NCBI RefSeq assembly: GCF_003346815.1
Contig: NZ_CP031217.1
Span: 2,542,001-2,606,000, forward strand
Source of the DNA: Halarcobacter bivalviorum
GTDB taxonomy: Bacteria > Campylobacterota > Campylobacteria > Campylobacterales > Arcobacteraceae
DNA length: 64,000 nucleotides
Direction of reading: 5' to 3'
The translations under genes and the position numbers were made by a program. Of the stretch, positions 1 to 64,000 are shown in pieces (position 1 is the stretch's first letter; each line of letters opens with the position of its first letter). Below the pieces are notes generated by a model. The model saw nothing but the letters and a program-made list of their open reading frames with translations. It was not told the DNA's origin and did not search any database.

Positions 1-836
1 AACATTAAAGCAACATCACTTCCTGGTCTAATTTTAATCCACTCAGCTTTGAACTCTTGTGCAGACATTGTATAGATTGGGTCAATTGAGATTACTTTAA
101 TCCCTGCTTTTTTATACTCTTCATAAGCATCAAAACATCTATGGTTATGTACAGAATACCCTGCTCTATTTGTTTTATATAAATCTGCTCCCCATAAAAC
201 CATTACTTCTGTATTCTCAATAATTTGTTCATGTGCAGTTTGAATAGAGTAAACCTCCATATCTCCAACAATAGATGGATTTACTTGTCCCGCTGCACCA
301 TTTGAATACTCACCTGATGTTCTAACAGCTCCACCTATTTGGTTAAAAAATCTTCCAGCTAGTGCATTTGGTTTAAAAGCACCTGGATGTGCCCATCCAC
401 CATAAGAAGCATTATAAAGTGCTTCATTTCCACCTTTTTCTTGTGCTTTTTTAATTGCTTTTGCAACTAAATCAATAGCTGTATCCCAAGAAACTCTTAC
501 AAACTCTTCTTTCCCTCTTAAATCACCTCTTCCTTTTCCTTCAAGGTAACTTTTTCTAACTACTGGATATTTAACCCTTGAGTCTGAACTATTTCTATCT
601 GCTAAAGCTTTTACCATAACAGTTGGATTTGCATCTGAATCTAATTGTGAAGTAATATCAACAATTTTATTGTCCCTTACATGAGCATAAAAAGCTCCAA
701 AGTGAGAAGCACTTGGAATTTTTTTAGTTCTACTTGCAAACTCTTTTGCAACAGCTCCACTTAATGTTCCACTTCCTGCTAATGCAGCTGAAGCTACTGC
801 CCCTGCTTTTAAAAAGTCTCTTCTTGAATTGTTCAT
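1..836 (-). CDS. TorA/BisC-family molybdopterin oxidoreductase, 5' part only
   Basis: The gene runs off the left edge; only the first ~278 codons are present. The N-terminus is a twin-arginine signal (SRRDFLKAG) followed by a small hydrophobic stretch, so the enzyme is probably exported folded to the periplasm. It then reads SHFGAFYAHV, FVRVSWDTAIDL, GAVRTSGEYSNGAAG and VLWGADLYKTN, which match the trimethylamine-N-oxide / biotin sulfoxide reductase branch (TorA, BisC, Cj0264c-like) of the DMSO-reductase superfamily. By family knowledge it would bind bis-MGD and reduce N- or S-oxides as a respiratory terminal reductase; the exact substrate cannot be told from this part. A good ribosome site (AAGGATTG) precedes the ATG. 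Its cytochrome partner is not visible here. Family call is strong, substrate unknown. Confidence 0.88.
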   Translation of the reverse strand, partial: MNNSRRDFLKAGAVASAALAGSGTLSGAVAKEFASRTKKIPSASHFGAFYAHVRDNKIVDITSQLDSDANPTVMVKALADRNSSDSRVKYPVVRKSYLEGKGRGDLRGKEEFVRVSWDTAIDLVAKAIKKAQEKGGNEALYNASYGGWAHPGAFKPNALAGRFFNQIGGAVRTSGEYSNGAAGQVNPSIVGDMEVYSIQTAHEQIIENTEVMVLWGADLYKTNRAGYSVHNHRCFDAYEEYKKAGIKVISIDPIYTMSAQEFKAEWIKIRPGSDVALM

Positions 837-971
837 TTTCAATCCTTTTTTTAATTTATAAAAGAAGTATAAGAAAAAAAAATCGAAAAAAAATCGAATA
901 TATATGTTTTTCTAAATTTATAGAATCAAACAAGCTTTTTAAAGAATTTGACATTTTAAAAATAGAGCAAT

Positions 972-1127
972 ATGGCTATAATTTTAAAAGAAGTGAATAG
1001 ACTTATATAAGATAATGATGTAATAAATGATTGTGCTTATGAGGTGAGATATGAAAATAGTTCACAATTTAGTAAGGATTTTAAAAACTATTTTGGCTTT
1101 CTACCTAAAGAGGCTAAACCTCTTTAA
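972..1127 (+). pseudogene. Decayed C-terminal tail of an AraC-family regulator
   Basis: One frame over this stretch reads ILKEVNRLI, then a TAA stop (1008-1010), then DNDVINDCAYEVRYENSS followed by QFSKDFKNYFGFLPKEA and a stop at 1125-1127. The AYEVxYENSSQFSxxFKxxFG pattern is the second helix-turn-helix signature of AraC/XylS proteins, especially YqhC-like ones. The in-frame stop and the lack of any upstream DNA-binding or sensor domain show that only a remnant survives. It lies tail to tail with the yqhD-like gene. In E. coli, YqhC is the AraC-type activator of yqhD, so this may be the relic of a cognate regulator (inference). Confidence 0.65.
1107..1125. terminator. Hairpin between the regulator remnant and the yqhD-like gene
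   Basis: AAAGAGG, a 5-nt loop and CCTCTTT form a perfect 7-bp stem just beyond the minus-strand alcohol dehydrogenase stop. It overlaps the last codons of the AraC remnant. The T-tract is weak on both strands, so termination strength is uncertain. Confidence 0.45.
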
Positions 1128-1129
1128 GT

Positions 1130-2263
1130 CTATTTTGCTGCTAAGTTAAGAATCTCTTCTACTTTATCAAGTGTAATATTTTGGTTTTCACCAATTGCAG
1201 TCATTCCATGTTTTTCTAAAGCACTTGTAACATTTGATACAACTTTATTATCAATTCCATAATCATTTAAATTTGTTGATACGCCAAGTGAATGGTATAA
1301 CTCTTCAATTTTTTCAATAGTCTCTTGTGCATCATTTATATTAAATACCTTTTGTCCCATTTGAAGTAGTTTCTCTTTTTTATCCTCAAACATTACTCTT
1401 AAAAGTTGTGGTTGAACTACAGCTAAACTTCTTCCATGGTCTAGTCCATAAAAGGCAGTTAATTCATGTCCTATCATATGAGTTGCCCAATCTTGTGCTA
1501 CACCCGAACCAATAAATCCATTTAAAGCTTGATTTGCTAGAAGCATTAGATTTTCTTGCCAATTATAAGTATCTCTTTTATCCCAATCTTTTGCAAGAGA
1601 AACTAAACCTTTTAAAATAGTTTCACTATATCCATCATGTAATAAAGAGTCATTTGGACAAGTGATATATTGTTCACAAGTATGAACAAAAGCATCAACT
1701 AATCCATTTGCAAGTTGTCTATCATCTAATGAACTCATTACACTTGGGTCAAGTACTGCAAACTTAGGAAAAATAAAAGGAGAAAAAAAGTATCTCTTTT
1801 CATTTGTCTCTTTTCTTGAAACTACTGTTCCACTATTTGATTCACTACCTGTTGCAGGAAGAGTTAAAACAACACCTAAAGGTAAAGCTTCTTTAGGTTG
1901 GGCACTTCCATCTAAGAAATCCCAAGCATCTCCCTCATATAAGGCTGCTGCAACTAGATATTTACAACCATCAACTACTGAACCTCCACCAACAGCTAAA
2001 ACAAAATCTATATTCTCTTCTTTTACTAACTTTACTGCTTTATTCATAGTCTCAACAGTAGGATTTGGTTCAACACCACTAAACTCTAAAAAGTCATATC
2101 CTTCTAAAGCTTTAATTACTTGTTCATAAACACCATTTTTCTTAATAGAACCACCACCAAAAACAAATAATACCTTTGAATCTTTTGGAATATAATTTGT
2201 GATTGACTCTATTTTATTCTTTCCAAACTCAATAACTGTAGGGTTATGATATGTATATGTCAT
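1130..2263 (-). CDS. yqhD: YqhD-like iron-containing (class III) alcohol/aldehyde dehydrogenase
   Basis: 377 aa, the usual length. It follows E. coli YqhD closely: LLFVFGGGS-type nucleotide loop near residue 35, EPNPTVET, LAVGGGSVVDG (NADPH-binding glycine motif), TLPATGSESNSG, the metal-site region NGLVDAFVHTCEQY, then QDWATHMIGHELTAFYGLDHG with the conserved histidines, and the C-terminal HGMTAIGENQNITLD. YqhD enzymes use NADPH to reduce toxic short-chain aldehydes such as acrolein, glyoxal and butyraldehyde in the cytoplasm; that role is inferred from homology. The start ATG is preceded by AAAGGATA. It appears to be a single-gene unit, next to what may be the relic of its AraC-type activator. 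Confidence 0.92.
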   Translation of the reverse strand: MTYTYHNPTVIEFGKNKIESITNYIPKDSKVLFVFGGGSIKKNGVYEQVIKALEGYDFLEFSGVEPNPTVETMNKAVKLVKEENIDFVLAVGGGSVVDGCKYLVAAALYEGDAWDFLDGSAQPKEALPLGVVLTLPATGSESNSGTVVSRKETNEKRYFFSPFIFPKFAVLDPSVMSSLDDRQLANGLVDAFVHTCEQYITCPNDSLLHDGYSETILKGLVSLAKDWDKRDTYNWQENLMLLANQALNGFIGSGVAQDWATHMIGHELTAFYGLDHGRSLAVVQPQLLRVMFEDKKEKLLQMGQKVFNINDAQETIEKIEELYHSLGVSTNLNDYGIDNKVVSNVTSALEKHGMTAIGENQNITLDKVEEILNLAAK

Positions 2264-2470
2264 AATTTATCCTTTCAAAAATTTTCTCTATTATTATATA
2301 AAGATAAAAGCTATTTGCAAATAGCAAATCCTACAAATTATATCTATTTTTTTACAAATTTACTTATTCGATTTTTTATCTACATTTTTTATTTATACTT
2401 CCCAAACATAAAAAATAAAACTACTTTATAAGTTTTAGTTTTATTTAAAATATTATATAAAGGCAAGAAA

Positions 2471-3634
2471 ATGAAAGCTACAAAATTAAGTCTTATTGCT
2501 ATTTTAGCAATTGGTATTCCTTCTATTTCAAGTGCTTCATCTTTACAAGAAGCATTAACAAGTGGAAAGATAAGTGGAGAGTTTGCAGTTACATATGAAC
2601 AAAGGAAAATGGATAAAGAGTTAACTAAATGGGGTAACTATTATAATGATACAGATTACTCAGTTGGTTCTTTTGCACTAAAATATGAAAGTGGAATTTG
2701 GAATAATCTAAGTTTAACTTCAAAAGTTAGAGCCTATAAAACAATCTTTGAAGGTGGAGAAGATGAATTTCATTATCAAGGTAAAGGTGATGCTGCTGAA
2801 AGATTTTGGTATAAAGATGGAAGTAGAAGAAGTGTAGATTTAGAAGAGCTTTTCTTAGCCTATAATTATGAAGCAATTTCTGTAAAAGCTGGTAGACAAT
2901 TTATCTCTACAGATTGGATGAATAAAACTCAAGACGCCTTAAAAGTTGATGCAAACTTTGATAATACTTCTATTGAAGCTATTTGGTCTCAAAGACACGG
3001 TAGAATCTATTCAAGAGATTATAGACCTATGACTAAAATGAATGAAAATAAAGGTGTTTATAAAATAGCTTTGACACAAAAATTTAATGAAAATATCTCT
3101 GCTACTATTTATGATTTTATTGCTCCTGATAATAGAGATATTATTGGTGGAAGAGTAAATTTAAAATATGCAGATACTTCATTTAGAGCTCACTATGCTG
3201 TAAATAAACCAGATGATTCTAATGAAGAAGATTCTAGTATCATTGATTTAATGCTTAGTACTTCTATAGCTGGATTCACACCATATTTAGGGTATATTCA
3301 AATTGATAAAGACCAAGGTTTTACTCATCTTGCAGGAGAGATTATTAACCCATTTGAAGAGGGTGACCAAATCTATTTAAAAGATGCAAGAACTTACTAT
3401 TTAGGACTTAGTAAAGCTTTTGGAGATTTAAGTGCAACACTACTTTATGGAAATACTCAATATGATAAAGCAGATGAATCTTATGACCAAGATGAAACTA
3501 CTTTATGGTTAGGATATAAAATAAATAAAGAGTTAAGTGCAAATCTTGGACTTACTCATGTAAATGTAGATAGTGATGACGAAGAAGAGACAGACCAAGA
3601 CCAAATAAATCTTACTGTAACTTACTCTTTTTAG
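2471..3634 (+). CDS. Outer-membrane porin of the Opr/OprD-like type
   Basis: 387 aa with a clear Sec signal peptide (MKATKLSLIAILAIGIPSIS, cut near ASA-S). The mature part alternates short amphipathic strands with acidic loops, for example an NxEEDSS-like loop near residue 250 and a DSDDEEETDQDQ loop near 370, and ends in a beta-strand with a terminal phenylalanine (TVTYSF), the signal for beta-barrel insertion. This is the architecture of Opr-type porins common in Campylobacterota. The substrate cannot be read from the sequence; very acidic loops suggest cation or basic-solute preference (inference). It stands alone, with AAGGC as its ribosome site. Confidence 0.8.
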   Translation: MKATKLSLIAILAIGIPSISSASSLQEALTSGKISGEFAVTYEQRKMDKELTKWGNYYNDTDYSVGSFALKYESGIWNNLSLTSKVRAYKTIFEGGEDEFHYQGKGDAAERFWYKDGSRRSVDLEELFLAYNYEAISVKAGRQFISTDWMNKTQDALKVDANFDNTSIEAIWSQRHGRIYSRDYRPMTKMNENKGVYKIALTQKFNENISATIYDFIAPDNRDIIGGRVNLKYADTSFRAHYAVNKPDDSNEEDSSIIDLMLSTSIAGFTPYLGYIQIDKDQGFTHLAGEIINPFEEGDQIYLKDARTYYLGLSKAFGDLSATLLYGNTQYDKADESYDQDETTLWLGYKINKELSANLGLTHVNVDSDDEEETDQDQINLTVTYSF

Positions 3635-3642
3635 AAAATTTA

Positions 3643-3666
3643 GATACTAGGATTTTTCCTAGTATC
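3643..3666. terminator. Bidirectional terminator hairpin between porin gene and nuoN
   Basis: GATACTAGGA and TCCTAGTATC form a perfect 10-bp stem with a 4-nt T loop. It overlaps the nuoN stop codon and sits a few bases after the porin stop, so it could end both convergent transcripts. On the minus strand it is followed by TAAATTTTCT. Confidence 0.7.
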
Positions 3667-5149
3667 CTGATATTTGTACATAATAAGAGATTATTTCTAA
3701 TAATGGCTCTATTAAGAAAATCGAAAATATTACCAATACAGCACAAAATCCAATAAGACCTTTTATTGTTGGTGTTGAATTTGATAAAAATTTAACCTCA
3801 ACTTCTTTATTTGCATCTTTTAAAAACATAAATACTATAGGTTTTAAGTAATAATATCCTGCAATTGCTGAGTTGATTACCATAATTAAGGCTAAAATTA
3901 TATAACCTGCATTTACAGCACTCCCTATTAAATATAGTTTTCCCCAAAATAGTGCAAAAGGAGGAATCCCTGCAAGAGAGAATAAAAATAGTCCCATCAT
4001 AAGTGCAGAAAATGGCTCTTTTTTTATTAATCCTGAATATTTTTCCATCTCATGGTCAGAAGAGAAAGTATTATAATCTTTACTTCTATTTATCCATAGC
4101 ATTGAAAATGCCCCAAGGTTTGTAATTAAGAACATTAACCAATATAAAAATAGTGCTTGTGTTGCTTGTGTACTTCCAATTAAAATAGCAGTCATTGCAA
4201 AACCTGCATTTGAAATAGAAGAGTAAGCAAGCATTCTATTAATATCATTTTGTAAAAGAGCAATAATATTTGGAATTGTAATTGTTAATACAACGGTTAG
4301 GTATAAAATAATCTCAACAAAAGGGTCATTACTTGCTATAAAAATTTCAAAGAATCTCAGTGCTACTACAAAACCTGCCATCTTTGGAACAATAGATAAA
4401 AATCCTGCAAGTGCTGCAGTTGAACCTTCATATACATCTGCTACCCAAGTATGATAAGGTACAAGAGATAGTTTAAAACCTAAAGCACCTAACATAAAAA
4501 TTACACCTAACAGAACTAAAGGATAATTCTCATATTCAGAAGCAACTAAAACCTCAGATACTTTTCCAAGTTCTACAGTTCCAGTTAAAGCATAAAAAAT
4601 CAAAGACCCAAAAGCAAAAAAAGCAGTTGATAAAGCACCCATTGTAAAATATTTGATAGCTGCTTCTAAAGCATTTGCTCTATTATGCATTGCAATAATT
4701 GTATAAAGAGCCATTGAAGCTGTTTCAAGTCCCACAAGGATTAAAATAAGTGAATCAGAACTTACCATAAACTGAAAACCTGCTACCATAAATAGATATA
4801 GGGCAAAGTATTCAGGGTATCTATATTCTTGAAATCTTAGTTTTCCCATTGCAGTTAAAACAAAAAGGAAAGAGGCTATTACAATAATTATTTGAGATAA
4901 AATAGCAATTCCATCAACTAATAAAAGGTCAAAAAAACCTCTTACATCAGAAGTAAAACCTATTAGTGTTCCTAAATCTATAAGTAAAAATAAAACTGCA
5001 ATCATCACATAAAGTGATTTATCAAGATTTTTATTTACTAAATCAATAATTAAAATAACTAATGCCCCAACAATAGCTACAATCATAGGAATAATTGTTG
5101 GGAAGTTTAAACTTGCAAACTCAATTGCAATTGGTGGGATACTATTCAT
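3659..5149 (-). CDS. nuoN: NADH-quinone oxidoreductase-like complex I, subunit N
   Basis: 496 aa polytopic membrane protein, one of three antiporter-like proton-pumping subunits of complex I. It shows the conserved features of the family: a glutamate in LVGLETASMALY (E142), a lysine in GFKLSLVPYHTW (K226) with the following histidine, and the VADVYEGS loop. About 14 hydrophobic segments can be traced. It is the last gene of the minus-strand nuo operon; its start overlaps the nuoM stop by one base, implying translational coupling. It translocates protons while the hydrophilic arm reduces menaquinone (family knowledge). Confidence 0.97.
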   Translation of the reverse strand: MNSIPPIAIEFASLNFPTIIPMIVAIVGALVILIIDLVNKNLDKSLYVMIAVLFLLIDLGTLIGFTSDVRGFFDLLLVDGIAILSQIIIVIASFLFVLTAMGKLRFQEYRYPEYFALYLFMVAGFQFMVSSDSLILILVGLETASMALYTIIAMHNRANALEAAIKYFTMGALSTAFFAFGSLIFYALTGTVELGKVSEVLVASEYENYPLVLLGVIFMLGALGFKLSLVPYHTWVADVYEGSTAALAGFLSIVPKMAGFVVALRFFEIFIASNDPFVEIILYLTVVLTITIPNIIALLQNDINRMLAYSSISNAGFAMTAILIGSTQATQALFLYWLMFLITNLGAFSMLWINRSKDYNTFSSDHEMEKYSGLIKKEPFSALMMGLFLFSLAGIPPFALFWGKLYLIGSAVNAGYIILALIMVINSAIAGYYYLKPIVFMFLKDANKEVEVKFLSNSTPTIKGLIGFCAVLVIFSIFLIEPLLEIISYYVQISGY

Positions 5150-6675
5150 TATTTAGCTCCTTCAATTGAGTTTCTATTTAATATTTCAACTCTTGTATTA
5201 TCTTCTAAAGCTTTAATTTTCATAATCTCAACTAGATGATTTGCTGATTTCTCAACTGGACCTAAAATAGGTTTTGGATAAACACCTAAGATTAGAACTA
5301 AAGCAACAAGTGGAATAAGAGCACTTAACTCTCTTTTGTTTAAATCTTTTAACTCTTTGTTTTTCTCATTTTTAATAGGACCAAAGAAAACTTTTTTATA
5401 CATTGTTAACATATAAATTGCCCCAAAAATAATAGTAAGACCTGCAATAAAAGTTAAAGAAGCACTTACTTTAAAGAAACCAAGGAGTGATAAAAACTCT
5501 CCTACAAAACCTATTGTTAGAGGTAAACCAATTGAAGCCATAAGCATAATGGCAAAAATTGTTGCATATTTTGGCATTATAGAAGCTATTCCTCCATAAT
5601 CTTTTATCATCTTAGTATGTGTTCTATCATAAACCACTCCAACTAACATAAACAGAGCCCCAGATACAATACCATGTGAAATCATAAGAAAAATTGCTCC
5701 ACCAATTCCTTCAACATTTAGTGCAAAAATACCTAAAATAATCACACCCATATGAGATACAGAAGAGTATGCAATAACTTGTTTCATATCCTCTTGAGCA
5801 TAAGCGACCATTGCTGTATAAATAATCGCAATAAGAGCTAAAATAGCCATAGGAATTGTAAAATAAACACTTGCATCAGGAAATAGTGGTAAAGAGAATC
5901 TCACAAAACCATAAGTTCCCATTTTAAGTAGAACTGCTGCAAGTATTACAGAACCAATTGTTGGTGCTTGTCCATGGGCATATGGAAGCCAAGTATGAAA
6001 GGGAAACATTGGAACTTTAACAGCAAAACCACAAAAGAATGCAATAAATAACCAAAACTGCATATCAAAAGGAAGAATCATCATATTCCAATCTTGTAAA
6101 CTAAAACTATAAGTTCCTGTTGTTATATAATATACATACCCTAAATAAAGCATTCCCACAAGCATAATTAAAGAACCTAAGAAAGTATATAAAAAGAATT
6201 TAACAGAAGCATAGATTCTTAAACTTCCTCCCCATGCTCCAATAATATAAAGCATAGGTACTAATGATAATTCCCAGAAAACATAGAAAATAATTGCATC
6301 AAGTGCAAGGAAAACTCCAACCATAGTCATTTCTAAAAATAGTATAGTAATAATTAGATTTTTTAAATCTCTTTTTTCACTAAGACCTATAATAGAAATC
6401 ATTGTCATAAAAGTTGTCATGATCACTAAAAATAGTGAAATTCCATCAACTCCAACATGATAGTTTATCCCATATGCACTAATTATAGGAATTATATGAG
6501 TAAACTGCATTTGAGCTTCATTTACATCAAAATTTATCCATAATAGTAAAGAGAGAACAAACTGCATAGAAGTTACAATAATCCCATAAGCTTTAATTGA
6601 GTTCTCTTTTACAATAAACCCTATTAATGCTGCAAATGCTGGGAAAAATATTAATATTGTTAAAATATATTCCAT
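5149..6675 (-). CDS. nuoM: Complex I subunit M (antiporter-like)
   Basis: 508 aa, about 14 membrane segments. Family landmarks are the glutamate in FYVFWELSLVPMLYI (E135), the lysine in FAVKVPMFPFHTWLPYAHGQAPT (K220) and a second lysine region around QEDMKQVIAYSSVSHMG. These residues line the proton channel in studied complexes. The gene sits between nuoL and nuoN with no spacing. Nothing is missing and length is normal. It forms part of the membrane arm that couples quinone reduction to proton export. Confidence 0.97.
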   Translation of the reverse strand: MEYILTILIFFPAFAALIGFIVKENSIKAYGIIVTSMQFVLSLLLWINFDVNEAQMQFTHIIPIISAYGINYHVGVDGISLFLVIMTTFMTMISIIGLSEKRDLKNLIITILFLEMTMVGVFLALDAIIFYVFWELSLVPMLYIIGAWGGSLRIYASVKFFLYTFLGSLIMLVGMLYLGYVYYITTGTYSFSLQDWNMMILPFDMQFWLFIAFFCGFAVKVPMFPFHTWLPYAHGQAPTIGSVILAAVLLKMGTYGFVRFSLPLFPDASVYFTIPMAILALIAIIYTAMVAYAQEDMKQVIAYSSVSHMGVIILGIFALNVEGIGGAIFLMISHGIVSGALFMLVGVVYDRTHTKMIKDYGGIASIMPKYATIFAIMLMASIGLPLTIGFVGEFLSLLGFFKVSASLTFIAGLTIIFGAIYMLTMYKKVFFGPIKNEKNKELKDLNKRELSALIPLVALVLILGVYPKPILGPVEKSANHLVEIMKIKALEDNTRVEILNRNSIEGAK

Positions 6676-6676
6676 C

Positions 6677-8623
6677 TTAATAAACCCCTTGGCTTGCCAC
6701 TGCTAAGACAATACCTAATACTAAAAGAGAAACTATTCCAAAAACCATTAGCCTCAATGAGCTTGATAAGTTTCCATTTTGAGTAACTCTTGCTTTATCA
6801 CCACTCTTATAAATTACTCTTCCTATTGTATCAACTATAAAATCAATGATTTTCATATCAAAAATTCTAAAGGCAATAGTTGAAAGAAGTAGATATGATT
6901 TGTTTATAACACTCTCAATAAAATGAGGAATATAAAACTGATTTGCTAATAATTTGTAGCAAAATCTATTTTCAAAAGCTTGTGAAAAATAAGTCTCTTT
7001 TTTTCTAAATCTAATAATTGCAAAAAAGATACCAAAAAGTGCAATTAAACTTGTAAGTACTATTAAAAGATATATTGTTGAATACTCTAAATGAATATTT
7101 AACTCAGGTAAAACTTTTGTAGTAAACTCTATAAATAGAGGCTTGAACCATCCAGAAACAATTGCTAAAATTGCTAAAATAGACATTGCAGCTATTACAA
7201 AACTCTTTGCTTCATGGGGATGATAATTAAACTCTTTAAAGTTTTCTTTTCCAAAAAACACATACATAATAAGCCTAAATGAATAAAAAGCTGTAAGTCC
7301 TGCTGTTACAAATAGTACTGCCCAAATTATAAAACTTCCATTTCCAAAAGCAACTTCTAAAATTAAATCTTTTGAGAAAAATCCAGATAGAGGAAAGATA
7401 CCAGCAAGAGCAACTGAAGCTATTATCATAATAATCGCCGTCGCTTTCATATGTTTATATAGACCACCCATATTTTTAATATTTATCTCATCATTAAGAG
7501 CATGCATAACGTTTCCTGCTCCTAAAAATAGAACTGATTTAAAAAAAGCATGAGTTGCAAGATGAAACAGTGCTACCCAATAAGCTCCAAGTCCAGCAGC
7601 TACAAACATATAACCTAACTGACTTAAAGTAGAAAAAGCAATGATTTTCTTAATATTTGTAGCAACTAAAGCCATAAGTGCTGCACCTATTGCTACAAAA
7701 GCTCCAAGAGAGGCAATAAAGTTTCCTACACTTGGAACTGCTACAAAAATCTCATTTGCTCTTATTACTAAATAAACCCCTGCTGTTACCATTGTTGCTG
7801 CGTGAATTAAGGCAGAAACAGGAGTTGGTCCTTCCATAGCATTTGCAAGCCATTGATTAAATGGAAATTGTGCTGATTTCCCCATAGCTCCTATAAATAG
7901 AAAAACTGCAATTGCTATAATTAAACTATTATCTAAAGTCATAATATTTGCAAAAACAATATCATACTGTAGACTTCCCAGATTCCAATAGATTAAGAAC
8001 ATTCCAATTAACATAGCCAAATCTGCAACTCTATTTGTAATAAAAGCCTCATTTGCAGCAAAGCTAGGAGAGATAGATGAAAATGGCGAAAGTGTTGAAA
8101 ATGGCGATTTTTTAATCTCACTTGTTAGTTCTTGGTCTTTTTTATGATACCAAAAACCAATTAGAAGCCAAGAACAAAGTCCTACCCCTTCCCAGCCAAT
8201 AAATAGTCCTGCAAAGTTATCAGACATAACTAAAACCATCATTGAAAATACAAAGGCAGAAAGATATGAGAAAAATCTATTAAAACTTTTATCAGCTTCC
8301 ATATATCCAATTGAGTGAATATGTACCATTGTTGAAACAATTGTTACAACTACCATCATCACTACACTTACTTGGTCAACTACAAAACCAAAAGGAATAC
8401 TTAAATTACCTATTTCTATCCAAGAAAAAAGTTTTGTTGAAACTACAACTTCTGTAGAGTAAACAAAATATAAAAGTTTTAAAGAAGCAAACATAGAAAT
8501 AGCAACTAAAAAAGAAGTTATTACTCCTACAAAAGTAAACTTCTCTTTTGTAGCAAATAAAGCCGCTAATAAAGAACCTACTAATGGTGCGAAAAGAGCA
8601 ATATATAGATATTTTTCCATCAT
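6677..8623 (-). CDS. nuoL: Complex I subunit L with a small tandem-repeat insertion
   Basis: 648 aa, the largest antiporter-like subunit with a long C-terminal lateral helix region. Landmarks: GWEGVGLCSWLLIGFWY (E145), the TPVSALIHAATMVTAGVYL block and the ISTLSQLGYM-like helix. Between GFWYHKKD and NEAFITNRVADLAM, where relatives have a short loop, there is an insertion holding SPFSTL and SPFSSI followed by SPSF (residues ~173-188), an 18-nt tandem repeat in DNA. ATGATG at the start allows either of two adjacent initiation codons; AAAGG precedes them. It overlaps the nuoK stop codon. Confidence 0.97.
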   Translation of the reverse strand: MMEKYLYIALFAPLVGSLLAALFATKEKFTFVGVITSFLVAISMFASLKLLYFVYSTEVVVSTKLFSWIEIGNLSIPFGFVVDQVSVVMMVVVTIVSTMVHIHSIGYMEADKSFNRFFSYLSAFVFSMMVLVMSDNFAGLFIGWEGVGLCSWLLIGFWYHKKDQELTSEIKKSPFSTLSPFSSISPSFAANEAFITNRVADLAMLIGMFLIYWNLGSLQYDIVFANIMTLDNSLIIAIAVFLFIGAMGKSAQFPFNQWLANAMEGPTPVSALIHAATMVTAGVYLVIRANEIFVAVPSVGNFIASLGAFVAIGAALMALVATNIKKIIAFSTLSQLGYMFVAAGLGAYWVALFHLATHAFFKSVLFLGAGNVMHALNDEINIKNMGGLYKHMKATAIIMIIASVALAGIFPLSGFFSKDLILEVAFGNGSFIIWAVLFVTAGLTAFYSFRLIMYVFFGKENFKEFNYHPHEAKSFVIAAMSILAILAIVSGWFKPLFIEFTTKVLPELNIHLEYSTIYLLIVLTSLIALFGIFFAIIRFRKKETYFSQAFENRFCYKLLANQFYIPHFIESVINKSYLLLSTIAFRIFDMKIIDFIVDTIGRVIYKSGDKARVTQNGNLSSSLRLMVFGIVSLLVLGIVLAVASQGVY

Positions 8624-8922
8624 TAGCCTTTCATATTTTGTAGGTTATCAAGATTGATTGACCCATTTTTCTTATACCAAAGAATAAGTAATCCTAATCC
8701 TATAGCAACTTCACTTGCAGCAATTGCAATAATAAAAAAGGCAAACATTTGACCAGTTAAATCTTCATGAAATTTTGATACTGCTGCAAGTCCAACATTT
8801 ACTGCATTTAACATAATCTCTGTAGAGAAAAAAAGCATAAGAAGATTTTTTCTTCTTAAAACACCTATCATTCCTATAAAGAAAAGAATAGCTGATAAAA
8901 TTAAATAGGCATTTAAACTCAT
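8623..8922 (-). CDS. nuoK: Complex I subunit K
   Basis: 99 aa, three membrane helices, exactly the size of the family. The conserved acidic residue in the middle helix is visible in FFSTEIMLNAVNVGL, and the third helix carries AASEVAIGLGLLI. NuoK links the quinone-site region to the antiporter-like subunits through a chain of charged residues inside the membrane. Its start overlaps the end of nuoJ by 4 bases (ATGA), so the two are translationally coupled. Confidence 0.97.
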   Translation of the reverse strand: MSLNAYLILSAILFFIGMIGVLRRKNLLMLFFSTEIMLNAVNVGLAAVSKFHEDLTGQMFAFFIIAIAASEVAIGLGLLILWYKKNGSINLDNLQNMKG

Positions 8923-9482
8923 CTCTCTTTCTCCTCTTCTAATTTGTCTATTTGTTCTTCACTTAATTCTGAATATGAAACATCCATTTTTTTACCAGCT
9001 AAAATAATTCCCCCTATCATAGCAACTAAAAGCATTACTGCTGCTACTTCAAAAGGAACTAAGTATTTTGTAAAAAGTACAAGTCCTACTTGTTGTGAAT
9101 TTCCCCACTCACTATTTATAGGATAGTGTGCTTCAATATTTGTTGCAATAATTGGAGCTGTAAAAATTAAAACTACAATTAAAGAGGCAATACCTGTTAA
9201 TAAAAATACTAGTCTTGGATTTTTTATATTCTCTTTAACTGTTGATAAAGAGTCAAAAAACATCATACCAAAGGCATATAAAGCCATTACTGCCCCTGTA
9301 TAAACCACTATTTGTACTGCTCCTAAAAACTCAGCTCCTAAAAGAAAAAAGAAAGCTGAAATAAATATCATCCCTGCTGCAAGCGAACTTAATGCATATA
9401 AGGAGTTATTTGTAAAAACTGTAATTGAAAACATAGTTACAGTTAAAAATGCGAAAAGATAAAAAGCTACAATCTCAAACAT
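8919..9482 (-). CDS. nuoJ: Complex I subunit J
   Basis: 187 aa with five predicted membrane helices. It shows the family's hallmark VQIVVYTGAVMALYAFGMMFF segment (third helix) and an acidic cytoplasmic tail (SELSEEQIDKLEEEKER). NuoJ contributes the pi-bulge helix whose rotation is thought to gate coupling in complex I. It lies 9 bases after nuoI and overlaps nuoK by 4. Confidence 0.96.
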   Translation of the reverse strand: MFEIVAFYLFAFLTVTMFSITVFTNNSLYALSSLAAGMIFISAFFFLLGAEFLGAVQIVVYTGAVMALYAFGMMFFDSLSTVKENIKNPRLVFLLTGIASLIVVLIFTAPIIATNIEAHYPINSEWGNSQQVGLVLFTKYLVPFEVAAVMLLVAMIGGIILAGKKMDVSYSELSEEQIDKLEEEKER

Positions 9483-9491
9483 TCAAACTCC

Positions 9492-10115
9492 TTAATATGA
9501 TAGTGGTGTTTTTTTAATTTTTTCATCTGCATCAGGGGAGATTGCACCAAAACCTGAATACTCTTTTTGCTCTTTTAATTTATCAAGAGGAGTTAATAAA
9601 TCCTCTTTTAGAGCAAAGTGTGCTCTTTGTTCACTTGCATTTTCATATCTTCCACCATGAACAATTGCAAGTTCTGGACAAACCTCAGCACAATAACCAC
9701 AAAAGATACATCTTCCCATATTAATTGTATATTCTAATACCTCTTTTCTAGAATTTTCATCTATTCTAGTATCCATTCTAATACAATCAGCTATGCAAAT
9801 CTTTTCACAAAGACCACATCCAATACATCTGTTTTCTCCAGATTCTAAAAGTGCAAGTAATTTATGTACTGCTCTATATCTAGGAGAGATTGGAAGCTTT
9901 TCAGCGGGATATTGTACTGTTTGCATCTCACCTTTAAATAGTGCTTGTCTCATAATATTTAGAACAATTCCTAAACCTTTAAAAAGCTCACCTTTTACTG
10001 ACCTTCTTAATACTTGTTTAAATTGCTCCCATGAAGTTTTTGGATATTCATCTTCAAATATATTTATATAATCATCTACACTAACATCTCTATTTTTTAG
10101 TTTTTCTAAACTCAT
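9492..10115 (-). CDS. nuoI: Complex I subunit I, two-[4Fe-4S] ferredoxin-like
   Basis: About 207 aa. Two tetranuclear cluster motifs are visible: CIGCGLCEKICIADCI and CIFCGYCAEVCPE. In the first, the usual proline after the fourth cysteine is isoleucine. The protein carries clusters N6a and N6b and passes electrons from NuoG towards NuoB. I chose the ATG at 10115 (MSLEKLKN), because GGAT lies 6 bases upstream of it; an in-frame TTG two codons earlier (10121) is less convincing. It sits between nuoH and nuoJ. The C-terminal tail is longer than in E. coli NuoI, as in other Campylobacterota. Confidence 0.96.
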   Translation of the reverse strand: MSLEKLKNRDVSVDDYINIFEDEYPKTSWEQFKQVLRRSVKGELFKGLGIVLNIMRQALFKGEMQTVQYPAEKLPISPRYRAVHKLLALLESGENRCIGCGLCEKICIADCIRMDTRIDENSRKEVLEYTINMGRCIFCGYCAEVCPELAIVHGGRYENASEQRAHFALKEDLLTPLDKLKEQKEYSGFGAISPDADEKIKKTPLSY

Positions 10116-10124
10116 AATCAAATC

Positions 10125-11117
10125 CTAAAACATCATCACAAAACCAGTGATTAAAATATTAATCACTGCTAATGGCATTAATACTTTCCAGCATAACCAC
10201 ATAAGTTGATCTGGTCTAATATGAGGCCATGAAGCTCTTGTCCAAAGGAAAAAGAAGATTAAAAACATAACTTTTAAAACAATTGCTAAACCACCTGAAA
10301 TAAACCATAAATCATTAAATCCCCCAAGGAAAATAAGTGAAATTAAAAAACATATTGTAAATAGATTTGCATATTCACCTATAAAAAACATTCCCCATCT
10401 AAGTCCTGAATACTCTGTTGCATATCCCGCAACAATTTCAGCTTCATGCTCAAGTAAATCAAAAGGTGTTCTATTTGTTTCAGCAAAACCTGCCATTACA
10501 AATAGAATAAAAGCTAAAGGTTGATACCAAATAATCCAATTTGAAATACCACCTGCTTGATAATTATTTATATCAATTAATGATAAAGAACCAACTAACA
10601 TTAAAGGAGCTAATAAAGCAAGCCCTGAAACTACCTCATAAGAAAGAAGTTGGATTGCTGTTCTTGCCCCTCCTAAAAGAGCCCACTTATTTGCCGAACT
10701 CATTCCAGCTAATAGTGGTCCATAAAGTCCTACTGAAGCTACTCCCATTACAAATAAAACCCCAACATTTATATCTGCAATAATTGGTCTTATGGTATAA
10801 CCAAAAAGCTCAAACTCTGGGAAAAAAGGAACTGCACTCATAGCAATAAAAGCTGTTGAAGCAGTAATAATTGGAGCTATCATAAATACAGGTTTAGCAG
10901 CATTTGCAGGAATAAAATCCTCTTTTGTGAAAAGTTTTATTCCATCTGCTGCAAGTTGTAAAAGTCCATGTGGTCCTACATTCATAGGTCCAAGCCTTCT
11001 TTGCATAAAGGCTAAAACTTTTCTTTCAATATATGTTGTAAATCCTGCAAGTGCAGCAAATACAGAAAGAATAATTACAGCTTTTATAATAGTTTCTATA
11101 ATAATTGCAGTTTCCAT
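10125..11117 (-). CDS. nuoH: Complex I subunit H
   Basis: 330 aa, about eight membrane helices. It carries the quinone-chamber signatures ERKVLAFMQRRLGPMNVGPHG near residue 31, the LLADGIKLFTKED-like block, GLYGPLLAGMSSANKWALLGG, and AETNRTPFDLLEHEAEIVAGY, an acidic loop that contacts the quinone. NuoH anchors the hydrophilic arm and forms the quinone entry tunnel with NuoB and NuoD. One base separates it from nuoG. Length and motifs are normal. Confidence 0.97.
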   Translation of the reverse strand: METAIIIETIIKAVIILSVFAALAGFTTYIERKVLAFMQRRLGPMNVGPHGLLQLAADGIKLFTKEDFIPANAAKPVFMIAPIITASTAFIAMSAVPFFPEFELFGYTIRPIIADINVGVLFVMGVASVGLYGPLLAGMSSANKWALLGGARTAIQLLSYEVVSGLALLAPLMLVGSLSLIDINNYQAGGISNWIIWYQPLAFILFVMAGFAETNRTPFDLLEHEAEIVAGYATEYSGLRWGMFFIGEYANLFTICFLISLIFLGGFNDLWFISGGLAIVLKVMFLIFFFLWTRASWPHIRPDQLMWLCWKVLMPLAVINILITGFVMMF

Positions 11118-11118
11118 T

Positions 11119-13593
11119 TTATGCCTTTTTCACAGTAGCTTTTGCATATCTTGAATTTTCAAAGAAAACTTTTGTATCTAACTCTTTTTCAAAAGTAGAG
11201 ACTAAAGCAATCTCTCCCTCAATCTGTTTTTCACAGTAAGCTTTTAATTTTCTTTGTACCGTACCAACTTCTACTATAAGCTCTTGCTTCTCTTCTAATT
11301 GTAGTTTTTCAAATAAAGATTTAGAGAAGAATATTCCTGATTGAAGATTCTCTTTAAACTCATGAGCTATTGCTGTAAACTCATTAAATTGATTTATTGG
11401 ATTAGCCTTATAAATAATAATCTCGTTTTCCTCTGCTTCTAAAGCTAAACTTTCATCTTTTTTAAGTTCTAGTTTGGTTTTAGTTTCAAATTCTCTTAAA
11501 TCATAACCTCTATATTCAGATCTATTATTTCCAAAGTAGTTAGGTAATCTATCAAAGTCTATAGCACTAAAACCTTTATCTTCAGGTAACTCTTTTGTAT
11601 ATTCAATCGTATAATCCACATCAACTTCTAAAAGTCTATTTGCAAGGTCATTTAAAACATAAGCTTTATAATCAAGAGCTGCATTTGTAGGAATTACTTT
11701 TTTATCAATATTAGTAAAAGTCCCTTCTTGCTGATTTAAAGCTGGAATATCTAAATCTGCTTCACCTAAGGCACTTAACTCAAAATCTGCTTTCTCATTG
11801 TACCCAAGAGTAAAACCACTCTCTTTTTCATATAGATTATCACAAATTAAACTTACCCCTAAACTATTTGTTTGAGGAGGAAGAATTACCACATCAAAAG
11901 CAGTATATTTATCAATTAATCCACAAAGTTTTCCTAGAGTTTCATAATTTTCATTATGAATTAAATCCTCTCCTATAATTAATGAGAATTTATCTTTTTT
12001 CTCTCTTAGAAGCTCAATTAATTCCAATAGAGTCTCATCTTTTTGAATATCATCTAAAAATTTTATATATTCAAATTCAACTTGTTTTTCCTCTTTTGTT
12101 GTAACTAATTTTTTAACTTCTTTCTCTTCTTTTGTCTCTTCATCTTTTATAAGCTCAACCACTTGCTCTTTTTTTGTTTCAACAACAGTTTTTACTCTTT
12201 GTTCTTTTTTAGAATCTATAAATTCTTGAACTTCAAGAGGTAAATCTTTAGCAAAAAGATGTAAGATAAGGTATAAAATTGAGCTTTCTACATTTGGCTT
12301 ATGATAAATAAACTCTGTTGTTTTTCCCCGCTTACCAATTTTTTCAATAACTGGGTCTTGTACTGGATGGAAATAAAGAGCTGCTCCTTTATTCATAATA
12401 ACAGAGTTATTTAAAGCATATCTTGCACTAGGTAAATCAGATTTTAAATAAGCACCAACAGAAATTACAAAATTTGAATCATGTACATCTTTTAGTGTTG
12501 AAGAGTAAAGTGAACTTCCAGAAGTTAAACTATAGTTTTCTAAAAATCTTTTAAATCTAAAGGCATCTTTATTTACTAATTTTGCTCCTGTTTTTTGGGC
12601 AATCTTTTGAAGTAATAAAGCCTCTTCATTTGTAATATATGAATTAAATTTTATAGATTCTGCTTTTTTGAAAGCTTCAATTGCTTCATTAAAAGCTTTT
12701 TCATCTTTCCCTTGTGCTTTATTTTCAAAATCATATGCAAATCTTGCTGCACCATTTAAAGTTGAATAATGATGTTCATTTGTAACTCTATAAATCTTAG
12801 GACTTGAATCTTCTATTGAAGTATGTTTTGTCTCATAATACATATAAGCACAATCACTTGAGTGTGGATTTGCTGCTGGAATTCTTGTAAGCTCCCAAGC
12901 ATTTGATTTATATTGAAAATCATTTGAAACTAAAGCTCCAACTGGACAAACAGAGATACACTCTCCACAATCAGTACAATTATCTTCTTCAAAACCAATA
13001 AGTGATTTATTTAATTTATTCCACATTGAGTATGCATCTTTTGGCATCTCATCTTTATAATATTTATCAATTGGTTCAGAACCTCTTTTTACAGTGCTTA
13101 AAGCATTTGAACCAATCATATCTTTACATACAGTTACACACTTTTCACAAACAATACAAAGTCCTGGGTCATAATTCATTACACCCCAGTGTTGAGTTGG
13201 TCTTGGAACATCTTTAATAGAGTAGCTTTGCGAATCTAGTTTCATATAAAGAGTATAATTTTGTAATTCACACTCTCCACTTTGGTCACATACTCCACAC
13301 TGTAATGGATGGTTTACATCATAAACCTCCATAATAGCTCGTCTCTCTTTTTCAATATTTGCAGTTGAAGTAACTACATTCATACCCTCTTTTACTTTAG
13401 CATTACAAGCATAAATCTGTTTTCCATCTGCTTCTACAAGACAGAGTCTACATGCTAAAGTAGGCGAACATCTTGTTAAATAACATAAAGCAGGAATAAA
13501 AATATCATTTGCTCTTGCTGTATTTAAAATAGTTTCATCACTTTTAGCTTCAACAACCTTTCCATTTATTGTTAAGCTTATTAAATCACTCAT
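11119..13593 (-). CDS. nuoG: Complex I subunit G, iron-sulfur subunit with Campylobacterota-type C-terminus
   Basis: 824 aa. N-terminal [2Fe-2S] ligands C37, C48, C51 and C63; then H95-x3-C99-x2-C102-x5-C108; then two ferredoxin-type clusters C146/149/152/156 and C206/209/212/216 (the last in CTDCGECISVCPVGA). After these comes a degenerate molybdopterin-oxidoreductase-like domain, interrupted at about residues 460-510 by a lysine- and glutamate-rich linker (KKEQRVKTVVETKKEQVVEL and onward). Segments 373-413, 537-571 and 790-824 resemble the next gene's product. In relatives NuoG receives electrons from flavodoxin-type donors via the two replacement subunits rather than from NuoEF. Confidence 0.96.
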   Translation of the reverse strand: MSDLISLTINGKVVEAKSDETILNTARANDIFIPALCYLTRCSPTLACRLCLVEADGKQIYACNAKVKEGMNVVTSTANIEKERRAIMEVYDVNHPLQCGVCDQSGECELQNYTLYMKLDSQSYSIKDVPRPTQHWGVMNYDPGLCIVCEKCVTVCKDMIGSNALSTVKRGSEPIDKYYKDEMPKDAYSMWNKLNKSLIGFEEDNCTDCGECISVCPVGALVSNDFQYKSNAWELTRIPAANPHSSDCAYMYYETKHTSIEDSSPKIYRVTNEHHYSTLNGAARFAYDFENKAQGKDEKAFNEAIEAFKKAESIKFNSYITNEEALLLQKIAQKTGAKLVNKDAFRFKRFLENYSLTSGSSLYSSTLKDVHDSNFVISVGAYLKSDLPSARYALNNSVIMNKGAALYFHPVQDPVIEKIGKRGKTTEFIYHKPNVESSILYLILHLFAKDLPLEVQEFIDSKKEQRVKTVVETKKEQVVELIKDEETKEEKEVKKLVTTKEEKQVEFEYIKFLDDIQKDETLLELIELLREKKDKFSLIIGEDLIHNENYETLGKLCGLIDKYTAFDVVILPPQTNSLGVSLICDNLYEKESGFTLGYNEKADFELSALGEADLDIPALNQQEGTFTNIDKKVIPTNAALDYKAYVLNDLANRLLEVDVDYTIEYTKELPEDKGFSAIDFDRLPNYFGNNRSEYRGYDLREFETKTKLELKKDESLALEAEENEIIIYKANPINQFNEFTAIAHEFKENLQSGIFFSKSLFEKLQLEEKQELIVEVGTVQRKLKAYCEKQIEGEIALVSTFEKELDTKVFFENSRYAKATVKKA

Positions 13594-13595
13594 AA

Positions 13596-14405
13596 TTAAG
13601 CCTTCTCTATCCTAACTTGTTTGTATCTATAATTTTCGGCTAAAAAGCTAATATTATCTGTCTCAATTGGACATAAAGCTACAGTTCCATATAAATCTTC
13701 ATTTATAATAAACTCTTTTTTTACTTTTTGACCATTGAAATTTAAATAAACCTCATCTTTGTTTTGAATCTTAGCAATTCTTGCAAAAGATTGGCTTCCT
13801 ACTAACTTTTGGCAATTCTCTTCATCAAATATTGTATAAACAACTGTTCCATTATATGAATCTAACTCTTCTACTTCTTCTAAGTTTTCATCTTCACAAG
13901 AGTCAACTGCTTTTTGAGTCTTCTCATCTAAACAGATAACGTCTAAATCAGTATATTTTTTTATTGCAGCTAATATTTTTACAATATTTTCTGCTCTTTC
14001 GTGTGTTGTAATATCTCTTCCCACAAGTAAAGATTTTGAAGTTTTCTCTTCACTCTTTTCTTTTGCTTCTTCAAATTCTTCTTCTCCAGCTGAACTCTCT
14101 GCAGAAATATATCCAATATCTAAATCTTCTAAATATCCTTGAATTTTTGAGCTTGGAGAAGTAGCAAAAGTTTCTAATAATAATGAGGCGATTCCTTCTT
14201 CACTTCCAACTTCATATTTAATTAATTGTGAATAGTAAACTTTTAAATCTATATTATCAATAGGATGCATATAAATAAATTCTGCATTTTTTTTAGCTAT
14301 TGTTTGAATAATAGCCTCTTTCACTTCCTCATTATCTTGGGCTAAAAATGACCCAAATGAGATAATATAATCACTATTTAAAATTTTCTCTATTTTATTA
14401 TTCAT
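13596..14405 (-). CDS. Complex I accessory subunit in the nuoF position (Cj1574-like)
   Basis: 269 aa, no flavin, NADH or iron-sulfur motifs, so it is not NuoF. Its place between nuoG and the 89-aa gene matches the second of the two replacement subunits known in Campylobacter and Helicobacter nuo operons. Three segments look like NuoG: residues 11-50 (SDYIISFGSFLA ... FIYMHPID) resemble NuoG 373-413 (SNFVISVGAYLK ... LYFHPVQD); 125-159 (SLLVGRDITTHE ... YTDLDVICL) resemble NuoG 537-571; and both end in a GxxALxxxFE-type strand plus a YRY/SRY-x-x-V-x-x-KA tail. An acidic linker (EEEFEEAKEKSEEK) lies between. It begins inside the stop region of the preceding gene (4-base overlap). Confidence 0.85.
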   Translation of the reverse strand: MNNKIEKILNSDYIISFGSFLAQDNEEVKEAIIQTIAKKNAEFIYMHPIDNIDLKVYYSQLIKYEVGSEEGIASLLLETFATSPSSKIQGYLEDLDIGYISAESSAGEEEFEEAKEKSEEKTSKSLLVGRDITTHERAENIVKILAAIKKYTDLDVICLDEKTQKAVDSCEDENLEEVEELDSYNGTVVYTIFDEENCQKLVGSQSFARIAKIQNKDEVYLNFNGQKVKKEFIINEDLYGTVALCPIETDNISFLAENYRYKQVRIEKA

Positions 14406-14671
14406 TCTTCCTCTTTATCTTCTTGTTTAATCTCTACTGCTGGAGTCTCTTTTTTTACAACAATTGTCCAATCAACCTCATTGAATTTAATTGAATTCAT
14501 AAGTGTATATCCATGCTCTTTTATTAAATCTGCACTTTTTTGAACAGATGAAAAATCCCCTATTTCAAAAAGGAAAATTGCATTTTCACCTTTTGAAATA
14601 TCCTTATCCATAAGCTCTAACATTCGCTCATAAAAATTATCTTTTAGTAATCTTAAGTCAAATCTTTTCAT
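14402..14671 (-). CDS. Complex I accessory subunit in the nuoE position (Cj1575/HP1264-like)
   Basis: 89 aa. It begins [20 protein letters not shown] and continues with FLFEIGDFSSVQKSADLIKE and FNEVDWTIVVKK, which is the pattern of the small protein that replaces NuoE in Campylobacter and Helicobacter. There are no cysteines for the usual [2Fe-2S] cluster, so it cannot do NuoE's chemistry. Its job is probably docking of the alternative electron donor or structural support of NuoG (inference). The ATG overlaps the stop of a 31-codon micro-ORF, and its own end overlaps the next gene by 4 bases. Confidence 0.88.
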   Translation of the reverse strand: MKRFDLRLLKDNFYERMLELMDKDISKGENAIFLFEIGDFSSVQKSADLIKEHGYTLMNSIKFNEVDWTIVVKKETPAVEIKQEDKEEE

Positions 14672-14763
14672 AATAACCCTACTTCCATGGCTTTACTTCT
14701 TTCCAACCATTTCGGTTCTGAAGCTAAAAAATTAAAGCTATTTACTTTTTTAATGCTTCTCAT
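14668..14763 (-). CDS. 31-codon micro-ORF coupled between nuoD and the nuoE-position gene
   Basis: Its ATG overlaps the nuoD stop (ATGA, 14760-14763) and its TGA overlaps the next ATG (ATGA, 14668-14671). The frame is therefore held exactly between two coupled genes. The predicted peptide starts [20 protein letters not shown] and ends AMEVGLL; it has no membrane helix or cysteine. A GGTGAG within the nuoD end lies 8 bases before the ATG. I do not recognise it. It may be a real small subunit, or a translated linker that keeps ribosomes moving through the gap so that the next gene is translated. The perfect double overlap favours translation. Confidence 0.55.
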
Positions 14764-15989
14764 CTATCAATCTCACCAAATACAATATTTAAATTACCAA
14801 TAATAGTTACAACATCAGCTAATTGATGTCCTGGTAACATCTCTTCTAAAACTCCTGTGTGCCAAAAAGATGGTGCTCTTAATTTCATTTTATAAGCATA
14901 AGGTGTTCCATCACTTACAATCATATACCCAAGCTCACCTTTTGGAGACTCTGTTGCCACATAGATTTCACCTTTTGGTGGTCTCATTCCTTGTGTTACA
15001 AGAACAAAGTGCTGCATTAAAGAGTAGTTTTGAGTCATAATTTGCTCTTTTGGTGCAGAGATATATTCAGGAGCATGAGCCATTAAAGAAGATTCACTTC
15101 CTTTATACATAGGAATTAATTGTCTTAAGATTTTTGCTGTTTCTCTCATTTCTTGAATATAACACTTATATCTTCCATAAGCATCCCCTGTGCTTGCAAT
15201 TGGTACATTAAAATCAAGTTCAGGATAAAGACCATAAGGCATCTCTTTTCTTAAATCCCATTTAACACCAGCTGCTCGTAAAACTATTCCAGTACAACCC
15301 CAAGACTTTGCAAGTTTCTCATCTATAACACCTACATTTTCAAGTCTCATTCTCCAGATTCTATTTTCAGTAAGTAAGCCTTCGTATCTATCAATTTCTT
15401 TTTCAAAGTTAGTAATAAATCTTTCTAAGTCTTCACACCAAGTATCTGGTAAATCTAAAGGAACTCCTCCAATTCTAACTGCACTATGAGTAAGTCTTGC
15501 ACCACAATAGTCTTCTATTAAGTCCATTGCATATTCTCTTTCTCTAAAGGCATATAAAAATACAGACATCGCTCCTACATCAAGTGCATGAGTTGCTAAC
15601 CAAAAAAGATGAGACATAATTCTATTTAGCTCTAAAAGCATTGTTCTTATTATCTCTGCTCTTCTTGGAGCTTCAATTCCAAGTAGTTTCTCAACTGCTA
15701 AGGCAAAACCATAGTTATTTGAAGTTGAAGCAATATAATCCATACGATCTGTAGTAGGTAAGAACTCATTATAAATCATATTCTCACCCATTTTTTCCAT
15801 ACCTCTGTGTAAGTATCCAATTCCAGGTGTTGCTTTTACTACTTCTTCCCCTTTAAGTTCAAGCATAAGTCTCATTTGACCATGAGCTGAGGGGTGTTGA
15901 GGCCCAAAGTTTACCATCATGGTATTATCTTCACGCTCAAAATTAATATTTTCAAAGAAAGGTTTTAATCTATTTGCTGTTTGTCGCAT
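14760..15989 (-). CDS. nuoD: Complex I subunit D (49-kDa-type)
   Basis: 409 aa. It shows [14 protein letters not shown] near residue 27, the quinone-binding HRGMEK loop, and the NiFe-hydrogenase-like core: [28 protein letters not shown] and the C-terminal [22 protein letters not shown] with VFGEIDR. With NuoB it forms the quinone reduction site. It is not fused to NuoC, unlike in E. coli. One base separates it from nuoC. Length is normal. Confidence 0.97.
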
Positions 15990-15990
15990 C

Positions 15991-16800
15991 TTATCTTCTC
16001 TTCTTTAGTGTAACACTTTTGTTTTCATCAAACTTTTTGATAATAGGAACTCCACCCTCTTCTTGATAAGCTAAAGGTGTATGTTCAGGCTCATTTCCAT
16101 TTGTAATATCCACTCCATATGGAACTTCATGTCCTAATCTTGCAAATCTTTTTGTATCATATCTATCAATAGCTGCTGAGTCTCTTATTTCAGGCCCTAT
16201 CTCTTCTCTAGCTTCTTTACCAAAGATTTTGTCAACTTCATACCAAGATGCTGCCTCATCCCCTTGTAGAGGATAAGTTTTTCTTAAGGGATGGTCATAC
16301 CAATCATCAGGCATAATAATTCTTTTTAGATTTGGATGATTTGCAACTTTTACTCCGTACATATCAAACATCTCTCTTTCAGACCAATTTGCCATTTTAA
16401 AAACAGAAGATACAGATTCAAGTGCTTGTTTTTCACGGATAAAAGTTTTTACTCTTACTCTTTTTCTTTTATTTAAAGATAAAAGTTCATAAAAAATCTC
16501 AAATCCACCTCTTTGTGCAATATAATCAATTGCAGAAAGCTCCATTAACATCTCGTAAGCTAAAACTTCTTTAAAAAAAGTAAGAACAGCGACATTATCT
16601 TCGGGCTTTATATATAAAACTAACTCATCTATTTCTATATATGAATTTAAAATCTCATACTTTTCACTTAAAAGCTTTGTATCTAAAGCATATACTTCAT
16701 CACTACTTACTTCTTTTTTAGGTGTAGCAGGAGTAATATAAAATCTATCACTAAAATAAGACTTTTTTTGTACATCATGTTTAGGAGTATATTTTCTCAT
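15991..16800 (-). CDS. nuoC: Complex I subunit C (30-kDa-type)
   Basis: 269 aa. The 30-kDa core is seen in [10 protein letters not shown], the [10 protein letters not shown] strand, and the signature [45 protein letters not shown]. Before the core is an N-terminal extension of about 45 residues rich in lysine; after it a tail of ~80 residues that is longer than in E. coli NuoCD, as in other Campylobacterota. It is a structural subunit of the hydrophilic arm near NuoD. The start overlaps the nuoB stop by one base. Confidence 0.96.
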
Positions 16801-17309
16801 TATACAAGCCTCTTTTTCTTGATTTTTCTAAAGATAGACTCTCTTCTAATTTTCTTTTGAAGCATCATTAGTGCATATTGTAAAGTCTCTGGTCTAGGAG
16901 CACAACCAGGAAGATAGATATCAACAGGTACAATTCTATCTGCCCCTTGAACTGTTGCATAAGTATTAAACATTCCACCCGTATTAGCACATGAACCCAT
17001 TGAGATAACCCATTTTGGTTCAGGCATTTGGTCATAAAGTCTTCTCATAAACTCTGCGTGTTTTTTTGTAAGTGTTCCAGCAATTACAATTACATCTGCT
17101 TGTCTTGGGCTTGCACGGAAAATTGTTCCAAATCTATCAAAGTCATATCTTGACGCACCCGTTGCCATCATCTCAATAGCACAACATGCTAATCCATAAG
17201 TTAAAGGCCATAAAGAGTTTGACCTTCCCCAGTTTACTAACTTATCAACTGTAGTTAAAGCAATTGGAGCTCCACCATCTTTAAAATAGTCTACTTTATG
17301 TTGTGCCAT
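16800..17309 (-). CDS. nuoB: Complex I subunit B (cluster N2)
   Basis: 169 aa from the chosen start. Cluster N2 ligands are the tandem cysteines C42-C43 in [14 protein letters not shown]107 in [10 protein letters not shown] and C136 in LPGCAPRPE. The start is taken at 17309 (MAQHKVDYF) because AGGAG lies 7 bases before it; an in-frame ATG at 17330 would extend the protein 7 residues into the nuoA frame with no ribosome site. With the chosen start the gene overlaps nuoA by 19 bases. NuoB passes electrons from NuoI to quinone. Confidence 0.96.
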
Positions 17310-17680
17310 TCTAAAGCTCCTTTTTTCCAAGCATATATAAATCCAATTGTTAATAATAAAATAAATAAAATCATCTCAACAAAGCCAAACCATCCAAGTA
17401 CTTGGAAATTGATTGCCCATGGAAACATAAATATAATTTCAATATCAAATAAAATAAAAAGTAGTGCCATTAAATAAAATTGTATAGATACACTACTTGG
17501 TTGTTTTGTAACTTCTGGTCCACACTCATAAAGTGAAGTTTTTAGCTTTTCTGTATTTAATCTTGCAATTTTTCTACCAAGAACTCTTGCAATATAAACT
17601 ACAGTAAGAAAAATACCAAAACTTAAAACAAACATAACAAAAACGCCAAAATACGGATGTGAAAACTCCATATGTGTCAT
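17291..17680 (-). CDS. nuoA: Complex I subunit A
   Basis: 129 aa with three membrane helices. The loop after helix 1 has the family motif [13 protein letters not shown] (here the cysteine reported to sit near the quinone channel) and helix 2 has [17 protein letters not shown]. It is the first gene of the nuo operon; GGAT precedes its ATG and the AT-rich gap 17681-17794 must contain the operon promoter, though I see no convincing -10/-35 pair. The last 19 bases are shared with nuoB. Confidence 0.96.
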
Positions 17681-17794
17681 GTTTTATCCTTAAAAAATTT
17701 TAGTTTATAACTATCTCTTTTACAAACCTATAAGATTGCTTAATATTTTTTTATAGTTATTAATTATAGTTAATTTTTATTTATAAAGTCTAAT

Positions 17795-19528
17795 TTAAAA
17801 AAATCCAACTTTATTTTCAGAGTCAAAATTCCCTTTTAACTCTTTTGAAATCTGTTCTTCAAAAGAGCTATTTTTAAATAAAGGGGCATCTTCAACAGCA
17901 ATTTTAAATGCTGTGTTTTTGATTACCATCTCAATTTGACCACCTGTTAGCTCATGTTTTGCCAGCTCTTCAAGATTAAAATCTTTTGACAAAGGAAGAT
18001 TTACTGGAAGTATCTTTTTCCAAAGTTCAACTCTTTGTTCATAATTTGGTTTTTTAAACTCAATTTTATAGTTAAATCTTCTTGAAAATGCTTTATCTAA
18101 AGACTCTAAAAGATTTGTTGTAGCAATTAAAATTCCATCAAATCTCTCAATCTGCTCTAAGAAAATATTTTGCATTTGATTATGCATCTTTTCACTTCCA
18201 CTAGCATTTGATGTTGTTCTTGAACTTAAAAACTGGTCTGCTTCATTTAATAATAAAATTGGTTCAGACTTACTTTTATCTCTTAATTCATAATATTTAT
18301 CAAAGATAGCTCTTACATTTTTTTCACTCTCTCCCACATACATTGAAAGAATTTTAGAGCAATCAAAACTTAGAACTTGTCTTTTTAAAGTCTTTGCAAA
18401 AGCAAGAGCTGTTAAAGTTTTACCTGTTCCAGCAAAACCATAAAAGATAATTCTTGCTTCAATATTTCTTTTATCTTTTATTCCCCACTCTTTAAGTCTT
18501 GTGAATACTTGCTTATCCATCTGCTTTAAAAGTGAGTCTAAAACTTCTTTTGTTTTTTCATTTAAAACAACATCATCTAAAGTCTTATTTGTAGTAACAA
18601 GTTCAAAAGTCTCTTGCTCTTTTATCAAAGAATCAAGTTTCATTTTTGTACTTCTACTTGTTTTTTTAGTTGGATGAGAGATTCTATATAAGATATCATC
18701 AGGAATATAGAAATTTCTATTTATTCCTCCAAAAGGAGTTAAAACCTCATCATAATCAACTAAAGAGTTTGAAACTAAATTTGAACCCTCTTCTAGAAGA
18801 GACCTAAACTTTATCTTTTCATAATCATCACTTGAAATCAAAGTAATTAAAGAGTTCATATCTCTTAAAGTTCCATCTCCACCTGAATACTCCTCTTTTA
18901 AAAGAGCTAAAAATAAAATTTGTTCTTGTTCATTTAAAGAGTGCTGTTTAAAAAAGTCTTCAAGCATAATTGAGCCATCAGTCTCTTTTATTCTCTCTTT
19001 TATTCTATTTTCAAGAAGAGTTAGTTTTGACCTTAATCTATTTATATTTGGTGAGTTTTCATCAAAATTACTCTTTACTAAATTTAACTGTTGTGCTAAA
19101 TCAATTCTAAAAAATTGGTCTTGTAAATACTCTAAATGATCTTCATATTTTTTTACTTCTGGCAAAACAAATTCTAAAGAACCTTTTTCTAAAAGTTTTA
19201 AAAATGCAGGAGATAGAGTTACGATAGAATTTAAAAGTTCAAGTTGAGACATTTCACTCAATTTTATTTGGTCAAAACCACTTTGAACAAGCCATCCAAA
19301 CTCTAATAATGATTTAATTAATTGAATTTTGTTTAAATGCTCATAATTTTCTACATCATAAAATTCACTTAAAATATCAATTACCATTGAAGTATCTCTA
19401 CCTGAGATATATTGTCTAGTAATGAATTGTAAAATCTGTGCTTCTTCTTTTGAGCATTTTAGTTGTTTGAAAAAAGTTGACTTTTCAACATTTTTACATT
19501 TAATAAATTCTATTATTTCGTTCATCAA
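17795..19528 (-). CDS. AAA+ ATPase with long N-terminal helical domain
   Basis: 577 aa. The C-terminal third is an AAA+ module: Walker A GFAGTGKT (~364-371), pore-like MYVGESEKNVRAIF (~397), Walker B ILLLNEAD (~424-431), sensor-1 ATTN (~469) and arginine pair SRRF (~482). Walker B has asparagine in place of the usual aspartate, followed by the intact glutamate. The N-terminal ~330 residues are helical, leucine-rich and unrecognised. It resembles single-ring CDC48/FtsH-like AAA proteins found in Campylobacterota (Cj0377-like). The target is unknown. Its ATG overlaps the upstream small membrane protein gene by 4 bases, so the two probably work together. Confidence 0.8.
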   Translation of the reverse strand: MMNEIIEFIKCKNVEKSTFFKQLKCSKEEAQILQFITRQYISGRDTSMVIDILSEFYDVENYEHLNKIQLIKSLLEFGWLVQSGFDQIKLSEMSQLELLNSIVTLSPAFLKLLEKGSLEFVLPEVKKYEDHLEYLQDQFFRIDLAQQLNLVKSNFDENSPNINRLRSKLTLLENRIKERIKETDGSIMLEDFFKQHSLNEQEQILFLALLKEEYSGGDGTLRDMNSLITLISSDDYEKIKFRSLLEEGSNLVSNSLVDYDEVLTPFGGINRNFYIPDDILYRISHPTKKTSRSTKMKLDSLIKEQETFELVTTNKTLDDVVLNEKTKEVLDSLLKQMDKQVFTRLKEWGIKDKRNIEARIIFYGFAGTGKTLTALAFAKTLKRQVLSFDCSKILSMYVGESEKNVRAIFDKYYELRDKSKSEPILLLNEADQFLSSRTTSNASGSEKMHNQMQNIFLEQIERFDGILIATTNLLESLDKAFSRRFNYKIEFKKPNYEQRVELWKKILPVNLPLSKDFNLEELAKHELTGGQIEMVIKNTAFKIAVEDAPLFKNSSFEEQISKELKGNFDSENKVGFF

Positions 19529-19875
19529 TTTTTTCTTTCCTCAATTATTTTATAAAATTTTTCGAGGTTCTCTTTGTTTTGAAACCGTATTTTATAATTT
19601 TTATTTATAATTATCATTAAATTTTCTTTTTTTACTTCATTTATTTCACTAAATTTTACAATTTCTTTGTCTTTTTGTAAATCCGGAGTAAAACTGTTAG
19701 GTATTTTTACAATAGAATCTTGACAAAATCCCTTGTATTCCCCCTTTGAGTAGACGACATTTAAGCATTTTTTCTTTAAGTAATAATTTTCAATTTTTTG
19801 TAAATTAGAATTGTCATAAATATTTAAGCCAAGAAAAATTAGTGCAATAATTCCAAAGAAAATTAGAAAAATCAT
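19525..19875 (-). CDS. Small membrane-anchored protein of unknown function
   Basis: 116 aa. A strongly hydrophobic N-terminal helix (MIFLIFFGIIALIFLGLNIY) is followed by a lysine-rich soluble part with two cysteines and a repeated strand pattern (MIIINKNYKIRFQNKENLEKFY). The single anchor and the size suggest a membrane adaptor or pleckstrin-like small domain, but I do not recognise a family. It is translationally coupled (ATGA) to the downstream AAA+ ATPase, so it may tether or regulate that enzyme (inference). Confidence 0.6.
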   Translation of the reverse strand: MIFLIFFGIIALIFLGLNIYDNSNLQKIENYYLKKKCLNVVYSKGEYKGFCQDSIVKIPNSFTPDLQKDKEIVKFSEINEVKKENLMIIINKNYKIRFQNKENLEKFYKIIEERKN

Positions 19876-20021
19876 TTTACCTCAATTATATCAATTTATA
19901 ATCATATTACATTAAAATCTCTTAACTATTAATGAGCTATATTTTTTGTTATTAAATCTATATTAAGATTATTTTTATAAGATTCGATTCTAGTTTATTT
20001 TTCAATTGTTAGGAAAAAATT

Positions 20022-22430
20022 ATGAAAAAAATTTTATCACTTATTTTAGTGTTTTTATTTCTTACTGGATGTGCGGTAAACAATCTTCCAACTGAGAGTA
20101 AATACTCTAAAGAGACTTTAATTAAAAAGGCTAATAATGGCGATATTACAGCCATGTTAGAATTGGCAAAATATTATAAATATCCTGAAGTAATAGAAGG
20201 ATTACAATATTTTGATAAATGGTATGCATCTATTGATGAAAAAGATGACCCCCTGTTAGTTGCTCAAATTGCAGATATTTATTATACATATAATGATATG
20301 TTCTTAGATGGAGAGAACAAAGCGTTAAAACTATTAAATCAAGCTGCAAATCAAGGAAGCTTAGAAGCAAAAGTTACTTTAATCAAACACTATGTAACTA
20401 CATATAAAATTTATGAAGCAAAAAAGTTAGAAGAAGAGATTATTGATAAACTTTCATTAGAACAACTTCAAAATCTATATACTATCTATACAGATAAATA
20501 TAGAAGAATTGAAGCAGAAAAAGTTGTTTCATATATTGTAGAAAGAGGTGGCTCACTTCCTTTTGATGAACAAATGAAAGAGATAAAAAGTATCTTCTTT
20601 AAAGTTGATTCTCAAGAAAAGATTGAGGCGTTTATTTCAAATGTTATAAAAACTCAAGATATTGAAAAAATGTCAAATGCTGCTGATTTATTTAAAGATA
20701 AATATAGATTCCAAGAAGCATCAACAATATATGAAGAGATTTTAAAACTTGATACTAACAATGCAAATGCTTATTTCAAACTATCAACAATTTATGCTAA
20801 TGGAAACTCTAGACAAAATATCAAAAAAGATGTTGAAAAAGCAGAAGAGTATTTAGAAAAAGCTGCTGCTCTTAATCACGAAGAAGCTACTTTAGAACTT
20901 CTAAAAGCTTATTCTCAAAACAGAGAGACAGTAAATAAATACTTTAAACTAAAACATAAAATAGAAAAAAATCCAGAGACTCTTTTACTTCTTGCCAAAT
21001 ATTATAAAAAGAAAAGACAAACAGAGAAAGCCGATGCAATCTTTGACAAACTTGCAACACTAGGAAATCAAGAAGCAATTATAGATTTAGCTCTTAGAAT
21101 TCCTTCAAGATATTACTTCAATCCAGAAGAGTATGTAATATCACAAAAATGGCAAAAATATATTTTTGAAAGTAAAGATGATGAATTAAAAACTAACTTT
21201 TTAGATAAAGCTACTAAAAACTACTCATTTAAAACTGCTTTCCCTGACCTTATAGAGAAACTTAATGAAGAAAAATTAGCTTCTAATAATATTATTGAGC
21301 TTAGAGAATTTGCACAAAAAAATAGATACAACAATCCTGAGTTAAGCATCAAATTTTACGAAAAAGCTTCTAAAGCTGGAGATATTAAAAGTTCTTTAGA
21401 GTTAATCAATATCTATATAGGTAGAAAAGTTAAAAAATATGCAGAGGCAGAAAAAATCTTAATTAATCTTTCTCAAAAAGGTGATGTTAAAGCTACATAT
21501 AGACTTGCAGATTTTTATATGAACCCTCCTTATTATATGGATGAAAAGCCAAATCATGAAAAAGGATTAGCTGTTTATGAAGAATTAGCTGAAAAAGGCG
21601 ATATTAAAGCAATGGAAAAACTTTTAAATTATCATCTTTGTAATTCTTGTAAAGAGAGTCCAAAACAGGATGAAGTAAAAGGTTTCTACTACTTAAAAAA
21701 ACTTTTTGAAATAAGAAAAACACCAAGAGATTATGCTTCAATGGGATGGTCTTATAATTATGGAAAAGGTGTTGAACAAGATTTATTAAAAGCAGAAGAG
21801 TATTATTTATTAGCTGCCCAAAAAGGTTATTATGCAGCATATTATAATTTAGCTTGGTTATATTATAAAGATGATAGATTTAAAGATTTAAAATTAATTA
21901 GACTTGATTATCTAAAAGCAAAAGAGTACTTAGAAAAAGGAATTGAAAAACATCATTATGAAAGTATGAATCTACTTGGTGTATTCTATAAAGATGGTTT
22001 AGGTGTAAAAAAAGATATGACTAAAGCAATTCCTTTATTTGAAAAAGCAGCTTATTATGATAAATACGCAGCTATTCACTTAGCTAAATATTATAAAGAG
22101 AAAAAAGATTATAAAAATGCCTTCAAATACTTTAAAATTGGAAAAGATAAAGGGGATGCTGCAGCTGAAATTGAGTTTGGGATTCTGCATGAAAAAGGTT
22201 TAGGTACAGAAAAAAATGTAGAAGAAGCTGTTAAATATTACCAAAGAGCTTATGAAAACTATTATGATAAATCGCAAAAAGATGTTGCAGCTTATAATAT
22301 AGGACTAGTTTATCATTATGGAAAAGGTAAAGTAAAAAAAGATCTTGAAAAAGCTAAAAGCTGGTATCTTAAATCAAAACATTCAAAAGCAAAAATTGAG
22401 TTAGAAAAGATAGAGAAACTAAAAAAGTAA
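20022..22430 (+). CDS. Large Sel1/TPR-repeat lipoprotein
   Basis: 802 aa. A lipoprotein signal ends in FLTGC (C17 lipidated). The rest is a solenoid of Sel1-like and TPR helices: recognisable units include AAALNHEEATLELLKAYSQN, AELGDIKAM-type repeats, GWSYNYGKGVEQDLLKAEEY, LLGVFYKDGLGVKKDMTKAI, FGILHEKGLGTEKNVEEAVK and IGLVYHYGKGKVKKDLEKAK near the C-terminus. Such proteins are scaffolds for protein-protein contacts at the envelope; alginate-export and beta-lactamase-like Hcp relatives are known. Serine after the lipid cysteine is absent (CAVNN), consistent with outer-membrane sorting if E. coli rules apply. It stands alone. The precise role is unknown. Confidence 0.8.
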   Translation: MKKILSLILVFLFLTGCAVNNLPTESKYSKETLIKKANNGDITAMLELAKYYKYPEVIEGLQYFDKWYASIDEKDDPLLVAQIADIYYTYNDMFLDGENKALKLLNQAANQGSLEAKVTLIKHYVTTYKIYEAKKLEEEIIDKLSLEQLQNLYTIYTDKYRRIEAEKVVSYIVERGGSLPFDEQMKEIKSIFFKVDSQEKIEAFISNVIKTQDIEKMSNAADLFKDKYRFQEASTIYEEILKLDTNNANAYFKLSTIYANGNSRQNIKKDVEKAEEYLEKAAALNHEEATLELLKAYSQNRETVNKYFKLKHKIEKNPETLLLLAKYYKKKRQTEKADAIFDKLATLGNQEAIIDLALRIPSRYYFNPEEYVISQKWQKYIFESKDDELKTNFLDKATKNYSFKTAFPDLIEKLNEEKLASNNIIELREFAQKNRYNNPELSIKFYEKASKAGDIKSSLELINIYIGRKVKKYAEAEKILINLSQKGDVKATYRLADFYMNPPYYMDEKPNHEKGLAVYEELAEKGDIKAMEKLLNYHLCNSCKESPKQDEVKGFYYLKKLFEIRKTPRDYASMGWSYNYGKGVEQDLLKAEEYYLLAAQKGYYAAYYNLAWLYYKDDRFKDLKLIRLDYLKAKEYLEKGIEKHHYESMNLLGVFYKDGLGVKKDMTKAIPLFEKAAYYDKYAAIHLAKYYKEKKDYKNAFKYFKIGKDKGDAAAEIEFGILHEKGLGTEKNVEEAVKYYQRAYENYYDKSQKDVAAYNIGLVYHYGKGKVKKDLEKAKSWYLKSKHSKAKIELEKIEKLKK

Positions 22431-22440
22431 TCTATCTTTT
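22405..22440. terminator. Terminator hairpin between Sel1 gene and AEC transporter
   Basis: AAAAGATAGA and TCTATCTTTT form a perfect 10-bp stem around a 16-nt loop that contains the Sel1 stop codon. It ends in TTTT on the plus strand and, read on the minus strand, overlaps the end of the convergent gene, so it may serve both. Confidence 0.6.
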
Positions 22441-23365
22441 AAAACTGATTTTGTAAAATCATTAATATTGCTGAAATAGATAAAATAGAAAGCAGTGTCT
22501 GCATTGTAATAACTGCAGACATTAGCTTTAAATCCCCTCCTAGTTGCCTTGCTAAAATATATGCTGATGAAGCTGTTGGCATAGAACCAAAAACCACTAA
22601 AACAAGTAGAGCTAAACCTGTAATTCCTAAAGCCTTTGCAATAAAATAGATTACAAAAGGGTAAACTACAAGCTTTACAATAATTGCTACTATTAACTCA
22701 AGTTTTGCTTCTTTTATATGAGATAGATGAAGTCCAACCCCAACTGATAAAAGACCTAAAGGAAGTGCTGCTGAACTTAAAATACCTAGAGTTTTCTCAA
22801 GTGGAGTAAAAAGAGTTATACCAAAGAAATTTAATAAACCACCAACTACACATCCCATAATTAGAGGATTTTTTATAATTGATAAAAGAAATGATTTTAT
22901 AGTTATCTTATTACTTGCTGCATAAACAGAAAAAATAGAGATACAAAAAACATTTATAAGAGGAATCATAAAAGTCATTAGAAGAGCAGCTAATACTAAA
23001 CCACTATCTCCAAAAATTGCATCTATAAGAGCTAAGAAAACATAAGTATTAAACCTTATTGCCCCTTGATAAATAGAGGTAAAAGCATCCCCTTTGAACT
23101 TCTTTATAAAACGATTAAATAACATAAGAGAAAGAGTTAAAACAATCATTGTTAAAAAAGCAGAAAGAATAAAGTTAAAGCCATCAATTCCTTCTAAGGA
23201 AGCGGTTGAGAGTTTATATATTAAAAGAGCTGGAAAGAGTACATAATAGGTAAATTTATCTGAACTTGCCCAAAACTCTTCATTTGGGAATTTTATTCTT
23301 TTAAAAAAGTATCCTAAAATAATAAGGAAAAAAATTGGTAATAAGGCTTCTATAATATTTTGCAT
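22439..23365 (-). CDS. AEC-family permease (auxin efflux carrier-like)
   Basis: 308 aa with about ten membrane helices. The N-terminus reads IIEALLPIFFLIILGYFFKR and continues with TYYVLFPALLIYKL, the typical AEC start; the second half has LLSVGVGLHL and ASSAYILARQLGGD, the conserved glycine-rich crossing segments. Bacterial AEC proteins move organic acids such as malate or malonate, or amino acids, by secondary transport; the substrate here is unknown. No enzyme gene next to it points to one. Single-gene unit. Confidence 0.85.
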   Translation of the reverse strand: MQNIIEALLPIFFLIILGYFFKRIKFPNEEFWASSDKFTYYVLFPALLIYKLSTASLEGIDGFNFILSAFLTMIVLTLSLMLFNRFIKKFKGDAFTSIYQGAIRFNTYVFLALIDAIFGDSGLVLAALLMTFMIPLINVFCISIFSVYAASNKITIKSFLLSIIKNPLIMGCVVGGLLNFFGITLFTPLEKTLGILSSAALPLGLLSVGVGLHLSHIKEAKLELIVAIIVKLVVYPFVIYFIAKALGITGLALLVLVVFGSMPTASSAYILARQLGGDLKLMSAVITMQTLLSILSISAILMILQNQF

Positions 23366-23420
23366 AAAGAGATTATACTCTTCTTTTGCTTTTTAGAAGA
23401 AAGTTTTTAAGTATTATTAC

Positions 23421-23445
23421 TTCAAGGGGAAATTATACCCTTGAA
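23421..23445 (-). terminator. Hairpin at the end of the FMN reductase gene
   Basis: TTCAAGGG and CCCTTGAA pair perfectly over 8 bp with a 9-nt loop that holds the stop codon of the minus-strand reductase gene. The following T-tract is poor, so termination efficiency is uncertain. Confidence 0.4.
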
Positions 23446-23942
23446 AGTTTATCTAATTGTTGAATCATATTTTTAGCAGTATCTTCATTTAACGGTTTAT
23501 CATAACTTGTTAAAATCTCTCTTGCTAAAATATTTGCACCTAAGTGTTGGAACTGAATTCTCATAGCTTGAAGACCTTTTTGTCCTCCACCACCAGAGTG
23601 AGTTGCTAAACCTACAACTTTTTCATTAAAAGCATCTCTCCAATCCTTTGTGCTTCTTGAAGTCCAAGCCATTGCATTATTTAATACAGGAGGCATAACT
23701 CCATTATATTCAGGAGCTACTACAATAAAAGCTTTTAATGCTAATACTTTATTTGCTAACTCTTGAGCAGAAGCTGGAAGACCATTTCTTTCCTCTTCAA
23801 CTGTACTATAAAGTGGTAAATCTAAGTCAACTAAGTTAATAAGTTCTGTTTCTACACCTAACTCTTCTGCAAGTTGAGCTAATCTTTGTCCTAATTTTAG
23901 GTTATTATTTGCACTTGCAACTAGAATTCCTATTTTTGACAT
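23433..23942 (-). CDS. NADPH-dependent FMN reductase-family protein
   Basis: 169 aa flavodoxin-fold protein. It starts KIGILVASANNNLKLGQRLA (phosphate-binding loop), then has DLPLYSTVEEERNGLP and the family signature FIVVAPEYNGVMPPVLNNAMAW, where the flavin ring stacks, followed by THSGGGGQKGLQAMR. Relatives are YieF/ChrR-type NAD(P)H:FMN or quinone reductases that protect against quinones and oxidants in the cytoplasm. The specific substrate is not deducible. It stands alone with AAGGATTA as ribosome site. Confidence 0.85.
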   Translation of the reverse strand: MSKIGILVASANNNLKLGQRLAQLAEELGVETELINLVDLDLPLYSTVEEERNGLPASAQELANKVLALKAFIVVAPEYNGVMPPVLNNAMAWTSRSTKDWRDAFNEKVVGLATHSGGGGQKGLQAMRIQFQHLGANILAREILTSYDKPLNEDTAKNMIQQLDKLSRV

Positions 23943-24027
23943 AATAATCCTTCAAAAGTAATATTAATTTTATGGTATTTTATAACTTTTTTATTAGTTT
24001 AGCTTTAAGGATTTTCTATAAGTATTA

Positions 24028-24375
24028 TTATTTAAAAAACTCTGCTAAATCTACATTTAATGCTTTTGATATTTTATAAAGTTGTTCTATATTGTAGTGT
24101 TTATTTTCTAAGCCAGCTTCTATTTTACTTACCATACTTACTGATTTATGCCCAATACTAAGTGCTAAATCTGTTTGAGAAACTTTTTTATTCTTTCTTA
24201 TTCTTTTCACATTTTCAGCAATAGTTTTATGAAGTTCTACAATCTCTTGTTCATCAATATCTAAATGCAATAGCAAGCTGTTCCCTATAGTGAAGTTTTT
24301 TGTAAGTTTATAAGAGATAGAATTATTATTATATTCCCTATAGGGAATATTAATATTTTTAACTGGATAATTCAA
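24028..24375 (-). CDS. XRE-family helix-turn-helix regulator
   Basis: 115 aa as the longest ORF. The C-terminal 65 residues are a Cro/CI-type HTH: NVKRIRKNKKVSQTDLALSI and HKSVSMVSKIEAG with ALNVDLAEFF at the end. The first ~33 codons contain two palindromic sites that look like operators, so the true start may be an internal TTG near 24276 (AGGG lies 7 bases upstream of it), giving a protein of about 82 aa. Divergent from the small gene at 24407. The arrangement suggests autoregulation and control of that gene (inference). Ligand and targets are unknown. Confidence 0.8.
   Translation of the reverse strand: MNYPVKNINIPYREYNNNSISYKLTKNFTIGNSLLLHLDIDEQEIVELHKTIAENVKRIRKNKKVSQTDLALSIGHKSVSMVSKIEAGLENKHYNIEQLYKISKALNVDLAEFFK
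24281..24294. promoter_or_regulatory. Second, imperfect copy of the palindromic operator
   Basis: TTCCCTATAGTGAA matches 13 of 14 central bases of the perfect palindrome at 24334-24347. Centres are 53 bp apart, close to five helical turns, so two dimers could bind the same DNA face. Confidence 0.4.
24331..24350. promoter_or_regulatory. Perfect 20-bp palindrome, likely operator of the XRE regulator
   Basis: ATATTCCCTATAGGGAATAT is its own reverse complement. It lies between the HTH domain of the XRE gene and the divergent gene starting at 24407, the usual place for an autoregulatory operator. A TAATAT sequence directly beyond it (24349-24354) could be a -10 element for the rightward gene. Confidence 0.5.
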
Positions 24376-24406
24376 AAAGTTTTTAGTATTTAAAGGTATT
24401 ATTATT

Positions 24407-24649
24407 ATGAAAAATATAATCTCAATTATTGAGAATGAAAAATTAATGACAAGATATTTATGTTATAAAAGCTATAGGCAAAGGGCAAATTCGATATTAA
24501 TAAAGAATTCCCAAGGAATGATTTCTTCTGCTATACAAACAAAAGAGATGATTACTCTTTATCAAATTTTTGAAAAAGAAAAAGGTATAAATTTTTTTGT
24601 TTTTGAAAATGGAGACATATGTATAGAAAAATTATTATTAAAAAATTAG
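24407..24649 (+). CDS. Small protein of unknown function divergent from the XRE gene
   Basis: 80 aa, no recognised domain. It is mixed charged/hydrophobic without a signal peptide or membrane helix (MKNIISIIENEKLMTRYLCY at the start, EKGINFFVFENGDICIEKLL near the end). AAAGGTA lies about 8 bases before the ATG. It is transcribed away from the XRE regulator, with the palindrome between, and may be its regulated target. A toxin-antitoxin-like pair is conceivable but nothing in the protein supports a specific toxin family. Confidence 0.5.
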   Translation: MKNIISIIENEKLMTRYLCYKSYRQRANSILIKNSQGMISSAIQTKEMITLYQIFEKEKGINFFVFENGDICIEKLLLKN

Positions 24650-24652
24650 CAA

Positions 24653-24668
24653 AGAAGTATTTACTTCT
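24653..24668. terminator. Short hairpin between the small gene and nfo
   Basis: AGAAGTA and TACTTCT pair over 7 bp around a very short loop, overlapping the nfo stop codon. Both converging genes end here. The tight loop makes this a weak call. Confidence 0.3.
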
Positions 24669-25506
24669 CTACTAAATCATATAAAGCTTGAATCTCTTGT
24701 GCCCAAATCTCTTCATCAATTGTTTCAAGTACTAAAGGAATATCATCCATTCTATCGTCATTCATAATGAATTTGAAGGCATCCCAACCAATTTGTCCCA
24801 TACCTAAAGAGTGGTGTCTATCGACTCTACTTCCAAGTTCTGGTTTTGAATCATTTATATGCATTCCCATAAGGTATTGTCTTCCTACAATAGAATCAAA
24901 CTCATTCCATGTTTTATCATAAGCCTCTTTAGTTCTTATATCATAACCAGCCGTAAACATATGACAGGTATCAATACAAACACCAACTCTACTTTTATCC
25001 TCAACTCTATCAATTAAGTAAGCTAAATGCTCAAATTTATACCCTAGATTAGAACCTTGTCCTGCTGTATTTTCTATTACAAGTTTTACATCATTTGTAG
25101 CGTCAATTGCTTGATTCATAGATAAGGCAATTCTATCTAAACACTCTTCCTCTGAGATTTTTCTAAGATGAGAACCTGGATGAAAATTTAATCTATCAAG
25201 CTTTAAAATTTCACATCTTTGTATTTCATGAATAAACCCATCTAAAGATTTCTCTCTTGCTTCTTCACTTGGATGACCTAAATTAATAAGATATGAATCA
25301 TGAGGTAAGATATGTTTTGCTTGAATTCCAGTTTTTTCTAACTCTTCAAACCATTTATCAATAGTTTTAGTATCTAACTCTTTTGCTTTCCATTGTCTTT
25401 GATTTTTTGTAAAAAGAGCAAAGGCTTTACAGCCAATTTTAGCAGCATTTATTGGGGCATTATATACTCCTCCACTTGCACTTACATGTGCTCCAACATA
25501 TTTCAT
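24661..25506 (-). CDS. nfo: Endonuclease IV (AP endonuclease)
   Basis: 281 aa, normal length. TIM-barrel enzyme with three zinc ions: visible ligand motifs are GAHVSASGG at the start, LNFHPGSHL (~108), VIENTAGQG (~145), [16 protein letters not shown] (~177), [22 protein letters not shown] (~214) and LVLETID (~260). It cuts the backbone 5' of abasic sites in base excision repair. Single-gene unit, AAGGAC-like site (AAAGGAC) upstream of the ATG. Confidence 0.97.
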
Positions 25507-25584
25507 CTTTAAGTCCTTTCAAAATGTTCCATATTTAAAGGAACAGTTTTATTCTATTTCTGTCTATTTTTTTGGATTGTACTA

Positions 25585-25968
25585 TTAATCTTTTTTGATT
25601 TTTATTAAGATTGAGTGTTGATTATCTTTATGAATAATATTTCTTTCATCTTTTTCAAAAAGTTTTTTTAAAAAATCTTTTTCATAAGAACTATGTAAAA
25701 ATTCTTGATTAAAATTCTCACTTTTTTGGCATTTAAAGGTATCTTTGCAGATTTGATTTTCATAAATATCTAAGCGTAAAACAGTAACACCAGCTGAAAA
25801 AACCTCAACTCTAGTAAAATTTTGAAATTTAGAAATAAAGCCTTTATCATAAAATTTTAACTTAGGTGTTTTTATAAGTATAGTGGCACTTGAAACAATT
25901 TTTGGTTGATTAAAAGAGCATCCTGCAAAAAGAAAAATAGATAAAATCAAGAAAGATAATTTTTTAAT
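25585..25968 (-). CDS. Small lipoprotein, probable ATT (AUU) start
   Basis: About 127 aa if it begins at the ATT at 25966-25968. Read from there, the sequence is (M)KKLSFLILSIFLFAGC, a textbook lipoprotein signal with the lipidated cysteine at position 17, and AAAGGA lies 6 bases before that ATT. The only upstream canonical start, ATG at 26010, would add 14 non-signal-like residues (LYYSGNFYNKGLG) in front and has no ribosome site. AUU starts are rare but known (E. coli infC). The mature part (TILIKTPKLKFYDKGFI, then VEVFSAGVTVLRLDIY) is not a family I know. The gene is divergent from queH. Confidence 0.6.
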   Translation of the reverse strand: MKKLSFLILSIFLFAGCSFNQPKIVSSATILIKTPKLKFYDKGFISKFQNFTRVEVFSAGVTVLRLDIYENQICKDTFKCQKSENFNQEFLHSSYEKDFLKKLFEKDERNIIHKDNQHSILIKIKKD

Positions 25969-26036
25969 ACCTAATCCTTTATTATAAAAATTTCCACTAT
26001 AATACAACAAAATTTATAATTAATCAAAGGTTATCA

Positions 26037-27110
26037 TTGTTAGTACATATATGTTGCGCTGTAGATTCACATTACTTTCTTGAAAGACTACAAGAAGACT
26101 TTCCTGAGGAAAAACTTGTAGGTTTTTTTTATGACCCAAATATTCATCCTTATAATGAATATAGACTTAGATATCTTGATGTTGAATACTCATGTAAAAA
26201 ATTAGGAATTGAACTTCTTGAAGGTCCATACAATTTAGAAGAGTGGCTAAAAAAAGTAAAAGGTCTTGAAAATGAACCTGAAAAAGGTGATAGATGCACA
26301 GTATGTTATGATGATAGACTGGAAGTTAGTGCAAAAAAAGCTATTGAATTAGGACATGATAAATTTACTACTTCTTTACTTATCTCTCCAAAAAAATCTC
26401 AAGATAAATTAGAAAAAATTGGAGCAAAACTAACAGAAGAACTTGGTTGTGAGTTTATTTTCAAAGATTATAGAAGTGGAAATGGAACTCAAATTCAAGG
26501 TGAAGTTGTAAAAGAGAATAGTCTATATAGACAAAACTACTGTGGCTGTCTATTTGGATTAACACAACAAAGAGAACAACAAAAGAAAATTATGGATGAG
26601 ATGTTTTCTCCCCTTTCTCACCAAATACTTCCAGAATCAATTGAAAGTAGACTTGAACTATATAAAAAAAGAGATGAAATGGAAGAGCAAGGTATTCCAT
26701 ATCAAATCATTAAACAAAGATTTTTAAACTATAGACTTTTAAGTGGTAAAGTTAAAATCAATAAACAAACAGTTCCTTCATATTTTTTATGTTATTCAAC
26801 ATTAAATAGAAAAAAGATGAACGGTACTATTGCTTATGAAAAAGATGAGATTGCTTATTTAAATAGAGATGAAGTAAAAGTTTTAAGTATCGATATGTTC
26901 AACTCTATTGGGAATAGCACCTTTAGAAATGTATTAAAACTTATGTATAACCCACCAACATTTGAATCAGAATTAAATATTAGAAATGCAATTACTCAAA
27001 ATCCTTATGGTCTTTCAACTATTGTAATTGTTGATGAAGTAATTGATGGAAAATATGAGATTGAACTTGACTCAGTAATTTATGAGGATGTAAAGGAAGT
27101 ACTTATATGA
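26037..27110 (+). CDS. queH: Epoxyqueuosine reductase QueH, long form
   Basis: 357 aa. Metal/cluster cysteines of the DUF208/QueH family are seen in HICCAVDS (C6, C7), DRCTVCYD (C87, C90) and NYCGC (C169, C171). It reduces epoxyqueuosine to queuosine in tRNA, the last step of queuosine synthesis, and is a non-homologous replacement for QueG. The family core is ~200 aa; the extra ~170-residue C-terminal domain is unassigned but present in Campylobacterota relatives as far as I recall. The start is a TTG with AAAGG eight bases before it. It overlaps lpxB by 4 bases (ATGA). Confidence 0.92.
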   Translation: MLVHICCAVDSHYFLERLQEDFPEEKLVGFFYDPNIHPYNEYRLRYLDVEYSCKKLGIELLEGPYNLEEWLKKVKGLENEPEKGDRCTVCYDDRLEVSAKKAIELGHDKFTTSLLISPKKSQDKLEKIGAKLTEELGCEFIFKDYRSGNGTQIQGEVVKENSLYRQNYCGCLFGLTQQREQQKKIMDEMFSPLSHQILPESIESRLELYKKRDEMEEQGIPYQIIKQRFLNYRLLSGKVKINKQTVPSYFLCYSTLNRKKMNGTIAYEKDEIAYLNRDEVKVLSIDMFNSIGNSTFRNVLKLMYNPPTFESELNIRNAITQNPYGLSTIVIVDEVIDGKYEIELDSVIYEDVKEVLI

Positions 27111-28150
27111 AACTTCTAGTTTGCGCAATGGAAGCTTCATCAAATATTCACTTAAAAGAGTTAAAAAAACACCTAAATGACAATGTTGAACTAAAAGGAG
27201 TTTTTGATAACTCATTAGGGAACCCTTTATATGACCTAACTTCTCTTGCTATCATGGGATTTACTGATGCTATAAAAAAACTTAGATTCTTTTTTCGTCT
27301 TCGTGATGAACTTGTAGAATTAGCAAATGATTGTGATAAAGTTTTACTTATGGATAGCTCGGGGTTTAACCTTCCCTTAGCTAAAAAACTAAAAGAAAGA
27401 TATCCAAACAAAGAGATAATCTACTATATCTTACCTCAAGCTTGGGCTTGGAAGAAAAAAAGAGTAGAAAAACTAGAAAAATATTGTACAAAACTATGTT
27501 CTATTATTCCCTTTGAATCACAAATGTATACAGACAAAGAAAAAATAACTTATGTGGGGCATCCCTTACTTGATGAGATTCATGAATTCAAAGAAGAGTT
27601 AACACAATCAAATAAAATTATCTATATGCCAGGAAGTAGAAAAACAGAGATTGTAAATCATATGAATGTTTATAGAGAGTTAGCTTCAAAAATAGAAAAT
27701 AAAGAGCATATTTTGATTATTCCTAAAAAATTTGATGAAGAGTTTATCAAGAAATACTATGGAGATATTTCACTATTTAAAGTTTCAAATGATTCACATA
27801 AAGAGTTGAAAGAAGCAGAATTTGGTTTTATTTGTAGTGGAACAGCTACACTTGAAGCAGCACTAATAGGAACTCCTTTTGTTATGAGTTATGTGGCGAA
27901 AAAAGTTGATTACTTTTTAGGAAGACTTTTTGTTAAATTACCATATATTGGTTTAGCAAATATCTTTTTATATAAATCAGACAAAGAGGCTATTCATAAA
28001 GAATTTTTCCAAGAGGATGTAACTTTTGAGAACCTTTATTCTGAATATAAAAATATAAATAAAAATGATTTTTTAGAAACCTCTAAAGTACTGAGAGAAT
28101 ATTTGAAACATGGAAGTTCTAAAAATGTAGCTGACATAATTCAAAGCTAA
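27107..28150 (+). CDS. lpxB: Lipid-A-disaccharide synthase
   Basis: 347 aa GT19 glycosyltransferase. Motifs: MEASSNIHLKEL at the start (the usual GExSGD region is altered to MEASSN), IMGFTDAIKKL, MDSSGFNLPLA, YYILPQAWAWKKKRVEKL, IIPFE, YVGHPLLDEI, MPGSRKTEI and FICSGTATLEAALIGTPFVM (sugar-nucleotide site). It joins UDP-2,3-diacylglucosamine and lipid X to make the lipid A disaccharide at the inner membrane. It is coupled to queH. Neighbouring fabZ and lpxA serve the same pathway, although a 55-bp gap separates them. Confidence 0.95.
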   Translation: MKLLVCAMEASSNIHLKELKKHLNDNVELKGVFDNSLGNPLYDLTSLAIMGFTDAIKKLRFFFRLRDELVELANDCDKVLLMDSSGFNLPLAKKLKERYPNKEIIYYILPQAWAWKKKRVEKLEKYCTKLCSIIPFESQMYTDKEKITYVGHPLLDEIHEFKEELTQSNKIIYMPGSRKTEIVNHMNVYRELASKIENKEHILIIPKKFDEEFIKKYYGDISLFKVSNDSHKELKEAEFGFICSGTATLEAALIGTPFVMSYVAKKVDYFLGRLFVKLPYIGLANIFLYKSDKEAIHKEFFQEDVTFENLYSEYKNINKNDFLETSKVLREYLKHGSSKNVADIIQS

Positions 28151-28205
28151 TATTTTTTTAGATAAAATGAATGATTTTTAAAAAACTTGAATTATAGGAA
28201 TAAGA

Positions 28206-28649
28206 ATGCTAGATATAAACGAAATACAAGAAATATTACCACACAGATATCCTTTTTTACTTGTAGATAGAATTACAGAGATGGAAAAAGGTGTTAGTGT
28301 ATCGGGATATAAAAATATTTCAATTAGTGAGCCTGCATTTATGGGACACTTTCCTGGACACCCAATTTACCCAGGAGTACTAATTTTAGAAGGTATGGCA
28401 CAAGCAGGTGGAGTACTTGCACTAAAAAGTAATGACCTTTCAAATGAAGAATTAAAAAGTAAAGTTATTTACTTTATGAGTATTGATAAAGCAAAATTTA
28501 GAAGTCCTGTTAAACCAGGAGATAAATTAGTTTATAAAATTGAAATTATCAAACTAAAAGGTACTTTAATTGTTCTTGATGGAAAAGCTTATGTTGATGA
28601 TAAGTTAGTTGCACAAGCTGAATTAAAAGCAATGGTAGTTGATAAATAA
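28206..28649 (+). CDS. fabZ: 3-hydroxyacyl-ACP dehydratase FabZ
   Basis: 147 aa hot-dog fold enzyme. Catalytic residues are H48 in [12 protein letters not shown] and E62 in [11 protein letters not shown]. It dehydrates 3-hydroxyacyl-ACP in fatty-acid elongation and so competes with LpxA for the same hydroxyacyl-ACP pool, which explains the frequent fabZ-lpxA pairing. ATAGGAATAAG precedes the ATG. It begins the run fabZ-lpxA-clpX-mreB-mreC, all closely spaced. Confidence 0.97.
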
Positions 28650-28661
28650 TCGGGAACGTAA

Positions 28662-29453
28662 ATGAATAATATTCACAAAACTGCAATAATTGAAGAAGGC
28701 GCACAACTAGGAGAGAATATCACTATTGGAGCATATACAATTATTGGTAAAGATGTAAAAATTGGAGATGGAACAGTTGTTGATTCTCATACAGTAATTG
28801 ATGGGAAAACTACAATTGGTAAAAACAATCATATCTTTTCACATGCTTCAATAGGAACAATTCCACAAGATTTAAAATTCAATGGGGAAGATGTTGAATT
28901 AATTATTGGGGATAATAACAAAATTAGAGAATATACTCTATTTAATCCAGGAACACAAGGTGGTGGTTCAAAAACTATCATTGGAAGTAATAATCTATTT
29001 ATGGGTTATGTTCATGTGGCTCATGATTGTATTATTGGAAACAGTTGTATTTTTGCAAACTGTGCAACTCTAGCAGGACATGTTGAAATTGATGATTTTG
29101 TAGTAATTGGTGGAATGACACCTATTCATCAATTTTGTAAAATAGGAACAGGCTCAATGATTGCTGGTGGTTCTGTTGTAACTCAAGATATTCCTCCTTA
29201 TTGTTTAGCAGAAGGTAATAGAGCTAAACTAAAAGGTCTTAACTTAACAGGTCTTAGAAGAAGATTTGAAAATAAAGAAGATATCAATGAAATTAAAAAA
29301 GCCTATAAAGCTCTATTTAGAGGTTCAAAAGCTCTAAAAGATTCAGCACAAGAACTTTTAGAAGAATCAAGTAATGAACACACTAAATTAATGTGTGATT
29401 TTGTAATTAATACGACAAGAGGTATTCCATTTGATAGAAAGACAGGAGAATAA
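28662..29453 (+). CDS. lpxA: UDP-N-acetylglucosamine acyltransferase
   Basis: 263 aa left-handed beta-helix with hexapeptide repeats from residue ~3 (IHKTAIIEEGAQLGENITIG) to ~185. The catalytic histidine lies in NLFMGYVHVAHDCIIGN (second histidine, ~H125), and HASIGTIPQDLKF and GLNLTGLRRR are LpxA signatures. It performs the first step of lipid A synthesis. Twelve bases from fabZ and three bases from clpX, so the three share a transcript. Confidence 0.97.
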   Translation: MNNIHKTAIIEEGAQLGENITIGAYTIIGKDVKIGDGTVVDSHTVIDGKTTIGKNNHIFSHASIGTIPQDLKFNGEDVELIIGDNNKIREYTLFNPGTQGGGSKTIIGSNNLFMGYVHVAHDCIIGNSCIFANCATLAGHVEIDDFVVIGGMTPIHQFCKIGTGSMIAGGSVVTQDIPPYCLAEGNRAKLKGLNLTGLRRRFENKEDINEIKKAYKALFRGSKALKDSAQELLEESSNEHTKLMCDFVINTTRGIPFDRKTGE

Positions 29454-29456
29454 TTA

Positions 29457-30683
29457 ATGAGCAAAGAGATTATATGCGACTTTTGCGGTTCAAAAGATAG
29501 CGAAACAAATCCTGTAATTGCTGGAGATAATGCTTTTATTTGTAAAGCTTGTGTAAGTGCTGCTTATGAGATAATGACAGGTAGCCATCCAGAAGATGAA
29601 GATAGTAGTTATTTAGAAAATATTGAAACACCAAAAGAGATTAAACTAAAAACTCCTTCTCAATTAAAAGAGATTTTAGATGATTATATAATCGGTCAAC
29701 ATAGAGCTAAAAAAGTTTTATCAGTTGCTGTTTATAACCACTATAAAAGAATCTTTAGAAAAGATGAAATTGATGATGATACAGAAATTAGTAAATCAAA
29801 TGTTTTATTAATAGGACCAACAGGTTCAGGAAAAACATTACTTGCACAAACAATTGCAAAATACCTTGATGTTCCTTTAGCGATTGCAGATGCTACATCA
29901 CTTACAGAAGCTGGTTATGTTGGAGATGATGTTGAAAATGTTATCACAAGACTTTTACAAGCTGCAAATGGAGATGTAAAAAAAGCTGAAACAGGAATTA
30001 TCTTTATTGATGAAGTTGATAAAGTAGCAAGAATGAGTGAAAATAGATCTATTACTAGAGATGTTTCAGGAGAAGGTGTACAACAAGCTTTATTAAAAAT
30101 TGTAGAGGGTTCAGTTGTAAATGTTCCGCCAAAAGGTGGAAGAAAACATCCGGGACAAGATGCAATTCAAGTTGATACTACAAATATTCTATTTATTTGT
30201 GGAGGAGCATTTGATGGACTTGAAGAGATTGTAAAGAAAAAACAAGGTGCAAATGTTCTTGGATTTAACCAAAAGAAAAATGGAAATAAAGAAGAGAAAG
30301 ATTTAATTTCAAATGTAGAAGCTCATGATTTAGTAAAATATGGACTTATTCCAGAATTAATTGGAAGACTACATATGATAGCTACATTAAATGAAATCTC
30401 AGAAGATGATATGGTTCATATTTTAACAGAACCAAAAAATGCACTTATTAAACAATATATAAAACTATTCGAACTTGATAATGTAAAATTAGAGTTTGAA
30501 AAAGATGCATTAAAAGAGATTGCAAAACTTGCACTTGAAAGAAAAACAGGTGCAAGAGGTTTAAGATCAATACTAGAAGATATCATGCTTGATATTATGT
30601 ATGATCTACCAGAATATGAGAATAAAACTGTTACTATTACAAAAGATGTAGTAACAAAGAAAAAAGAACCAAAAATAGCTTAA
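29457..30683 (+). CDS. clpX: ATP-dependent Clp protease unfoldase ClpX
   Basis: 408 aa. N-terminal zinc-binding domain with C7, C10, C29 and C32; then AAA+ domain with Walker A GPTGSGKT, Walker [11 protein letters not shown], the pore loop [10 protein letters not shown], sensor and arginine finger region ([15 protein letters not shown]), and the IGF-like ClpP-docking segment appears as VLGFNQKK (LGF). It unfolds tagged proteins and feeds them to ClpP. clpP is not next to it here; instead it sits in an envelope gene run. Confidence 0.97.
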
Positions 30684-30698
30684 GAAAGAAGGAAGAAC

Positions 30699-31730
30699 AT
30701 GTTATTAGATAAACTAATAGGTCTATTTTCAAGCGACATGGCAATTGACTTGGGTACTGCCAATACAATTGTTTCTGTCAAAGGTAAAGGTATCATTATT
30801 AATGAGCCTTCAGTTGTTGCAGTACAAAACGATAGATTTGGAAAAGATAAGATTTTAGCAGTTGGGCAAGAAGCTAAACAGATGATTGGTAAAACACCAT
30901 TAAATATTCAAGCTGTTAGACCAATGAAAGATGGGGTTATTGCTGACTTTGAAATGACTGAAAGAATGATTAGATATTTCATTGAAAAAGCACATGCAAG
31001 AAAATCTTTTATTAGACCAAGAATTATTATTTGTATTCCATATGGAATTACACAAGTTGAAAGAAAAGCAGTAAAAGAATCAGCATTAAGTGCAGGAGCT
31101 AGAGAAGTATTCCTTGTAGAAGAGCCAATGGCAGCTGCAATTGGTGCTGGTATTCCTGTTTCTGACCCATCAGGATATGTTGTTGTTGATATTGGTGGTG
31201 GTACTACAGAGATTGGTGTAACTTCACTTGGTGGACTTGTACTTTCTAAATCAATTAAAGTAGCTGGAGATAAGTTTGATAAATCAATCATTGATTATGT
31301 TAGACAAAACTACAACCTTTATATTGGAGAAAGAACAGCAGAAAATATCAAAATTGAAATTGGTACTGCTATTAAACTTGATAGTGAACTAAAAATCAAA
31401 GTAAAAGGTAGAGATAACTCAGGTCTTTTATCTACTATTGAATTAGGTAGTGAAGGTGTACGCACTGCAATAAAAGAGCCTTTAAGAGAAATTGTATCTG
31501 CAGTAAGATCGGTATTAGAAGATATGCCACCTGATTTAGCTGGTGACGTTGTAGATAATGGTGTTATTTTAACAGGTGGTGGAGCACTAATTAGAGGTTT
31601 AGATAAATATTTAGCTGATATTATTAAACTTCCAGTAAAAGTTGCGGAAGAGCCATTATTAGCTGTTGCTTATGGTACAAGCAATGTATTAGATCAGGCT
31701 GCATTATTAAAACTAATAACTAATGAATAA
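30699..31730 (+). CDS. mreB: Rod-shape actin homologue MreB
   Basis: 343 aa. Actin fold motifs: AIDLGTANTIV (phosphate 1), VVDIGGGTTEIGV (phosphate 2), GVILTGGGALIRGL (adenosine). The N-terminal LLDKLIGLFSSD is an amphipathic membrane-binding sequence. It forms membrane filaments that guide side-wall peptidoglycan synthesis together with MreC, whose gene overlaps its end by 8 bases. AGAAGGAAG is its ribosome site. Confidence 0.98.
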   Translation: MLLDKLIGLFSSDMAIDLGTANTIVSVKGKGIIINEPSVVAVQNDRFGKDKILAVGQEAKQMIGKTPLNIQAVRPMKDGVIADFEMTERMIRYFIEKAHARKSFIRPRIIICIPYGITQVERKAVKESALSAGAREVFLVEEPMAAAIGAGIPVSDPSGYVVVDIGGGTTEIGVTSLGGLVLSKSIKVAGDKFDKSIIDYVRQNYNLYIGERTAENIKIEIGTAIKLDSELKIKVKGRDNSGLLSTIELGSEGVRTAIKEPLREIVSAVRSVLEDMPPDLAGDVVDNGVILTGGGALIRGLDKYLADIIKLPVKVAEEPLLAVAYGTSNVLDQAALLKLITNE

Positions 31731-32532
31731 ATTTCTATTCTTCCTTCTTTTTATAGCAGTTAGCTTAGGTTATATCTTTGAGATTGACCAGCTAATTGCT
31801 AGAAATTTTAACCCCCTTACAACATTAAAAAAAGTATATGTGAATAATGCTGCAAAATTACAAAACAATATTGAGAGATATTTTAATCAAGCAGCTACAA
31901 TTGCAAAATTACAAACAGAAAATGCTACATTAAAAAACTATAAAGAGTTATACTTAGCCTCTAATAATGAATTACACTCTGTTTTAGAAGCAATTGATGC
32001 AAATAAAAAAACAGAAGATGATATTAAATTTACTAAAGTTTTATCTTATGTAAAATTTGATGATTTTACAAAGGTTTGGATTGACTATAAAAAAGAAGAT
32101 GACTCTATTTTAGGAGTTATTTCAAATGGCTTTGCAGCTGGAATTGTAGTAAATCAAGATGGAAAAGCTAAAGCTTTATTAAATGGTAATGATAAATGTA
32201 ACTACTCTATTTTTGTAGGAGAAGAGAAAGCTCCTGGAATTATTCATAAATCAAAGAATAGACATAATCTTGTTGCCAAATATATTCCTATTTGGTACAA
32301 CATAAAAATTGGAGATGAAGTTATAACTTCTGGTATGGACAATATTTTCTTTGAAGGCTTAAAAGTAGGAAAAGTTGTAAAGATAAAGAAAATGCAAGAT
32401 ATGCAAAAAGTTGAAATCGAGCCATATGCAAAAGTATTACGACAAAAATATTTCTTTGTTTATAAAAATAAAGAGTTAAAAGAAGAACCTATAAAAGAAG
32501 AGAAAAGTGAAACTTCTAATAAGAAGCCATAA
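31723..32532 (+). CDS. mreC: Rod-shape protein MreC
   Basis: 269 aa. One N-terminal membrane helix (FLFFLLFIAVSLGYIFEI), a coiled coil around residues 40-85 (NNIERYFNQAATIAKLQTEN), then the periplasmic beta-domain with YNIKIGDEVITSGMDNIFFEG, the MreC signature, and a charged tail (KEEPIKEEKSE). It links MreB to PBP2. No mreD follows; the operon ends here and the convergent ribE overlaps its last 17 bases. Confidence 0.93.
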   Translation: MNKFLFFLLFIAVSLGYIFEIDQLIARNFNPLTTLKKVYVNNAAKLQNNIERYFNQAATIAKLQTENATLKNYKELYLASNNELHSVLEAIDANKKTEDDIKFTKVLSYVKFDDFTKVWIDYKKEDDSILGVISNGFAAGIVVNQDGKAKALLNGNDKCNYSIFVGEEKAPGIIHKSKNRHNLVAKYIPIWYNIKIGDEVITSGMDNIFFEGLKVGKVVKIKKMQDMQKVEIEPYAKVLRQKYFFVYKNKELKEEPIKEEKSETSNKKP

Positions 32533-33130
32533 TTCCTTCTACTTTATCCCAAGTTAAACTCTCTTTTTTGTTTCCTTGAAACATATTATAAATATATCTA
32601 GCAAACATATCAGTTTCTAGATTTACTTTGCTTCCAATTTTATAAGTTTTAAAAAGTGTATTTTCAATTGTATGAGGGATAATCGTTAATCTAAAAGCGT
32701 TTTCTAAAACCTCATTTACAGTTAAAGAAACCCCATCAATAGTAACACTACCTTTAGGAATAATATATTTTGAATATTCACTTGGCAATGAAATTATATA
32801 ATCAGTTGAATTTCCATTTTTATTTATAGCTTTGATAGTTCCCAGACAATCCACATGACCTTGAACAATATGACCTTCAAATCTATCTCCCATCATCATT
32901 GCAGGTTCGATATGAACTTCACCTCTATAATTTTCCATTGCTAATATCTTTTGAGATTCAGGGGATAATTCTACAGTAAAAGTATCACTGGCAAGTCTAA
33001 CAACAGTAAGACAAGCTCCATTAACTGCAATTGAGTCTCCAATCTTAGGAGAGTATTTTGCCTTTAGAGTTAAGAAGTTATTTTGTAGGCTTACAACCTT
33101 TGCCATTTCTCGAATTAAACCAGTAAACAA
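32516..33130 (-). CDS. ribE: Riboflavin synthase, alpha chain
   Basis: 204 aa with the two tandem lumazine-binding barrels: MFTGLIREMAKV and SIAVNGACLTVV in the first, GHIVQGHVDCLGTI and SVTIDGVSLTVNEV in the second, plus PHTIENTLF. It dismutates two 6,7-dimethyl-8-ribityllumazine molecules to riboflavin. No other rib genes are adjacent and no FMN riboswitch is recognisable upstream. Its 3' end overlaps mreC (convergent). Confidence 0.96.
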   Translation of the reverse strand: MFTGLIREMAKVVSLQNNFLTLKAKYSPKIGDSIAVNGACLTVVRLASDTFTVELSPESQKILAMENYRGEVHIEPAMMMGDRFEGHIVQGHVDCLGTIKAINKNGNSTDYIISLPSEYSKYIIPKGSVTIDGVSLTVNEVLENAFRLTIIPHTIENTLFKTYKIGSKVNLETDMFARYIYNMFQGNKKESLTWDKVEGIMASY

Positions 33131-33193
33131 AAAATATCCTTGCTTTAAAATATATTAATTTCTAATATAAAGTATTCCATAATATCAATTTGT

Positions 33194-33199
33194 TATAAT
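33194..33199 (+). promoter_or_regulatory. Consensus -10 element for the RNA upstream of mnmG
   Basis: TATAAT preceded by TTTGT; transcription would begin near 33206. No good -35 is visible, which is usual for sigma-70 promoters in Campylobacterota. Confidence 0.55.
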
Positions 33200-33205
33200 A
33201 CCGAA

Positions 33206-33378
33206 AATTTATTAATGTAAATCTTTTAGATAAGTGGAAGAAAACATTTATCTAAGAGATTTCATACATTCAATAAGAGTAATAAGTTACTCTTCTTAGA
33301 GTCTGCTTCTTTAAAGGTTAGTTTATTTCCTTTTAAAAGAAGTCTAAAAAATAAAGTCCTTTATCAAGGACTATTTTT
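33206..33378 (+). ncRNA. Structured RNA candidate upstream of mnmG (small RNA or leader)
   Basis: About 170 nt between a TATAAT box and a terminator hairpin, with no ORF of note. Three features fold by eye. First, a long hairpin pairs 33209-33233 with 33248-33276: a 15-bp core with one G-U pair, a 3-nt bulge, 5 bp, a 1-nt bulge and 5 bp, and a 14-nt loop GUGGAAGAAAACAU. Second, AAGAGTAA-TAAG-TTACTCTT (33275-33294). Third, CTTCTTTAAAGG with CCTTTTAAAAGAAG (33306-33342). An alternative fold closes the molecule end to end (208-213 with 350-355; 224-230 with 343-349; 251-257 with 294-300), which is 6S-RNA-like in outline. Identity is not established. Confidence 0.5.
33355..33378 (+). terminator. 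Intrinsic terminator between the RNA candidate and mnmG
   Basis: AGTCCTT-TATC-AAGGACT is a perfect 7-bp stem followed by ATTTTT. It ends 12 bases before the mnmG start and just before its AAGGA ribosome site, so it either ends a small RNA or acts as an attenuator for mnmG. Confidence 0.65.
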
Positions 33379-33390
33379 AAGGAAAATAAT

Positions 33391-35265
33391 ATGTATGATG
33401 TAATAGTCGTAGGTGGAGGTCATGCTGGAATTGAAGCTTCATTAGCAAGTGCTAGAATGGGTAAAAAAACTCTTCTAATAACTATGCTTGTTGAGCAAAT
33501 TGGAGCAGCAAGTTGTAATCCAGCAATTGGAGGACTTGCAAAAGGTCACCTAGTAAGAGAGATTGATGCCCTTGGTGGAGAGATGGGTCTTTGCACAGAT
33601 GCTACAGGTATTCAATTTAGAGTTTTAAATGCTTCAAAAGGTGCTGCTGTTCAAGGAAGTAGAGCCCAAATTGATATGGATAAATATAGAGAGTATATGA
33701 GAGAAGTTTGTCATAACACTCCTAATTTAGAAGTTTATCAAGATGAAGTATCAGCTTTATTAGTGAAAGATGATAATGAAGTATATGGAGTAAAAACAAA
33801 ACTGGGAGAAGAGTTTCATTCAAAAAAAGTAATCCTTACAACTGGTACTTTTATGAGGGGACTTATTCACATTGGAGAGAATACTTATGATGCAGGAAGA
33901 GCATGGGAACTACCCTCTTCAACACTATCTATCCAATTAAAAGAGTTAGGGCTAAATGTAGGAAGATTAAAAACAGGAACTCCTGCTAGATTAGATGCAA
34001 GTAGTATTGATTTTTCTGTAATGGAAGAGCATGGTGGAGATGAAAAACCTATGCCTTTCTCTTTTAGAACAGATAAAGAGAATTTTAATCCTACACAATT
34101 TCCTTGTTTTATCACATATACAAATACAGGAACACATGATACTATTACTGGTAACTTCCACCGTGCACCTATGTTTACAGGTCAAATTGAAGGAAGAGGG
34201 CCAAGATATTGTCCAAGTATTGAAGATAAAGTAAATAGATTTGCAGAAAGAGATAGACACCAACTATTTTTAGAACCACAAACTGCAATGAAAACAGAGT
34301 ATTATATCAATGGATTATCTACATCTCTTCCAATTGATGTTCAAAAACAGATGATTCACTCTATTGAGGGATTAGAAAATGCAAAAGTTATTAGATATGG
34401 ATATGCAATTGAATATGATTATGTTGACCCAACAGAATTAAAACATACATTAGAGACAAAAAAAATAAAAAACCTTTATAATGCTGGTCAAATTAATGCA
34501 ACAACTGGTTATGAAGAAGCTGGTGCACAAGGATTAATGGCTGGTATCAATGCTTGTTTAGCAATTGATGGAAAAGAACCTTTCGTTCTTAGAAGAGATG
34601 AGGCCTATATAGGAGTTTTAATTGATGATTTAGTTACAAAAGGAACTAATGAACCATATAGAATGTTTACTTCAAGAGCTGAATACAGACTACTTCTAAG
34701 AGAAGAGAGTGCTGATTTAAGATTATCTCCTTATGGACATCAACTTGGGCTAATCAATGACGAACAATTACAAAAAGTTGAACATAAAAGAAAAGTAATC
34801 AATGAAGCTGTAGAACTTATGGCAGAAGAGTGGTTTACTTCTAAGAAAGAGAACCTTGAATTATTAGAAGAACTTGGTGAAGATAAAATCAAAGATAGAG
34901 CAAAACTTATTGATATTGTAGGTAGAAATACAGTTACTATAGAAAAACTTGATAGATTAGTACCTTCATTAAAAGATACAGATAACTATTTAAAAGAGCA
35001 AATCATCATTGAAGCAAAATATTATAGATATGTTGATAAGCAGAAAAAACAAATAGAAAAAATGAAAAAAATGATTGAATTAAAAATTCCAGAAAACTTT
35101 GATTTTAAATCAATTCCTGGACTTTCAAATGAGGTAGTTGAAAAGCTTGAAACATTTAACCCACCTACACTATTCAATGCTAGTGAAATTTCGGGTGTAA
35201 CACCTGCTGCACTTGATATTATTCACATGTACATAAATTTAAGGTACAAAACACAAAATAAGTAA
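33391..35265 (+). CDS. mnmG: tRNA uridine-5-carboxymethylaminomethyl modification enzyme MnmG
   Basis: 624 aa FAD protein. Rossmann motif [12 protein letters not shown] at the N-terminus; [67 protein letters not shown], and the C-terminal [12 protein letters not shown] with [10 protein letters not shown]. With MnmE it builds the wobble-uridine cmnm5 group. AAGGAAAAT precedes the ATG. Immediately upstream lies a terminator hairpin and structured RNA candidate, so expression may depend on readthrough or on a promoter within that region. Confidence 0.98.
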
Positions 35266-35282
35266 GTATCAGATACTTACTT
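35260..35282. repeat. Perfect inverted repeat over the mnmG stop codon
   Basis: AAGTAAGTATC and GATACTTACTT are exact reverse complements around a single base. No T-tract follows. In RNA the tight centre would open to a small loop; it may protect the mRNA end or act with the next hairpin in termination. Confidence 0.5.
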
Positions 35283-35288
35283 CGACCA

Positions 35289-35315
35289 GAAATTTGACTC
35301 CTAAAAGTCATTTTT
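35289..35315 (+). terminator. Likely mnmG terminator
   Basis: A hairpin with GACT/AGTC core and A/T-rich flanks (AAATTTGACT against AGTCATTTTT, one mismatch region) is followed by a run of five T. A further small palindrome TTTCTAGTCTAGAAA overlaps its end (35313-35327). Confidence 0.5.
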
Positions 35316-35352
35316 CTAGTCTAGAAATTATGCTCAAATAAAAAGGATATAT

Positions 35353-35448
35353 ATGATTGAAAAAATAAAAAAGAATAAAATTGCACAAATCCTAATAGTA
35401 AAAGTATTAACTATCCTTGCTATTGCAGGAAATTTATACTTTTCATAA
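35353..35448 (+). CDS. 31-aa membrane peptide upstream of ccoG
   Basis: ATG with AAGGA six bases upstream (35343-35347). The peptide begins MIEKIKKNKIAQILIVKVLT and ends ILAIAGNLYFS: a lysine-rich start followed by one membrane helix of ~17 residues. The strong ribosome site and the positive-inside layout are what a real small membrane protein would show. I do not recognise it. It lies after the mnmG terminators and ~190 bp before ccoG, in the same direction. Confidence 0.5.
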   Translation: MIEKIKKNKIAQILIVKVLTILAIAGNLYFS

Positions 35449-35575
35449 GAAATTCTCCATTTAAATATAAGTAGTTTTATCACTATTTTTTCTTCTATCA
35501 AATAATTTAAATATAAATATTAATTGTCATTGTTTAATTTTATAAGTATTTTAGCCCATTATTATAACTACTGCT

Positions 35576-35601
35576 TATAATAATTTATGCTTATCATAAG
35601 C
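35576..35601 (+). promoter_or_regulatory. -10-like box and inverted repeat upstream of ccoG
   Basis: TATAAT at 35576-35581 is followed at 35589-35601 by GCTTATCATAAGC, a perfect 6+1+6 inverted repeat; another GCTTAT lies at 35573. The repeat could be a regulator site over the start of transcription. It does not match an FNR/CRP consensus that I can defend. The rest of 35449-35642 shows no other feature. Confidence 0.35.
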
Positions 35602-35642
35602 TAGCTTTATATATAATTTTAAAAAAATATTAGGATTATATT

Positions 35643-37025
35643 ATGGAAGGAAATGCTGCTGTTTTAAAAAAAACGCCGTACAGATTTAAAAGATATTATG
35701 CATATATTTTAGCAACTGTTGTTGCTTTAGGTTTACCATTTATTAAGATTAATGGTAACCATATATTTTTACTATCTTTTGATAAGAAGCAATTACATCT
35801 GATGGGTATTGCATTTGATATGCAAGAACTTTATCTTATGCCATTTTTATTAATGCTTCTTTTCTTAGGAATTTTTGCTGTAACTGCTATTGGTGGGAGA
35901 GCATGGTGTGGTTGGGCCTGTCCTCAAACTATTTTTAGAGTAGTTTATAGAGATTTAATTGAATCAAAACTTTTAGGTTTAAGAAGAATTAAAAACAAAC
36001 AAAAAGAGCCAAATTGGTCAAAACCAGAAAATGCATCAAAAAAAGTTGTTGCTATTATTCTTTGGTCAATCCTTTCTTTAATTGCAGCAGCTGATTTTAT
36101 GTGGTATTTTGTACCACCTGAAGACTTCTTTGCTTATATTCAAAACCCTACAGAACACTGGTTTTTAATTGGGTTTGTTCTTGCTATTGCTGGTTTTTTA
36201 GTTTATGATGTAATTTGGTTAAAAGAAGATTTTTGTGTATATGTATGTCCTTATTCAAGAGTTCAATCTGTACTTTATGATGATGATACTTATCAAGCTA
36301 TCTACTCTACAAAAAGAGGTGGACATATTTATAATGATAGTAAAGAAAAAATTATCTTCAAACAAAAAGATTTACCTGAGGAAACAAATGAGTGTACAAC
36401 ATGTGAGTCATGTGTAACTGTATGTCCTACTCATATTGATATTAGAAAAGGTTTACAGTTAGAGTGTATCAACTGTTTAGAGTGTGTTGATGCTTGTACA
36501 AAAGTTATGGGTAAATTAGGGAAAGAGTCTTTAGTTCAATGGACAAGTACAAGTGATATTGAAAAAGGACAAGCAACTAAATTCCTGAGAAAATCTACAA
36601 TCTTATATGCTGTTGCTTTAGTTGTTGTTGTTGGATTACTTTTTGTAATGGGTGGGAAAAAAGAGTATATGTTATTAAATGTTAATAAAACAACTCAATT
36701 ATATAAAATTGATGAAAATAATACTGTTTCAAATAACTTCTTATTACTTTTCCAAAATACAGATTCAAAAACACATACATATAATATTGAAGTTATAGGT
36801 AGAGATGATATTGTAATTAAAAGATTTAGCCCATTTAAACTAAATCCTGGAAAATTAAGAAAAAAAGTAATTATTCTTGAAACAGATAAAATACTTGTAA
36901 ACGATAATACAAAAGATACTCCTATTCCAGTAAAACTGAGAGCTTATGCAGTTGATGAGCCAAATAAAATATCAGTAATAAGAGATGCTGTATTTATCTA
37001 TCCAAGAGCAGATAAACTAAAATAA
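35643..37025 (+). CDS. ccoG: cbb3 oxidase accessory iron-sulfur protein CcoG
   Basis: 460 aa. Several membrane helices in the first half; GGRAWCGWACPQTIFR (C89, C93) and VYVCPYSRVQ; then two ferredoxin-like motifs, CTTCESCVTVCPTHID and CINCLECVDACTKVM; and a periplasmic immunoglobulin-like C-terminal domain (~330-460). CcoG (RdxA/FixG) delivers reductant for copper handling in assembly of the cbb3-type cytochrome oxidase, the microaerobic terminal oxidase of these bacteria. The other cco genes are not in this window. A strong terminator follows. Confidence 0.94.
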   Translation: MEGNAAVLKKTPYRFKRYYAYILATVVALGLPFIKINGNHIFLLSFDKKQLHLMGIAFDMQELYLMPFLLMLLFLGIFAVTAIGGRAWCGWACPQTIFRVVYRDLIESKLLGLRRIKNKQKEPNWSKPENASKKVVAIILWSILSLIAAADFMWYFVPPEDFFAYIQNPTEHWFLIGFVLAIAGFLVYDVIWLKEDFCVYVCPYSRVQSVLYDDDTYQAIYSTKRGGHIYNDSKEKIIFKQKDLPEETNECTTCESCVTVCPTHIDIRKGLQLECINCLECVDACTKVMGKLGKESLVQWTSTSDIEKGQATKFLRKSTILYAVALVVVVGLLFVMGGKKEYMLLNVNKTTQLYKIDENNTVSNNFLLLFQNTDSKTHTYNIEVIGRDDIVIKRFSPFKLNPGKLRKKVIILETDKILVNDNTKDTPIPVKLRAYAVDEPNKISVIRDAVFIYPRADKLK

Positions 37026-37029
37026 TCTT

Positions 37030-37050
37030 AAAGAGGCCTTGTGCCTCTTT
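37030..37050. terminator. Terminator after ccoG
   Basis: AAAGAGGC-CTTGT-GCCTCTTT, a perfect 8-bp stem with a GC-rich middle, 5 bases after the ccoG stop codon. Confidence 0.8.
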
Positions 37051-37080
37051 CACTTAAATACTTATTAACCTCGCATTAGA

Positions 37081-37086
37081 TATAAT
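37081..37086 (+). promoter_or_regulatory. -10 element for the pyrG-recJ unit
   Basis: TATAAT preceded by TTAGA, 41 bases before the pyrG ATG. GGAG eight bases before the ATG is the ribosome site. No clear -35. Confidence 0.5.
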
Positions 37087-37126
37087 CGCGAAATATTTAA
37101 CTATTATTAATTCATGGAGCTTTTTA

Positions 37127-38743
37127 ATGACTAAATTCATATTTGTTACGGGTGGAGTACTCAGTTCACTTGGTAAAGGTATTACTTCTGCATCTATTGC
37201 AACAATTTTAAAACAATCTGGATTTAAAGTAAGTATGCTAAAAATAGACCCTTACTTAAATGTTGATCCAGGAACAATGAGTCCACTTGAACACGGTGAA
37301 GTATTTGTAACTGCAGATGGAGCAGAGACTGACTTGGATTTAGGAAACTATGAAAGATTTATTGACAAAACTCTTACTGCAAAAAACTCTTTTACAACTG
37401 GACAAGTTTACCAAAGTGTAATTAAAAGAGAGAGAGAGGGTGGTTACTTAGGAAAAACTATTCAAGTAATTCCTCACGTTGTAGATGAGATTAAAGATAG
37501 AATCTATGATGCAGCAGAAGAGAATGAATTTCTAATTATTGAGCTTGGTGGAACAGTAGGAGATATCGAAGGTTTACCATTTATGGAAGCAATTCGAGCT
37601 ATTAGACATGAGCAACCAAAATCAAATACTATGAATATTCATGTAAGTTTAGTTCCATATATTAAAGCTGCTGGTGAATTAAAAACAAAACCAACTCAAC
37701 ACTCAGTACAAGAGCTTAGAAGAATTGGTATTACTCCTCATATGCTTGTATGTAGAACAGAAAAAGAGTTACCAAAAAATCTAAAAGAAAAACTTGCTTT
37801 ATCTTGTGATATTGATAGAAATGCAGTAATTGAAGCAGGAGATGCACAATCAATTTATCAAGTTCCATTACATTTTATTAAAGAAGGAATTTTAACTCCT
37901 TTATCTGAGCATTTTAATATTAAAATCAAACCAAATATGGAAAAATGGGATACTTTAGTTAAAAATATTCTTGTTCCTCAAGATGAAGTAACTATCGCAT
38001 TTGTTGGTAAATATTTAGATTTAAAAGAGTCATATAAGTCTTTAATTGAAGCCTTAATCCATGCAGGTGCACACTTAAGTACAAAAGTAAATATTCATTG
38101 GTGTGATTCAGAAAGAATTGAAGATAGTGGAGCTTATGAAATCATTGGAAATTCTGATGCTATCTTAGTTGCTGGTGGATTTGGACACAGAGGGGCTAAA
38201 GGAAAACTAGAAGCAATTAAATATGCAAGAGAGAATAAAATTCCTTATTTAGGTATTTGTTTAGGTATGCAATTATCTATTATTGAGTATGCAAGAAATG
38301 TATTAGGTATTGAAAATGCAAACTCTATAGAATTTGATGAAAATACTTCTGAGCCAGTAATCTATTTAATTGATGAATTTATTGACCAAAACGGAGATAA
38401 ACAATTAAGAACTCATGAATCACCAATGGGTGGAACAATGAGACTTGGAGAATATCCATTTGAGCCATTAAAAGGAACAAACCTTCAAAAAGCATATGGA
38501 AATGAAGAAGTATACTATGAAAGACATAGACATAGATATGAAGCAAATCCAGCATATAGACAAAGACTTGAAGAAGCAGGAATGATTATTTCTGGACAAT
38601 CAAATGGTTTAATTGAAGCAGTTGAGATTAAAGACCACCCATGGTTTGTAGGGGTACAATTCCACCCAGAATTTACTTCTCACTTAGAGACTCCAAACCC
38701 AATTATCTTAGAGTTTGTAAAACAAGCAAATAAAAAAGACTAA
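37127..38743 (+). CDS. pyrG: CTP synthase
   Basis: 538 aa. N-terminal synthetase domain: [57 protein letters not shown] and [14 protein letters not shown]-terminal class I glutamine amidotransferase: [11 protein letters not shown], the nucleophile in [12 protein letters not shown] and the His-Glu of VQFHPEF. It aminates UTP to CTP with glutamine nitrogen. Length is normal. It is followed directly by recJ (TAATG overlap). Confidence 0.98.
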
Positions 38744-40308
38744 TGTCTAAGGTAACTAAAGACCGACTTTACGAACTATTATCAGCAAGACACGAGAATA
38801 ATCCCTATTCTCGACTTGCACATATACCCTCACCTGATAGTTTTAAAGATATAAAAAAAGCCTCTTTACGAATAAAAAAAGCCTTACTTGAAAATGAAAC
38901 AATAACAATTGTAGGTGACTATGATGTTGATGGTGTTGTTTCTACTACAATAATAGTTGATTTCTTTAAAAAAATTGGAAAAACTGTAAACTATATCATT
39001 CCTAATCGTTTTGAACATGGATATGGATTAAGTCCTAAAATTGTTGACATGATAGAAGAAGGTTTAGTTATAACTGTAGATAATGGTATTTCAGCATGTA
39101 AAGCTGCAAAACTTCTAAAAGAAAAAAATATTGATTTAATAATTACTGACCATCATACAGTAGGAGAAGAAATCCCAGAGGCTTTTGCAATTATAAATCC
39201 AAAACAAAAAGAGTGCACTTTTCCTTTCAAAGATATTTGTGGAGCGCAAGTAGCTTGGTATCTTTGTGCTGCAATAAAAAAAGAGATAAGTGCAGATGTT
39301 AACCTTCAAGAGTTTTTTGATTTACTTTGTGTTGCAATTATTGCTGATATTATGCCAATGACAAGTCTTAACTATACAATGGTTAAACATGGACTAAAAA
39401 AAATTAAAGATTCTTCAAGACCTGCTTTTAAAAAAATCAATGAAATGATTTCTAAAGAAGTTTTTGTTTCAGATGATATTGGTTTTACTATTGCTCCTAA
39501 AATAAATAGTGCAGGAAGAATGGAAGATGCTTCAATTGCACTAAATTTTTTATTAGCTTCTTCTGAATATGAAGCAAATGATGCTTTACAATTATTAGAA
39601 GAGTTAAATTGTTTTAGAAAGAATCTACAAGAAGAGATTTCACAAAAAGCTACAAATGCAACTAATCCAGAAGAGAATGCAGTTATTGTTTGGGGAGAGG
39701 GTTGGCATGAAGGAGTAATAGGAATTGTTGCTTCAAAGCTATCAAATGCTTTTAAAAAACCTGCTTTTATCTTTTCTATTAATAATGGAATTGCAAAAGG
39801 AAGTGCTAGAGCGAATGCAAATATAAATCTCCATACAATAATTACAGAAACTTCTGATTTATTATTAGGTTTTGGTGGCCATAAAAATGCAGCTGGATTA
39901 TCTTTAAAAGCTGAAAATTTAGAAGAGTTTAAAAATAGAATAAATAAAACTCTTGAAAATCATAAAAAAGAACTTCATATAGAACATGATGTTTTAGGAG
40001 AATTAGATGTTTCTTCTGTTGATATTGAGTTTTTGAATATTATAGAACAGTTTGAACCTTATGGACTTAAAAACCATAGACCTATTTTTAGTATCTCAAA
40101 CTCTCAAATTATAAAATCAGAACTATTTGGAAAAGATAAAAATCATTTAAAATTAACTCTAAATAGCGATGGTTTTTTATTTGAAGCAATTAAGTTTTAC
40201 TGTGATGAAAAACTTGATTATTCAAATATCAGTTTAGTAGTTTCAGTAAATAAAAATGAATTTAGAGGACAAATAAGTCCTCAATTTCTAATTCAAGATA
40301 TTTTATAA
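38743..40308 (+). CDS. recJ: Single-stranded-DNA exonuclease RecJ
   Basis: 521 aa, somewhat shorter than E. coli RecJ (577). DHH phosphoesterase motifs: VGDYDVDGVVS (D59, D61, D63), VDNGISA, TDHH (136-138), and DHHA1 region with GWHEGVIGIVASKL and GFGGHKNAAGLSL. It degrades 5' ends of single-stranded DNA in recombination and mismatch/base repair. Start codon overlaps the pyrG stop (TAATG), so it depends on pyrG transcription and translation. Confidence 0.95.
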   Translation: MSKVTKDRLYELLSARHENNPYSRLAHIPSPDSFKDIKKASLRIKKALLENETITIVGDYDVDGVVSTTIIVDFFKKIGKTVNYIIPNRFEHGYGLSPKIVDMIEEGLVITVDNGISACKAAKLLKEKNIDLIITDHHTVGEEIPEAFAIINPKQKECTFPFKDICGAQVAWYLCAAIKKEISADVNLQEFFDLLCVAIIADIMPMTSLNYTMVKHGLKKIKDSSRPAFKKINEMISKEVFVSDDIGFTIAPKINSAGRMEDASIALNFLLASSEYEANDALQLLEELNCFRKNLQEEISQKATNATNPEENAVIVWGEGWHEGVIGIVASKLSNAFKKPAFIFSINNGIAKGSARANANINLHTIITETSDLLLGFGGHKNAAGLSLKAENLEEFKNRINKTLENHKKELHIEHDVLGELDVSSVDIEFLNIIEQFEPYGLKNHRPIFSISNSQIIKSELFGKDKNHLKLTLNSDGFLFEAIKFYCDEKLDYSNISLVVSVNKNEFRGQISPQFLIQDIL

Positions 40309-40956
40309 AATCATTTGAGGAGGAAGAGAAATCTCTTTTCCTTTTTTGATTCCTTCTAATTCTAATATCTCATCATCTATACTTGTACTTGAATTTGCAG
40401 AAGCTAAGATATTTCCATTATTTACATCAATTAGTTTAATAAAAACAATTAATGTTTCAGTAGTTATTGTATAAGTTCCAACAACTGCAAACTTACCATC
40501 AACAGTCTTTTTAGTTATATCTTTTTGATTTCTTGTTAAAAGATTTAATCCACTTTCTCCAAAAGTAAAGTTCTCACTTAATTCAACTTGTCTTACAATG
40601 ATATTTTTATTAAGTAAAGCATCTTTTAAATGCTCAGACAATAAAAAACCTAGCTTTGATTTATTCTCTAATTTATCAATATTCACAAAATCAGAAACTA
40701 ATACAACATCATCTTCTAAAACATATTTGTCAAATCTTGTAGAAGTTTTTTTAATCAACTTAGAAACAAGAGAATTGAAATCATTTGAACCAGTCACATT
40801 TTTATGGTTATCAGGAGATTTTTTTGCAATTTTATCCATAAAAGATGGAAGATCTTCACTTCCTGTTATTTTTTTTAAAGAACAAGAAGTGAATAAGAAA
40901 AGAGGAATAGAAACTAAAACAATTAGTTTAGTTATTCTAAAAAGAGTTTTATTCAT
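40303..40956 (-). CDS. FlgO-like lipoprotein, second of a tandem pair
   Basis: 217 aa. Lipoprotein signal ending FLFTSC (C25). The soluble part matches the FlgO pattern: DVVLVSDFVNIDKLENKSKLGFLLSEHLKDALLNKN, then FAVVGTYTITTETLIVFIKLIDVNNGNILASA. FlgO proteins are outer-membrane lipoproteins tied to flagellar motility in Vibrio; in Campylobacterota the role is less clear. Five bases separate it from the related gene upstream; its end overlaps recJ (convergent) by 6 bases. It is a divergent paralogue of its neighbour, about one third identical by eye in the core. Confidence 0.78.
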   Translation of the reverse strand: MNKTLFRITKLIVLVSIPLFLFTSCSLKKITGSEDLPSFMDKIAKKSPDNHKNVTGSNDFNSLVSKLIKKTSTRFDKYVLEDDVVLVSDFVNIDKLENKSKLGFLLSEHLKDALLNKNIIVRQVELSENFTFGESGLNLLTRNQKDITKKTVDGKFAVVGTYTITTETLIVFIKLIDVNNGNILASANSSTSIDDEILELEGIKKGKEISLPPQMIL

Positions 40957-40961
40957 AAAAT

Positions 40962-41615
40962 CTATTTTTCTTGAATAATTTTAATTGTTCTTGCTGGTTT
41001 ACAATCTTTAAATAAAACACAATCATCTCTTTTATTGTGAAGATATGTTGCTCTTGCACTTGAGATTATTCTACCTGTGATATTATCAATAACTCTTGCG
41101 TTTAACATTACTTTACCAAATTGTCTAGAATAAGTTCCTACAACTACATATGTATTTGGTATTTCATCTTTTAATTTATAAGGATTTCTTGTTATAAAGT
41201 ATTCACCTTGTTCATTAATTGAAACTGCAAGTTGTCCTCTATATTCAATAATATTGAAACCTCTATTTGACATTTCATTGATCATACTTTCACTTACAAT
41301 TCTTCCAAATTCTGTAGTCTTTTTAAAATTATCTAATCTAACAAATGAAGTAATAAGTACAGGTTTACTTGTATTCATCTTTTTGTTTCTCATCATTTGA
41401 GTAGCTAATGAATTGATTGTACCTTCTAATGTTCTTTGATTTGTAACATTAATTTGTTGATCCTCTGCAATCTCAATATATTTTTTAGTAACTTGTACTT
41501 CGTTGTCTGCTGAAGAAACGGCAGAATTACTAGCAGACATAGTTTGAGAAAGACATCCTGAAAATAATGTAAGTGTTGCTGTTGCAAGACAAGCTTTAGC
41601 GAAAGTTTTAAGCAT
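40962..41615 (-). CDS. FlgO-like lipoprotein, first of a tandem pair
   Basis: 217 aa. Signal ending TLFSGC (C21), then a ~60-residue serine-rich and polar linker, then the FlgO core: KPVLITSFVRLDNFKKTTEFGRIVSESMINEMSNRG and TYVVVGTYSRQFGKVMLNARVIDNITGRIISSA. Two late cysteines (CVLFKDC) may form a disulfide. By family it is an outer-membrane lipoprotein possibly linked to the flagellum. It leads a two-gene operon with its paralogue; AAGGGGAC lies before its ATG. Confidence 0.8.
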   Translation of the reverse strand: MLKTFAKACLATATLTLFSGCLSQTMSASNSAVSSADNEVQVTKKYIEIAEDQQINVTNQRTLEGTINSLATQMMRNKKMNTSKPVLITSFVRLDNFKKTTEFGRIVSESMINEMSNRGFNIIEYRGQLAVSINEQGEYFITRNPYKLKDEIPNTYVVVGTYSRQFGKVMLNARVIDNITGRIISSARATYLHNKRDDCVLFKDCKPARTIKIIQEK

Positions 41616-41747
41616 AAAGTCCCCTTTTTATAATTGAATAAATTTTATTTAAAAACAACTTATAAATTCTTGAAAGCTCCTTATTTTAGCATTTAGTAAT
41701 TTAATCTAATATAGTCTAAAATATGAAAAAATTTATAAGGAGATTAT

Positions 41748-42293
41748 ATGTCAAAACTATTAGTTCCTATTTCAAATGGATTTGAAGAGATTGAGGCAAT
41801 CTCTATTATCGATATTTGTAGAAGAGCCAATATTGATGTAGTTATTGCAGCAGTAGAAGATATAGTAACTACAGGAGCACATAATATAAAAATTACAGCA
41901 GATTGCAAAATTGAAAATGTTGAGGAAGATGATTTTGACATGATTGCCCTTCCTGGAGGGCTTCCAAATGCTTTTACTCTTGCTGAAAATAAGTATGTGC
42001 AAGATATTTTAAAAGAGTTTAAAGCTAGTGATAAATATATTGCAGCTATTTGTGCTGCACCATATGCTCTTCACAAAGCAGAAGTATTAAATAAAAACTA
42101 TACTTGTTATCCAAGCTTTGAGCAAAAAATAGATCCTGATAATTATATAGCTGACCAAAATGTAGTTTTAGATGATAAAATAATTACATCAAGAGGCCCT
42201 GCAACTGCAGCAGAATTTGCACTTGAAATAGTGAAACTTCTAAAAGGTGATGAAATATATGAAGAGTTAAAAGAAGATTTACTTCTTAAATAA
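41748..42293 (+). CDS. DJ-1/PfpI-family protein
   Basis: 181 aa. Starts LLVPISNGFEEIEAISIIDI, with the conserved acidic residue in GFEEIE, then the nucleophile elbow AAICAAPYALHK (C102) and SRGPATAAEFALEIVKLL. These features match DJ-1/ThiJ/YajL proteins, which act on glyoxal-type aldehydes or as redox-responsive chaperones; exact activity is debated. AAGGAG is its ribosome site. The last 15 bases overlap the convergent glycosyltransferase gene. Confidence 0.9.
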   Translation: MSKLLVPISNGFEEIEAISIIDICRRANIDVVIAAVEDIVTTGAHNIKITADCKIENVEEDDFDMIALPGGLPNAFTLAENKYVQDILKEFKASDKYIAAICAAPYALHKAEVLNKNYTCYPSFEQKIDPDNYIADQNVVLDDKIITSRGPATAAEFALEIVKLLKGDEIYEELKEDLLLK

Positions 42294-43430
42294 GTTTTCT
42301 AATATCTTCTGATTTATTTCCCAAAAATCTAAAAAACTATGAGAGATAGATTTATCTCTCATATAGTTATAAGCTTTTTCACTTTTATTTTTATATACCT
42401 CATCTTTATTTTTTAATTCTTTGATGGCTTTAATTATTTGATTTTTTTCTTCAATATTTATAATATAACCAAACTCTTCACTTACAAAAGTTTTAGGACC
42501 ACCTTTATCACTAACAATTACAGGCAAAGCTGAACTCATGGCTTCTAGAACAACTTGCCCTAAAGTATCTGTGGTAGAGGGGAAAATAAAACAGTCACTT
42601 GAAGCATATAGTTTAGATAAAGCCTCTTTTTGTTTTCTTCCAAGGAGATAAACTCCTTTCTCTTCTAGTTTCGAACTATCTAATTTTATCTCTATATCCC
42701 CTACAACTATTAGTTTTATATCTAAAAAGTTCTCTTCCAACCAGATATTTATTAACTTATCTACATTTTTTTCAATAGATACTCTTCCTGTATATAAAAC
42801 TTTAAAACTGTTTTTATCAATGTTATATTCTTCCCAAATATTTTCATCTTTAAAAGACTTATCAAAATTCTTAATATTTATTCCTGCTTTTAAAAGATAC
42901 AAATCTCTTTTTTTAAAAACTAACTGTTTTTGAATAATATCAACATACTCATTAGACCGAGAAAATAAAGCAATAAAATTTTTATAAAAGACTTTTAAAT
43001 ATAAAAGTGTGATTTTTCTTACAAACTCACTTTTTGTATTTTCATACAAGTAAGAGGGAAAATCAGTATGGTATATTCCTACAACTGGTATTTTTAATAA
43101 TTTTGCACTAATCAAAGCACATAAACCAACTGTTCCTGGTGTTGAAATATGCAAAATATCAGGCTTTAACTTTTTAATATTATTCTTTATTTTAAAAAAA
43201 TTTGGCATTACTAAATCTAAGGATTTATAAAAAGGCATTTTAATACTAAAGATAGGTTTTAGATTATAAATATTTTCAATACTTTCATAATGATTTTTCT
43301 TAGTTGATGTTATTACAGTAAACTCTTTCTTATAGCTTTTTGCTTCTTTTGCAAAATCTTGAATAAACCTTGATACTCCATTTAAGTCATATACTGTATC
43401 ACTAACTAAACATACTTTTATATCTTTCAT
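42279..43430 (-). CDS. GT4-family glycosyltransferase
   Basis: 383 aa, two Rossmann-like halves. N-terminal VCLVSDTVYDLNGVSRFIQDF (acceptor side), DILHISTPGTVGL and GIYHTDFPSYLY; C-terminal VLYTGRVSIEKNVDKLI, LVVG-type strand and the donor-site block DCFIFPSTTDTLGQVVLEAMSSALPVIVSDKGGP. This resembles MgtA/PimB-like mannosyl- or glucosyltransferases acting on membrane lipids. Divergent from an LpxH-like phosphoesterase and a patatin gene, which suggests a glycolipid role (inference). No signal peptide; peripheral membrane location is likely. Confidence 0.85.
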   Translation of the reverse strand: MKDIKVCLVSDTVYDLNGVSRFIQDFAKEAKSYKKEFTVITSTKKNHYESIENIYNLKPIFSIKMPFYKSLDLVMPNFFKIKNNIKKLKPDILHISTPGTVGLCALISAKLLKIPVVGIYHTDFPSYLYENTKSEFVRKITLLYLKVFYKNFIALFSRSNEYVDIIQKQLVFKKRDLYLLKAGINIKNFDKSFKDENIWEEYNIDKNSFKVLYTGRVSIEKNVDKLINIWLEENFLDIKLIVVGDIEIKLDSSKLEEKGVYLLGRKQKEALSKLYASSDCFIFPSTTDTLGQVVLEAMSSALPVIVSDKGGPKTFVSEEFGYIINIEEKNQIIKAIKELKNKDEVYKNKSEKAYNYMRDKSISHSFLDFWEINQKILENLFKK

Positions 43431-43468
43431 TTTGATATTTTATTACTCAATAATTACAAAGGTATTAC

Positions 43469-43513
43469 ATGTCATTAACTTGTAACCAAGTTGGCATAAA
43501 CTTCTTTTCATGA
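43469..43513 (+). CDS. 14-aa leader peptide coupled to the LpxH-like gene
   Basis: ATG with AAAGG six bases upstream, encoding MSLTCNQVGINFFS and ending in TGA that overlaps the next gene's ATG (ATGA). The downstream gene has no ribosome site of its own, so its translation is probably coupled to this ORF. Part of the ORF forms a small hairpin AACTTG-TAAC-CAAGTT (43477-43492). Confidence 0.5.
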   Translation: MSLTCNQVGINFFS

Positions 43514-44247
43514 AATATAAAAGTATCTTTATCTCAGATGTTCACTTAGGAACAAAGTATTCGAATACAAAAATGCTTCTTGATTTTTTTAAACATAATG
43601 AGAGTGAAAATCTATTTTTAGTAGGAGATATAATAGATGGTTGGTCAATAAAAAGAAAACTTATTTGGCCTCAAAGTCACTCAGATGTAATTCAAAAGAT
43701 TTTGAAAAAAGCAAGAAAAGGTTGTAATATTGTTTTTATAACTGGTAACCATGATGAGTTTTTAAGACCCTTTGTACCTTTAGTATTAGGAGACTCTTTA
43801 GATATAAAAAATGAGTATGAATATGAGTCTTTATCTGGTAAAAAATATCTTGTAACACACGGTGATTTCTTTGATTCAATAACAATGACAAAAAAATGGC
43901 TTGCTGTGTTAGGAGATTATGGATATGACTTATTACTAGAAGTAAATCAGTTTTTAAACTTCTTTAGAAATAAATTTGGTATTAAATCAAACTGGTCACT
44001 ATCGAAATATGTAAAAGACAATGTTAAATCCTCTGTATCTTTTATAACTGACTTTGAAGATACTCTAGCAAAGCATGCAAAACATAAACAATATGATGGC
44101 ATAATATGTGGACATATACATAAAGCAGAAATACGAGATATAGATAGTATTGAGTACCTAAATTGCGGAGATTGGGTAGAATCTTGTACTGCTATTGTTG
44201 AAACCTATGAGGGAGAATTCAAAATTATTAATTGGTTAAACAAATGA
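43510..44247 (+). CDS. LpxH-like metallophosphoesterase (UDP-2,3-diacylglucosamine diphosphatase family)
   Basis: 245 aa. Calcineurin-type metal motifs: SDVHLG (D10, H12), LVGDIIDGW, FITGNHDEF, VTHGDFFD and CGHIHKAEI with YLNCGDWVESCTAI. The last motifs are typical of the LpxH2/YbbF-like branch. It may hydrolyse UDP-2,3-diacylglucosamine to lipid X, the step before LpxB, or a related lipid pyrophosphate. No other lpxH candidate is seen in the window. Weak ribosome site; translation seems coupled to a 14-aa leader peptide. The patatin gene overlaps its stop. Confidence 0.82.
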   Translation: MKYKSIFISDVHLGTKYSNTKMLLDFFKHNESENLFLVGDIIDGWSIKRKLIWPQSHSDVIQKILKKARKGCNIVFITGNHDEFLRPFVPLVLGDSLDIKNEYEYESLSGKKYLVTHGDFFDSITMTKKWLAVLGDYGYDLLLEVNQFLNFFRNKFGIKSNWSLSKYVKDNVKSSVSFITDFEDTLAKHAKHKQYDGIICGHIHKAEIRDIDSIEYLNCGDWVESCTAIVETYEGEFKIINWLNK

Positions 44248-44987
44248 AATTTGGACTTGTCTTAAGTGGAGGTGCTGCAAGAGGTGCTTTTCATCTTGGA
44301 ATACTTCAATTTTTAGAAGAACAAAATATAAATATAGATTCCTATTCTGGTAGCTCTATTGGAGCTATAATCTCTGTTTCTCATGCAAGTGGAGTAAGTG
44401 CAAAAGAGCAACTAAAAATCTTCTCTTCTAAAGAGATAAAAGAGGTTTTAAAATTTAACTACCTCAACAAAGGTTTGCTAAAAATTGACACTAAACACAA
44501 AATATTAGATGAACTTTTACCAATTAAAAGACTTGAAGATTTAAATAAAAAGGTATTTGTAAATGCCTATGATTTAAAATCGAAAAAACTTTACTATTTT
44601 GATAAAGGAGATAGTCATAAACTCTGTATGGCTTCAAGTGCTTTGACTCCTTTATTTAAACCTATAAAATATAAAAATATGGAACTTATAGATGGAGGTT
44701 TATTTGATAATATGCCTATTAAACCACTACTTGATGGAAAACATGAAATATATACTGTTGATATTATGCCTAGTAAAAATAGTTTCAATCCAAAAAAGAG
44801 TTTTAGCCCCTTAAAAAAAATAAAAAAGAAAATCTTTAAACAACTAATTGAAAACTCAAAATACTCTATAGAACATACAAATCACTATATTACAAACTAT
44901 GAAATTTTAGACTTTAAAATGTTTACTTTCAAAGAGCTAAAGAATTGTTTTAACTTAGGATATAAAGAAGCACAAAAACATTTTTAG
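44244..44987 (+). CDS. Patatin-like phospholipase
   Basis: About 247 aa from the ATG that overlaps the preceding stop (ATGA); an upstream in-frame TTG at 44232 is less likely. Oxyanion hole LSGGAARGAFHLG, nucleophile in YSGSSIGAI (S38), catalytic aspartate in ELIDGGLFDN (D150). This is the RssA/YchK-type bacterial patatin family, serine lipases acting on phospholipid acyl chains in the cytoplasm or at the inner membrane. Coupling with an LpxH-like enzyme and neighbour GT4 points to envelope-lipid turnover (inference). Confidence 0.9.
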   Translation: MKFGLVLSGGAARGAFHLGILQFLEEQNINIDSYSGSSIGAIISVSHASGVSAKEQLKIFSSKEIKEVLKFNYLNKGLLKIDTKHKILDELLPIKRLEDLNKKVFVNAYDLKSKKLYYFDKGDSHKLCMASSALTPLFKPIKYKNMELIDGGLFDNMPIKPLLDGKHEIYTVDIMPSKNSFNPKKSFSPLKKIKKKIFKQLIENSKYSIEHTNHYITNYEILDFKMFTFKELKNCFNLGYKEAQKHF

Positions 44988-45031
44988 ATATAATCAATAC
45001 TATAATAAAATTAATCTAAAAAAGTAAAACT

Positions 45032-48000
45032 ATGTCAGATATACCAAAATTTACCCATTTACATTTACATACAGAATATTCTCTACTTGATGGTGCAAAC
45101 AAAATTAAACCCCTTGCAAAAAAAATTAAAGAGCTAGGAATGGAAAGTGTTGCCATGACAGACCATGGTAATATGTTTGGAGCCATTGATTTTTATAATG
45201 CAATGAGAGCTGAGGGAATAAAGCCTATTATTGGAATGGAAGCTTATATTCACAATTCAGAAGAGATTGATGATAAATCTACAAAACAGAGATTTCACTT
45301 ATGTTTATATGCAAAAAATGATGTGGGATACAAAAACCTTATGTATTTATCTTCTCAAGCATATATGCATGGTTTTTATTACTATCCAAGAATCAATAAA
45401 AAACTATTAAGAGAAAACTCAGAAGGTCTAGTTTGTTCTGCCGCTTGTTTACAAGGGGAAGTAAACTGGCATCTAAATCTTCAAAATGAAAGAAATGTAA
45501 AAAATGGGGCAAAAGGTTATGAAGAAGCAAAAAGAATTGCTTTAGAGTATAAAGAGATTTTTGGAGATGATTTTTACTTAGAGATTATGAGACATGGTAT
45601 TGGTGACCAGCACTTTGTTGATGACCAAATTTTAAAAATCTCTAAAGAGACAGGAATAAAAGTAGTTGCGACAAACGATACTCACTACTTAAAACAAAAA
45701 GATGCTGATGCACATGAAGCTTTTATGTGTATTGCTATGAATAAACTTTATGATGACCCAAATAGATTAAGACACTCAGTGCATGAGTTTTATTTAAAAT
45801 CTCCAGAACAAATTGCCATGCTTTATGCAGATATTCCTGAAGCAATTGAAGCAACTCAAGAGATTGCAGCTAAATGTAATTTAGAGATAAAATTAGGAGA
45901 CCCTACTCCACCAAACTTTAAATTTACAAGACAAAAACTTGAAGAAGAAGGTATCGCCATACCTGAGCCTGAAAATGAATACTCTTTAGAAAATGATAAA
46001 ACCCTATTTATCCATGAGTGCTGGAAAGGTTTAGAAAAAAGACTTGAACATGTTGCTGTTGAAAGACATCAAGAGTACAAAGATAGACTACAAGTAGAGA
46101 TTGATATTATCAATAATATGAAGTTCCCAGGATATATGCTTATTGTTTGGGATTTTGTAAGAGTTGCAAAAGAGATGAAAATTCCTGTTGGACCAGGAAG
46201 GGGTTCAGCAGCTGGAAGTTTAGTTGCCTTTAGTATGGAAATTACAGATATTGACCCTATTCCCTATGGTCTACTTTTTGAGAGATTTCTAAATCCAGAA
46301 AGAATTTCAATGCCCGATATCGATATGGACTTTTGCCAAAGTAGAAGGGGTGAAATTATCGACTATGTTGTGCAACAATATGGAAGAGCCAATGTTGCTC
46401 AAATTATCACTTTTGGTAAACTTCTTGCAAAAGGAGTTATTAGAGATGTAGCTAGAGTTCTTGATATGCCTTATGCAAAAGCAGATGCAATGGCTAAACT
46501 TATTCCAGATGAATTAGGAATTAATCTAACAGACTCTTATGCAAAAGAGCCAAAAATAAAAGAGTTATGTGATACTGATCCACAAGCAAAAAGAGTTTGG
46601 GAGTTTGCCCTTGCTCTTGAAGGGTTAAATAGAAATGCTGGTACTCACGCAGCTGGTGTAGTTATTTCAAATGAACCTTTATGGAAGAAAACTCCTCTTT
46701 TTAAACCCTCTGGTTTAGATACTATCGCAACACAATATAATGGTAAATATGTTGAAGATGTTGACTTAATTAAATTCGACTTCCTAGGTCTTAAGACCCT
46801 AACTGTTATTGAAGAAGCAAATAAACTTATTGAAAGAAGACATGGGAAAAGAGTTAATTTCCTTGAAACTGACGTAGATGACAAAGGAGTATATGAGTTA
46901 ATTCAAACTGGTAATACTATTGGACTATTTCAAATAGAATCTTCAGGAATGCAAGATCTTGCAAAAAAACTTAAACCTTCAGGATTCGAAGATATTATTG
47001 CGATGCTTGCCCTGTATAGACCAGGGCCTATGGAATCAGGAATGCTTGATGACTTTATCGATAGAAAACATGGTCGTGCCGAAATCAGCTACTTCTATGA
47101 TGAATTTATAGCTCCTTTAAAGCCTATCTTAGAGCCAACTTATGGAGTAATTGTTTACCAAGAGCAAGTTATGCAGATTGTACAATCTATTGGTGGCTTC
47201 TCACTAGGTGGTGCCGACTTAGTTAGACGGGCTATGGGTAAAAAAATTAAAGAAGAGATGGATAGACTTAAAGGTGAGTTTGCCGATGGAGGAGTTGTTA
47301 AAGGTTATAAAAAAGAGCATTGTGAAGAGCTTTTCGACCTTATTGTAAAATTTGCCGGATATGGTTTTAATAAATCTCACTCAGCTGCATACGGTCTTGT
47401 GACTTTCTATACTTCATATTTAAAGTGCTATTATCCAGCAGAATTTATGGCAGCACTTCTAACTTTAGAAAAAGATAATACAGATAAAGTTGTAAAATAT
47501 GTAGATGAAGTAAAAAGGTTAGGTTTAGACCTATTCCCACCAGATATTAATAAATCAGACTCAGTATTCTCTGCAAAAAAAATTGATGGAAAAGAAGTTG
47601 TAATGTTTGGAATGGGTGCTATTAAAGGTGCTGGAGATGTTGCAATTAACTCAATTATTAAAGAGAGACAAGCAAATGGTGAATTTAAAGACATGTCTGA
47701 CTTTATCTCAAGAATTGATGGAAGTAAAGTAAATAAAAGAGTAATTGAATCTTTAACAAAAGCAGGAGCTTTTGACTCATTTAAATACTCAAGAAAATCA
47801 CTATTAGAACAAATAGAAATTATTGGGGATACTGTAGGAAAAGCAATGCAAGCCAAAAAAATGGCTACAGGCTCACTTTTTGGTGATAGTGAAGAACTTA
47901 CAAGAGTAGAATTAGTGTTAGAACACCTTCCTGAATATGAAGGAAAAGAGATACTTGAATTTGAAAAAGCTTCTTTAGGATTTTATGTATCTGGACACCC

Positions 48001-48577
48001 ACTTGATAGTTATAGAGAACAACTAGATAAGATTAAATATACTCTAAGTTCTGAACTTGATGAAGTTGCAGATGGAAGTCAAGCAATTCTTGTAGGAAAG
48101 ATTGAAGAAATCACAGAAAAAATCTCTAAAAAAGGTAATAAATTTGGTATTGCCAATATCCTTGACCTTCATGGGAATATTGAGATTATGCTTTTTGAAA
48201 ATAGGCTAAAAGAGTTAGAAGATAATTTTGATTTAAATGAGCCAATTGCTTTTAAAGTAAGAGTAACAAAAGATGGTGATTTTACAAGAATGAATATTCT
48301 AAAGATTGAATCATTAGAAGATGCACAAAAAGAGAAAATTAAAACAAAACATAGAGAAAAAGAAGAACCACCTATAACTATTGCTTTACCTTTTATAAAT
48401 AGTGATGAAACTATGTATAAACTTTTTGAGATAGTTGCAAATAATCAAGGAAAAAGAAATCTAAAAATAGTTGTAAAATCTAAGCTTGCAGATGTGGAAC
48501 TTGAAACAGGATTTAGTGTTAACTCAAAGGTTGAAAATTTAATCGAGCAAATACAAGGGGCTTATGTAGTAGCATGA
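45032..48577 (+). CDS. dnaE: DNA polymerase III alpha subunit
   Basis: 1181 aa. N-terminal PHP domain (FTHLHLHTEYSLLDGANKI, AMTDHGNMFGA); polymerase palm with GPGRGSAAGSLVAF and the catalytic PDIDMDFCQSRRGEII; thumb/fingers RPGPMESGMLDDFIDRKHG and GVIVYQEQVMQI, RRAMGKK, FNKSHSAAYG; helix-hairpin-helix, OB-fold (AILVGKIEEITEKISKKGNK) near 1020, and C-terminal tau-binding part. It is the replicative polymerase. surE follows with a 4-base overlap. Confidence 0.98.
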   Translation: MSDIPKFTHLHLHTEYSLLDGANKIKPLAKKIKELGMESVAMTDHGNMFGAIDFYNAMRAEGIKPIIGMEAYIHNSEEIDDKSTKQRFHLCLYAKNDVGYKNLMYLSSQAYMHGFYYYPRINKKLLRENSEGLVCSAACLQGEVNWHLNLQNERNVKNGAKGYEEAKRIALEYKEIFGDDFYLEIMRHGIGDQHFVDDQILKISKETGIKVVATNDTHYLKQKDADAHEAFMCIAMNKLYDDPNRLRHSVHEFYLKSPEQIAMLYADIPEAIEATQEIAAKCNLEIKLGDPTPPNFKFTRQKLEEEGIAIPEPENEYSLENDKTLFIHECWKGLEKRLEHVAVERHQEYKDRLQVEIDIINNMKFPGYMLIVWDFVRVAKEMKIPVGPGRGSAAGSLVAFSMEITDIDPIPYGLLFERFLNPERISMPDIDMDFCQSRRGEIIDYVVQQYGRANVAQIITFGKLLAKGVIRDVARVLDMPYAKADAMAKLIPDELGINLTDSYAKEPKIKELCDTDPQAKRVWEFALALEGLNRNAGTHAAGVVISNEPLWKKTPLFKPSGLDTIATQYNGKYVEDVDLIKFDFLGLKTLTVIEEANKLIERRHGKRVNFLETDVDDKGVYELIQTGNTIGLFQIESSGMQDLAKKLKPSGFEDIIAMLALYRPGPMESGMLDDFIDRKHGRAEISYFYDEFIAPLKPILEPTYGVIVYQEQVMQIVQSIGGFSLGGADLVRRAMGKKIKEEMDRLKGEFADGGVVKGYKKEHCEELFDLIVKFAGYGFNKSHSAAYGLVTFYTSYLKCYYPAEFMAALLTLEKDNTDKVVKYVDEVKRLGLDLFPPDINKSDSVFSAKKIDGKEVVMFGMGAIKGAGDVAINSIIKERQANGEFKDMSDFISRIDGSKVNKRVIESLTKAGAFDSFKYSRKSLLEQIEIIGDTVGKAMQAKKMATGSLFGDSEELTRVELVLEHLPEYEGKEILEFEKASLGFYVSGHPLDSYREQLDKIKYTLSSELDEVADGSQAILVGKIEEITEKISKKGNKFGIANILDLHGNIEIMLFENRLKELEDNFDLNEPIAFKVRVTKDGDFTRMNILKIESLEDAQKEKIKTKHREKEEPPITIALPFINSDETMYKLFEIVANNQGKRNLKIVVKSKLADVELETGFSVNSKVENLIEQIQGAYVVA

Positions 48578-49365
48578 TGAAACAAATATTAATTACAAAT
48601 GATGATGGTTTTGATGCAATTGGATTAAAAGCTTTAATTGAAGCTTTATCTCCTATTGCAAAGATTGTTGTTGTAGCTCCTGCTAAAAATAAATCAGCTT
48701 GTGGCCACTCTTTAACACTTGATAGACCATTAAGAATGGTTCATGTGGATGATGATTTTTATAAAATCGATGATGGAACACCAACAGATTGTATTTTTAT
48801 CTCATTAAATAATCTCTTTAAAGAAGGCTATAAACCAGATTTAGTAATTAGTGGTATAAATATTGGTGCAAATATGGGAGAAGATGTTACTTACAGTGGT
48901 ACAGCAGCAGGAGCGATGGAAGCAGTATTACAAGGAGTTCCTGCAATTGCTATCTCACAAGTATGCAAAGATAGATGTCAGGATATTAAAAATGGTTGGG
49001 ATTTTGCACTTGCTAAAGAAACTATTGCAAAATTAGCAAAAAAGATTTTAAATAATCAATTCCCTTTAGGAGAGAGAAGATTTTTAAATGTAAATATTCC
49101 TCCAATTAAAAAAGAGGAGTGTAAAGGTATCAAAATCACAAAAGCTGGTTATAGAGAGTATGGAAATGATACACACAGACATTATAATCCTAGAGGAGAA
49201 GAATACTACTGGATAGGTCTACATCCATTAATTTGGCAAGAAAGTGAAAATAAAGATTGTGATTTTGAAGTTGTTAAAGCAAACTATATATCAATTACTC
49301 CTATAATGCTAGACTTAACTTCATATGATGATATAGATAAATTAAATACATGGATAAAGGAATAA
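48574..49365 (+). CDS. surE: 5'/3'-nucleotidase SurE
   Basis: 263 aa. Metal-binding ITNDDGFDAIGLKAL, the substrate loop KNKSACGHSLTL, ISGINIGANMGEDVTYSGTAAGAMEA and DGTPTDC. It dephosphorylates nucleoside monophosphates in stationary-phase survival. The start is ATGATG across the dnaE stop; either ATG may be used. A GTG-started small gene follows after one base. Confidence 0.96.
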   Translation: MMKQILITNDDGFDAIGLKALIEALSPIAKIVVVAPAKNKSACGHSLTLDRPLRMVHVDDDFYKIDDGTPTDCIFISLNNLFKEGYKPDLVISGINIGANMGEDVTYSGTAAGAMEAVLQGVPAIAISQVCKDRCQDIKNGWDFALAKETIAKLAKKILNNQFPLGERRFLNVNIPPIKKEECKGIKITKAGYREYGNDTHRHYNPRGEEYYWIGLHPLIWQESENKDCDFEVVKANYISITPIMLDLTSYDDIDKLNTWIKE

Positions 49366-49366
49366 A

Positions 49367-49627
49367 GTGAACTTTACAGAATCTTTAACAAAGCATATAG
49401 ATAAGCTTGTTGGAACTTTAAAATCAGAAGAAGATTTAAAAGAAGTACTAAAAAGAAAACTTACAAAAAAAGAGTTAAAAGTTTTTATTGCCATTGAAGA
49501 GGGAAAATCTATTCAAGAAACAATGGAACTTATTAAAGATGATGAAGAAAGAGTAGAAGAACTATATAAAGTTGCTTGCAAAAAAGTAAATCAAGAGAAA
49601 ATCAAAAAAGAACTTGTTGATTTATAA
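49367..49627 (+). CDS. Small helical protein of unknown function
   Basis: 86 aa from a GTG start with AAGG six bases upstream. It is charged and helical (TKHIDKLVGTLKSEEDLKEV, ELKVFIAIEEGKSIQETMEL, ACKKVNQEKI), with the look of a small HTH or sigma-region-like fold (KKELKVFIAIEEGKSIQETM) but no confident family. It is the last gene of the dnaE-surE unit, spaced one base after surE. Confidence 0.65.
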   Translation: MNFTESLTKHIDKLVGTLKSEEDLKEVLKRKLTKKELKVFIAIEEGKSIQETMELIKDDEERVEELYKVACKKVNQEKIKKELVDL

Positions 49628-49629
49628 GG

Positions 49630-49652
49630 GTTTTACAAAGAATTTGTAAAAC
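49630..49652. terminator. Shared terminator hairpin of two convergent units
   Basis: GTTTTACA and TGTAAAAC form an 8-bp stem. It lies just after the small gene and inside the last codons of the minus-strand peptidase gene, so it can stop rightward transcripts and overlaps the leftward coding end. Confidence 0.55.
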
Positions 49653-51003
49653 TCTTATAGTTTGTTTTATTATATGAAACTCTTGTAGAATCTTTATCAA
49701 AGTTTACAAGAACCATTCCTGCAAACTTATCCTCTTTATAAAACTCTACACGGAATATTTTTCCACTTTTATCAATAGAAAATCTTTTAAGTAAACTATT
49801 TTTATTTACAAGAACACCCGCTTCATTATTCTCTTCATGTACAAAACCAATTACATTAACTCTTAAATCTTTTATAGGTTTAATCTTAAAACTATTATTT
49901 ACATTGATTATTGAACCTAAAGGAACATCAAAATCTTTTCCATCAATATTAATATTTATATTTTCATCTATATTCTCATGCTCGAAATAATCAGGAGCTA
50001 ATAAAGATAGTCTTCTATTTCCATAATGAATTACATAACCCTCTTCTTTTTTAATTACCGTTAATAAAGGACTTGAAGGGCTAAACTCTAAAGTTCCATC
50101 TTTTTTAACAGGGAAATACCTTAATGTACTTCTAATTTCACTAAGAGGTAATTGTATTTTTTCATCATAAAAACTAATATAAATATCATTATCAATCACA
50201 TTTTTAACTGCAACTGGTTCTAAAGGGAAATACCTTTCATACTCTATTCCCATAATATCCATATATTTTTCAATAGCAAGAAGATGATAATAAGTTCTTT
50301 CATGTAATGATAAAGATTTACTTGCTTCATTTGCAAAAGCAGCTTTTTTATTATTGATAGAAAAATATGTTAAAGTTTTTTCCATCTCTTTATCACCAAG
50401 TCTTGTATTTGTATTTTTTACCTTGTATTGATGTTTAGTATTAATTAAATTTTTATTAACTGATTCACATACTTTTTGAGCTATCTCTTCTAAATTACCA
50501 TAATACGGAGTATCTAATTTAGCTTGATCAATAATAGCAGTTTGTCCCCATCTTAAAGGAGAATGCATATTATCAATATATTCTTCTCTATAAAAACCAC
50601 TTCCATCATGTAAGTTTAATACTAACTTTACTTCATCAGAAACTATATATTTTTTAATTTTTTGAATAGAGTTATAATCTGGGTCATTATTAGAAATTTT
50701 GGCAAACTTTCTATTCATATCCCCAAAAGTACCTCTACCTCTTTTAATAATGGAATAAAAATTTAAATTAGGTACTATCCATACAGAACCTTTTTTAATT
50801 TTATAATGAGTAGCAATAAGAGAAGCAGCCATAAAACCACCTGGTTCATCTCCTTGTATACCACCAATTATTAATAAAGTATTATTATCTTCTTTACCTT
50901 TTTTAATAAAATCAAAATCAAAGTTATGTTCATGAGCATAAAGATTTTGTAAAATAATAACCAAGAAAAAAAGTTTAAATAATTTTAACATGCCAAGGTT
51001 CAT
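49633..51003 (-). CDS. Csd4/Pgp1-like DL-carboxypeptidase (M99 family)
   Basis: 456 aa. N-terminal signal peptide (MLKLFKLFFLVIILQNLYA). The zinc site reads GGIQGDEPGGF (Q50 and E53, where most carboxypeptidases have H-x-x-E) and LNLHDGSGFYREEY (His). The Q-for-H change is the hallmark of Csd4 of Helicobacter pylori and Pgp1 of Campylobacter, which trim muropeptide tripeptides to dipeptides and are required for helical shape. The catalytic glutamate is probably in AFANEASK (~225). Two beta domains follow. Start chosen at 51003 because GGAG is 6 bases upstream. It overlaps the adjoining VanY-like gene by 29 bases, so the two hydrolases are co-expressed. Confidence 0.85.
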   Translation of the reverse strand: MNLGMLKLFKLFFLVIILQNLYAHEHNFDFDFIKKGKEDNNTLLIIGGIQGDEPGGFMAASLIATHYKIKKGSVWIVPNLNFYSIIKRGRGTFGDMNRKFAKISNNDPDYNSIQKIKKYIVSDEVKLVLNLHDGSGFYREEYIDNMHSPLRWGQTAIIDQAKLDTPYYGNLEEIAQKVCESVNKNLINTKHQYKVKNTNTRLGDKEMEKTLTYFSINNKKAAFANEASKSLSLHERTYYHLLAIEKYMDIMGIEYERYFPLEPVAVKNVIDNDIYISFYDEKIQLPLSEIRSTLRYFPVKKDGTLEFSPSSPLLTVIKKEEGYVIHYGNRRLSLLAPDYFEHENIDENININIDGKDFDVPLGSIINVNNSFKIKPIKDLRVNVIGFVHEENNEAGVLVNKNSLLKRFSIDKSGKIFRVEFYKEDKFAGMVLVNFDKDSTRVSYNKTNYKSFTNSL

Positions 51004-51925
51004 ACCTTACTCCATCCTTATTGTTTACTGTATATCTCATATCAATATATTTTAATTTTCTCATCTTTAAAAATTCATCTGTAAGTGCAAATCTTGATGA
51101 GAAATTAGCTGTCCCAAAACCTTTTTTACCAACATCAAAATCAGCAATACTATGGTAAGTATATGCTGGTGGGGCTAAAGATTTTGAAGCATCCGTTAAA
51201 TTTCCATCTACACTTTGTACTTTATCTAAAAAAAGTTTCGTTTGCTTTACAATACTTCTAACACCTGAAGTTAAAGTTAAACTATCCCCAATATCTGCAA
51301 CCATTTGATAATAGATTTTTTCAGGCTCACCTTTAAATAAATAATGTCCTGTATAAGGAATCTTTACTACTTCTTTTTTATTTATGCTATCTGTTATATT
51401 TAAAGAAATTTTCTTTCCGTAAAATCCATGAATTGAAGGATCATAGTAAAAAATAGATTCTAAAAAAGCTAATTCATCTTTAGTGAAACTTCCTATTTGA
51501 CTAGAATATTTAGCTATTTTAATCATCTCATCAAAACTAAGAATATTAAAATTACCATAACCCACATGACTTTGTACTAAATTAAGTTTTTTTCTTACAC
51601 TTTTAAAAGCAGATAAAAACTTCTCTTCAATAAAAACATCTTCTAAAATAGACTTCTTCTCTTTTATAATTGAAGCCTTTGAATCACTTTTAGATTCAAT
51701 AATTATTGAATCCTTAACTTCCCCTATATACTCTTCTTCTGTAAGAATATAATCATCTTTTATTTTATTTAGTTTTTCATAGTTTTCAACACTATTTTCT
51801 TTTAATCCAAATATCTCATTTAACAACTTTTCAAAATTATTATCTGAATTATTTGCAAAAAGTGTTGAAGTACTAAATAAAGATGCAAAAGCAGTCGTAG
51901 ACTTTAAAAAATCTCTTCTTTTCAT
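50975..51925 (-). CDS. VanY-like (M15B) D-alanyl-D-alanine carboxypeptidase domain protein with Tat-type signal
   Basis: 316 aa. A twin-arginine leader (KRRDFLKSTTAFASLFSTST) suggests folded export. After a lysine/serine-rich linker (~60-110) the C-terminal half shows M15 metallopeptidase motifs: LTLTSGVRSIVKQTKLF, the zinc motif region YTYHSIADFDVG (His and Asp) and the final YEPWHVKI (EPWH). Such enzymes remove a terminal D-Ala from peptidoglycan stem peptides. Overlap with the Csd4-like gene points to joint cell-wall trimming and cell shape (inference). Confidence 0.82.
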   Translation of the reverse strand: MKRRDFLKSTTAFASLFSTSTLFANNSDNNFEKLLNEIFGLKENSVENYEKLNKIKDDYILTEEEYIGEVKDSIIIESKSDSKASIIKEKKSILEDVFIEEKFLSAFKSVRKKLNLVQSHVGYGNFNILSFDEMIKIAKYSSQIGSFTKDELAFLESIFYYDPSIHGFYGKKISLNITDSINKKEVVKIPYTGHYLFKGEPEKIYYQMVADIGDSLTLTSGVRSIVKQTKLFLDKVQSVDGNLTDASKSLAPPAYTYHSIADFDVGKKGFGTANFSSRFALTDEFLKMRKLKYIDMRYTVNNKDGVRYEPWHVKII

Positions 51926-51933
51926 TTAATATC

Positions 51934-52197
51934 CTAAAGCACCATTTTAATATCTTTATGATCGCCTAACATTTTGTAAATCTCTTTTCTATCATCTTCA
52001 TTATGAACTAATAGCTCTAAAGAATAGCTTTTAAATTTACCTTTTTTACTTACTTTCGATTTTTCTAAAGAGAATTCTCTTTGAATTAATATCTCTTCTG
52101 TAATTTTTCTTGCATTACTTGTTTCAAGAATTACAATTTTATATTTCCAAGAACATGGATAATCTAATTGAAGTTGTTGTTTATTTAAATCAATCAT
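51934..52197 (-). CDS. DUF493 (YbeD-like) protein
   Basis: 87 aa, the usual length of the YbeD/HP0495 family. It reads [42 protein letters not shown] and [20 protein letters not shown], an alpha-beta ACT-like fold. Function is unknown, E. coli YbeD is linked to lipoic acid gene context. Its ATG overlaps the moaC stop by 4 bases, so it is coupled to it. Confidence 0.85.
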
Positions 52198-52688
52198 CTA
52201 GTAAAATCTCCACTCTTTCCACCACTTTTAGATTCTAATTGAACATTTGAAATAACCATTGATTTATCAATAGCTTTTACCATATCATAAATTGTAAGTA
52301 AGCCAATAGAAACACCTGTTAAAGCTTCCATTTCTACACCAGTTTGTCCATTTAACTTTGCGCTTACCATTAATTTAAAACCCGGTAATTCAGGTTTTTC
52401 TTCAATATCACAATTAATACCAGTTAATAATAAAGGATGGCACATTGGTATTAATTCACTTGTTTTTTTTGTTCCCATAATTGCAGCAATAACTGCTGTT
52501 TGCAATACTGGTCCTTTTTTTGCTGTATTATCAATAATTGCATCATATGCATCTTGGCTCATTGTAATAAGCCCCGAAGCAACGGCAATTCTCTTTGTTT
52601 CATTTTTTGTTGATACATCAACCATTTTTGGTCTATCATTTTCATCTAAGTGTGTTAATTTCAAAATAAAACCTTTAAAGTTATTCAC
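52194..52688 (-). CDS. moaC: Cyclic pyranopterin monophosphate synthase accessory protein MoaC
   Basis: 164 aa. Motifs [30 protein letters not shown] and [28 protein letters not shown] are the MoaC active-site stretches (K and D conserved). It converts 3',8-cyclo-GTP to cPMP in molybdenum-cofactor biosynthesis, which supplies the TorA-like enzyme at the start of the window and other molybdoenzymes. Length is normal. Confidence 0.97.
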
Positions 52689-52778
52689 TTTATTATATCT
52701 TTTTATTAGTTAAATAGAAATTAAGTAAACTTTAAATATAATGTGAGCCTAAATTTTAAAAGAAAGAGGGTGATTTTA

Positions 52779-52991
52779 GTGCCAGGCATTAAAGTTAAAG
52801 ATAACGAATCTTTTGACGAAGCATATAGAAGGTTTAAGAAACAATGTGATAGAAATCTTATTGTTACTGAAACTAGAGCTAGAAGATTTTTTGAGCCGAT
52901 GACTGAAAAAAGAAAGAAGCAAAAAATTAACGCTAGAAAGAAAATGCTTAAGAGATTATACATGCTTAGAAGATACGAATCTAGGCTGTAA
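52779..52991 (+). CDS. rpsU: 30S ribosomal protein S21
   Basis: 70 aa. It starts (M)[20 protein letters not shown] and runs through [20 protein letters not shown], the S21 signature with a basic C-terminus. I chose the GTG at 52779 because GAGGGTGA lies directly upstream; an earlier GTG at 52743 would place that ribosome site inside the gene. A strong terminator follows. The gene stands alone. Confidence 0.96.
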
Positions 52992-53007
52992 TATTCGTTT
53001 TCTATCC

Positions 53008-53037
53008 AAAGGTCAGCTTTTAGCTGGCCTTTTTTTA
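53008..53037 (+). terminator. Terminator after rpsU
   Basis: AAGGTCAGC, a TTTTA loop and GCTGGCCTT (one T-G wobble), followed by seven T. Confidence 0.9.
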
Positions 53038-53048
53038 TTTCTATAACT

Positions 53049-53357
53049 ATGAAAAAACATATTTTTATACTTATCTTCTTATTTAATTATTCCCAAACTA
53101 ATGATAATTTTTGTATTGCCCAAAACCAAAAAGATAAATATATTGGTTTAAAAAGGTTTAATACAACTCAGGAGTTTAAAAAGGAGTGTAGTGGTATTAT
53201 GATATTCAAATATAAAAAAGATGCTTGTAGAGTCTTTACAATGAAAGATATGAAGTTTAATGTCTATATAAAAGACAAATATACAATATCCTATTTTAAA
53301 ATTGGAGAAGAGAAAAGAGTTTGTGGGAAAGAGATTAAAGAATATATTAAAGATTAA
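53049..53357 (+). CDS. Small secreted protein of unknown function
   Basis: 102 aa. A short signal-like N-terminus (MKKHIFILIFLFNYSQTNDN) is followed by a lysine-rich soluble part with four cysteines (~22, 48, 59 and 92), so disulfides in the periplasm are likely. No family recognised. It sits between the rpsU terminator and the rRNA operon terminator, without an obvious ribosome site. Expression is plausible but unproven. Confidence 0.55.
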   Translation: MKKHIFILIFLFNYSQTNDNFCIAQNQKDKYIGLKRFNTTQEFKKECSGIMIFKYKKDACRVFTMKDMKFNVYIKDKYTISYFKIGEEKRVCGKEIKEYIKD

Positions 53358-53406
53358 AAAAAAAGCCTACCTAAACAGACTAGAAAGAATGCTTAGATAG
53401 GCTTTA
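53358..53406 (-). terminator. Terminator of the rRNA operon
   Basis: On the minus strand AGCCTATCTAAG and the partner TAGGTAGGCT (two near-complementary arms, one mismatch) enclose a ~22-nt loop and are followed by eight or more T (plus-strand A-run 53356-53363). It also lies at the end of the plus-strand small gene and may serve both. Confidence 0.8.
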
Positions 53407-53419
53407 AATAAATACTCAA

Positions 53420-53538
53420 GAGCTGGCAGCGACTTACGTTTCCACAAGGGGACCCTGCAGTATTATCAGCGCAGAAGTGCTTGACTTCCAGGTTCGGAAT
53501 GGGTCTGGGTATTTCCACTTCGCTAAAACCACCAGCAA
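53420..53538 (-). rRNA. rrf: 5S ribosomal RNA
   Basis: Ends are approximate. Minus-strand reading shows GCTGGTGGTTTTAGCGAAGT at the 5' side, the conserved CATTCCGAACCTGGAAGTCA in the middle and CGTAAGTCGCTGCCAGC at the 3' side, whose ends pair to close helix I. Last RNA of the operon. Confidence 0.93.
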
Positions 53539-53540
53539 GT

Positions 53541-53730
53541 TGAGTATTAAAAGCGTTGCATTTAATACTAATGAATAATTAATAGTGAATAATGAATAAT
53601 GCTATTATTCAATTTCGCTCTTAATACTCAACTCTTTGAAGAGTTTAAAGTTTTAATGTTAAGTCTTTCACAATTATTAAATACTATTTTAAGTACTTAA
53701 TAAGATAGTAGTCCAAGAAATTATATAAAA
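53541..53730 (-). other. 23S-5S spacer with repeats and one arm of the 23S processing stem
   Basis: AT-rich spacer. It contains repeated GAATAAT units with a perfect GAATAAT-GCT-ATTATTC hairpin (53594-53610). The stretch 53691-53723 is nearly complementary in RNA to the stretch just upstream of 23S (56675-56709), so the two would form the precursor stem cut by RNase III. Confidence 0.65.
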
Positions 53731-56637
<2,907 letters not shown>

Positions 56638-56950
56638 TTGAGATAAAGTAATTTCTTACTTTAACCTTTTTGAATAATTATTCCTTGGCTACTATCTTAT
56701 TAAATACTTCTGTATTAAATAAGTTAGTTGTGTCTATCTATTTTATTAGATATGAAATTTTTTGTTTTTTAAATCATCTTCATACGAAAGATATTGATTT
56801 AAACGAAAAAATTAAAGACTTTAACATTAAATTTTTAAATATCATGCTATCTTAAAAAAATTCTCATTTTTTCAAGGTAACGCATTTTGGTTGTATAAAA
56901 CCAAATATAAATTCAATCTCTTTTGAACTTATATTTAGCTTTTTAATAGA
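56638..56950 (-). other. tRNA-Ala to 23S spacer with the upstream arm of the 23S processing stem
   Basis: About 310 nt, AT-rich. The arm at 56675-56709 matches the reverse complement of 53691-53723 with few mismatches (both share CTACTATCTTATTAA). The rest shows no gene; short open frames across it have no ribosome site. Confidence 0.6.
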
Positions 56951-57026
56951 TGGTGGAGATAAGCGGGATCGAACCGCTGACCTCCTGCGTGCAAGGCAGG
57001 CGCTCTCCCAGCTGAGCTATATCCCC
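56951..57026 (-). tRNA. tRNA-Ala (TGC)
   Basis: 76 nt with encoded CCA. Minus-strand sequence begins GGGGATATAGCTCAGCTGGG; the anticodon loop is CTTGCAC (anticodon TGC) and the T-loop is GGTTCGATCC. Cloverleaf is complete. Confidence 0.98.
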
Positions 57027-57062
57027 AACATTTAACCTATAACTTTAACAGATTATTTATAA

Positions 57063-57139
57063 TGGTGGGCCTACCAGGACTTGAACCTGGGACCTCACGA
57101 TTATCAGTCGAGCGCTCTAGCCAGCTGAGCTATAGGCCC
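57063..57139 (-). tRNA. tRNA-Ile (GAT)
   Basis: 77 nt with encoded CCA. It begins GGGCCTATAGCTCAGCTGGC; anticodon loop CTGATAA (anticodon GAT); T-arm CAGGTTCAAGTCCTG. Acceptor stem GGGCCTA/TAGGCCC pairs fully. Confidence 0.98.
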
Positions 57140-57155
57140 ATTTGTCACCTATTTT

Positions 57156-57186
57156 AAATAACCTTTATAAACCGAACATGAATTAC
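57156..57186 (-). other. Downstream arm of the 16S processing stem
   Basis: The transcript here is complementary to the leader at 58915-58946 over about 30 bases (shared core TTTATAAACCGAA and its complement). This would loop out the 16S precursor for RNase III. Confidence 0.65.
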
Positions 57187-57239
57187 TGCTATCTTTGATA
57201 GCTTTGGAAGTTAGAAACGAATCTAACTTCTCTTCTCTG

Positions 57240-58757
<1,518 letters not shown>

Positions 58758-59028
58758 AAAAAGTTTAATTCTCTGACTATTTAGTAACTCTTCAGTTACA
58801 AAATAAATCTCATTGTAAAGCATTAGCTTTGTTATTAAGCTCTCTTCGATAATTAATTATCTTAGATTACTTGTTAAATAGACAAGGATATATTTACATA
58901 TATTCTTGTTTGTTGTAATTTCATATTCGGTTTATAAAAGTTATTCATAAACCTTCTAAATTGTTAAAGATCTCCCATCTCTTCGAAACTCTAGTGACTC
59001 TCTTTTTGAGTCGTTCCTCTGAAATTGG
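58758..59028 (-). promoter_or_regulatory. rRNA leader with boxA-like element and 16S processing arm
   Basis: The transcript leader carries GATCTTTAACA (58962-58972), resembling boxA of rRNA antitermination (E. coli TGCTCTTTAACA), and the upstream processing arm at 58915-58946. Between the leader and 16S the sequence is AT-rich with no ORF. Confidence 0.65.
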
Positions 59029-59034
59029 ACGGGA

Positions 59035-59063
59035 ATTATAATAGATTTTTTTCCCTTTGTCAA
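59035..59063 (-). promoter_or_regulatory. Consensus sigma-70 promoter of the rRNA operon
   Basis: TTGACA and TATAAT with exactly 17 bases between, read on the minus strand. Both hexamers match the consensus perfectly, which is notable in this group where -35 boxes are usually poor. Transcription starts near 59028. Confidence 0.88.
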
Positions 59064-59289
59064 GGCTTTTTTCTAAAAGTTTCCTTAAATTTTGAAATTC
59101 TTTTTACTTTGGCTTTTTTTTCTATTTTATAAGTTTTTCTTTAGTTTTAACAATAATATATATAGCATCTATTTTGAGTAATTTTTTCAAACTGAACAAA
59201 TATTCATTAGAATGTAACATTAATATTGAACATTAAAGAAAATATTAAGACAAACATTATAAAATATCAAAAAATTAGAAAGGATTAAA
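59064..59289. other. AT-rich gap between rRNA promoter and BAX-inhibitor-like gene
   Basis: It holds the rRNA upstream region (A/T tracts that could act as UP element on the minus side) and the promoter of the plus-strand gene (a TATAAA near 59262). No gene seen. Confidence 0.5.
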
Positions 59290-59985
59290 ATGTATAACAG
59301 AGATTATCTTTCTCAAGAAACCTCTCAATACAAGTCTTCAGTAGATTCATCAAAAGCTTCATTAATGAGCTTCTTAAAAGCAACATACCAGTTATTTGCT
59401 GGTTCTCTTTTAGCAGCTACTGCGGGAGCTTATATCGGTCTTGATATGGTTTCTACAATTGCAAGCTGGTATTGGGGATTAGTAATATTAGAATTTATAT
59501 TACTATTTGCATTATATGCAGTAAAAAATAAACCAGGAATTAACCTTGCTGTTTTATTTGGATTTACTTTTTTAAGTGGGTTAACTTTAACTCCTTTATT
59601 AAGTAAAATATTAATGATGCCTGCTGGAGCTTCTATTGTTGCTCAAGCATTTTTAATGACATCTGTGGCATTTGGTGGAATTTCTATGTTTGCTATGACT
59701 ACAAAAAGAGATTTTTCTTCAATGGGTAAAATGTTATTCATTGCATTAATTATCCTTATTGTTGGTTCTATTTCAAACATCTTCTTCCAATCTCCATTAT
59801 TACAGCTTGGAATTGCAGGTGTTGGTGCATTATTATTTTCTGCTTTCATTCTTTATGATACACAACAAATCATCAAAGGTGGATTTGAAACTCCAATTGA
59901 AGCAGCTATTGCACTATATTTAGATTTCTTTAATCTATTTGTATCATTACTTCAAATACTTGGTATTATGAATAATGATGACTAA
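59290..59985 (+). CDS. BAX-inhibitor-1/YccA-family membrane protein
   Basis: 231 aa with seven membrane helices after a polar N-terminal ~30 residues. The family shows here as FLKATYQLFAGSLLAATAGAYIG, FGFTFLSGLTLTPLLSKI and the last helices SAFILYDTQQIIKGG followed by AAIALYLDFFNLFVSLLQILG with acidic residues that sense pH/calcium in studied members (YetJ). Bacterial relatives (YccA) modulate FtsH. AAAGGATT precedes the ATG. The operon role is unknown; a strong terminator follows. Confidence 0.92.
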   Translation: MYNRDYLSQETSQYKSSVDSSKASLMSFLKATYQLFAGSLLAATAGAYIGLDMVSTIASWYWGLVILEFILLFALYAVKNKPGINLAVLFGFTFLSGLTLTPLLSKILMMPAGASIVAQAFLMTSVAFGGISMFAMTTKRDFSSMGKMLFIALIILIVGSISNIFFQSPLLQLGIAGVGALLFSAFILYDTQQIIKGGFETPIEAAIALYLDFFNLFVSLLQILGIMNNDD

Positions 59986-60010
59986 TAACTAGCCTTTTGG
60001 CTAGTTATTT
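59984..60010 (+). terminator. Terminator after the BAX-inhibitor-like gene
   Basis: AATAACTAGCC-TTTT-GGCTAGTTATT, an 11-bp perfect stem ending in TTT, overlapping the stop codon region. Confidence 0.8.
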
Positions 60011-60022
60011 ACTTCTAAACCT

Positions 60023-60430
60023 ATGACAAACAATAAGACACTCAGATTAATTGATGCAAATCTTAACAGATTAAAAGAAGGCATTCGTGTTGTGGAAGAT
60101 ATTTTCAGATACAACTATGATAACAAAGAGATTGCTTTAAAACTTAAATCCCTAAGACATTTATGTAGAATTGACAACTATCTTGAAGTATTAAGTACAA
60201 GAGATGTAAACAATGATGTGCTAAGAGAATCTATTAAAAGTGAACAAAATAGAAGTGATTTAAACTCTATTTTAATAGCTAACTTTAAACGAGCTCAAGA
60301 AAGTTCTCGTGTTTTAGAAGAGATTACAAAACTTACTTCAATCAAGACAAGTGAAAACTTTAAGTATATAAGATATGAACTTTATAATTTAGAAACTGTC
60401 TTAATAAATATAACTTCAAACTCTAAATAA
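60023..60430 (+). CDS. ThiD2-like (thiamine-phosphate synthase-associated) domain protein
   Basis: 135 aa. It starts KTLRLIDANLNRLKEGIRVVEDIFRYNYD and continues KLKSLRHLCRI and NFKRAQESSRVLEEITKL. This helical pattern is the domain found N-terminal to ThiE in some bacteria (ThiD2 family) and as a free-standing protein in Campylobacterota, where it is often annotated as thiamine-phosphate pyrophosphorylase. It lacks the ThiE barrel. A role in thiamine synthesis is an inference. Its last ~49 bases overlap the convergent methyltransferase gene. Confidence 0.75.
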   Translation: MTNNKTLRLIDANLNRLKEGIRVVEDIFRYNYDNKEIALKLKSLRHLCRIDNYLEVLSTRDVNNDVLRESIKSEQNRSDLNSILIANFKRAQESSRVLEEITKLTSIKTSENFKYIRYELYNLETVLINITSNSK

Positions 60431-61074
60431 TTTAAATTATACTCTTTATAAAGTTTTTTAGCCTCTTTAAAAGATAAAGAAGCATTAGGACTTACTCCAG
60501 ATTTTTTAATATAATCAAACAACTCTTTTTTATTATCAAATTCTAATTTATATAAAATAGTTTCAAAGTTACATTCAAAATAATTAGAAAAAGCCTCTTT
60601 AATTAAAGTTTCATCTAAAATTGGAGATTTTGTATTTGTTAATTCTTGAATAGTTTTAAAAGTATTAGAAGTAAATAAAACTGCATTTATCTCATCACTT
60701 ATAGTACTTAAAGTCTTAATTATTTTATTTAAATCTTTTGACCATTGTAAAGCAGAAGAAGATAAAACGATATCATATTTTTCTTTACTAATTTCAGAAA
60801 TAAACTCTTGCGTGTCAAAATCAAAGCATTTTACTTCTACATTTTTTGCTTTAGGATGTAGCTCACACATTGATTCTGAAGCATCTATTGCTTTATAAAA
60901 TTCTATTTCCCAATTAATATGTTTAAAAACTTGTCCTGAACCACAACCTAATTCTAAAATTCTTTTAGGTTTAAATTTTAATTCTCGTACTAATGATTTT
61001 GCAACTATTTGCTGAATAATGTTATGATTTTTGTACTCATTTGCGTACTTAGAAAATTGATTTTTATTAGACAT
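60382..61074 (-). CDS. BioC-like SAM-dependent methyltransferase
   Basis: 230 aa. Starts FSKYANEYKNHNIIQQIVAK, then motif I ILELGCGSGQVF (~41-52), the KAIDASESM acidic loop, and YDIVLSSSALQWSKDLN (motif IV). This is the arrangement of BioC, malonyl-ACP O-methyltransferase, which primes biotin (pimelate) synthesis. Other small-molecule methyltransferases share the fold, so the assignment is probable only. No bio genes are adjacent. Its 3' end overlaps the ThiD2-like gene. Confidence 0.72.
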   Translation of the reverse strand: MSNKNQFSKYANEYKNHNIIQQIVAKSLVRELKFKPKRILELGCGSGQVFKHINWEIEFYKAIDASESMCELHPKAKNVEVKCFDFDTQEFISEISKEKYDIVLSSSALQWSKDLNKIIKTLSTISDEINAVLFTSNTFKTIQELTNTKSPILDETLIKEAFSNYFECNFETILYKLEFDNKKELFDYIKKSGVSPNASLSFKEAKKLYKEYNLNYLEFEVIFIKTVSKL

Positions 61075-61146
61075 AGTTTTTATTTTAGCTTTTTCTTAAT
61101 AAGTTTTAGGTAAAATACCTACCATTTTTTAAAAAGGGAATTTAAA

Positions 61147-61500
61147 ATGACATCAACACTTTTAATAATTCAGTTTGTATTAGCAATTATTATCACAATA
61201 ACTATTCTATTACAAAAGAGTTCTAGTATTGGACTTGGTGCTTACAGTGGAAGCAATGAGTCATTATTTGGAGCAAAAGGTCCAGGTAACTTTTTAAGTA
61301 AAGCTACAATGACTTTAGGACTTCTTTTCGTTATTAATACAATCGCTTTAGGTTATATTTATAACCAACAAAAGATGGAAAGTGCTGTTGATAGTGTAAA
61401 AACTGAAACACTTATTCCAACAACACCAAAAGAAACAACTACTGCACCAGCAGCACCTAATGCAGCTCCAGTAGTACCTACAATTCCTGAGAATAAATAA
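61147..61500 (+). CDS. secG: Preprotein translocase subunit SecG
   Basis: 117 aa. Two membrane helices: the first with LLIIQFVLAIIITITILLQK, then SSSIGLGAYSGSNESLFGAKGPGNFLSKAT (the SecG signature loop), then TLGLLFVINTIALGYIY, and a proline/alanine-rich tail. It stimulates SecYEG translocation. GGGAATTT precedes the ATG. Confidence 0.96.
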   Translation: MTSTLLIIQFVLAIIITITILLQKSSSIGLGAYSGSNESLFGAKGPGNFLSKATMTLGLLFVINTIALGYIYNQQKMESAVDSVKTETLIPTTPKETTTAPAAPNAAPVVPTIPENK

Positions 61501-61546
61501 TTTGTCAGAATATGAAGTATCTTCTACTTCTAAAAGACAATATTTT

Positions 61547-61584
61547 AGCTACTAATTTTTTTAAGTTAGTAGCTTTCTTTTTTA
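61547..61584 (+). terminator. Terminator after secG
   Basis: AGCTACTAA and TTAGTAGCT pair over 9 bp with a 10-nt loop, followed by TTCTTTTTTT. Confidence 0.85.
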
Positions 61585-61603
61585 AACTAAAAAATCAATT
61601 TAT

Positions 61604-61629
61604 AAAAGATTATAATGGTATAATCTTTT
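61604..61629. repeat. 11-bp perfect inverted repeat over the likely frr -10 box
   Basis: AAAAGATTATA-ATGG-TATAATCTTTT is self-complementary; its right arm contains TATAAT, 41 bases before the frr start. It may act as a second terminator, or a regulator site overlapping the promoter. Confidence 0.5.
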
Positions 61630-61664
61630 TCAAATTTTAAAAGATAACAATCAAGGAGAATACA

Positions 61665-62222
61665 ATGTTAGAAGAAATCTATGCAGAAACAAAAGATCAT
61701 ATGGAGAAGTCTATTGAGGCTTTAAGAAGAGACTATAAAACATTAAGAACTGGAAAAGTAAGTACTTCTATTTTAGATGGTGTTAAAATTGATTATTATG
61801 GAACTCCTACTCCACTTTCTCAAGTTGGTTCTGTAACTGCAACTGACGCAACAACAATTGTTGTAAACCCATGGGAAAAAAACCTTTTAAATGATATTGA
61901 AAAAGCTATTCAAAATGCAAATATTGGTGTAAACCCAAATAATGATGGTGATTTAATTAAATTATTCTTCCCTCCAATGACTGTAGAGCAAAGACAAGAG
62001 AGTGCAAAACAAGCTAAAGCAATGACTGATAATGCAAAAGTTGCTATTAGAAATGTAAGAAAACATGCAAATGATAAAGTAAAAAACTTACATAAAGACA
62101 AAGAAATTACAGAAGATGAAAACAAGAAAGCTCAAGATGAAATTCAAAAAATCACTGATGCTTATGTTGCAAAAGCAGATGATACGCTAAAAGCAAAAGA
62201 ACAAGAAATTTTAACGGTATAA
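61665..62222 (+). CDS. frr: Ribosome recycling factor
   Basis: 185 aa. [35 protein letters not shown], the hinge VVNPWEKN and [20 protein letters not shown] then ...[18 protein letters not shown]; all standard RRF features. It splits post-termination ribosomes with EF-G. AAGGAG upstream of the ATG. First gene of frr-pyrE-RDD-MFS. Confidence 0.98.
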
Positions 62223-62224
62223 TT

Positions 62225-62833
62225 ATGAACGTAGAACAGATATATAAAGACGCAAATGCACTTTTAGAAGGGCATTTTAAATTAAGTAGTGGAAATCACT
62301 CTCAATTTTATTTACAATCAGCAAAGGTTTTAGAAGATCCTAAAACTGCAAAACTATTAGCAGAAGCTTTAGCAGAGCAAATTAAAAACTCTGGTCTTAA
62401 AGTTGATGCTGTATGCTCACCTGCACTTGGTGGATTAATTGCTGGTTTTGCACTTGCAACTGCTCTTGATGTAAGACTTATTTTTGCAGAAAGAGTTGAT
62501 GGTGAAATGACTATTAGAAGAGGTTTTGAAGTTCAAGAAGGTGAGAACTATATTGTTTGTGAAGATATTATCACAACTGGTGGTTCAGCACTAGAAGCTG
62601 CAAAACAAGTTGAAAATGGTGGTGGAAACATTGTTGCTTATGCTGCATTAGCTAATAGAGGTTTCTGTTCAAGAGAGGGTTCTGATATTGAGCCTAAAGA
62701 TAACTGTAAATTACCACTAGATAAGCCACTTTTTGCATTAGATGACTTTACTTTTGAAATGTATTCTCCAGAAGATTGTCCTTTATGTAAAGAAGGAAGT
62801 GTTGCTTACAAACCAGGTAGTAGAGGTAACTAA
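62225..62833 (+). CDS. pyrE: Orotate phosphoribosyltransferase
   Basis: 202 aa. [52 protein letters not shown] and the PRPP loop [16 protein letters not shown]. It forms OMP from orotate in pyrimidine synthesis. Two bases from frr. Extra cysteines occur near the C-terminus (CPLC), a feature of this orthologue group. Confidence 0.97.
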
Positions 62834-62838
62834 TTCTT

Positions 62839-63324
62839 ATGGCTAGCAGATGGCGAGATATAAAACAAGGAAATGTTTCTAAAGAGTCTTCTTCTATAAA
62901 TGAAGAGATAAAAGACTCTTTTGCCTCTGCACCAATTGGGCATAGAATCAAAGCATTTATTGTAGATATGTTTATGATTATGATGCCTATTATGTATATA
63001 ACTACTTATTTAATCATGGATGGAAAAGATGATTTCCAAGGAAGTGATGAAGCAAGATGGATTACAGCTTTAATTTTTGGATTTATTATTGTTCTTTTTT
63101 GGATAATAAAGGGTCAGACGCCAGGATATAAAGCTTACTCAATTAAATTGATTGATGATACTACTAAAGAAAAGGTATCATTACCTAAAGCTACTCTTAG
63201 ATATTTAATATTTTTAATTTCAGCAACAACTATAATTTTAGCTTTTTTACCTTTTTTTAGAAAAGATAAAAAAACAATTCAAGATTTACTTACTAAATCA
63301 ACAGTTATTCAAGCTGAAAATTGA
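62839..63324 (+). CDS. RDD-family membrane protein
   Basis: 161 aa. RDD motif seen as RIKAFIVDMFMIMMPI, then helices IMYITTYLIM, WITALIFGFIIVLFWII with GQTPGYKAYSIKLIDD (typical second RDD signature), and LRYLIFLISATTIILAFLPFF. Function is undefined; some RDD proteins are sodium/proton antiporters. Five bases after pyrE, so co-transcribed. The downstream MFS gene starts at its stop (TGATG). Confidence 0.85.
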   Translation: MASRWRDIKQGNVSKESSSINEEIKDSFASAPIGHRIKAFIVDMFMIMMPIMYITTYLIMDGKDDFQGSDEARWITALIFGFIIVLFWIIKGQTPGYKAYSIKLIDDTTKEKVSLPKATLRYLIFLISATTIILAFLPFFRKDKKTIQDLLTKSTVIQAEN

Positions 63325-64000
63325 TGCTCTTTTTTAAACTTTCAGCATTTTATTTTTTCTATTTTGCAGCAGTCGGAGTTTATGTAATCTTTTTACCAAA
63401 AGTATTACATGATATTGGATATAGTGCTTTTGAAATTGGTGTTGTGTTTGCTATTGCTCCACTTATGAAGTTTATTACTCCTTTTCTATTTTTAAAGCAT
63501 ATTACTCTAAATCAAAATGTATTTAAAACTGCTTTGCTTTTATCTGTAGTTTGCTCTTTAATGCTTTATGTAACTTTAGAAAACTTATATCTTCTTATGA
63601 TAAATAATGCTGTTTTAGCTGCCTGTTTATCTATGATATTACCCTACTTAGAAGTAACTGCTGTTAAAATACTTGGAAATTCAAAATATGGAAAAGTAAG
63701 GCTTTTTGGCTCAATAGGTTTTATGTTAATATCTCTTGTACTTGCACAATATCTTACAAGTCCATATGTAGCTTTACACTACTATTTATTTGTAAATCTT
63801 CTTACTGTATTTTTTGCTTTTTCACTTCTTAAATATGATGATGTAAAACAAGATGAAAGTAAAACAAATAGTAAATTCTCTTTTTTTAAATATTGGCCTT
63901 TTTGGGTAAGCCTTTTCTTTATGCAATTTAGTTTTGGTGCTTTTTATAACTTCTTTACTATTTATGAGACAAGTCATGGTATAAGTCTTGAAATGACCTC
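63324..64000 (+). CDS. MFS transporter, truncated by the window end
   Basis: ~225 codons visible. It starts MLFFKLSAFYFFYFAAVGVY, then a gating loop AFEIGVVFAIAPLMKFITPF, and KYGKVRLFGSIGFMLISLVLA between helices, which is the pattern of MFS_1_like/HcaT-type permeases. Helices 1-7 can be traced. Substrate unknown. Its ATG overlaps the RDD stop (ATG within TGATG), so translation is coupled. Confidence 0.82.
   Translation, partial: MLFFKLSAFYFFYFAAVGVYVIFLPKVLHDIGYSAFEIGVVFAIAPLMKFITPFLFLKHITLNQNVFKTALLLSVVCSLMLYVTLENLYLLMINNAVLAACLSMILPYLEVTAVKILGNSKYGKVRLFGSIGFMLISLVLAQYLTSPYVALHYYLFVNLLTVFFAFSLLKYDDVKQDESKTNSKFSFFKYWPFWVSLFFMQFSFGAFYNFFTIYETSHGISLEMT

Follow-up and report, generated by a model that had tools for sequence, protein, structure and literature searches.

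The leader of mnmG in Halarcobacter bivalviorum is a genuinely structured region, but it is made up of two evolutionarily independent elements and not of one RNA: a hairpin found in front of mnmG (hairpin A) and one of the 12 genomic copies of a dispersed element (element B) that ends in the Shine-Dalgarno sequence of the gene behind it. Element B is a strongly covarying RNA family that is absent from Rfam 15; of the 104 Arcobacteraceae genomes, 77 contain it. Unless it is among the unnamed Arcobacter sp. L regions of PMC6429828, it is previously undescribed. The explanation that we favour, with about as much doubt as confidence, is that B is a spreading cis-acting RNA whose two-state Shine-Dalgarno hairpin tunes the translation of the next gene, and that hairpin A serves as a recognition hairpin.

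The window, that is, the whole stretch of 64,000 nucleotides that was analysed, corresponds to C1:2542001-2606000 of a 2.68 Mb genome; positions given below are those of the window, whose features lie on the plus strand unless otherwise stated. The region studied sits between ribE (minus strand, start 33130) and mnmG, also called gidA (33391..35265; PF01134, E 6.9e-165), and is free of ORFs, as the preliminary description had stated. The -10 box noticed there was confirmed and extended: TATAAT (33194-33199) is preceded, one base upstream, by TG, and the resulting extended -10 promoter box TGTTATAAT (33191..33199) recurs upstream of mnmG in relatives. The mnmG mRNA would therefore start just 3' of this box and carry both hairpin A and element B as cis-acting structures. 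The segment 33201-33381 folds at -50.2 kcal/mol, compared with -27.1 +/- 3.5 for shuffled sequences (z = -6.7), and a BLAST comparison with the 16 genomes of the genus splits it into a first part that matches upstream of mnmG and a second part, the 3' two thirds, that matches many genomic places. A conserved structured mnmG leader with its own promoter stands, and its stems are kept among relatives with compensatory changes, contrary to the refuting outcome (loss of the stems in relatives) named in the preliminary description; the 6S-like alternative fold that would bring the 5' and 3' ends together found no support, the conserved helices being local hairpins. Behind the mnmG -10 box several genera have a stretch close to GTTAAGAAGCTAATTTTAAC, whether or not hairpin A is present (L064-L066, L068, L070, L072, L073, L075 and L076; degenerate at 33200-33215 of the window), and this initial transcribed stretch may be an operator or a leader element.

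Hairpin A (33219..33262), delimited by a conserved block, by paired variation in its outer part and by the minimum free energy fold, consists of a stem of 18 consecutive pairs, including two G-U pairs, and an 8-nt loop, GAAGAAAA; the AU-rich hairpin reported earlier is thus present, not with the 25 bp and 14-nt loop then read. Its invariant core of 28 nt, TAGATAAGTGGAAGAAAACATTTATCTA (33227-33254), was searched for in 104 family genomes, allowing at most 3 mismatches, and occurs once per genome in 28 of them, belonging to 6 genera, exactly in 27 and with a single change in one; no copy with two or three changes was found, and the other 76 genomes hold nothing within 3 mismatches. All 28 carriers have the hairpin upstream of mnmG, at a core-to-ATG distance of 25 to 297 nt, and in a sample of 397 genomes of the class those from other families all lack it. 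At one locus (L059, genome G084) the core lies far from the mnmG start (listed up to 297 nt), apparently through an unexplained insert. Conservation drops sharply at both ends of the 18-bp stem, and where the outer pairs vary the pairing is kept (pair 4 from T-A to C-G or T-G, pair 2 from C-G to T-G or T-A). For comparison, of the 28-nt segments within 120 nt close to the mnmG start, the most conserved one has 20 invariant columns in the carrier genomes. Among family members without A, about half of whose loci could be parsed, the leaders read share the promoter and, in many, the initial transcribed stretch GTTAAGAAGCTAATTTTAAC, with no recognisable A. This invariant-or-absent pattern suggests, as far as sequence conservation can tell, a protein or RNA partner specific for both sequence and shape; hairpin A would then be a recognition hairpin exclusive to mnmG, kept letter for letter or missing because its partner would read the two together. 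Such an invariant hairpin offers a clean target for finding an RNA-binding partner in Campylobacterota. A conserved peptide-coding stretch was rejected, because the block is invariant at third codon positions as well, and no match to a phage or plasmid site was obtained. Hairpin A resembles difH of Arcobacter butzleri in being a single-copy intergenic imperfect palindrome; it was rejected as a dif site, since its sequence differs from that of difH and it always lies at mnmG, whereas difH lies near the terminus (PMC2731167, Table 2).

Element B occupies 33274..33383 and scores 94.7 bits with covariance model R1, which has 114 positions and was built from 17 copies. By this model, all 16 genomes of the genus carry B, with 4-25 copies in every relative of the own genome, and the 77 positive family genomes represent 15 of 20 genera. 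In the own genome the copies precede mnmG, a P-II gene, hypC, dnaJ-type, nifU-type, D-Ala-D-Ala ligase and sucC-type genes, among others. A start codon on the same strand, counted if its ORF had at least 60 codons, follows 3-13 nt past the element in 98 of 111 copies (78 of 85 within the genus and 20 of the 26 others, which come almost entirely from other genera), compared with 8-10% at positions chosen randomly in these loci. The AAGGA with which B ends throughout the family is therefore the Shine-Dalgarno sequence, which for mnmG lies at 33379..33383. A same-strand stop codon is found within 60 nt upstream in 57 of the 85 genus copies, so that most copies appear to separate two genes of a probable operon; that of mnmG in the window follows no such stop codon and sits in a promoter-proximal leader. 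The genes behind B fall into 56 groups for 78 copies, 17 of these groups having copies in more than one species, and the glnB and ispH copies are also present in other genera. Searches of GenBank-type collections for carriage of B by plasmids or phages returned no match. Three contigs (L259 and L266, labelled Helicobacter pylori PMSS1 MAG, and L264, a Desulfosporosinus MAG) carry B of the Arcobacter type and are probably misbinned or misnamed. With Rfam 15, the leader gave nothing at the gathering score and chance-level matches only at E up to 10, and in 18 B loci and 9 loci of its first module the element was unmatched even at permissive E-values.

The element is composed of two modules. Module I comprises helix H1 (AAGAGTAA/TTACTCTT, 33275..33294), a conserved CUUUAG..UUUG strand and helix H2 (GCTTCTTTAA...TTAAAAGAAGT, 33305..33343, interrupted in the window copy), and module II is a hairpin that ends in the Shine-Dalgarno sequence and can be drawn in two ways, as P3 (here AGTCCTT/AAGGACT, 33355..33372) or as its alternative P4 (33359..33383). 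Besides hairpin A, three further hairpins were found where two had been counted. Covariation was tested in 67 copies aligned with MAFFT and not fitted to the covariance model. In H1 all 7 model pairs show two-sided changes and 95.3% of the cells are paired; two-sided changes affect 11 of the 14 pairs of H2, and 92.7% of the P3 cells are paired. Taken together, H1, H2 and P3 have 93.3% of their cells paired (73.9 +/- 0.6 after shuffling); two-sided changes number 354, against 105 in shuffled alignments, and the covariation score is 0.550 against 0.176, structures slid along the alignment reaching at most 0.182. P4 is itself paired in 88.6% of cells (74.4 +/- 1.0 shuffled), with a score of 0.300 against 0.097. 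Since P4 uses the P3 loop and the Shine-Dalgarno tail, it excludes P3. As an independent test, a pattern that fixes only GTCCC, GGGAC and AAGGA gave about 100 matches in 16 genomes and none in the reversed control. Set in the P4 register, the free letters of the 78 distinct ones show 87.1% Watson-Crick complementarity, compared with 59.7 +/- 1.8 for shuffled letters. As regards a translational switch, the family thus holds two mutually exclusive covarying helices, one of which buries the Shine-Dalgarno sequence. Helix P1, which RNAalifold proposed between CUUUAG and the Shine-Dalgarno sequence, was rejected, as it shows no two-sided change and no covariation. In a sub-family (L024, L327, L334, L347) the CUUUAG box and H2 have an additional small hairpin between them, TTTCTCAAAGAGAG..., frequently with GCACAAGG.

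On these grounds the following mechanism can be proposed. In the P3 state (GUCCC:GGGAC) AAGGA would be free, and in the P4 state the P3 loop would pair with the tail and AAGGA would be buried. With module II taken in isolation, P3 and P4 are predicted to differ little in energy, with a median of 2.2 kcal/mol in favour of P3 and P4 favoured in 14 of 62 cases, so that B could set, and perhaps switch, the translation of the following gene. At ispH in the own genome, module II also occurs by itself, with P4 arms and no U-tract. The family, its position, the covariation of H1, H2, P3 and P4 and the mutual exclusion of the last two through shared bases are established; that the switch operates in cells we infer from sequence, and it might be biased by module I or by the translation of the gene ahead of B. 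Against such a switch, the downstream genes are functionally diverse and fit no single regulon, P4 is not the predicted stable state in most copies, P1, which would link module I to the Shine-Dalgarno sequence, shows no covariation, and the palindromic arms could alternatively result from a DNA mechanism. The copy in the window is atypical of the family, with P4 reduced to about 4 pairs (CCTT/AAGG) and P3 lengthened to AGTCCTT/AAGGACT with further outer A-U pairs. It favours P3 in the energy predictions (-8.9 kcal/mol, versus -2.8 for P4), and, with P4 nearly lost and P3 reinforced, it is therefore predicted to hold the mnmG Shine-Dalgarno sequence mostly open; as P4 is nearly absent, no switch is claimed for mnmG here. 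That Shine-Dalgarno hairpins might be a feature of genes in general was rejected, as the window yielded only one weak case.

The terminator of the preliminary description is the P3/P4 module of B. The GTCC..GGAC stem with its T-tract is indeed terminator-like in the window copy, where P3 is strong, and in the family it is a Shine-Dalgarno hairpin, the combination of a GC stem and a U-tract not being conserved. It is unlikely that B acts as a transcription attenuator, with P3 and the T-tract as terminator and the structure upstream of them controlling whether transcription continues into mnmG. Unrelated terminator-like hairpins do occur just 5' of the Shine-Dalgarno sequence in some mnmG leaders that lack B (L055, L056), which would suit such a device; many tails, however, are of the type AAAATTTAAGGA or ATCAAAAAAGGA, without a U-tract, and retain complementarity to the P3 loop, and many copies lie within apparent operons of housekeeping genes. 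The tail of the family is, to judge from these sequences, selected for complementarity to the P3 loop and not for U's, and because the U-tract is not conserved across copies, attenuation of mnmG, suggested earlier, is not supported as a conserved mechanism. It is even harder to credit a small RNA such as 6S, produced between about 33206 and 33379, which we regard as the least probable of the readings. Promoter and terminator-like ends would suit it, and so would the invariance of the loop and arms of hairpin A, as is possible for a trans-acting RNA; yet A stands anywhere from 25 to 297 nt ahead of mnmG, in several relatives with no terminator in between, and Rfam offers no match. The proposal of 6S RNA in particular was rejected, since its covariance model (RF00013) finds nothing in the own genome, dozens of genes have a copy of B ahead of them, and the region lacks the 6S architecture of one RNA gene whose long helix encloses a central bubble. 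Sub-threshold RF00013 matches lie away from mnmG in relatives (L350 in G011, L352 in G001 and L353 in G008), and these are possible divergent 6S genes of the group. Hardly more probable is that B represents a true riboswitch class which spread to many genes, with module I as its ligand-binding aptamer: a conserved single-stranded CUUUAG..UUUG lies beside covarying helices and ahead of a two-state Shine-Dalgarno hairpin, and tandem copies exist, but the 56 groups of downstream genes share no common pathway, P1 is unsupported, and module I occurs without module II in other families.

The main rival, which we consider a serious though less probable reading, is that B belongs with interspersed repeats such as BOX, RUP or REP and is selfish or neutral: it would spread by transposition and persist wherever the operon takes no harm, its structure would serve mobilisation, and a Shine-Dalgarno sequence that it carries or targets would make it tolerable between genes. 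It draws on the dispersal and variable copy number of B, the diversity of the genes downstream and the differences in presence at the same gene between sister species, as well as on tandem, partial and decayed copies. Within the genus, ispH is preceded by a full B (G010, G012), a tandem B (G009), module II alone (own genome, G008), H1 with module II (G005), short empty gaps (G001, G004, G006) or decayed-looking remnants (G014, G015, G003), and mnmG by a full B in the own genome, G010 and G003, by module II only in G008 and by none in G009, G014 and G015. Two or three copies can stand in direct tandem before one gene (L021 1432-1622; G003:C1:1061399-1061740). Module I without module II is multicopy, at low scores, in other families of the order and is also found in IMG/VR viral contigs, with several copies between a stop codon and a Shine-Dalgarno sequence, which again speaks for a mobile repeat. 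In other families of the order, head-to-head H1-CTTTAG half-units, CTAAAGTCCCCA..GTGGGGTACCCCATTTATGGGGACTTTAG, resemble composite palindromic repeats (L204, L229-L231, L275, L280), and in Sulfurospirillum cavolei a copy of module I (L248, about 5173-5222) adjoins, in antisense, an apparent 23S rRNA 3' end. Against a merely tolerated repeat stand the strict orientation and position of B, the maintenance of both mutually exclusive hairpins by compensatory changes and its recurrence at the same gene across genera. An origin by the REP/RAYT route was rejected, as a cognate Y1 transposase (PF01797) is absent from the own genome and most family genomes (it is present in 36 of 104). Comparison by eye of the ispH and mnmG sites in divergent relatives, with a MITE in mind, revealed no target-site duplication. 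A tolerated repeat, in short, explains the spread and the gene diversity but not the retention of both states, and it does not exclude the switch. One might also imagine, more speculatively and with correspondingly little confidence, a transposable cis-regulatory RNA that inserts between a start codon and the gene upstream, brings its own Shine-Dalgarno sequence in a two-state hairpin and so rewires the translation of many genes to one shared control input. If B works as a tuner of translation, as we favour, the spread of a repeat would be a route for the evolution of translation regulation.

By mechanism, the nearest known systems are translational riboswitch platforms and RNA thermometers such as ROSE and fourU, in which alternative hairpins expose or bury the Shine-Dalgarno sequence, as predicted for B; B differs from them in being dispersed and variably present, with no shared downstream pathway and no Rfam match. 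REP, BIME and REPIN sequences, associated with RAYT transposases, are likewise intergenic palindromic repeats with tandem and inverted arrangements, as seen in some of the genomes studied here, whereas orientation and position of B are fixed and no Y1 transposase occurs in the own and most family genomes. Structured intergenic candidates, several of them unnamed, were reported in Arcobacter sp. L (Stav et al., 2019; PMC6429828); they share with B a structured and intergenic nature, and the main-text passages compared describe no multicopy Shine-Dalgarno element, though B may have been sighted among the unnamed regions. Elsewhere in the literature no earlier description of B was found. By lifestyle, the nearest kind is that of BOX, RUP and SPRITE in Streptococcus pneumoniae, which are shorter than 200 bp, dispersed, transcribed, strongly structured, in some cases modular and located in or around operons, with no over-represented functional class among the neighbouring genes and an enrichment between convergent genes (PMC3049150). 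Like them, B is a short, dispersed, structured repeat with diverse neighbours; unlike them, it nearly always ends at the Shine-Dalgarno sequence of a same-strand gene and has covarying alternative hairpins, and it thereby links two classes of element, interspersed repeats and Shine-Dalgarno switches, that are usually kept apart.
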